IMG/VR virus record: IMGVR_UViG_3300046009_004355
Coordinates: 1-22,814 of that record
Strand: one strand, 5' to 3'
DNA: 22,814 bases
From: a virus
The notes under the pieces were generated by a model that made no database searches, was not told the origin of the DNA, and was given only the letters and a program-made list of their open reading frames with translations. Below, one piece after another: positions 1 to 22,814 of this stretch (position 1 is its first letter; the number at the start of each line of letters is the position of its first letter). The position numbers were made by a program, and so were the translations under genes.

Positions 1-210
1 GGAAAGAAACTTCCTTAAATAATCTGTGCCCCATTCCATCCACTCTTTTTCTTGCTCACGAGTCATAGTATATTTATTATACCATTCTTTGCCTGTAACT
101 GTTTTTGCTTCTTCTGCTAAATCATGTGCAGTTAGATTATACCCTGCGATTTGCATTAAAGCATTAATTAAAGTTTCAGCTGCAAAAGCTTCTTTCTCTG
201 CTTTTGACAT
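1..210 (-). CDS. Hypothetical protein, C-terminus beyond window edge
   Basis: An open frame on the minus strand starts MSKAEKEAFAAETLINAL and continues without a stop off the left edge, giving 70 visible residues. It begins 4 bases after the stop of the upstream gene, so it is the distal gene of the same transcript. The visible part is probably helical, rich in Glu and Lys, with Trp-containing stretches (KEWYNKY, KEWMEWG). I recognise no domain. The start is the first ATG after the upstream stop. The function is unknown; small proteins of this kind are usual in Bacteroidota phage early operons. Confidence 0.7.
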   Translation of the reverse strand, partial: MSKAEKEAFAAETLINALMQIAGYNLTAHDLAEEAKTVTGKEWYNKYTMTREQEKEWMEWGTDYLRKFLS

Positions 211-214
211 TCTT

Positions 215-454
215 TTAGTCTTCGTCTGTGTAGTCATAGTATTCTTCTTTAGCGCAAGATGTACATAAAGATTGTTCTGACAAAATTAATTCAATTTGTT
301 CATCAATACAATCTTCGTCACAGTCTGGATCTTTAAGAACTTCATTGGCAATAGTATCTCTTAGAATATCTGCATCACAATATCTGCATAATCTATTAGA
401 TTTATTCCATGGTGCGTATGGATCGTTTTCTGCTCCAGCTGGTAAGTTACTCAT
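215..454 (-). CDS. Small cysteine-rich hypothetical protein
   Basis: This is a 79-residue acidic protein starting MSNLPAGAENDPYAPWNK. It has three paired cysteine motifs, CRYC, CDEDC and CTSC, so it may bind one or two metal ions, and it ends in an Asp/Glu/Tyr-rich tail. Its ATG overlaps the stop of the preceding gene by 4 bases (ATGA), which implies translational coupling. The N-terminal Pro/Asn-rich opening looks like other small Bacteroidota phage proteins I remember, but I cannot name the family. Its role is unknown. Confidence 0.75.
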   Translation of the reverse strand: MSNLPAGAENDPYAPWNKSNRLCRYCDADILRDTIANEVLKDPDCDEDCIDEQIELILSEQSLCTSCAKEEYYDYTDED

Positions 455-672
455 TGCTCTGATTTTAAAATAGTTAATAAGTTGGCTTTGAAAGGCTTCA
501 AACTGTTCTCAATACGTTCTAAGTTAGTTTGCTTTCCACCTTCTGCGTGAAGTGTAGCTAACTCATTAAAACTGTACTCTCTTTCTGGGTACACAGAACT
601 TTGTATTAAAAGCTTTTCTTTAGGCCAAGACAAATCTACATCAATTGGTTCAAAGTTCAAATTCTTATTCAT
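451..672 (-). CDS. Hypothetical protein
   Basis: A 73-residue protein starting MNKNLNFEPIDVDLSW, lying in the early operon. It overlaps its neighbours by 8 bases upstream and 4 bases downstream, as expected for coupled small phage genes. The C-terminal half (NLERIENSLKPFKANLLTIL) is probably helical. It has no signal peptide, membrane segment or motif I recognise, and the function is unknown. Confidence 0.7.
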   Translation of the reverse strand: MNKNLNFEPIDVDLSWPKEKLLIQSSVYPEREYSFNELATLHAEGGKQTNLERIENSLKPFKANLLTILKSEQ

Positions 673-856
673 AATTTTCGTTAGTTATTGGTTTTTCTTC
701 TTTTGAAATAGCTAGTAATTCTGCATTACATCCAGGACACAATCCATCTATGTGTGAATTGTCAGTTGAGTAGTAGTTCGCTCCACAAGAAATGCATTCT
801 TGCGCTTCAATTAGGTCCATACTGAAACCGTAATCGGTGATGTTAATTTTAAACAT
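665..856 (-). CDS. Small zinc-ribbon-like hypothetical protein
   Basis: I place the start at the ATG giving MFKINITDYGFSMDLI (63 residues). The frame stays open further upstream, but that extension would run through the probable terminator hairpin and an AT-rich leader. Two Cys-x2-Cys pairs (CISC and CPGC) about 25 residues apart make a small zinc ribbon likely. The tail is Glu/Asn-rich. It is the first gene of the leftmost operon after the polymerase, so it may be driven by the promoter-like element near 985. Function is unknown. Confidence 0.65.
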   Translation of the reverse strand: MFKINITDYGFSMDLIEAQECISCGANYYSTDNSHIDGLCPGCNAELLAISKEEKPITNENYE

Positions 857-897
857 ATTGTTTGTATTTAGAGATTTCAATTGTAATAAAACAAAAT

Positions 898-919
898 AAG
901 GAGGATCGTTATCCCCCTT
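898..919 (-). terminator. Hairpin in the leader downstream of the polymerase gene
   Basis: A 9-bp stem (AAGGAGGAT pairing with ATCCCCCTT, one G-U pair in the RNA) closes a CGTT loop. On the minus strand it is followed by the T-rich run TTATTTTGTTTTATT. It lies about 40 bases before the next start codon, so it could be a second terminator for polymerase transcripts or an attenuator for the small-gene operon. Confidence 0.45.
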
Positions 920-950
920 ATTCCGAAACAATAAAAACAAATACTAACGA

Positions 951-978
951 AAAAGTATCAGAGTCCACAAAAACTCTG
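951..978 (-). terminator. Probable terminator of the DNA polymerase operon
   Basis: A 6-bp stem (CAGAGT with ACTCTG) with an 8-base loop lies about 28 bases after the polymerase stop codon. On the minus strand it is followed by ATACTTTTTCG. The T run is short, so this would be a moderate intrinsic terminator. A second hairpin follows about 40 bases further on. Confidence 0.5.
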
Positions 979-981
979 TCG

Positions 982-989
982 CAAATATA
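982..989 (-). promoter_or_regulatory. Candidate -7 promoter element (TATATTTG)
   Basis: The minus strand reads TATATTTG, a full match to the Bacteroidota -7 consensus TAnnTTTG, in the short gap between the polymerase stop and the next operon. I find no clear -33 TTG at the usual distance. If used, transcription would start close to the 959-978 hairpin and serve the leftmost four genes. Confidence 0.35.
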
Positions 990-1005
990 ATAAACTTTTA
1001 CGACA

Positions 1006-2919
1006 TTATTTACTCCACTTTTCCGTTATAGTTGTATCTGATTTCAATAACCCATTCTTTATCACTGCTTTCGCTGCTTTCTCCATCAACTCACTCATTG
1101 TGTCCTTCCATTCTTCTGCTAGATCTATTGGACAAATTGTATCTATCTGATCATGCACTGTCATAACAATCTTAATTGGTAGATTATTATCTTCGATATG
1201 TTGCATAATATAAACTAATGCTAACTTAGTCATATCTGCTGAGCTACCTTGTATTGGTGTGTTTTTGCTAGCTCTTTCAATACTTCCAAGTTCCATAAAG
1301 TTCTCTTTCTCACTATACATCTTTGGTGTCCAGTTATCAAACCATCTCTTGCGTCTAAATGGAGGGAATGTTTCTATGTAACCATTCTTCTTACCAAACT
1401 CACCTAAATTGTTAAGGAACTTCTCAATCTTAGGAAAAGCTTTAAAGTAATCTTTAATAAGATTCTTAGCTTCCTGTTGACTTGAGTTAATAGTCTCACT
1501 TAACTTCTTAGGTCCCATACCATAAGCTAATCCAAAATTAATTGTCTTAACTTGTGTTCTGAGTTTCTTATGCGCTTTACAATCACACTTTTCTTTCGTT
1601 TTCATATACGCACAATCAGGTTCAGCTGCTTCAATCCATTTAGTTCCAAATACTAACTCAGCACATACTGAATGCAAATCTTCATTGTTTTCTAACGCCT
1701 TTAAGAATACAGGGTCCTGTGATCCGTAAGCAATTACATTAAGTTCTTGAGAACTATAATCGCTAGATACAAAGACACTACCTTTAGGTGGAATAAAACA
1801 ATTACGATACATGTTATCTGCTGGTATTTGTTGCATATTAGGTTCACTAGAGGATACTCTGCCAGTGTCTAATATTTGTTGGAAACTAGTGTGGATCTTC
1901 CCATCCTCCTCTACATAATTGTAAAAGTTATCTCCGAATGCTGATACTAACTTAGACTTCTCCTTATACTTGATATAAACATCGATTAACTCGCTTTTAT
2001 ATCTGTAAGGATTAAGTTTCTTTCCGTTAACATCTTCAATCTCAGGGAAATAAATTTTAAATACTTTAAGTACTTGAGAGGGAGAATCCCAATTAATAAT
2101 TGTTCGCTTAACTTCTTCAGTTGCAAACAAATCTAATTGAGTTTCTCTGTACTTTACTAACTCTGGGAGATTGTAAGCATATTCTTGTAGAATTATCTCA
2201 GCTTTATTAGCTGCTTCTATATTAATATCTTTCAATTTATCCCATGCTTCTCTGTCTACTATTAATCCTTCATATTCTATCTCTGCAAAGACTCTAGTAG
2301 CCTTCATCTCTAACTTACAAACATTTGAGAGTCCTTGCAAATCAATAAAGTCTAACTGTTTTTCTCTAATATCTATTAGATACTCAACATCTTTAGCCCC
2401 GTAAATAATCTGATCAATAGTAAATGGAGTAGAGTGTGTGTCAGTAAACCTCCCTCGTATTTCTTTATTAAGAGTTTTGCCAGTATATCTTTCTACTACC
2501 TTACCAAGTCCATACCCATAATCTGTTTTCCCACAGTTTAGTATCTTTTCGGCTAAATACGTATCAAAAATGTTATCAGTACTAGCATTAAACTTCTTTT
2601 TAAGAAATTTGTAATCAAACTTTGCATTGTGAAATATCTTGACATAGTTTTCTGATTCTAAAAACAGTTTAATCAGTTGCATTTCTCTATCGGATATTGT
2701 ATTACGACAATCAATAATGAATTGTTCTTTCATATCCCCTATTTGCAACATTAATAACTTCTTAGAAACAAAACTAAATCCAGATGTTTCAGTGTCTACG
2801 CCATACACAACTTCACTGTTATTGTGTATATAATCAAACATGTCATTCCATTCACTACGTTTAATGTTTGGATGATCATATTCAATTAGCGAATCATTAA
2901 AATTAATTAGATGAATCAT
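1006..2919 (-). CDS. Family A DNA polymerase with 3'-5' exonuclease
   Basis: This is the phage replicative DNA polymerase (637 residues). The N-terminal third is a DEDDy proofreading exonuclease: VDTETSG (D42, E44), FHNAKFDYKF (N98, D102) and YGAKDVEYL (Y173, D177). The polymerase domain carries motif A SSDYSSQELNV (D387, E392), motif B KTINFGLAYGMG (K458, Y466) and motif C VMTVHDQID (H589, D590). There is no 5'-3' exonuclease domain, as in other phage A-family enzymes. Two oddities are visible. Motif C has Gln where most homologues have Glu, and a Cys/His insertion just before motif B (C436, C445, C447, H450) could bind zinc. Its start overlaps the upstream gene by 17 bases. Identification is secure from the motifs. 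Confidence 0.97.
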   Translation of the reverse strand: MIHLINFNDSLIEYDHPNIKRSEWNDMFDYIHNNSEVVYGVDTETSGFSFVSKKLLMLQIGDMKEQFIIDCRNTISDREMQLIKLFLESENYVKIFHNAKFDYKFLKKKFNASTDNIFDTYLAEKILNCGKTDYGYGLGKVVERYTGKTLNKEIRGRFTDTHSTPFTIDQIIYGAKDVEYLIDIREKQLDFIDLQGLSNVCKLEMKATRVFAEIEYEGLIVDREAWDKLKDINIEAANKAEIILQEYAYNLPELVKYRETQLDLFATEEVKRTIINWDSPSQVLKVFKIYFPEIEDVNGKKLNPYRYKSELIDVYIKYKEKSKLVSAFGDNFYNYVEEDGKIHTSFQQILDTGRVSSSEPNMQQIPADNMYRNCFIPPKGSVFVSSDYSSQELNVIAYGSQDPVFLKALENNEDLHSVCAELVFGTKWIEAAEPDCAYMKTKEKCDCKAHKKLRTQVKTINFGLAYGMGPKKLSETINSSQQEAKNLIKDYFKAFPKIEKFLNNLGEFGKKNGYIETFPPFRRKRWFDNWTPKMYSEKENFMELGSIERASKNTPIQGSSADMTKLALVYIMQHIEDNNLPIKIVMTVHDQIDTICPIDLAEEWKDTMSELMEKAAKAVIKNGLLKSDTTITEKWSK

Positions 2920-3133
2920 TTTGTTTTTGTTCTGCTTTATGCATGCTTAATAATACAGCTGCTACTATTCTCATTGTAGTGTCATTTAACTCAGCTTCTT
3001 CCCCAACAATTTCTGCTACAGTTTCAAAAGTAGTGTGATAGCCTAATGCTAATTGATACCATAATGTGCTAGATATAGTGTCAATATCGTAGTTACACTG
3101 TTGTAGTAGATACCTCTGATACGCGTTTAACAT
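2903..3133 (-). CDS. Hypothetical protein upstream of polymerase
   Basis: I choose the start giving MLNAYQRYLLQQCNYDI (76 residues). An ATG 30 bases further upstream would only deepen the overlap with the previous gene. Most of the protein looks helical, and the C-terminus is Gln/Lys/Asn-rich (MHKAEQKQNDSSN). Its end overlaps the polymerase start by 17 bases, so the two are probably translated together. I recognise no domain. Confidence 0.65.
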   Translation of the reverse strand: MLNAYQRYLLQQCNYDIDTISSTLWYQLALGYHTTFETVAEIVGEEAELNDTTMRIVAAVLLSMHKAEQKQNDSSN

Positions 3134-3464
3134 AATCTTCTTTTGCTTTATCAATGTAATCAATTAATTCTGGTAGCATCCAATATCCTGTATTAGCCAT
3201 ACGTTCAGTATAAGCATCAAGGTATTGTACAACTTCAGGCAGAGTTGTCTCTGTATTATCCCATAATTGGTGTAATGTTTTACCATGATGCTTAAGTATT
3301 TCAGCAACCAATTGTTTAGCATGATATTTAACTTTATGATTAAATGCCCAACCTACTGATTCTACTGCGTCTACTGCATGCACAGTTTGCATACTCCACA
3401 TTACAAGATTTAAAAGTAACAATTTTTGCGCTGTTTCTACATCTAATTCTTCTACTTTACTCAT
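3093..3464 (-). CDS. Hypothetical helical protein
   Basis: A 123-residue protein starting MSKVEELDVETAQKLLLL, apparently all helical, with several His residues (AFNHKVKYHAKQ, LKHHGKTLHQLW) and aromatic residues but no membrane segment. Its ATG overlaps the upstream stop by 4 bases, and its 3' end overlaps the next gene. It sits among small genes feeding into the polymerase and may be replication-associated by position only. Function is unknown. Confidence 0.75.
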   Translation of the reverse strand: MSKVEELDVETAQKLLLLNLVMWSMQTVHAVDAVESVGWAFNHKVKYHAKQLVAEILKHHGKTLHQLWDNTETTLPEVVQYLDAYTERMANTGYWMLPELIDYIDKAKEDYVKRVSEVSTTTV

Positions 3465-3712
3465 AGCTTGTTTATTTCATTTTTTACTCCCTCCCAATAT
3501 GAAATTTTACTTAGCTCATCAGCTTGTGACGAATACTCTATGGTGTTCAATATTTCATTCACTGCAATCACAGCACAACATTTTGCTGCATCTAAACAAT
3601 CTGTCCATCCTAATTCATCAAGAAATAACCTTGTATGTGGCGTAAATTTATTTACCAACTCTTCTGCTTTTTCTTTTTGTGTCATTTCATTACTTGTTTT
3701 AATATCTCCCAT
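3461..3712 (-). CDS. Small conserved-type phage protein
   Basis: An 83-residue protein starting MGDIKTSNEMTQKEKAEELV. The core (ELGWTDCLDAAKCCAVIAVNEIL) is a pattern I remember from small helical proteins in Bacteroidota phages and prophages. No function is known to me. It overlaps the next gene by 4 bases and the previous gene by 31. An internal ATG (MTQKEKAEELV) is an equally possible start. Confidence 0.75.
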   Translation of the reverse strand: MGDIKTSNEMTQKEKAEELVNKFTPHTRLFLDELGWTDCLDAAKCCAVIAVNEILNTIEYSSQADELSKISYWEGVKNEINKL

Positions 3713-3912
3713 TTGCTTTTAAATTTTACTAATTGAAACTTTCTAATACTGAAATCATATCTCCATGCTGACATATCTCTTGACCACTTTTTATAGTTGC
3801 AGATTCTACATACTTTAACTACACCATAATCACTAGGTCTTTGATATCCCATCTTGGATTTACTAAACATAAACAATGGATATGTCCGTTGACAATCAAA
3901 GCATTTCTTCAT
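3682..3912 (-). CDS. Zinc-finger-like small protein
   Basis: A 76-residue, strongly basic protein starting MKKCFDCQRTYPLFMFSKS. It has two Cys-x2-Cys pairs (CFDC near residue 4 and CRIC near residue 35), typical of a single treble-clef or HNH-like zinc knuckle. The rest is Lys/Arg/Trp-rich, suggesting nucleic-acid binding. No HNH catalytic His-Asn pair is evident, so I do not call it a nuclease. It overlaps the next gene by 31 bases. Confidence 0.7.
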   Translation of the reverse strand: MKKCFDCQRTYPLFMFSKSKMGYQRPSDYGVVKVCRICNYKKWSRDMSAWRYDFSIRKFQLVKFKSKWEILKQVMK

Positions 3913-3918
3913 AACTTT

Positions 3919-3960
3919 TTATTTAAAGTGGTGTAATTTGACTACTTTAATTTCGTTCAT
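3919..3960 (-). CDS. Possible 13-residue leader peptide
   Basis: A mini-frame encodes MNEIKVVKLHHFK. It is preceded on the minus strand by AGGAGG five bases before the ATG (plus-strand CCTCCT at 3966-3971), the only strong Shine-Dalgarno sequence I noticed in the window. It lies between the stop of the 53-residue membrane protein and the start of the zinc-finger gene, 6 bases before the latter. It may be a coupling or leader peptide, or chance; nothing but the ribosome-binding site supports it. Confidence 0.3.
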   Translation of the reverse strand: MNEIKVVKLHHFK

Positions 3961-3973
3961 CTTGACCTCCTAT

Positions 3974-4135
3974 TTATGGGTGATAATCGTTGTTATAATC
4001 ATTATTTTTCTCTTGTCTTTCACTTTGGTTGGTGAGATTGTTTGATGATTTATCTTCATAAATTAGATAATATGATAACCATCCCCAAAATAAAATCACA
4101 AGTATAAAAATAGTATTTGCAATATATGTTATCAT
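3974..4135 (-). CDS. Small one-pass membrane protein
   Basis: A 53-residue frame starts MITYIANTIFILVILFWGW. One hydrophobic segment (about residues 4-25) is followed by a polar, Asn/Asp/Glu-rich tail. The sequence GGAGA lies directly before the ATG. It begins 11 bases after the stop of the preceding gene and fills an otherwise empty gap in the operon. It is probably inserted in the host inner membrane; the function is unknown. Confidence 0.6.
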   Translation of the reverse strand: MITYIANTIFILVILFWGWLSYYLIYEDKSSNNLTNQSERQEKNNDYNNDYHP

Positions 4136-4146
4136 TCTCCGTATGT

Positions 4147-4356
4147 TTATTCGTAGTATTTATTAAATGATTCATATTTTTTAACACCATTATAAACATA
4201 ACTTGCTCCTTCATTCCACCAATCTTCAGCAACATTATCCATCTGCTCACGTTCCATTTGTAGTGCTTCTTGTATCTCCTCATTAGTTAGCACAGGGGCA
4301 AAACCATCCTTGTTTAGTATGCTTACTAACCATCTAACTGCTGTTTGTTTACTCAT
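4147..4356 (-). CDS. Hypothetical protein
   Basis: A 69-residue acidic protein starting MSKQTAVRWLVSILNKDG and ending in a Tyr/Asn/Lys-rich tail. The layout (MSKQTAV..WL, then a Glu/Met-rich helix, then an aromatic tail) matches a type of small protein I often see in Bacteroidota phages, with no assigned function. It is separated by 2 bases from the upstream gene. The overlapping frame at 4056-4283 is rejected as a shadow. Confidence 0.75.
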   Translation of the reverse strand: MSKQTAVRWLVSILNKDGFAPVLTNEEIQEALQMEREQMDNVAEDWWNEGASYVYNGVKKYESFNKYYE

Positions 4357-4358
4357 AA

Positions 4359-4763
4359 TTACTCTTTTACTTTGTTAATTTTAATTGTTCCCATTGTACC
4401 TGATGGTAATGCAGGAGATGAATAGACATTATCCCAATTATGATCTATTGCTAACTGATGCATAATAGATCGATAAATTTGATACGTATTCCCAATAAAC
4501 TCGGTACTATTATATCCATAGCTTTGATTGTCTGCAAAGTCTGGTAATAATGCACGTTTAGCTTGTCTTAAATGTTCTTCTGCATCAACTCTTCTTTTCA
4601 TATACTCTTCAAATGGTAAGTTTTTTATCATTTCTTGAACAGTATATTGTAATTGCCATTGACCACAAGCAAATCTGCAAATGTCTTCCATACAATATGC
4701 AATTAATCGCATTTGATCTTCTGTCAGTTCTATTGTATACTTACAATCTTTCTTCTCTGTCAT
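4359..4763 (-). CDS. Hypothetical protein
   Basis: A 134-residue protein starting MTEKKDCKYTIELTEDQMRL. The N-terminal half (TEDQMRLIAYCMEDICRFACGQW) reads as a helical, Cys-containing segment, and the middle has a Glu/Arg-rich helix. I recall similar proteins in other Bacteroidota phages without a known role. It overlaps the upstream gene by 23 bases and ends 2 bases before the next, so it belongs to the same operon. Confidence 0.78.
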   Translation of the reverse strand: MTEKKDCKYTIELTEDQMRLIAYCMEDICRFACGQWQLQYTVQEMIKNLPFEEYMKRRVDAEEHLRQAKRALLPDFADNQSYGYNSTEFIGNTYQIYRSIMHQLAIDHNWDNVYSSPALPSGTMGTIKINKVKE

Positions 4764-4953
4764 AGGAATCTTGTCTTGTTAGTTCATCTTTAATTAATGT
4801 ACACATTGCACGTGCTACTGATGTAGTAATGTTCTGTGCTTGAAAACTAAAAAATGGTTTTTTAGTTTGTTCTGCAATTGTAGTTAGATTAAACAATTGC
4901 TCTGTTGCTTGTGGGTCTTCTGATATTTCTTTAACCCATTTCATTTTACTCAT
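4741..4953 (-). CDS. Hypothetical protein, first gene of the middle early operon
   Basis: A 70-residue protein starting MSKMKWVKEISEDPQATEQL with no recognisable motif. It is the first gene after a 213-base untranslated stretch full of hairpins (4954-5166), so its expression may depend on readthrough of those structures. A second ATG lies two codons in. Function is unknown. Confidence 0.7.
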   Translation of the reverse strand: MSKMKWVKEISEDPQATEQLFNLTTIAEQTKKPFFSFQAQNITTSVARAMCTLIKDELTRQDSYDREERL

Positions 4954-5022
4954 AATTATTTGTTTTTAATTGTTAGCGTAACTATTATGACCGTACCTAT
5001 TATTTAGTACGAAATAACAAGA

Positions 5023-5071
5023 ACACATAACAACTCCTGTCCATTCATCAGGAGTGTTATTTGTTATGTGT
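5023..5071 (-). promoter_or_regulatory. Long hairpin in untranslated leader
   Basis: A 10-bp stem (ACACATAACA with TGTTATGTGT) and a 7-bp stem (ACTCCTG with CAGGAGT), separated by a 6-base bulge, enclose a 9-base loop. On the minus strand it is followed by TCTTGTTATTTCG. It could be a terminator or attenuator between the 199-residue protein gene and the next operon. The loop region is perfectly complementary over 8 bases to 5097-5104, so an alternative fold is possible. Confidence 0.55.
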
Positions 5072-5109
5072 CTTAAACCTTTTGTTATGTTATGTGTGAA
5101 TGGAATAGT

Positions 5110-5155
5110 TCCCCTGCAAGGTTTCGCTCCTTGCTTTGAACTCAGTTACAGGGGA
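5110..5155 (-). terminator. Two-tier hairpin just after the 199-residue protein gene
   Basis: The outer stem TCCCCTG with CAGGGGA (7 bp) encloses an inner 5-bp hairpin CAAGG with CCTTG and a 7-base loop. It starts about 12 bases after the stop codon at 5167. There is no clear T run after it on the minus strand, so it may protect a 3' end or be processed instead of acting as a classic terminator. Confidence 0.45.
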
Positions 5156-5166
5156 TGGAAGTGTTA

Positions 5167-5766
5167 TTAGGAAAACAACTCTCCAGTGTTTACATCAACA
5201 CCAGCTGGAATACCAGAAGTAGCTTTAACAGCAGCATCTGGTTCTAGCATAACATGGTTTGCATTATCGAACACGATTCTTGTGTTAGCGAAAATGTACA
5301 TGCCTTTGTGCGTGATGAATGCACCATCTTTACCTCTACGTTTAGCAGAAGTTTGTAGATTTTGAGCTTGCCAATCAGTAGGCTCAATAGTTTCTACAAT
5401 CTCAACCTTAAGTTGATGATCTGTTCCATTGATAGTAGCAACAGGATTTAGAACATTAAGTTCTAAGACCTCACGTCCCATACCATCTACAGACCAGTTA
5501 GCAGAGTCAGATAAATCTAACCCTAGAATAGCAGACGCATCTTTTGCCTCAGCAGTCAACCAAGCACGACGTGCCTTGTTACCTGTGTTGAAACGATCAT
5601 CTGATTTGTTGAATAATCCAAGAGGATTTACTGATGCAGTTGATGTTCTGATCAACTCAGCGAACTCTAATTGAATTTTGTTGCCTGACACTTTCCTAGC
5701 AGACAAAAGCAAGGTTTGATTCTCTTGGATCATGTCCAAAGAACCACTGTTAATTGTGTTTTTCAT
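5167..5766 (-). CDS. Early protein of unknown function, possibly ssDNA-binding
   Basis: A 199-residue protein starting MKNTINSGSLDMIQENQTL. It looks mostly beta-rich (QLKVEIVETIEPTDW, MYIFANTRIVFDNANHVML), with a basic patch TSAKRRGKDG and a short C-terminal tail DVNTGELFS. Position in the replication arm, size and beta content would suit a phage single-stranded DNA-binding protein, but I see no diagnostic motif and the tail is only weakly acidic. It stands alone between strong hairpins, and its codons are richer in C-ending forms than its neighbours, which suggests high expression. I hold the ssDNA-binding idea at perhaps one in four. Confidence 0.8.
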   Translation of the reverse strand: MKNTINSGSLDMIQENQTLLLSARKVSGNKIQLEFAELIRTSTASVNPLGLFNKSDDRFNTGNKARRAWLTAEAKDASAILGLDLSDSANWSVDGMGREVLELNVLNPVATINGTDHQLKVEIVETIEPTDWQAQNLQTSAKRRGKDGAFITHKGMYIFANTRIVFDNANHVMLEPDAAVKATSGIPAGVDVNTGELFS

Positions 5767-5802
5767 GTGATTTATATGTATTTAAGTAAATCCAAAGTCA
5801 GA

Positions 5803-5834
5803 AAGTGGGATAATATGTTACTATTACCCCACTT
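5803..5834 (-). terminator. 13-bp hairpin between two early genes
   Basis: AAGTGGGATAATA (5803-5815) pairs with TATTACCCCACTT (5822-5834) with a single G-U pair on the minus strand and a 6-base loop. It lies 10 bases after the stop of the 69-residue membrane protein and about 36 before the next start. The following minus-strand sequence, TCTGACTTTGG, is only moderately T-rich. It may be a terminator or leader element; a similar stem lies at 6237-6290. Confidence 0.5.
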
Positions 5835-5844
5835 GTTAGTTTTG

Positions 5845-6054
5845 TTATTCGCCAAACTCTAAGGCGATATAACCGAATGTGCACACTAATGCAATCATAG
5901 CATTAAGTACACCTGTTCCACCACTAATCAAACTGAAATAAGTATCAGTTGAGAATGTGATTATCATTCCCATTACAGGGATGAACATGTAAGCAGCACA
6001 AGCTACAACTAGAATACTAATCATAGCTACAAAAACGTTTTTTAAGTTTTTCAT
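5845..6054 (-). CDS. Small two-pass membrane protein
   Basis: A 69-residue hydrophobic protein starting MKNLKNVFVAMISILVVAC. Two membrane segments are visible, about residues 7-33 and 46-65, with a short polar turn between them and a very short acidic C-terminus (EFGE). A basic N-terminus (K3, K5) suggests it stays cytoplasmic. It follows a 41-residue frame by 23 bases and precedes a strong hairpin. It lies in the early arm, far from the lysis genes, so I do not call it a holin. Function is unknown. Confidence 0.7.
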   Translation of the reverse strand: MKNLKNVFVAMISILVVACAAYMFIPVMGMIITFSTDTYFSLISGGTGVLNAMIALVCTFGYIALEFGE

Positions 6055-6077
6055 TGTTAAATGAGGTTTAGTTAAAC

Positions 6078-6203
6078 TTAGTTTATCTCTTGTTTAAAGA
6101 TGTGAGATCCTACATCTGATCTTTTTATAGCGACGATCTCGCTATTTGTGGTACATGTTACACCGTTATTGGTGTAGAAGTAAAGAAAGTTTTGCTCTTC
6201 CAT
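6078..6203 (-). CDS. Small hypothetical protein
   Basis: A 41-residue frame starts MEEQNFLYFYTNNGVTCTT and ends in SHIFKQEIN. Codons ending in C (TAC, ACC, AAC, ATC, GTC) are unusually frequent for this AT-rich DNA, resembling the well-expressed 199-residue gene nearby, which supports real translation. It starts about 34 bases after a long hairpin. No family recognised. Confidence 0.55.
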   Translation of the reverse strand: MEEQNFLYFYTNNGVTCTTNSEIVAIKRSDVGSHIFKQEIN

Positions 6204-6236
6204 TTGTTATTAGGTTTTGGTTAATGTTTAAAAGTA

Positions 6237-6290
6237 AAGTGGTATAAACTAGTATGAACTATTTTTAGGTAGTTATAGTTTACACCACTT
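6237..6290 (-). promoter_or_regulatory. Long imperfect hairpin before the 41-residue gene
   Basis: AAGTGGTATAAACTA (6237-6251) pairs with TAGTTTACACCACTT (6276-6290) with one mismatch, and an inner AACTA/TAGTT stem extends it. On the minus strand it opens with ACAAGTGGTGTAA, nearly the same as the ACAAGTGGGGTAA opening the 5803-5834 hairpin. Its repetition upstream of successive early genes suggests a leader or RNA-stability element. Confidence 0.45.
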
Positions 6291-6390
6291 GTTATTGCGG
6301 AGAGAGTTGGAAACCAATCGTTCTTCCTCTCGGCATTAACTAATATCTTGATTATTAAGTAGTTAACGTAGTTATTATTACATCAAGTAA

Positions 6391-6415
6391 ACAAAGAAAA
6401 AGGGCTTAAAGCCCT
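6391..6415 (-). terminator. Intrinsic terminator overlapping the stop of the 50-residue gene
   Basis: The hairpin AGGGCT TAA AGCCCT (6401-6415) is followed on the minus strand by TTTTTCTTTG. The stop codon of the 50-residue gene (6406-6408) lies inside the hairpin loop and stem. This compact arrangement should end the transcript right at the end of translation. Confidence 0.65.
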
Positions 6416-6558
6416 AATTTCTCTGCAAACTCTACGGCTTGGTCCCAATCTGCATCCGAAGGGTCAAACCAAAAGGTTTCTTCTTTAATGTCAGTTGCAC
6501 TAAAGGTTCTCTTTGTCAAGGACATCTTGCCTGACGATGAAATGAATTTTTTCCACAT
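6406..6558 (-). CDS. Small hypothetical protein next to the divergence region
   Basis: A 50-residue protein starting MWKKFISSSGKMSLTKRTF, with an acidic C-terminal half (FWFDPSDADWDQAVEFAEKL). The frame is open 41 codons further upstream, but that part would be Pro/Phe-rich and encoded by AT-rich repeat DNA, so I prefer this start. A downstream ATG (MSLTKRTF) is also possible. It is the first minus-strand gene of the left arm and has its own terminator. It could be an early regulator by position, but it shows no helix-turn-helix. Confidence 0.55.
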   Translation of the reverse strand: MWKKFISSSGKMSLTKRTFSATDIKEETFWFDPSDADWDQAVEFAEKLGL

Positions 6559-6781
6559 AACAAATGGTTTTAATGGTGGCGGTATTGCCAATCCGAGAAC
6601 TAGCGGGGGTCGTTGAATATGTAGGAAACCGCTCGCAAAAATTTCCCCCAAAAAAATAATTTTTAAAAAATTTTTTTCCACTATAAACTAATTCCTAGAA
6701 AATATTTTCCACTATAATGTTACAACTTCAAACATAGTTTACCCTTATTTCGTAACATTTCCACCTACAAATTTGTTACAA
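6549..6781. other. AT-rich repeat region, candidate origin or divergent control region
   Basis: The stretch 6559-6924 holds no gene I can support. Within it and at its edge the word TTTCCAC occurs four times in the same direction (6550-6556, 6675-6681, 6706-6712, 6758-6764). Two of these belong to a 13-base direct repeat TTTTCCACTATAA spaced 31 bases apart, and another reads TTTTCCACA, one base from a DnaA box. A nearly pure A/T run (about 6653-6677) and a perfect palindrome ACAAATTTGT (6767-6776) inside the inverted repeat GTAACA/TGTTAC lie among them. The region separates the leftward and rightward transcripts, where phage origins and early operators are often found. Confidence 0.35.
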
Positions 6782-6924
6782 GATAACTGGTTATTAAAGG
6801 GACTAAATACATAGTTATTATCCCCGTTAAGGTACATTATTCTAAACACTAACTTAAAATATCACCGATAGGGTACTTTATTTCAGACATTATTAGTAAT
6901 TTTGGAATCTAACTAAAATCTACA

Positions 6925-7062
6925 ATGGCTAAAGTAAAACAATCTAGCACGTCATTCGTTGCTAAACCTAAAAGAAAGCGTCCAGGAGTTCACGCTAAAA
7001 CTAAATACTCATCAATCAAAACTTCAAAAAATTACAAAAAAATTAGTAGGGGTCAAGGTTAA
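6925..7062 (+). CDS. Small basic protein
   Basis: A 45-residue frame starts MAKVKQSSTSFVAKPKRKRP and ends KNYKKISRGQG. It is about one-third Lys/Arg, with no hydrophobic core, so it probably binds nucleic acid or is a charged virion or host-interaction peptide. I remember very similar Lys-rich short proteins with the same KP-K-KRPG-HAK opening in Bacteroidota phages, without known function. It is the first rightward gene after the divergence region. The overlapping longer frame at 6959-7150 is a shadow. Confidence 0.7.
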   Translation: MAKVKQSSTSFVAKPKRKRPGVHAKTKYSSIKTSKNYKKISRGQG

Positions 7063-7067
7063 TGTTG

Positions 7068-7075
7068 TATATTTG
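7068..7075 (+). promoter_or_regulatory. Candidate -7 promoter element (TATATTTG) before the RNA region
   Basis: TATATTTG matches the Bacteroidota -7 consensus and lies just after the stop of the basic protein. Transcription would begin at about 7080, at the 5' end of the structured noncoding region. No good -33 TTG is seen at the expected distance. Confidence 0.4.
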
Positions 7076-7077
7076 TC

Positions 7078-7368
7078 TCACGAACCGTCATCACTGACGA
7101 TCACCTCTGAGGGCCAAAAGGTAAGTAAGAGGTCAGAAGTTGGGTTCTAATAATGCTAACGAACAGGTAACCAATCCATTACGACATAAGCATTAGGAGT
7201 TGTCCCCAATAGTTCGTGAAAATGTTAAAGAGATAAAAGTCCTGGGGTGGGTTATAACTATAGGCTGAAAGAAATGTTCCACCGAAGGCTAAAGACGGCA
7301 GTGACTTAAAACTCTTTAATCAACAAAAAATCGCTAAGGGGATAATTGTATCTTTTTAAGATTTAGTG
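7078..7368 (+). ncRNA. Candidate structured noncoding RNA, about 290 nt
   Basis: No frame of note covers this stretch, yet it is full of complementary segments that nest. TCACGAAC (7078-7085) pairs with GTTCGTGA (7212-7219), closing a first domain. That domain contains hairpins CGTCA/TGACG (7086-7099) and ACCTCT/AGAGGT (7103-7133, capped by GCC-AAAA-GGT), and TAATGCT (7151-7157) pairs with AGCATTA (7189-7195). A second domain stacks TTAAAGAG/CTCTTTAA (7225-7232 with 7312-7319), AAGTCCTG/CAGtGACTT (7237-7244 with 7299-7307) and GGTGG/CCACC (7246-7250 with 7279-7283). A third is CGCTAA/TTAGTG (7332-7368) around ATCTT/AAGAT. A -7 promoter element sits directly upstream. It does not match tRNA, tmRNA, RNase P or group I intron cores as I know them. 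Class and role are unknown. Confidence 0.5.
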
Positions 7369-7392
7369 TAACGGATTTAAAATCAACAACTT

Positions 7393-7491
7393 ATGGATAT
7401 TATATTAATGTTTGTAGCATCAATAGCAGCAACAATTACTGTTATCATAAAAATTAATCAGTATTATACTGATAAGTTTAAGAATAAATAG
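7393..7491 (+). CDS. Tiny one-pass membrane protein
   Basis: A 32-residue frame starts MDIILMFVASIAATITVII and ends INQYYTDKFKNK: one hydrophobic segment (about residues 3-20) and a short basic tail. It follows the structured RNA region by 24 bases. Its stop codon abuts the TAACTTTG element that precedes the next gene. Such tiny membrane peptides are common in phage lysis or superinfection functions, but nothing here is specific. Confidence 0.45.
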   Translation: MDIILMFVASIAATITVIIKINQYYTDKFKNK

Positions 7492-7499
7492 TAACTTTG
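7492..7499 (+). promoter_or_regulatory. Candidate -7 element (TAACTTTG), leaderless start
   Basis: TAACTTTG ends 4 bases before the ATG at 7504. In Bacteroidota the transcription start is normally about 5 bases after this element, so the mRNA would start at or next to the initiation codon. The same element and a near-identical spacing recur before other late genes. No -33 TTG is apparent. Confidence 0.45.
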
Positions 7500-7503
7500 T
7501 GTT

Positions 7504-7737
7504 ATGCCTACAACTCTATACACTGGTGTTATGGTCAATAAAGACCCAGTATTAAATACTGAAGATAACTACTCACCTGCAGTAGTAATTACTGATCATG
7601 TAGTTCAAGTGTTTAATGAGAAAGATGAACTTACTATTGAGTTTACTTACGAAGAGCTTAGAGGTATAATGGGAGTAATGGCTGCTGAGCAGGAGAAAGA
7701 GCATTTCATTATTCGTGCTAAAATCAAAGAGAACTAA
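7504..7737 (+). CDS. Hypothetical late protein
   Basis: A 77-residue acidic protein starting MPTTLYTGVMVNKDPVLNTE. The sequence alternates beta-like stretches (AVVITDHVVQVFN, ELTIEFTY) and one helix (YEELRGIMGVMAAEQ). No family recognised. It is the first gene of the rightward late block after a promoter-like element, and its TAA overlaps the next ATG (TAATGA), so the two are coupled. Confidence 0.75.
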   Translation: MPTTLYTGVMVNKDPVLNTEDNYSPAVVITDHVVQVFNEKDELTIEFTYEELRGIMGVMAAEQEKEHFIIRAKIKEN

Positions 7738-8123
7738 TGAAGATTACAAAAAATAATTATAACGAACTTAAGAAAAAAGAGTTAGATAATAACTACGCTA
7801 AAGTTTGGCATGTTAATGAAATTCGTGAAGAGTTGTTAGCTAGTAGTACAACAACAAAAGCTAATTATGTAGCAGTTGGTGGAGAGGTTGACATAACTAC
7901 AAATGCAGGTAAAATAGAAGTAGATGGAACAATTTCTTCATCTATTTTAGTAAATGGAGATTTTGTAACACAAGATTCAATCATACTATTAACTTGTGAT
8001 ACAGGAGGTACAGGAGATGTAGTTACAACTATTCAAACTGTTGATAATGGATTTTTTGGTATTTATTATTCTATACTTGATTCAACAAATGATACTATTT
8101 ACATACATTATTTAATTATATAA
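7737..8123 (+). CDS. Hypothetical beta-rich late protein
   Basis: A 128-residue protein: a short helical N-terminus (MKITKNNYNELKKKELDNNY, about residues 1-35), then a Thr/Gly/Val-rich beta region (DITTNAGKIEVDGTISSSI and onwards) that resembles the repetitive beta folds of virion decoration or fibre proteins. Such a role is an inference from composition only. It sits directly before the putative cell-wall enzyme and is coupled to the gene before it. Confidence 0.75.
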   Translation: MKITKNNYNELKKKELDNNYAKVWHVNEIREELLASSTTTKANYVAVGGEVDITTNAGKIEVDGTISSSILVNGDFVTQDSIILLTCDTGGTGDVVTTIQTVDNGFFGIYYSILDSTNDTIYIHYLII

Positions 8124-8126
8124 AAG

Positions 8127-8672
8127 ATGAAACAATATTCTATAGAAGAACTCAAAGCAGAGTTCGCAAAACATGGTTACGCTTTTACAAACTTCCACTT
8201 AGTTGGTATACGTTCTAAAGCTAACCTTAAAAATCAATTTGATGATTTAATCGCAGTTATTAATAATAACGAGATTACTTGGTACACATGTACTACTAAT
8301 CCAGGTACTCACTGGTTGCAAAATTTGCTTAACCCTAAAGGTGCAGCATTGCTAAAGCCTGGTCAATGGAAAGATTGCTGGCATGTTGGTATGCACCAAA
8401 GTAAGTACGAAGCATTAACTCAGTGTGCTCCTGTTACTGTATTTAGAGATGGTAATAAGAATGATGTAGCTGAAGAGTCTTCAGTAACTGAGACTGGTAT
8501 CTTTGGTATTAACATTCACCGTGCTAATGAGAAGATGGTTTCTAAGCTTATTGATAAATGGTCTGCAGGATGTCAGGTTCTTAATGATCCTAAACAATTT
8601 GCAGAGTTACTTGGTAAGTGTAAAAAGTCAGGTCTTAAGAAATTTACATACACCCTTTTAAAAGAATTCTAA
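8127..8672 (+). CDS. Putative cell-wall enzyme (candidate endolysin), L,D-transpeptidase-like motif
   Basis: A 181-residue soluble protein starting MKQYSIEELKAEFAKHGYAF. The C-terminal third has FGINIHRA followed 15 residues later by WSAGCQVLND, that is H131, S146, G148 and C149. This resembles the H...S-x-G-C catalytic signature of YkuD-like L,D-transpeptidases and of some phage cell-wall enzymes. WHVGMHQ (H86, H90) and several other His and Cys residues could instead serve metal binding. Its place directly before small membrane proteins and spanin-like pairs supports a role in peptidoglycan degradation. There is no signal peptide, so it would need a holin. I am fairly sure of lysis involvement, less of the enzyme class. 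Confidence 0.65.
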   Translation: MKQYSIEELKAEFAKHGYAFTNFHLVGIRSKANLKNQFDDLIAVINNNEITWYTCTTNPGTHWLQNLLNPKGAALLKPGQWKDCWHVGMHQSKYEALTQCAPVTVFRDGNKNDVAEESSVTETGIFGINIHRANEKMVSKLIDKWSAGCQVLNDPKQFAELLGKCKKSGLKKFTYTLLKEF

Positions 8673-8673
8673 T

Positions 8674-8850
8674 ATGACATTTTTACAAGAACAAGCTGTT
8701 CCTAGTTTTGGAATATTTGAACAGTTAGCAAACTATGGTGCTTTAGGTTTAGCAACACTAGCACTTGGTGCATTAGCATGGTTCTTTATCAAAAGAAACA
8801 TGGATGAACAAGATCGTCTGCGTCGTAAACTAGAAGATAAAGATAAATGA
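8674..8850 (+). CDS. Small membrane protein, paralogue of the next gene (holin-like)
   Basis: A 58-residue frame starts MTFLQEQAVPSFGIFEQLAN. It has a single membrane segment (about residues 21-39) followed by a highly charged tail (RRKLEDKDK). It starts 1 base after the stop of the putative endolysin, and its TGA overlaps the next ATG (ATGA). It aligns with the next protein over its whole length: A-x-SFG-F-E-L-x-YGALG, then the membrane segment, then KR. Size, topology and position suit a small holin or a regulator of one. Confidence 0.65.
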   Translation: MTFLQEQAVPSFGIFEQLANYGALGLATLALGALAWFFIKRNMDEQDRLRRKLEDKDK

Positions 8851-9125
8851 TATTACTACAGGCACCTGCATCATTTGGAGTATTTGAAACCTTAACTCAG
8901 TACGGAGCTCTTGGAGTTATTGTACTGGGTTTAGGTGCAGTACTATGGTTCATGCTAAAGCGTCAAATAGCATCTGAAGATTCTTTAAAAAAGAAAGTTG
9001 ATGACTTGCAAAAAGAACTTAATGACTATATCAAAACAGATACGGGAAAGATACAAAGTGCTTTAGACAATAACACGCAAGCTCTCAGAGATTTACGTGA
9101 GATTATATTACTTAGTAAGAAGTGA
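8847..9125 (+). CDS. Membrane protein with coiled coil, paralogue of the preceding gene
   Basis: A 92-residue protein starting MILLQAPASFGVFETLTQYG. One membrane segment (about residues 20-37) is followed by a charged coiled-coil-like tail (SLKKKVDDLQKELNDYIK, then to ILLSKK). It shares SFG-F-E-L-x-YGALG, W-F and KR positions with the 58-residue protein before it, so the two arose by tandem duplication, and this copy keeps a longer tail. The layout recalls small bacteriocin/holin-type proteins of the BhlA kind. Its stop overlaps the next GTG start by 4 bases. Confidence 0.7.
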   Translation: MILLQAPASFGVFETLTQYGALGVIVLGLGAVLWFMLKRQIASEDSLKKKVDDLQKELNDYIKTDTGKIQSALDNNTQALRDLREIILLSKK

Positions 9126-9415
9126 AGAAAAATCTTTTACTATACGGAGTTCTAATTGCTTTAGTAAGCTTAGTAGTTCTAAGCATTGGTATGGCAGGTA
9201 ATGGACATGTAGAGGTAGTAGAAGAAAATGTAACATTAGAGGAAAAAAATACAACATTAACAAAACAAAATCAAACCTTAACTCATGAAAACAAACAGTT
9301 GAATGAGAAGGTAGAAGTTTTAGAAACCGCAGTAGAGACCTATGAAAAAGCTGATTCTGTTCGTGCTTCTCGTGATAAGCAGTCTTGGAAACTTGATGTC
9401 CCAATCGGGGATTAA
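9122..9415 (+). CDS. Inner-membrane coiled-coil protein, i-spanin-like (pair 1)
   Basis: A 97-residue protein with a GTG start (VKKNLLLYGVLIALVSLVV). There is an N-terminal membrane anchor (about residues 4-23), then a long predicted coiled coil (TLEEKNTTLTKQNQTL onwards) and a short C-terminal segment DSVRASRDKQSWKLD. Topology is that of an Rz-type inner-membrane spanin: anchor inside, coiled coil in the periplasm. The next gene starts inside its 3' end in the +1 frame with a 74-base overlap, as in Rz/Rz1. The family is not recognised by sequence, so the role is inferred from architecture and from a second copy downstream. Confidence 0.65.
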   Translation: MKKNLLLYGVLIALVSLVVLSIGMAGNGHVEVVEENVTLEEKNTTLTKQNQTLTHENKQLNEKVEVLETAVETYEKADSVRASRDKQSWKLDVPIGD

Positions 9416-10025
9416 GAAGTATCCATATACTACTATTGATGAGGATGGTGAAACTAAGATAGTAGTTATGACTACAGATCAAGCTGACCTTATAAATAAA
9501 AAGTATAAGGACATGGAGGCTGAACTTAATGCATTAAAGACTACAATTAAAACGCAGCAAGATACAATCATTAAGCAAAGAGTAATTATCAAGATTCAGA
9601 CAGATACAATTTTAAAACAAGAAGTAGTAATTAAAACTCAGATTGATACAATTACTAAGTACAACGAGAAAGTAGTTTATATTGAGACGAATAAGGATAG
9701 TATTAATACGCAGTTCTCATCTCTACAAGATAGCTTGTGGAAATGGGCATTAGGACCCACATTAATCTATACTACATATCCTGACAATACTAACGTGTAT
9801 CTTATGGATTTGTCACATTACTATATGGCTACAGATGACTTTGGTATAGTGATGGCTAAGATGTTACCACGTGACTATAAAAAGTATAAAGACTTTGTTA
9901 CAACATATGGGTTAGATGAAAAAGCACTTTGGAAATTTAAGAATGAGATGAATATAGAATACTTACCTCATCTTAAAGTGGAGAAAAAGAAAGTTTGGAA
10001 ATATAAAACACAATATAGAAAATGA
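9342..10025 (+). CDS. Secreted coiled-coil protein overlapping pair 1
   Basis: A 227-residue protein starting MKKLILFVLLVISSLGNLMS, a clear signal peptide with a probable cleavage near residue 20 and no lipobox cysteine. Residues about 67-110 hold three 14-residue repeats of the form xxIKxQxDTIxKQx, predicting a coiled coil. The C-terminal half is a separate, Tyr/Lys-rich domain (from about residue 130). The first 74 bases are shared with the preceding gene in a different frame, as for Rz1 in Rz. Without a lipobox it is not a classical outer-membrane spanin. Its TGA overlaps the next ATG. Confidence 0.65.
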   Translation: MKKLILFVLLVISSLGNLMSQSGIKKYPYTTIDEDGETKIVVMTTDQADLINKKYKDMEAELNALKTTIKTQQDTIIKQRVIIKIQTDTILKQEVVIKTQIDTITKYNEKVVYIETNKDSINTQFSSLQDSLWKWALGPTLIYTTYPDNTNVYLMDLSHYYMATDDFGIVMAKMLPRDYKKYKDFVTTYGLDEKALWKFKNEMNIEYLPHLKVEKKKVWKYKTQYRK

Positions 10026-10288
10026 AAAAGTTTTGGACAATGTTTGATGACAATAACTCTGTAAATGAAAAAGCAGTTATTGGGTTTGGTGCATTTATAG
10101 TAATGATCATCTTTGCTATAGTTGACATAGTAACAGGTATCTTAAATAGACCTTTACTAGTAAATGAGTTTATCTTTGATTCTTTTAAACTACTTACAGT
10201 AGCATGCTTTGGTATTGCATCAGTAGATAAATGGATTAATAAGAAACATAATAACGAAGAGCAAAATGAAGAAGACGCTAATGTCTAA
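10022..10288 (+). CDS. Two-pass membrane protein, candidate holin
   Basis: An 88-residue protein starting MKKFWTMFDDNNSVNEKAVI. Two membrane segments are visible (about residues 19-41 and 53-69), followed by a very polar tail (INKKHNNEEQNEEDANV). Two membrane segments with a charged C-terminus is a common holin layout, and it lies between two spanin-like pairs in the lysis region. It overlaps both neighbours (4 and 23 bases). I do not recognise the exact holin family. Confidence 0.6.
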   Translation: MKKFWTMFDDNNSVNEKAVIGFGAFIVMIIFAIVDIVTGILNRPLLVNEFIFDSFKLLTVACFGIASVDKWINKKHNNEEQNEEDANV

Positions 10289-10613
10289 GATAGAAAAGAT
10301 AGTTATTTTAGCTATTTTAATTGGCTTAGGAGTTTTATTTGTTTTAATGATGTTTACTAAAACAGATCCTAACCCTATTCCTCAACCTAATCAATACGAG
10401 AATTCAATAAAAGAATTAGAAGAAAGTAATAGACAATTAGATGCATTAATAGATTCTATTGAAACAGTAGATAGTCTACATCTTATTGAGCTTAGAGAAA
10501 ATCAAATTGAATTAAATAATAAAAAAGATGAAATTCGTAAAATTATTAAGTTTCTTCCTGATACTGATAGCAAGTTCAGGGACAGTTTATGGGCAATATA
10601 TCTTAAGGACTGA
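10266..10613 (+). CDS. Inner-membrane coiled-coil protein, i-spanin-like (pair 2)
   Basis: A 115-residue protein starting MKKTLMSKIEKIVILAILIG. An N-terminal membrane segment (about residues 11-30) is followed by a Pro-rich linker (TDPNPIPQPNQY), a coiled coil (SIKELEESNRQLDALIDSI onwards), and a C-terminus DTDSKFRDSLWAIYLKD. The end resembles that of the pair 1 protein (DSVRASRDKQSW), as both must also encode a signal peptide in the +1 frame. The following gene overlaps it by 86 bases in the +1 frame, again like Rz/Rz1. Confidence 0.65.
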   Translation: MKKTLMSKIEKIVILAILIGLGVLFVLMMFTKTDPNPIPQPNQYENSIKELEESNRQLDALIDSIETVDSLHLIELRENQIELNNKKDEIRKIIKFLPDTDSKFRDSLWAIYLKD

Positions 10614-10953
10614 TCAAGGAGATCTTATTCTTAATAAAGAGCAAGAAGTTAAGATTCTTAGTTTGCTTCAAGAGAAAGAAATCTTATATTTGGAGATTCA
10701 AGATAAAGATTTACAAATCACTTATTTAAAAAATAAAGAAATGGATAGCTTTAGACTAACACAAGCTCTTATGGAGGGAAATGAAAAACTCCAAGGTAAA
10801 GTACTAACTTTATCTAAAAAAGTAGATGACCAAGCAATCGAAATTGGGAAGTTACAAAAGACTATAGAAATTAAAACAAATAGACTACGAGCATTTCAAA
10901 TAACAACTGCTGTAACGTCTGTAATAATTATTCTAAAGTTTCTTGTTATGTAA
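10528..10953 (+). CDS. Secreted coiled-coil protein with C-terminal membrane anchor, overlapping pair 2
   Basis: A 141-residue protein with an N-terminal signal peptide (MKFVKLLSFFLILIASSGTV, likely cleaved after residue 22), no lipobox cysteine, a long coiled coil (about residues 42-118) and a C-terminal hydrophobic segment (TAVTSVIIILKFLVM) ending the protein. The mature N-terminus (QYILRTDQGDLILNKEQ) resembles that of the pair 1 secreted protein. A signal peptide plus a C-terminal anchor would place the coiled coil in the periplasm, tethered to the inner membrane. This is unusual for an o-spanin and may represent a different design. Confidence 0.65.
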   Translation: MKFVKLLSFFLILIASSGTVYGQYILRTDQGDLILNKEQEVKILSLLQEKEILYLEIQDKDLQITYLKNKEMDSFRLTQALMEGNEKLQGKVLTLSKKVDDQAIEIGKLQKTIEIKTNRLRAFQITTAVTSVIIILKFLVM

Positions 10954-10971
10954 AAGATTTGATTATATTTG
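10943..10971 (+). promoter_or_regulatory. Probable promoter for the co-chaperonin operon
   Basis: TTG at 10943-10945 and TATATTTG at 10964-10971 are separated by 18 bases, close to the Bacteroidota housekeeping promoter layout (TTG, 19-21 bases, TAnnTTTG). Transcription would start about 5 bases on, giving a leader of about 16 bases before the ATG at 10993. This is the best-formed promoter in the window. Confidence 0.6.
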
Positions 10972-10992
10972 CACATATAAACACTAACACAT

Positions 10993-11301
10993 ATGTCAAA
11001 TTTAATCAATTTTAATCCAACTCGTGATTGGGTTGTGGTTCCAGATCCATCAGTAAAAGAAACTGACGGAGGTATTTTATTATCAGAAGGTGCTGCTATG
11101 GCAGCTAAAAAACCAACATCTACAATTGTTGCCGCAGGCCCACAATGTACTCAAGTTAAAGTAGGAGATGAGATTCTAGTTCATCCAACAGCTGAAGGTT
11201 TTTTCTTTGAAGTTGATGGAAAGAAATATGCAGCTATTAACGAGTTCATGGTACTTGGTGTTATTCCATCCAAAGCTATCCAAGGAACTACTAATCTGTA
11301 A
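10993..11301 (+). CDS. GroES-like co-chaperonin (Cpn10)
   Basis: A 102-residue protein with the GroES fold pattern: an N-terminal strand PTRDWVVVPDPS, a mobile loop TDGGILLSEGAAMAAKKP carrying the hydrophobic GroEL-contact tripeptide ILL, then STIVAAGPQ, KVGDEILVHP and a C-terminal strand NEFMVLGVI. Phage co-chaperonins such as T4 gp31 replace GroES on host GroEL to fold the major capsid protein. Here the gene lies in the late arm with its own promoter, which fits that use. No GroEL partner is seen in the window, so it must act with the host chaperonin. Confidence 0.88.
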   Translation: MSNLINFNPTRDWVVVPDPSVKETDGGILLSEGAAMAAKKPTSTIVAAGPQCTQVKVGDEILVHPTAEGFFFEVDGKKYAAINEFMVLGVIPSKAIQGTTNL

Positions 11302-11325
11302 ACTAAAAGCCTATTAATTTGTACA

Positions 11326-11589
11326 ATGGACGGCACGGTAACAATATCGTTGAAAGATTACGATGAGTTGCGTAATCAGGAAACATTCGTAAAAGATACA
11401 AAACAGGCTTTATTAAAATCAGCTAAAGAGTTAGAAGTATTCTTATCTTTTCTTTGTACCAGGGAATCAATCACTGAATACATTGACGAGTTTAATAATC
11501 ACGCAAAGACTTGCAAAATTAGACTGATAGATGGTAGAGCCAAAATAGAATTATTAAATGCAAAGCAAGATGAAAGCGATCAAAATTAA
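11326..11589 (+). CDS. Hypothetical protein
   Basis: An 87-residue protein starting MDGTVTISLKDYDELRNQET. The opening strand followed by a long helix (KDYDELRNQETFVKDTKQAL) resembles small coiled-coil phage proteins. It ends with EQDES-like polar residues and overlaps the next gene by 20 bases or more. A TTAATTTG element ends 4 bases before its ATG. No function is known. Confidence 0.7.
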   Translation: MDGTVTISLKDYDELRNQETFVKDTKQALLKSAKELEVFLSFLCTRESITEYIDEFNNHAKTCKIRLIDGRAKIELLNAKQDESDQN

Positions 11590-11890
11590 AGCACAGACAA
11601 CCTTTAAATATCTTTCATTCTTTAACGGATTATTTAAGCTCACAGAAAATGAACTTAAAGTTCTTACAGCTTTAGTTGAAAATAACGAAGAGCAAAATCT
11701 TTGTTCAGCTGCTAACAAAAAGAAGATAGCTGAGATACTAGAGATTAAAGATCACAATACTCTAAACAATTACGTTAAAAGATTGAAGGATAAAAAAGCT
11801 ATTATTAAAGATAAAGCTAACTATAAACTAAACCCAATGCTTGTAAAGCAAAACAGGGTTATAGCCATTATAGCAGATGACAAAGATTAA
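11570..11890 (+). CDS. Winged-helix-like DNA-binding protein
   Basis: About 106 residues from MKAIKIKAQTTFKYLSFF; an ATG 12 bases upstream is equally possible. The core LTENELKVLTALVENN, then KKKIAEILEIKDHNTLNNYV, KRLKDKKAI has the helix, turn, recognition helix and wing order of a winged helix-turn-helix. It is basic and lies a few genes before the terminase. It could be a late transcription regulator or a DNA-recognition (small terminase) subunit. Homology is inferred from pattern only. Confidence 0.65.
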   Translation: MKAIKIKAQTTFKYLSFFNGLFKLTENELKVLTALVENNEEQNLCSAANKKKIAEILEIKDHNTLNNYVKRLKDKKAIIKDKANYKLNPMLVKQNRVIAIIADDKD

Positions 11891-12032
11891 TATAGCTAAA
11901 AAGATAGTATGCATATGGGATTTAAGTTATTTCTATGTAACGACAATTCAGGATGCAAATGGAACTTTAGATGAATGTATAATTGAACAATATGAATTCG
12001 AAAATCAAGGCAAGCATCCTACAGATGATTAA
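11877..12032 (+). CDS. Small hypothetical protein
   Basis: A 51-residue frame starts MTKINIAKKIVCIWDLSYFY and ends FENQGKHPTDD. It overlaps the winged-helix gene by 14 bases and the zinc-ribbon gene by 41, a tight packing typical of this operon. The N-terminal strand-rich part has two Cys residues. No family recognised. Confidence 0.5.
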   Translation: MTKINIAKKIVCIWDLSYFYVTTIQDANGTLDECIIEQYEFENQGKHPTDD

Positions 12033-12327
12033 AAATTATACTGTAGACACATGGGATTATGTTAAAGAAGGTTGTCCTCCTACTCCAAAAGATGAATATG
12101 ATAAAAGGATAGAAACCTGCAATGCATGCCCATCTATTATTCATGAAACTTTTAAGTGTTCAGTATGTGGATGTCCAATGGCTAAAAAAGCTAGAAGACA
12201 AACATCATCTTGTCCACTTAATAAATGGCCTAAAACTGTCATTGGATCTACAGGTAAAAAAATTCAATTAACTAAACCCAATGAAAAAGGAAAAGAAACT
12301 GATAATCCAACTGGCAACAAAGCATAA
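11992..12327 (+). CDS. Zinc-ribbon protein
   Basis: A 111-residue protein starting MNSKIKASILQMIKNYTVDT. Seven cysteines form CNACP, then CSVCGCPM, then CPLNKW, giving a Cys4-5 zinc-binding ribbon (about residues 40-75) of a type I recall in phage and bacterial small proteins (C-x2-CP ... C-x2-CGC ... K-A-R ... CP-x-KW). The C-terminus is basic and disordered. I use the ATG at 11992; a TTG 9 bases upstream is also in frame. The role is unknown, possibly nucleic-acid or protein contact in late expression. Confidence 0.7.
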   Translation: MNSKIKASILQMIKNYTVDTWDYVKEGCPPTPKDEYDKRIETCNACPSIIHETFKCSVCGCPMAKKARRQTSSCPLNKWPKTVIGSTGKKIQLTKPNEKGKETDNPTGNKA

Positions 12328-12520
12328 TCTTCCAATACACACTATTGAAGAAGTTATCTTTTCTCAATTTAAGTTTGTAGCGGAAATTATTAAACAGCCT
12401 GGTTTTCAGACAATTAAGCTTCCATATTTTGGAAAATTTCATGCAAAAAAAGAGCGCATAGCTCACATGAATGAGAAAACTAGGCGCAAACTAGAAAACA
12501 AAAATAAAGAAACTAAATGA
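12281..12520 (+). CDS. HU/IHF-like DNA-binding protein
   Basis: A 79-residue basic protein. The stretch LIIQLATKHNLPIHTIEEVI followed by QFKFVAEIIKQPGFQTIKLP and YFGKFHAKKER follows the HU/IHF N-terminal half: a helix-turn-helix dimerisation part, then G-x-x-x-x-LP-x-FG-x-F. It is shorter than HU (about 90 residues) and seems to lack much of the DNA-bending arm, ending in a Lys/Asn-rich tail. IHF-like proteins are reported near structural genes in crAss-like phages. It overlaps the previous gene by 47 bases and the next by 4. Confidence 0.65.
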   Translation: MKKEKKLIIQLATKHNLPIHTIEEVIFSQFKFVAEIIKQPGFQTIKLPYFGKFHAKKERIAHMNEKTRRKLENKNKETK

Positions 12521-13017
12521 AAGATCTACTAACACTAGCAGAAGGAAAAGTTGAACCATCTCCATATGCGTTAACTATCCCAGAGTTTAAAAGTTTATCT
12601 GTAAATGAACTAGCATTTGTTTACTTTTTTGTTGACCATAGATCTAGTTATGCAGCCTATGAAATAGATGAAAGGCAGGATATTCTTTTGGCTGACTTAA
12701 AAATGACATGTGTCAACCCAAAGATTAAAGCAGCAGTTAGTAAGTATATGTTACTATCTGAAACGCATGCTATCAAACTACTTAAAGCTGCACGTATATC
12801 AGTTACTAAACTTCAAAAGTATTTTGAGACTATTGACCTAACAGATATGGATGAGAATGGACGACTAATCTACCAGGCAAAAGACTTGGTTGCTAATTTA
12901 TCTAAAATGGGGGATGTAGTTGAAGGATTAGATAAACTAGAAGAGTTAGTTAAAAAGCAAGCAGAGAAAGATAATCCAAATCGTGGAGGAGTTGTAACAA
13001 ATAAGTATAGCGAATGA
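12517..13017 (+). CDS. Candidate small terminase subunit
   Basis: A 166-residue helical protein starting MKDLLTLAEGKVEPSPYALT. It is immediately upstream of the large terminase, whose ATG overlaps its TGA by 4 bases. The N-terminal part (ELAFVYFFVDHRSSYAAYEI) could hold a DNA-binding helical domain as in small terminases (compare 'F..Y...G.s...A...AG' of that family), and a coiled-coil-like C-terminus (KLEELVKKQAEKDNP) could oligomerise. No convincing helix-turn-helix consensus is seen, so the call rests mainly on position, size and helical content. Confidence 0.55.
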   Translation: MKDLLTLAEGKVEPSPYALTIPEFKSLSVNELAFVYFFVDHRSSYAAYEIDERQDILLADLKMTCVNPKIKAAVSKYMLLSETHAIKLLKAARISVTKLQKYFETIDLTDMDENGRLIYQAKDLVANLSKMGDVVEGLDKLEELVKKQAEKDNPNRGGVVTNKYSE

Positions 13018-14984
13018 CGAAGTTTAAAGATACACATTTATTTTCCCCAGCATCAAGTACATTTTTGACCAAAGGGTATTATACCGATGAGGCCAAAAAT
13101 TCTAAAAAGTACTATGAGTTTTGGGATGAAGAAAAACATAGATGTTTGTACGGATATGAAGTAGATGGAGTTCACATTACAGGGTTCCATTACTTTTATC
13201 TTAACTATTGTGTTATAGATAGAGTTGTAGACGTAGTTGACCCAGTAACTGGAGAAGAATACTCACAACGTGAAAGAACTTTCCCTGCATTTTATGATGG
13301 GGATTACGACTATTTTCAGTCAATAGAAAAAGCACGTAAAACTAACAAGCATATTGTAGTACTTAAGGCTCGACGTAAAGGTTATTCGTACAAAGCCGCA
13401 GCTATGTTAGCTAGAAACTACTACCATTTACGTAATTCTAAAAACTTTGTATTTGCATCAGATAAACAATATTTGATTGGTGATGGTATTATGTCTAAAA
13501 CATGGGATATTCTTTCGTTTATAGATGACAATACTGCATGGACTCAACCAAGGATTAAAGATACTGATATGCATAAGCAGTCAGGATACAAAAAGAACGT
13601 AAATGGTGCTGACGTAACCCTAGGTTTTAAGTCTCAAATATTAGCAGTTAGCTTAAAAGACGATCCAGATAAAGTCCGTGGTAAAGCAGGGGAGTTAATT
13701 TTCTTTGAAGAAGCAGGATCCTTTACAGGTTTGTTAAAAGCTTGGGAAGTTGCTATGCCAACTATGAAACAAGGATCTAAAACACTTGGAACTATGGTAG
13801 CATTTGGAACTGGTGGAGAAGAAGGGCCTGGATTTGAAGGATTGGAAGAGTTATTCTATCATCCTGATGCATATGATTGTTTAGCATTTGAAAATGAGTG
13901 GGATGCAGGTGCAATGGGTACACATTGTGGATTCTTTCACCCTATTTACAAGAACTTAGATGGGTTTATTGACAAAGATGGGAATAGTGACACTAATGCA
14001 GCTATAGAATTCGAGTTAGAACAGCGAGAAAAGAAGAAAAAGGGTAATGATGCTAAGTCATTTGACCAATATGTAGCAGAACATGCCTTTACTCCACAAG
14101 AAGCTACACTACAAGTCACTGGAAATACGTTTGATGTCACATCTTTAAAAGAACAGTACAATAGAGTGATAGCAAACAACCTAGATGCTATAGGAGTAGC
14201 AGGAGAATTGTATTATAACTCTGATGGTAAGGTAGATTTCCGTGGTAATTCCCCACATAGACCTATTACTAAGTTCCCACACAGGAAAGATGATGACGTA
14301 ACAGGTGCAGTTGTAGTCTATGAAACCCCATATAAGACTGATATTGAACAAGTTACCCCAAAAAACATGTACATAATAGGGCATGACCCTTACGCGCAAG
14401 CGGGTACGTCAGGATCTTTGGGAGCAGCATACGTTATTAAAGTTCCAAATAACCTATCTAAACCAGATGACTTAATTGTTGCATCTTATGTAGGCCGTCC
14501 ACAAACTCAAGACGAGTACAATAGAAATCTGTTTATGTTAGCAGAATACTATAACGCAAAAATAGGATTTGAGAATGACCGAGGTGAAGTTATACCTTAT
14601 GCTAAGCGATTTAGGAAGTTACATTTATTGCAAGAAGAGTTTGAAATGCTAGATAAACGTGATCTTCGTAGTAAAACAGTTAAGCGTCAGTATGGAATGC
14701 ACATGACTGAGCAACGTAAGAACCAAGGAGAACTTTATATTAGGGATTGGCTAATAGATAGTAGGGGATCTGATGAAGACGGCAACGTCACTCTTAATAT
14801 GCATAAGATTTATGACCCAGGGTTATTGCAAGAGTTAATTAAGTTTAATCGTAAAGGTAACTTTGACCGATCTATGGCGCTAATGATAGCAATGTACCAT
14901 ATGCGAGAGTTATATAACAAAGAAGTCTATGTCCAAATCAATGATAATTCGACAAATGATTGGTTTGATAAAAATTATAAGTAA
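13014..14984 (+). CDS. terL: Terminase large subunit (DNA-packaging ATPase and nuclease)
   Basis: A 656-residue packaging motor. An atypical Walker A VLKARRKGYSYK (residues 117-128) is followed by Walker B ELIFFEEAG (residues 227-235, catalytic Glu at 232 or 233) and a coupling-like motif TMVAFGTGG (260-268). The C-terminal RNase H-like nuclease has HDPYAQAG (D458), GFENDRG (E520) and GNFDRSMALM (D618), the expected acidic triad. Length and domain order fit phage large terminases. It cuts concatemers and pumps DNA through the portal, which is the next gene. Confidence 0.95.
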   Translation: MTKFKDTHLFSPASSTFLTKGYYTDEAKNSKKYYEFWDEEKHRCLYGYEVDGVHITGFHYFYLNYCVIDRVVDVVDPVTGEEYSQRERTFPAFYDGDYDYFQSIEKARKTNKHIVVLKARRKGYSYKAAAMLARNYYHLRNSKNFVFASDKQYLIGDGIMSKTWDILSFIDDNTAWTQPRIKDTDMHKQSGYKKNVNGADVTLGFKSQILAVSLKDDPDKVRGKAGELIFFEEAGSFTGLLKAWEVAMPTMKQGSKTLGTMVAFGTGGEEGPGFEGLEELFYHPDAYDCLAFENEWDAGAMGTHCGFFHPIYKNLDGFIDKDGNSDTNAAIEFELEQREKKKKGNDAKSFDQYVAEHAFTPQEATLQVTGNTFDVTSLKEQYNRVIANNLDAIGVAGELYYNSDGKVDFRGNSPHRPITKFPHRKDDDVTGAVVVYETPYKTDIEQVTPKNMYIIGHDPYAQAGTSGSLGAAYVIKVPNNLSKPDDLIVASYVGRPQTQDEYNRNLFMLAEYYNAKIGFENDRGEVIPYAKRFRKLHLLQEEFEMLDKRDLRSKTVKRQYGMHMTEQRKNQGELYIRDWLIDSRGSDEDGNVTLNMHKIYDPGLLQELIKFNRKGNFDRSMALMIAMYHMRELYNKEVYVQINDNSTNDWFDKNYK

Positions 14985-14989
14985 CTTTG
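14960..14989 (+). promoter_or_regulatory. Candidate promoter before the portal gene
   Basis: TTG at 14960-14962 and TAACTTTG at 14982-14989 are 19 bases apart, matching the Bacteroidota layout; the element lies right at the terminase stop. TAACTTTG is identical to the element before the 7504 gene. A second -7-like element, TAATTTTG (15012-15019), ends 6 bases before the portal ATG. Confidence 0.5.
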
Positions 14990-15025
14990 CTAATATAAGA
15001 CATTTTATATTTAATTTTGTAAGTA

Positions 15026-17236
15026 ATGTACGGACAAGCCCATATACCTAAACAAAGAGTTCCATTAAGTCAGAAAGATGAGAAGTGGAAAAAAGATTGC
15101 GTAGATGCATTTATTAATTTATCTAAATTTGGTATCAGTGAGCGTCGTGCATATTTGCGATCTTTGTATGACTACTATAATGGTGTAATAGATGAAGAAG
15201 ACTATAACTATGTACTTAAACCTTACGGAAAAACTAGAAAGAATTTCCCAACTAAGCTACGAAACTACCCAATCATTAAACCCATTATTGATTTACTTCT
15301 TGGAGAGAAATCTAAGCGTCCTTTAGAGTATACAGTAACTGTACAAAATGCTGATGCTATTAGTCAGAAAGAAGAGCAACTACAAAACTTGCTTTTAAAT
15401 AACATTCGTACTCAATTCCTAAATGCTCTTATTCAACAAGGACAAGTTGAAGGAGAACAACAAGAAGTTCCGCTTCCTAAGCAAATTCAAGAAGAATTCA
15501 ATAGATCTTATGTAGATTCTAGAGCAATTAGAGGACAACATGCGTTGAATTATATTATGAATCAACAAGAAATTTATGATAAGTTTCAAAAGCAGTTTTT
15601 TCATTTCTTAATTGCAGGGGAGTGTTACTCACACAAAGGAGTTAGACGTAACGAACCATTTTATGAAGTCATTAATCCACTAGATGTTGACTTTGATAAA
15701 GACCCAGATATTGATTTTGTAGAAGATGGAGATTGGGCAATCATTAGAAAATTTTCTCATGCCTCTACTATAGTTGATGCTTATGGAGAGTTCTTAACTG
15801 CTGAACAAATTTTAGAATTAGAATCTCCTACTCATACATCTGCAGAAGCTTATCTTTTGTATCGTGCAGAAGCATCTGGAGCTGATGATAATATCTATCG
15901 TAACAGATTGATAGAAATTGTAACGGTGTATTGGAAGTCAAGAAAAAGAATTGGGTTTTTAAATTATATAGATCCCAATACGGGAACTCAAGAGGTTAAA
16001 GAAGTTGATGAAACTTTTAAGTTAACTGCTGAGATGAAACAAGAGATGGGAGCAACTTTAGAGTGGGAGTGGGTTAATGAAGTATGGGAAGGAATTAGAA
16101 TTGATAGAAGATTCTATATTAAAATGAATCCATTAGCAATTCAAAGAACTAGTCTAGATAACCCATCAATTTGTAAACTACCAATTAACGGAAGAAAATA
16201 TTCTGATATTAATTCTCAACCTATCTCTTTAGTTAGTCTTGGAATTCCTTATCAGCTAAATTACAATATTTACAAGTACCGCATGGAGTTAGCAATAGCC
16301 AGGTCTAAGGATATTGTTGCTCAATTCGATATTAATATGATCCCTAAAAATTGGGACATGGATAAGTTTATGTACTATGTAGAGGGTACAGGTATTGCTT
16401 GGGTAGACTATAACAAAGAGGGAATACAACTATCCCCCCAGCACCAATCTGTGTTGGATATGTCAATTAAGACGATCTCACAATATCTTACCCTCTTAGA
16501 ATCGATAATGGTTGAGTGGGAAAAATTGAGTGGTGTTAATAGACAACGCCAAGGTTCCGTTGGAATGTATGAAGGTAAAGGAACATCACAACAAGCCATT
16601 GTCCAATCTTCTCATATAACAGAGGATATATTTAGAAAGTTCTCAAACTTTGAGCAACGTGAATTGCAAGGATTAATCGACTACTCTAAAGTGGCTTGGA
16701 TTAACGGCAAGAAAGGAATGTTTGTAATGCCAGACAACACATTAGCTGAATTGGATGTTGAAGGATTAGGACACTTAGAATCTGAATATGGAATCTTTGT
16801 CTCTGATGCTGGTAAAGATGTAGAGAAACTTCAAGCTATTAGAGGATTTGCACAAGCAGCTGTACAGAATGGTCTTCCAATGTCAGCAGCTATTTCAATC
16901 TTTGAAAGCGATAGTTTCCCACAAATTAAAGATAAAATTAGACAAGCTGAGAAAGCTCAAGAAGAATTGCAAAAAGCGCAACAAGATGCTCAAGCCCAAC
17001 AAGGACAGCAACAAATGCAAATTCAACAAGCTCAAATTGAGTCTCAACAATTGGATAAAGAAAAAGATCGTCAATTACAAATTGAACTTGCTCTTATTGC
17101 AGCTGAAGGTGATGATAAAAAGAATTCTGCATCATTGGAAAAAATGATGAAAGACTTTGAAATTAAACAAAAGCAATTAGAACTTAAAGAGCAAGAAATT
17201 AATAATAAACTTATTCAAAATAATACCCCAGAATAA
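15026..17236 (+). CDS. Portal protein
   Basis: A 736-residue protein directly after the large terminase. The N-terminal part (about residues 1-110) carries RAYLRSLYDYYNGVIDEEDY and KLRNYPIIKPIIDLLLGEKS, patterns I associate with large portal proteins of Bacteroidota phages. The middle is a mixed fold ending in a long helical stem (ISQYLTLLESIMVEWEKLSG). The last 100 residues are Gln/Ala/Lys-rich and coiled-coil-like, probably the portal barrel or a disordered tail inside the capsid. The portal is the dodecameric ring through which DNA is packaged and ejected. Its TAA overlaps the next ATG by 1 base. The call is supported by position and size. Confidence 0.88.
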   Translation: MYGQAHIPKQRVPLSQKDEKWKKDCVDAFINLSKFGISERRAYLRSLYDYYNGVIDEEDYNYVLKPYGKTRKNFPTKLRNYPIIKPIIDLLLGEKSKRPLEYTVTVQNADAISQKEEQLQNLLLNNIRTQFLNALIQQGQVEGEQQEVPLPKQIQEEFNRSYVDSRAIRGQHALNYIMNQQEIYDKFQKQFFHFLIAGECYSHKGVRRNEPFYEVINPLDVDFDKDPDIDFVEDGDWAIIRKFSHASTIVDAYGEFLTAEQILELESPTHTSAEAYLLYRAEASGADDNIYRNRLIEIVTVYWKSRKRIGFLNYIDPNTGTQEVKEVDETFKLTAEMKQEMGATLEWEWVNEVWEGIRIDRRFYIKMNPLAIQRTSLDNPSICKLPINGRKYSDINSQPISLVSLGIPYQLNYNIYKYRMELAIARSKDIVAQFDINMIPKNWDMDKFMYYVEGTGIAWVDYNKEGIQLSPQHQSVLDMSIKTISQYLTLLESIMVEWEKLSGVNRQRQGSVGMYEGKGTSQQAIVQSSHITEDIFRKFSNFEQRELQGLIDYSKVAWINGKKGMFVMPDNTLAELDVEGLGHLESEYGIFVSDAGKDVEKLQAIRGFAQAAVQNGLPMSAAISIFESDSFPQIKDKIRQAEKAQEELQKAQQDAQAQQGQQQMQIQQAQIESQQLDKEKDRQLQIELALIAAEGDDKKNSASLEKMMKDFEIKQKQLELKEQEINNKLIQNNTPE

Positions 17237-17721
17237 TGGCAAAAGATCTATCAAAATATCTAACTCCTTTAGATAGTTTAGAAAAGAATGGAACCGAAGT
17301 AATTAAAGACTTAGAAGCAGGTTTCCGTGGGTCAGGTAGATTAGATAACTTGGTAGCAGAGTTAGCATTAAGCATGTTAGAAGTTGCTAATAAAATCCAT
17401 CTTCTTCATTGGGGAATGACTGGTCAAGGTTCTTATGCTGCTCATCAAACTCTTGGTGACTTATATGACAGTCTTAGAAATAGAGCAGATGAAGTTGTAG
17501 AAAATTACCAAGGTATTGCAGAAACATTGTTGACATTTATGGATTTTAATGTTAGTCCTAAATTTAAAGATGTAACTAATTGTATGACTGCTTTAGATAC
17601 ACTTAAAAATAAAGTTAATGATTTACAAAAAGAAAGTAAATTTTCTGAATTCAATAACTTACTAGATGAGATTAAAGCAGATATTAATAAAGCTAAGTAC
17701 AAACTTACTTTCTTGAAGTAA
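17236..17721 (+). CDS. Dps/ferritin-like protein
   Basis: A 161-residue four-helix-bundle-like protein. Residues 55-92 read HLLHWGMTGQGSYAAHQ, then GDLYDSLRNRADEVVEN, which is the Dps signature HW-x-x-x-G-x-x-(F/Y)-x-x-x-H ... D-E-x-x-E. H58, H70, D85 and E89 keep the spacings 12, 15 and 4 of the Dps ferroxidase ligands (H31, H43, D58, E62 of E. coli-type numbering in Listeria Dps). It is coupled to the portal upstream and to a virion-type gene downstream, so it is probably made late. It may protect packaged DNA from iron-driven oxidation, or be a virion or assembly component that has lost catalysis. Confidence 0.75.
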   Translation: MAKDLSKYLTPLDSLEKNGTEVIKDLEAGFRGSGRLDNLVAELALSMLEVANKIHLLHWGMTGQGSYAAHQTLGDLYDSLRNRADEVVENYQGIAETLLTFMDFNVSPKFKDVTNCMTALDTLKNKVNDLQKESKFSEFNNLLDEIKADINKAKYKLTFLK

Positions 17722-19637
17722 TGGATAATGCTACTAGAAGACAGATATTAGAACGAGTAAAGCAATTAGGTTATCCTAATACAATAGAGGCTTTACAAAA
17801 TCCTCAAGTACTTGATCAATATGAACAGCAATTGCAAGCTCAGTCTCAACAGCAGCAACAACAACCCATTCAACAACCAGAACCTATTAGTTTTCCTACT
17901 CCTCCTGCTACTACTCCTAACTATAAAGTACCTCAGCCTGCACAATCCGAAGCTAAACCTTTGGTAATGTCTTTTAATGAGACTGCTCCACAGTTAATGA
18001 AAGATGGAGGCCCTAAAGATCCTCCTAAAAAACAAACACGTAATCTTTACGATGAAGATTTATTAATGGAAGGACTTAAACCTAACTTTGCTACTCAAGA
18101 TAATACTTATACATTTAATCCTAGAATAGAAGAAGCTAAAAAAGATGATGTTAAGGGAGTAACTCCTAAACAAAAAGTTCAGACAGCTACTACTAAAAAG
18201 AAAATTGCTGAAGAAGATAAATTAGCAAAAATAAAAGAAGATTTATTAGATCAAGGAGAAATAAAACCAGCAACTGAAGGAACAGAAAGATTAAAAAATC
18301 AGTTTATTTATGCAATGGATCAACCTCTTGATGCAGTAGGATCTTTAATGCAAAGAGGTTATGTACCACAAGGTAACTTAAGTGGTAACTATCCTACATC
18401 ATCTCCTATGAGCGATGTAATAGGAGCATTTAATCCTGTTTCTGCTGTAATGGATGTTGCAAGAGTTGGAAAAGATTTAACAGAAAAAGAAACATATACT
18501 ACTTTAGGAGGAGCCGCTGAATTAGGTTTACACACTTTAGGAGTTTTACCATCAGTTAAATTAGGAAAACAACTTGGTAAAAAAGCATTAGCAGAAAGTT
18601 TATATTGGGGAATTGAACCAATAGGGTATGGAGTAAAAGAAAAATTAGCACAGTTTCCTATTAATTTAGTTAAATATGGGTATCATGGATTAAAAGGAAA
18701 TGCTACTAATGTAAAACTTAAAACTATGGAAGCTATGATAGACGATAGATTAAGTGTAGTAGATGCTATAAAAAAAGGAGAACCATATAAACAAGAGTTA
18801 TTTAAAAAACAAGTTAGAACACTATTTAATCCAAAAGAAAGTCCTTCTGGAATTTCTATACCTACTGAAGCAAGATTAGATGCTTGGAGAACTACTTGGA
18901 ATAAACCTCAATTATTTAATACATTTTCAAAAATTGGTGATGATAAATATGTATTAAATGCAGCTAGATATGATATGAGTGATAGAAAATTAAGTCATTT
19001 AGTATCTAATATTGAAGCAAATAAATTAACAAGAGAATTTAAAAAAGGTATAATTTCTAAAGATGCGTATGATAAATCTTTAAAAGCTATTTCTGAAAAA
19101 TTATCAGGTAATCCTGAATTTAAAAATAAAACTTTTAAAGATATAGAAAAAATGATGGATGAAAATCCTGAAGAATTTAGATTTGCACAAAAATTTGATG
19201 TTGATGACGCAAGAAGAGGGGGAGCTGCTTCAGGTTATTTAAAAGATGAAGGGTTTACAGATGTATTAAGTGCTGCAGATGAATTTGGAGTAAGAGGAGG
19301 ATTTTTATATCATAAAAAAATAGATGCAGATGGAAACATACATTTAAGAGCGCATGATAGATGGGATTTTAATCCTTGGGCAAAAAGAGGAGTAATCAGA
19401 AATGTTCCAAATGCTAATATGCAAAAAATGGAAGATAAAAATGTAATTAACATTTTAAGAAATATAGATCCAATTAAATTACTAGGTGGTAAACCTTACG
19501 ATATTGAAAATAACTATATTTTAGATCCTGTTACACATACATTAATTAGAGCTTATAAAACTGGAGGTAAAAAATGCTATACTTGTAACAGTTCTAAAAT
19601 GAAAGTGTTATATAATAAAGCAAATTATAAAAAATAA
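17721..19637 (+). CDS. Large Gln-rich putative virion protein
   Basis: A 638-residue protein starting MDNATRRQILERVKQLGYPN. A Gln/Pro-rich disordered segment (about residues 37-100) is followed by the linker MKDGGPKDPPKK, a central helical region with small hydrophobic patches (PVSAVMDVARVGKD), a domain with a Gly/Asp-rich stretch and RAHDRWDFNPWAKRG (near residue 550), and a C-terminal cysteine tail KKCYTCNSSKMKVLYNK. The GGPKDPP-type linker and Cys tail remind me of Bacteroidota phage structural proteins. Codons are distinctly AT-rich (AGA, TTA, ATA). It is probably an internal or ejected virion protein, but the family is not known to me. Confidence 0.7.
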   Translation: MDNATRRQILERVKQLGYPNTIEALQNPQVLDQYEQQLQAQSQQQQQQPIQQPEPISFPTPPATTPNYKVPQPAQSEAKPLVMSFNETAPQLMKDGGPKDPPKKQTRNLYDEDLLMEGLKPNFATQDNTYTFNPRIEEAKKDDVKGVTPKQKVQTATTKKKIAEEDKLAKIKEDLLDQGEIKPATEGTERLKNQFIYAMDQPLDAVGSLMQRGYVPQGNLSGNYPTSSPMSDVIGAFNPVSAVMDVARVGKDLTEKETYTTLGGAAELGLHTLGVLPSVKLGKQLGKKALAESLYWGIEPIGYGVKEKLAQFPINLVKYGYHGLKGNATNVKLKTMEAMIDDRLSVVDAIKKGEPYKQELFKKQVRTLFNPKESPSGISIPTEARLDAWRTTWNKPQLFNTFSKIGDDKYVLNAARYDMSDRKLSHLVSNIEANKLTREFKKGIISKDAYDKSLKAISEKLSGNPEFKNKTFKDIEKMMDENPEEFRFAQKFDVDDARRGGAASGYLKDEGFTDVLSAADEFGVRGGFLYHKKIDADGNIHLRAHDRWDFNPWAKRGVIRNVPNANMQKMEDKNVINILRNIDPIKLLGGKPYDIENNYILDPVTHTLIRAYKTGGKKCYTCNSSKMKVLYNKANYKK

Positions 19638-19667
19638 TTAAACAGTTTTTAATTAAAACCCTTAATA

Positions 19668-19675
19668 TATCTTTG
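19668..19675 (+). promoter_or_regulatory. Candidate -7 element (TATCTTTG) before the scaffold gene
   Basis: TATCTTTG ends 4 bases before the ATG at 19680, the same arrangement as at 7492-7504. No TTG at the -33 position. If it is used, the scaffold and capsid mRNA would be leaderless or nearly so. Confidence 0.45.
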
Positions 19676-19679
19676 TGAT

Positions 19680-20804
19680 ATGAGTAAACCCACAGTTAAA
19701 TTTGAAGACATTACTTTAGACGATGTTCTAGGGGATGGAATCGAAGCAATTAGCACAGACGAAGGTGCAAAAGTTGCTTCAGCCGCTGATGACAGCGATG
19801 ATAATGATGATATTAAATCTGATCCATTAGATGATGAAGAAGATGATAAAAAGTCCAGTAAATTATCTAAAAAACTGGACACAGATGATTCTGATGACGA
19901 TGATACTGCTGATTCTGACGATGATGACAACAGTGGTAATTTCGGTGATGGTGACGATGGTATTATTTCTTCTATTGCTAAATCTCTTGGTTACGAATTG
20001 GAAAAAGAGTATGCAGAGACAGAAGAAGGTCTAGCAGAATTTACTAAAGACATTGCACAAAACATTGCAGAAGATCAACTTGATGGTTTGTTTAAACAAT
20101 TCCCTTTAGTACAAAAACATTTGGATTTTGTTTTAGCAGGTGGGGATCCTGAAAAATTCTTTGATGCTTACAATCCAAGAGCGAGTTTTGAAAATATTGA
20201 GTTAGAGCAAGAAGATTCTCGTACTCAGAAATATATGATTACTGAATTTTTAAGAACCAAAGGTCATGACGATGAATTTATCAAAGACATGATTAATGAT
20301 TATGAAGATTCTGGTAAGTTGTATGACAGAGCTAAAGTTGCTCAACGTAATCTTGCTACTATTCAAAAGCAGGAACGTGATGGTTTAGTTCGTCAACAAC
20401 AAGAGCAACAACAACGTGCTCAAGAAGAAAACGAAAGATTTTGGGAGGGTGTAGCTAGTACAATTCAAGAAGGAAAAGAATTTGCTGGTATCCGTATCCC
20501 AGATCGTGAAAAAGCTAAATTCTTTGATTACATTTCTGAACCTATTAGCGATAATGGTCAGACTCGTAGAGATAAGGATTATGCAGAAGCTAATCTAGAA
20601 GCTAAACTAGCTTTGGATTATTTGATGTATAAAGGCTTTAACTTGAAAGATATTATTAACGTAAAAGCAAAGACTGAAAGTGCTGTTAGTTTAAAAGAAA
20701 AAATTAAACAAAACGAAGAGCGTGTAAGGTCAATGCAAACCAACGATAAAAAAGGAAAGAAATTTGATGCAGATAATCTGGATCTAAAAGCATTGTTTGG
20801 GTAA
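19680..20804 (+). CDS. Scaffold-like capsid assembly protein
   Basis: A 374-residue protein directly before the major capsid gene. The N-terminal 95 residues are extremely acidic (runs such as DDSDDNDD and DDDDTADSDDDD). The middle is helical, with a Gln/Glu-rich coiled coil (KQERDGLVRQQQEQQQRAQ), and the C-terminus is basic (NDKKGKKFDADNLDLKALFG). An acidic disordered start, coiled-coil middle and basic capsid-binding end, placed just upstream of the capsid protein, is the usual layout of phage scaffolding proteins. No protease domain is visible. Confidence 0.75.
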   Translation: MSKPTVKFEDITLDDVLGDGIEAISTDEGAKVASAADDSDDNDDIKSDPLDDEEDDKKSSKLSKKLDTDDSDDDDTADSDDDDNSGNFGDGDDGIISSIAKSLGYELEKEYAETEEGLAEFTKDIAQNIAEDQLDGLFKQFPLVQKHLDFVLAGGDPEKFFDAYNPRASFENIELEQEDSRTQKYMITEFLRTKGHDDEFIKDMINDYEDSGKLYDRAKVAQRNLATIQKQERDGLVRQQQEQQQRAQEENERFWEGVASTIQEGKEFAGIRIPDREKAKFFDYISEPISDNGQTRRDKDYAEANLEAKLALDYLMYKGFNLKDIINVKAKTESAVSLKEKIKQNEERVRSMQTNDKKGKKFDADNLDLKALFG

Positions 20805-20842
20805 CTAAGCAATATAACAATTAACTTTAAATAAATATAATT

Positions 20843-22267
20843 ATGGCTCTAATGCAAGTTCTTAAAACGTACTATAACGATGCCCAAATGACCGACACTA
20901 ACTCGTTGGTTAACGCACTTATGGAACGTCCAGAGGAGATCTCTCCTATCATTACTCACTTGGCTGGTCGTGAGGAAAAGAAATTTCCATTGTCTTTCTT
21001 GACTGAAGGTGTTGGAAACACTCGTTCAATTGATCGCTACGAATATGAATATCGTGTTAAAACTCACGAAATAAATGTTCGTCCTGTTGTTTCTGCTGCT
21101 CCTGCTGCTGTTCAAGGTGCTGGTGGTGCTCCATTTTTCTTGACTTTTCCTGATAAATGGTTCATTTTTCCTTACACTTTGGTATCTCAATCAGGTACTC
21201 TTGCTCGTATTATGAGTGAACCAGTACCAGATGGTTCAGGTTGGAAGTACACTTTGCGTCTAGTATCTCCTGATACAGCTTCTGTATCTGTTGCTGATGC
21301 TTCTCCTGGTGCTTTGTGGGGTATGATGTATGCTAACGTAGGAATTGACTTTTCTCGTGGTAATGCATCTAACTGGACTGCTCCTGGTTTGGTTCGTAGC
21401 AAAATTGGTACTGTACGTAAATCTTACCATTTTTCTGGAAATGCTAAAGATTATGTTGCTCAATTTGAATTGCCTTTGAAAGAAGGAAGTAAGACTAAAT
21501 TGTGGATGGATTACGAAGAGTACCGTCACATGTTGAAGTTTAAAGAAGAGTGTGAAATGTACTATTGGTATGGTCAAAAAACTCATGATGCAAATGGTGT
21601 TAGCACTATGTTGGATGAGAATGGTCAACCTGTAGTTTCTGGTCCTGGTTTGTTGGAGCAAATCATTAACAAAGACACTTACTCTAACTTGACTCAAGCT
21701 AAAATTGAAGAAGTTATTGGTGATTTGTTCTATGGTATGACTGATGCTACTGACAAGCAAGTAACTCTTTATACTGGTATCGGTGGAGCTCGTGAGTTTG
21801 ACCGCGCTTTGAAGACTTACTACTCTTCTAACTCTTATTTGCAAACTACTCAACCTACCTTTATTACTGGTTCTGGTCGTAACTTGGGTATCACTGGTTA
21901 CTTCACTAGTTATGAGCATGTTGATGGTCATAGAGTTAACGTAGTTAAATCTCCTTTGTTTGATCACGGTCCTGTTGCTCAAGCTTCTAAAAAGCACCCA
22001 GTTTCTGGTTTGCCTTTGGAATCTTATCGCATGGTATTTGTTGACCAATCTACTTATGATGGTGAAAACAACTTGCAAATGGTTAACAAAAAAGGTCGTG
22101 AGTTGTTGCGTTGGTGTGTTGCAGGTTCAGTTGTTCCAAAAGGATTTACTGAAACTGACACTCGTGCAAGTGATATTGATGGCGCTTCTGTGCATATGTT
22201 GAAGACTGCTGGTATTTTGCTTCGTCGCTTCGATACTAGCTTGGATCTTCAGTGTGTTGCATCTTAA
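20843..22267 (+). CDS. Major capsid protein
   Basis: A 474-residue protein starting MALMQVLKTYYNDAQMTDTN. The length, position after a scaffold-like gene, single-copy gene with its own strong terminator, and very biased codons (CGT, GGT, GCT and TTG dominate) all point to the most abundant virion protein. The sequence has long beta-rich segments (KYTLRLVSPDTASVSV, VRKSYHFSGNAKDYV) and a helix with acidic and aromatic residues (YEEYRHMLKFKEECEMYYWY) like an HK97-fold spine and axial domain. I recall similar ends (TSLDLQC) in crAss-like capsid proteins. The start fits, 14 bases after TAACTTTA. Confidence 0.88.
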   Translation: MALMQVLKTYYNDAQMTDTNSLVNALMERPEEISPIITHLAGREEKKFPLSFLTEGVGNTRSIDRYEYEYRVKTHEINVRPVVSAAPAAVQGAGGAPFFLTFPDKWFIFPYTLVSQSGTLARIMSEPVPDGSGWKYTLRLVSPDTASVSVADASPGALWGMMYANVGIDFSRGNASNWTAPGLVRSKIGTVRKSYHFSGNAKDYVAQFELPLKEGSKTKLWMDYEEYRHMLKFKEECEMYYWYGQKTHDANGVSTMLDENGQPVVSGPGLLEQIINKDTYSNLTQAKIEEVIGDLFYGMTDATDKQVTLYTGIGGAREFDRALKTYYSSNSYLQTTQPTFITGSGRNLGITGYFTSYEHVDGHRVNVVKSPLFDHGPVAQASKKHPVSGLPLESYRMVFVDQSTYDGENNLQMVNKKGRELLRWCVAGSVVPKGFTETDTRASDIDGASVHMLKTAGILLRRFDTSLDLQCVAS

Positions 22268-22288
22268 GTTGTGTTGGTTTATAAAAAG

Positions 22289-22319
22289 ATGGGGGGAGTT
22301 AACCCTCCCCTCATTTTTT
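22289..22319 (+). terminator. Strong intrinsic terminator after the major capsid gene
   Basis: A 10-bp GC-rich stem (left arm 22289-22298 ATGGGGGGAG, right arm 22305-22314 CTCCCCTCAT with one G-U pair) around a 6-base loop, followed directly by six T. It lies 21 bases after the capsid stop codon and is the clearest rho-independent terminator in the window. Confidence 0.85.
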
Positions 22320-22383
22320 CTAAATATAAAAAATTCCTAGTTATTCTTAATCTGGGAAATAATTAAATAAAAAGAACAAAATT

Positions 22384-22814
22384 ATGAGAACAATTATTAT
22401 TAGAAGAAAGGAAGTACTTAATCACCTTCCAAAAGAAATCAGAGCTGGAGCTAAAGTTAAAATTGGATCCATCTTTGTAAACAGACTTCCACTCAAAGGA
22501 GTAGAAGGTAAAGAAGAAGAAAAATTATTGAAAGAATTGGTTGATGTTCCACCTACACACAACGAATGGCCTGCAAAAACAAAAGACTTCTGGTCTAGTT
22601 TAAGCATTACAGTTCCATTTGAAGGAGTAGAGTTAAACATTGAAACAACTGAAGATGGTACGCCAATTAATCCAATGGATTACATTAGATACAAGTGGGC
22701 AATTAAACATCGTCAAGTTGCAATGTCTGAAGATGAAATGAAAACTTCTCCCGAAAAACGGTTTTATATTTATGATCCTCAAAAAGATCTTCTTAAAAAG
22801 AACAACAAAGTCTT
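22384..22814 (+). CDS. Hypothetical protein downstream of the capsid gene, truncated by window edge
   Basis: An open frame of at least 143 codons starts MRTIIIRRKEVLNHLPKEIR and runs off the right end. It is mixed helix and strand with no motif I recognise; it contains VPPTHNEWPAKTKDFWSSLS and FYIYDPQKDLLKKN. It is likely another virion or assembly gene of the late block, since head-completion and tail genes usually follow the capsid gene. It begins about 65 bases after the capsid terminator without an obvious -7 element. Confidence 0.75.
   Translation, partial: MRTIIIRRKEVLNHLPKEIRAGAKVKIGSIFVNRLPLKGVEGKEEEKLLKELVDVPPTHNEWPAKTKDFWSSLSITVPFEGVELNIETTEDGTPINPMDYIRYKWAIKHRQVAMSEDEMKTSPEKRFYIYDPQKDLLKKNNKV

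What the first reader, a model, noticed from the sequence alone, without database searches (positions are those of the whole stretch)
4954..5155. Switch-like hairpin cluster with a loop complementary to the upstream linker
The 213-base gap between the 199-residue gene and the next operon contains two strong hairpins. The loop of the larger (5040-5047 TCCATTCA) is perfectly complementary to 5097-5104 (TGAATGGA), and the 10-base arm TGTTATGTGT is present twice (5062-5071, 5088-5097). The RNA can therefore form alternative or pseudoknotted structures, as in attenuators.
Basis: seen in the sequence. Interest (0 to 1): 0.5.

Follow-up and report, generated by a model that had tools for sequence, protein, structure and literature searches.

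The report
tRNA-like helix plus conserved pseudoknot
Between two genes of an uncultured crAss-like phage lies a folded RNA made of a stunted, anticodon-less tRNA-like helix and a pseudoknot kept by evolution, probably a cutting or stabilising mark in the message rather than an on/off switch.

Summary
The sequence features are real: both hairpins, the 8-nt loop complement and the repeated 10-nt arm lie where stated. Relatives split the interpretation. The loop-to-upstream pairing is a conserved pseudoknot: in 14 loci with different sequences each loop pairs best with its own upstream strand (mean 6.36 versus 4.47 Watson-Crick pairs; 0 of 200,000 permutations as good). The repeated arm, the basis of the switch idea, occurs only in this phage. 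The second hairpin is a 12-bp helix with the topology of a tRNA acceptor stem plus T arm. It is 47-48 of 48 identical where the upstream gene is 67-81% identical. It sits where relatives carry full-size tRNA-like RNAs, most without a readable anticodon. Such RNAs recur between genes across this phage group, and two occur in cultured crAss001 beside a TROVE (Ro60-like) gene. I think the element most likely punctuates the transcript, the tRNA-like part serving as an RNase P-type processing site and the pseudoknotted hairpin guarding an RNA end. The function is inferred. Termination (three relatives have a U-tract after the corresponding hairpin) and a trans-acting tRNA mimic remain open.

The parts
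5110..5155 (-). anticodon-less tRNA-like minihelix: 7-bp acceptor-like stem 5155-5149/5116-5110, 15-nt insert 5148-5134, 5-bp T-arm-like hairpin 5133-5129/5121-5117 with loop AGCGAAA 5128-5122; followed by ACTA (5109-5106; ACCA in L003/L004)
   Evidence: compensatory acceptor changes in L045
5097..5104 (-). pseudoknot strand TCCATTCA, 5' partner of the hairpin loop
5023..5071 (-). bulged hairpin: outer stem 5071-5062/5032-5023, 5'-side A-rich bulge 5061-5055, inner stem 5054-5049/5039-5034, loop 5048-5040
5040..5047 (-). loop strand TGAATGGA, 3' partner of the pseudoknot
5088..5097 (-). second copy of the outer arm; not conserved
5167..5766 (-). upstream 199-aa gene, no Pfam or PHROG family; marks the slot in relatives
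4741..4953 (-). downstream small gene (70 aa) that starts after the element; coordinates read from the sequence
1006..2919 (-). family A DNA polymerase further downstream in the same block

Best explanation
The minus-strand transcript carries a two-module structured RNA between the 199-aa gene and the small gene/DNA polymerase block. Module 1 is a reduced tRNA-like structure: a 12-bp acceptor-plus-T-arm helix with the anticodon arm gone. Module 2 is a bulged hairpin whose loop pairs with the strand just after module 1, forming a pseudoknot. Most likely mechanism: module 1 is recognised by the host tRNA maturation enzymes, above all RNase P, and marks a cut that separates the two messages (punctuation); module 2 shields or sets the end of the downstream or released RNA. 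Shown here: structures, covariation, conserved slot. Inferred: recognition, cleavage, end protection.
For: Pseudoknot covariation in 14 loci. Minihelix 47-48 of 48 identical (L002, L003, L008, L042) where the genes are 67-81% identical at DNA level. The strict minihelix descriptor gives 14 hits in 2.08 Mb, 7 of them in this slot. The slot holds a tRNA-like structure by descriptor in 24 of 52 readable loci (17 with TTCRA T loops, 7 more of the minihelix kind), or 26 of 52 with L051 (relaxed rule) and the ordinary tRNA-Thr of L018. Rfam tRNA scores 52-58 bits in 8 slot loci of 15 scanned, besides L018, while ARAGORN finds no three-base anticodon in 7 of 9 such slots and draws poor anticodon stems in the other two. 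In 16 sequence classes 191 of 192 acceptor/T-stem cells pair and 10 of 12 pairs show two or more Watson-Crick types (rows were picked by pairing, so partly circular). Similar elements recur between genes: 57 descriptor hits versus about 1.6 expected, 30 of them not ordinary tRNAs. What is kept (12-bp acceptor/T domain) is what bacterial RNase P measures, and phage phi80 M3 RNA and T4 gene 32 mRNA are known RNase P substrates (passages).
Against: The window's own minihelix has no TTCRA T loop, no clear D arm, and is not found by Rfam or ARAGORN. 26 of 52 slots have no such structure, several with a plain hairpin instead. Three relatives carry a U-tract after the hairpin, which speaks for termination there. 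Loci L025, L046-L048, L050 and L051 have the tRNA-like part but no room for the pseudoknot hairpin, so the modules are separable. No transcript or cleavage data exist here.
Confidence: 0.42

Rival explanations
1. The tRNA-like module is a trans-acting small RNA (tRNA mimic, decoy against tRNA-directed defence, or partner of a Ro60-like protein), cut out of the transcript to act elsewhere.
For: Anticodon arm replaced by varied inserts while the tRNA elbow is kept; cultured crAss001 has two such RNAs beside a TROVE-domain gene, a gene the Crassvirales review lists as early (passage).
Against: No TROVE domain in 20 records including the window; no YrlA above the cut-off in 25. The window's version is only about 46 nt.
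Confidence: 0.23
2. The larger hairpin is a transcription terminator or attenuator, with the pseudoknot tuning read-through into the polymerase block.
For: Corresponding hairpins in L018, L023 and L045 are followed by 8 T of 8; 6 of 8 in L014 and L016; other loci have terminator-like hairpins in the slot.
Against: Window tail 5 T of 8, and 0-2 T in L003, L006, L008, L012, L035; no terminator-like site at the hairpin; the alternative arm is not conserved; the pseudoknot does not disrupt the hairpin.
Confidence: 0.18
3. A decayed tRNA gene that lingers in a spacer, plus an unrelated stable hairpin.
For: L018 has an ordinary tRNA-Thr in the slot; anticodon arms are degenerate.
Against: The 48-nt block stays 47-48 of 48 identical over 19-33% gene divergence and paired strands change together.
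Confidence: 0.1
4. A leader that controls translation of the small gene, bound by a phage protein, in the way T4 gp32 binds a pseudoknot on its own message (recalled).
For: Pseudoknot lies before the small gene in the window and in tRNA-like loci such as L007, L009, L010, L012, L014-L016 and L035.
Against: A small gene also follows in loci without the pseudoknot (L025, L046-L048); the 199-aa protein has no family or fold match.
Confidence: 0.07

Closest known systems
RNase P model substrate (acceptor stem plus T arm) and phage phi80 M3 RNA
   Same: 12-bp stacked acceptor/T helix; phage transcript; 3' ACCA in L003/L004
   Different: cleavage not tested; non-TTCRA loop in the window; window 3' end is ACTA
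tRNA (RF00005)
   Same: relatives in the same slot score 52-58 bits
   Different: no readable anticodon in most; window copy not detected at all
Bacterial Y RNAs with a tRNA-like module (YrlA, RF02553)
   Same: tRNA mimicry without decoding (recalled; only a search listing seen); TROVE neighbour in crAss001
   Different: no TROVE gene and no match above the cut-off in the window lineage
T4 gene 32 message
   Same: phage replication-block message with RNA structure, an RNase P substrate (passage)
   Different: here the element follows the 199-aa gene, whose function is unknown

Membership tests
tRNA | covariance-model match | tested here: not met
   window: no match at gathering score and none at E<=10; relatives met in 8 slot loci
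tRNA | three-base anticodon in a 7-nt loop | tested here: not met
   window helix has no anticodon arm; 7 of 9 relatives none, two with poor arms
RNase P substrate | about 12-bp acceptor/T-like helix | tested here: met
   7+5 bp, all Watson-Crick
RNase P substrate | 3' RCCA | tested here: inconclusive
   ACTA in window, ACCA in L003/L004, ACAA in L045
RNase P substrate | cleavage at the helix base | not testable with these tools
   needs biochemistry
Y RNA (YrlA) | YrlA model match and TROVE gene | tested here: not met
   0 of 25 over the cut-off; TROVE 0 of 20 records, which are fragments
tmRNA | tRNA halves around a tag reading frame | tested here: not met
   ARAGORN found none in the window
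Intrinsic terminator/attenuator | hairpin directly followed by a U-run | tested here: inconclusive
   window not called, tail 5 T of 8; three relatives 8 of 8
Attenuator with alternative arm | conserved competing arm | tested here: not met
   present only in the window of 13 loci

The most novel reading that the evidence does not exclude
Crassvirales use a class of decoding-dead tRNA-like RNAs, some shrunk to a bare acceptor/T helix, as gene punctuation processed by the host tRNA machinery, here coupled to a conserved pseudoknot.
Probability: 0.35. Interest if true: 0.78.

Novelty: new variant of a known kind. Interest (0 to 1): 0.6.

Why it matters
crAss-like phages are among the commonest gut viruses, and how they process their long transcripts is little known. 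A tRNA-like mark without an anticodon would explain many 'undetermined' tRNAs in these genomes, and it can be tested directly in cultured crAss001, which has two such elements in an unannotated gap next to its TROVE gene.

Tried and rejected
Rfam search of the gap: nothing credible. Hammerhead ribozyme: CTGATGA and GAAA motifs are present but I saw no matching stem order (by eye). Attenuator with competing arms: not conserved. Y RNA for the window lineage: not supported. Identity of the 199-aa protein: no Pfam or PHROG family; AlphaFold model weak (mean pLDDT 64.5) and no useful fold match, so I do not call it a single-strand binding protein. No relatives of that protein among 50,697 phage records and one weak one in GTDB. 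Searches for a printed description of such elements found none in the held library (listings, plus passages of four papers); subscription papers are mostly not held.

Limits: the pseudoknot set was hand-picked. 14 loci where I could see the hairpin were used; near-duplicates or close kin L001, L004, L005, L011, L013, L042 were left out. L018 showed no such pairing by eye; L023 and L045 were not scored for it; the six loci L025, L046-L048, L050, L051 have no room for it. With a fixed 60-nt upstream rule 3 of 14 loci (L006, L010, L015) pair only 5 bp, and 5 of 14 have shuffle p above 0.05 on their own; for L012 the rule picked a strand inside the T arm. Slot counts include near-identical pairs; of 55 loci read, three were cut off (L020, L028, L029), and one T-loop hit (L062) lies inside the small gene and was not counted. 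Three of the 30 non-ordinary tRNA-like hits lie in coding frames and are probably chance; the ordinary/non-ordinary split is a crude rule.

Full report
Setting. The window is a 22,814-base fragment of a virus record. Its capsid protein matches the Pfam Crassvirus major capsid family, and it has a family A DNA polymerase, terminase and portal. Capsid identity to catalogued crAss-like phages is only about 22-39% in the rows listed, so this is an environmental branch. The finding lies in a 213-nt gap on the minus strand, between a 199-aa gene (5167-5766) and a small gene that starts at 4953.

Observation. Relatives show that they are two modules with different histories.

Relatives. Searches with the 199-aa protein gave 36 loci and then 45 with an alignment, many shared; a DNA pattern added L042. 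I read up to 450 nt after the stop codon of the gene in 55 of these loci, and the same region of L042.

Module 2, the pseudoknot. In the window the loop TGAATGGA pairs with TCCATTCA located 5 nt after module 1. L002 has CCTATTCT with AGAATAGG, L008 TTCCATT with AATGGAA, L009 ATACCTC with GAGGTAT, L007/L014/L016 ATCCTC with GAGGAT, L035 AAACCC with GGGTTT, L017 CCGTGCA with TGCACGG. A swap test over 14 hand-picked loci with Watson-Crick pairs only and a fixed 60-nt upstream stretch gave a cognate mean of 6.36 and a non-cognate mean of 4.47; no permutation of 200,000 reached the cognate sum, also in a reduced set of 10. Single loci are weaker: 5 of 14 have shuffle p above 0.05. The architecture is shared: outer stem, one-sided 5' bulge in most, inner stem, 8-11-nt loop in all but L017. 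The 10-nt arm repeat is private to the window among 13 loci.

Module 1, the tRNA-like helix. The block TCCCCTG-15 nt-CAAGG-AGCGAAA-CCTTG-CAGGGGA is, with two following bases, 47-48 of 48 identical in L002, L003, L008 and L042, while the adjoining gene is 81, 67, 69 and 68% identical (L042 only in part); the flanks differ on both sides. It was found in 7 contigs of the viral collection, by two patterns. L045 keeps the same topology with compensated acceptor pairs (ACTTCTG/CAGAAGT). In the same slot, right after the stop codon or after a plain hairpin, other relatives have full tRNA-like structures: acceptor, T arm with TTCGAAT-type loop and often a D arm, but a long, odd or missing anticodon arm. 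L023 links the two kinds: an anticodon-less 48-nt helix with a true T loop. By descriptor 24 of 52 readable slots have one kind or the other. The strict minihelix descriptor hit 14 times in 2.08 Mb, half of them in the slot, so a chance hit in this 213-nt gap is unlikely (about 1 in 1,000).

Wider pattern. In 27 records (2.12 Mb counting both strands) a stricter descriptor with a TTCRA loop found 57 hits; 8 occurred in 10.6 Mb of shuffled sequence. By a crude rule 27 look like ordinary tRNAs and 30 do not; 3 of the 30 lie in coding frames. Several records have two or three non-ordinary elements, on both sides of the 199-aa gene (L025, L047, L050). A series with acceptor AGTCAGG/CCTGACT recurs in several records. 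Control stretches of cr108_1, crAss002, Fpv1 and an Azobacteroides phage gave none; crAss001 gave two long-insert elements in an unannotated gap and one tRNA with a four-base anticodon. The crAss001 pair lies after a gene called RNA-binding there and TROVE-domain in its relatives, and is kept in related phages in whole or part.

Mechanism. The part that all versions keep, 12 bp of stacked acceptor and T stem, is the length RNase P measures, and hairpins of just this kind are cut in vitro; phage M3 RNA and T4 gene 32 mRNA are natural phage examples (passages of PMC11143913 and PMC10731613). The element lies between genes, in the sense direction. I therefore favour transcript punctuation, with the pseudoknot protecting an end. 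Against this stand the altered T loop in the window, the many slots without the element, and the U-tract in L018, L023 and L045, which suggests that the hairpin may be a terminator in some members. No step of the mechanism was tested.

Verdict. This is a new variant of a known kind of RNA, tRNA-like structures, with a testable counterpart in a cultured phage.

Noticed in passing
L125 41205-41342 and 41455-41597 (crAss001 gap 95,965-96,869): Two tRNA-like RNAs with about 110-nt inserts, sharing a GAGTTACTTCAA motif, follow a TROVE (Ro60-like) gene; both kept in PhiCrAssBcn20, one in cr106_1 (after TROVE) and the other in cr112_1 (after an HNH gene). Candidate phage Y-RNA analogues.
   Followed up: partly
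G001, G003, G006, G018, G020, G030, G033: A second recurrent tRNA-like element with acceptor AGTCAGG/CCTGACT and a variable central arm, elsewhere in these genomes.
   Followed up: partly
L044 12938-13006: A phage nearly identical to the window carries a further tRNA-like element that would lie just beyond the window's left end.
   Followed up: no
L042 1-640: Mosaic: downstream of the minihelix it is 97% identical to L008, while the gene part is only 76% identical to L008 and 68% to the window; possible recombination joint at the minihelix.
   Followed up: partly
L045 3714-3768: The opposite strand also fits the minihelix descriptor, using a different acceptor-like pairing; possible alternative structure.
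   Followed up: no
L009 3483-3698: Group I intron match (RF00028) downstream of the slot.
   Followed up: no
window 10993-11301 and 17236-17721: Phage-encoded GroES-like co-chaperonin and a Dps-like/DUF5856 protein.
   Followed up: no
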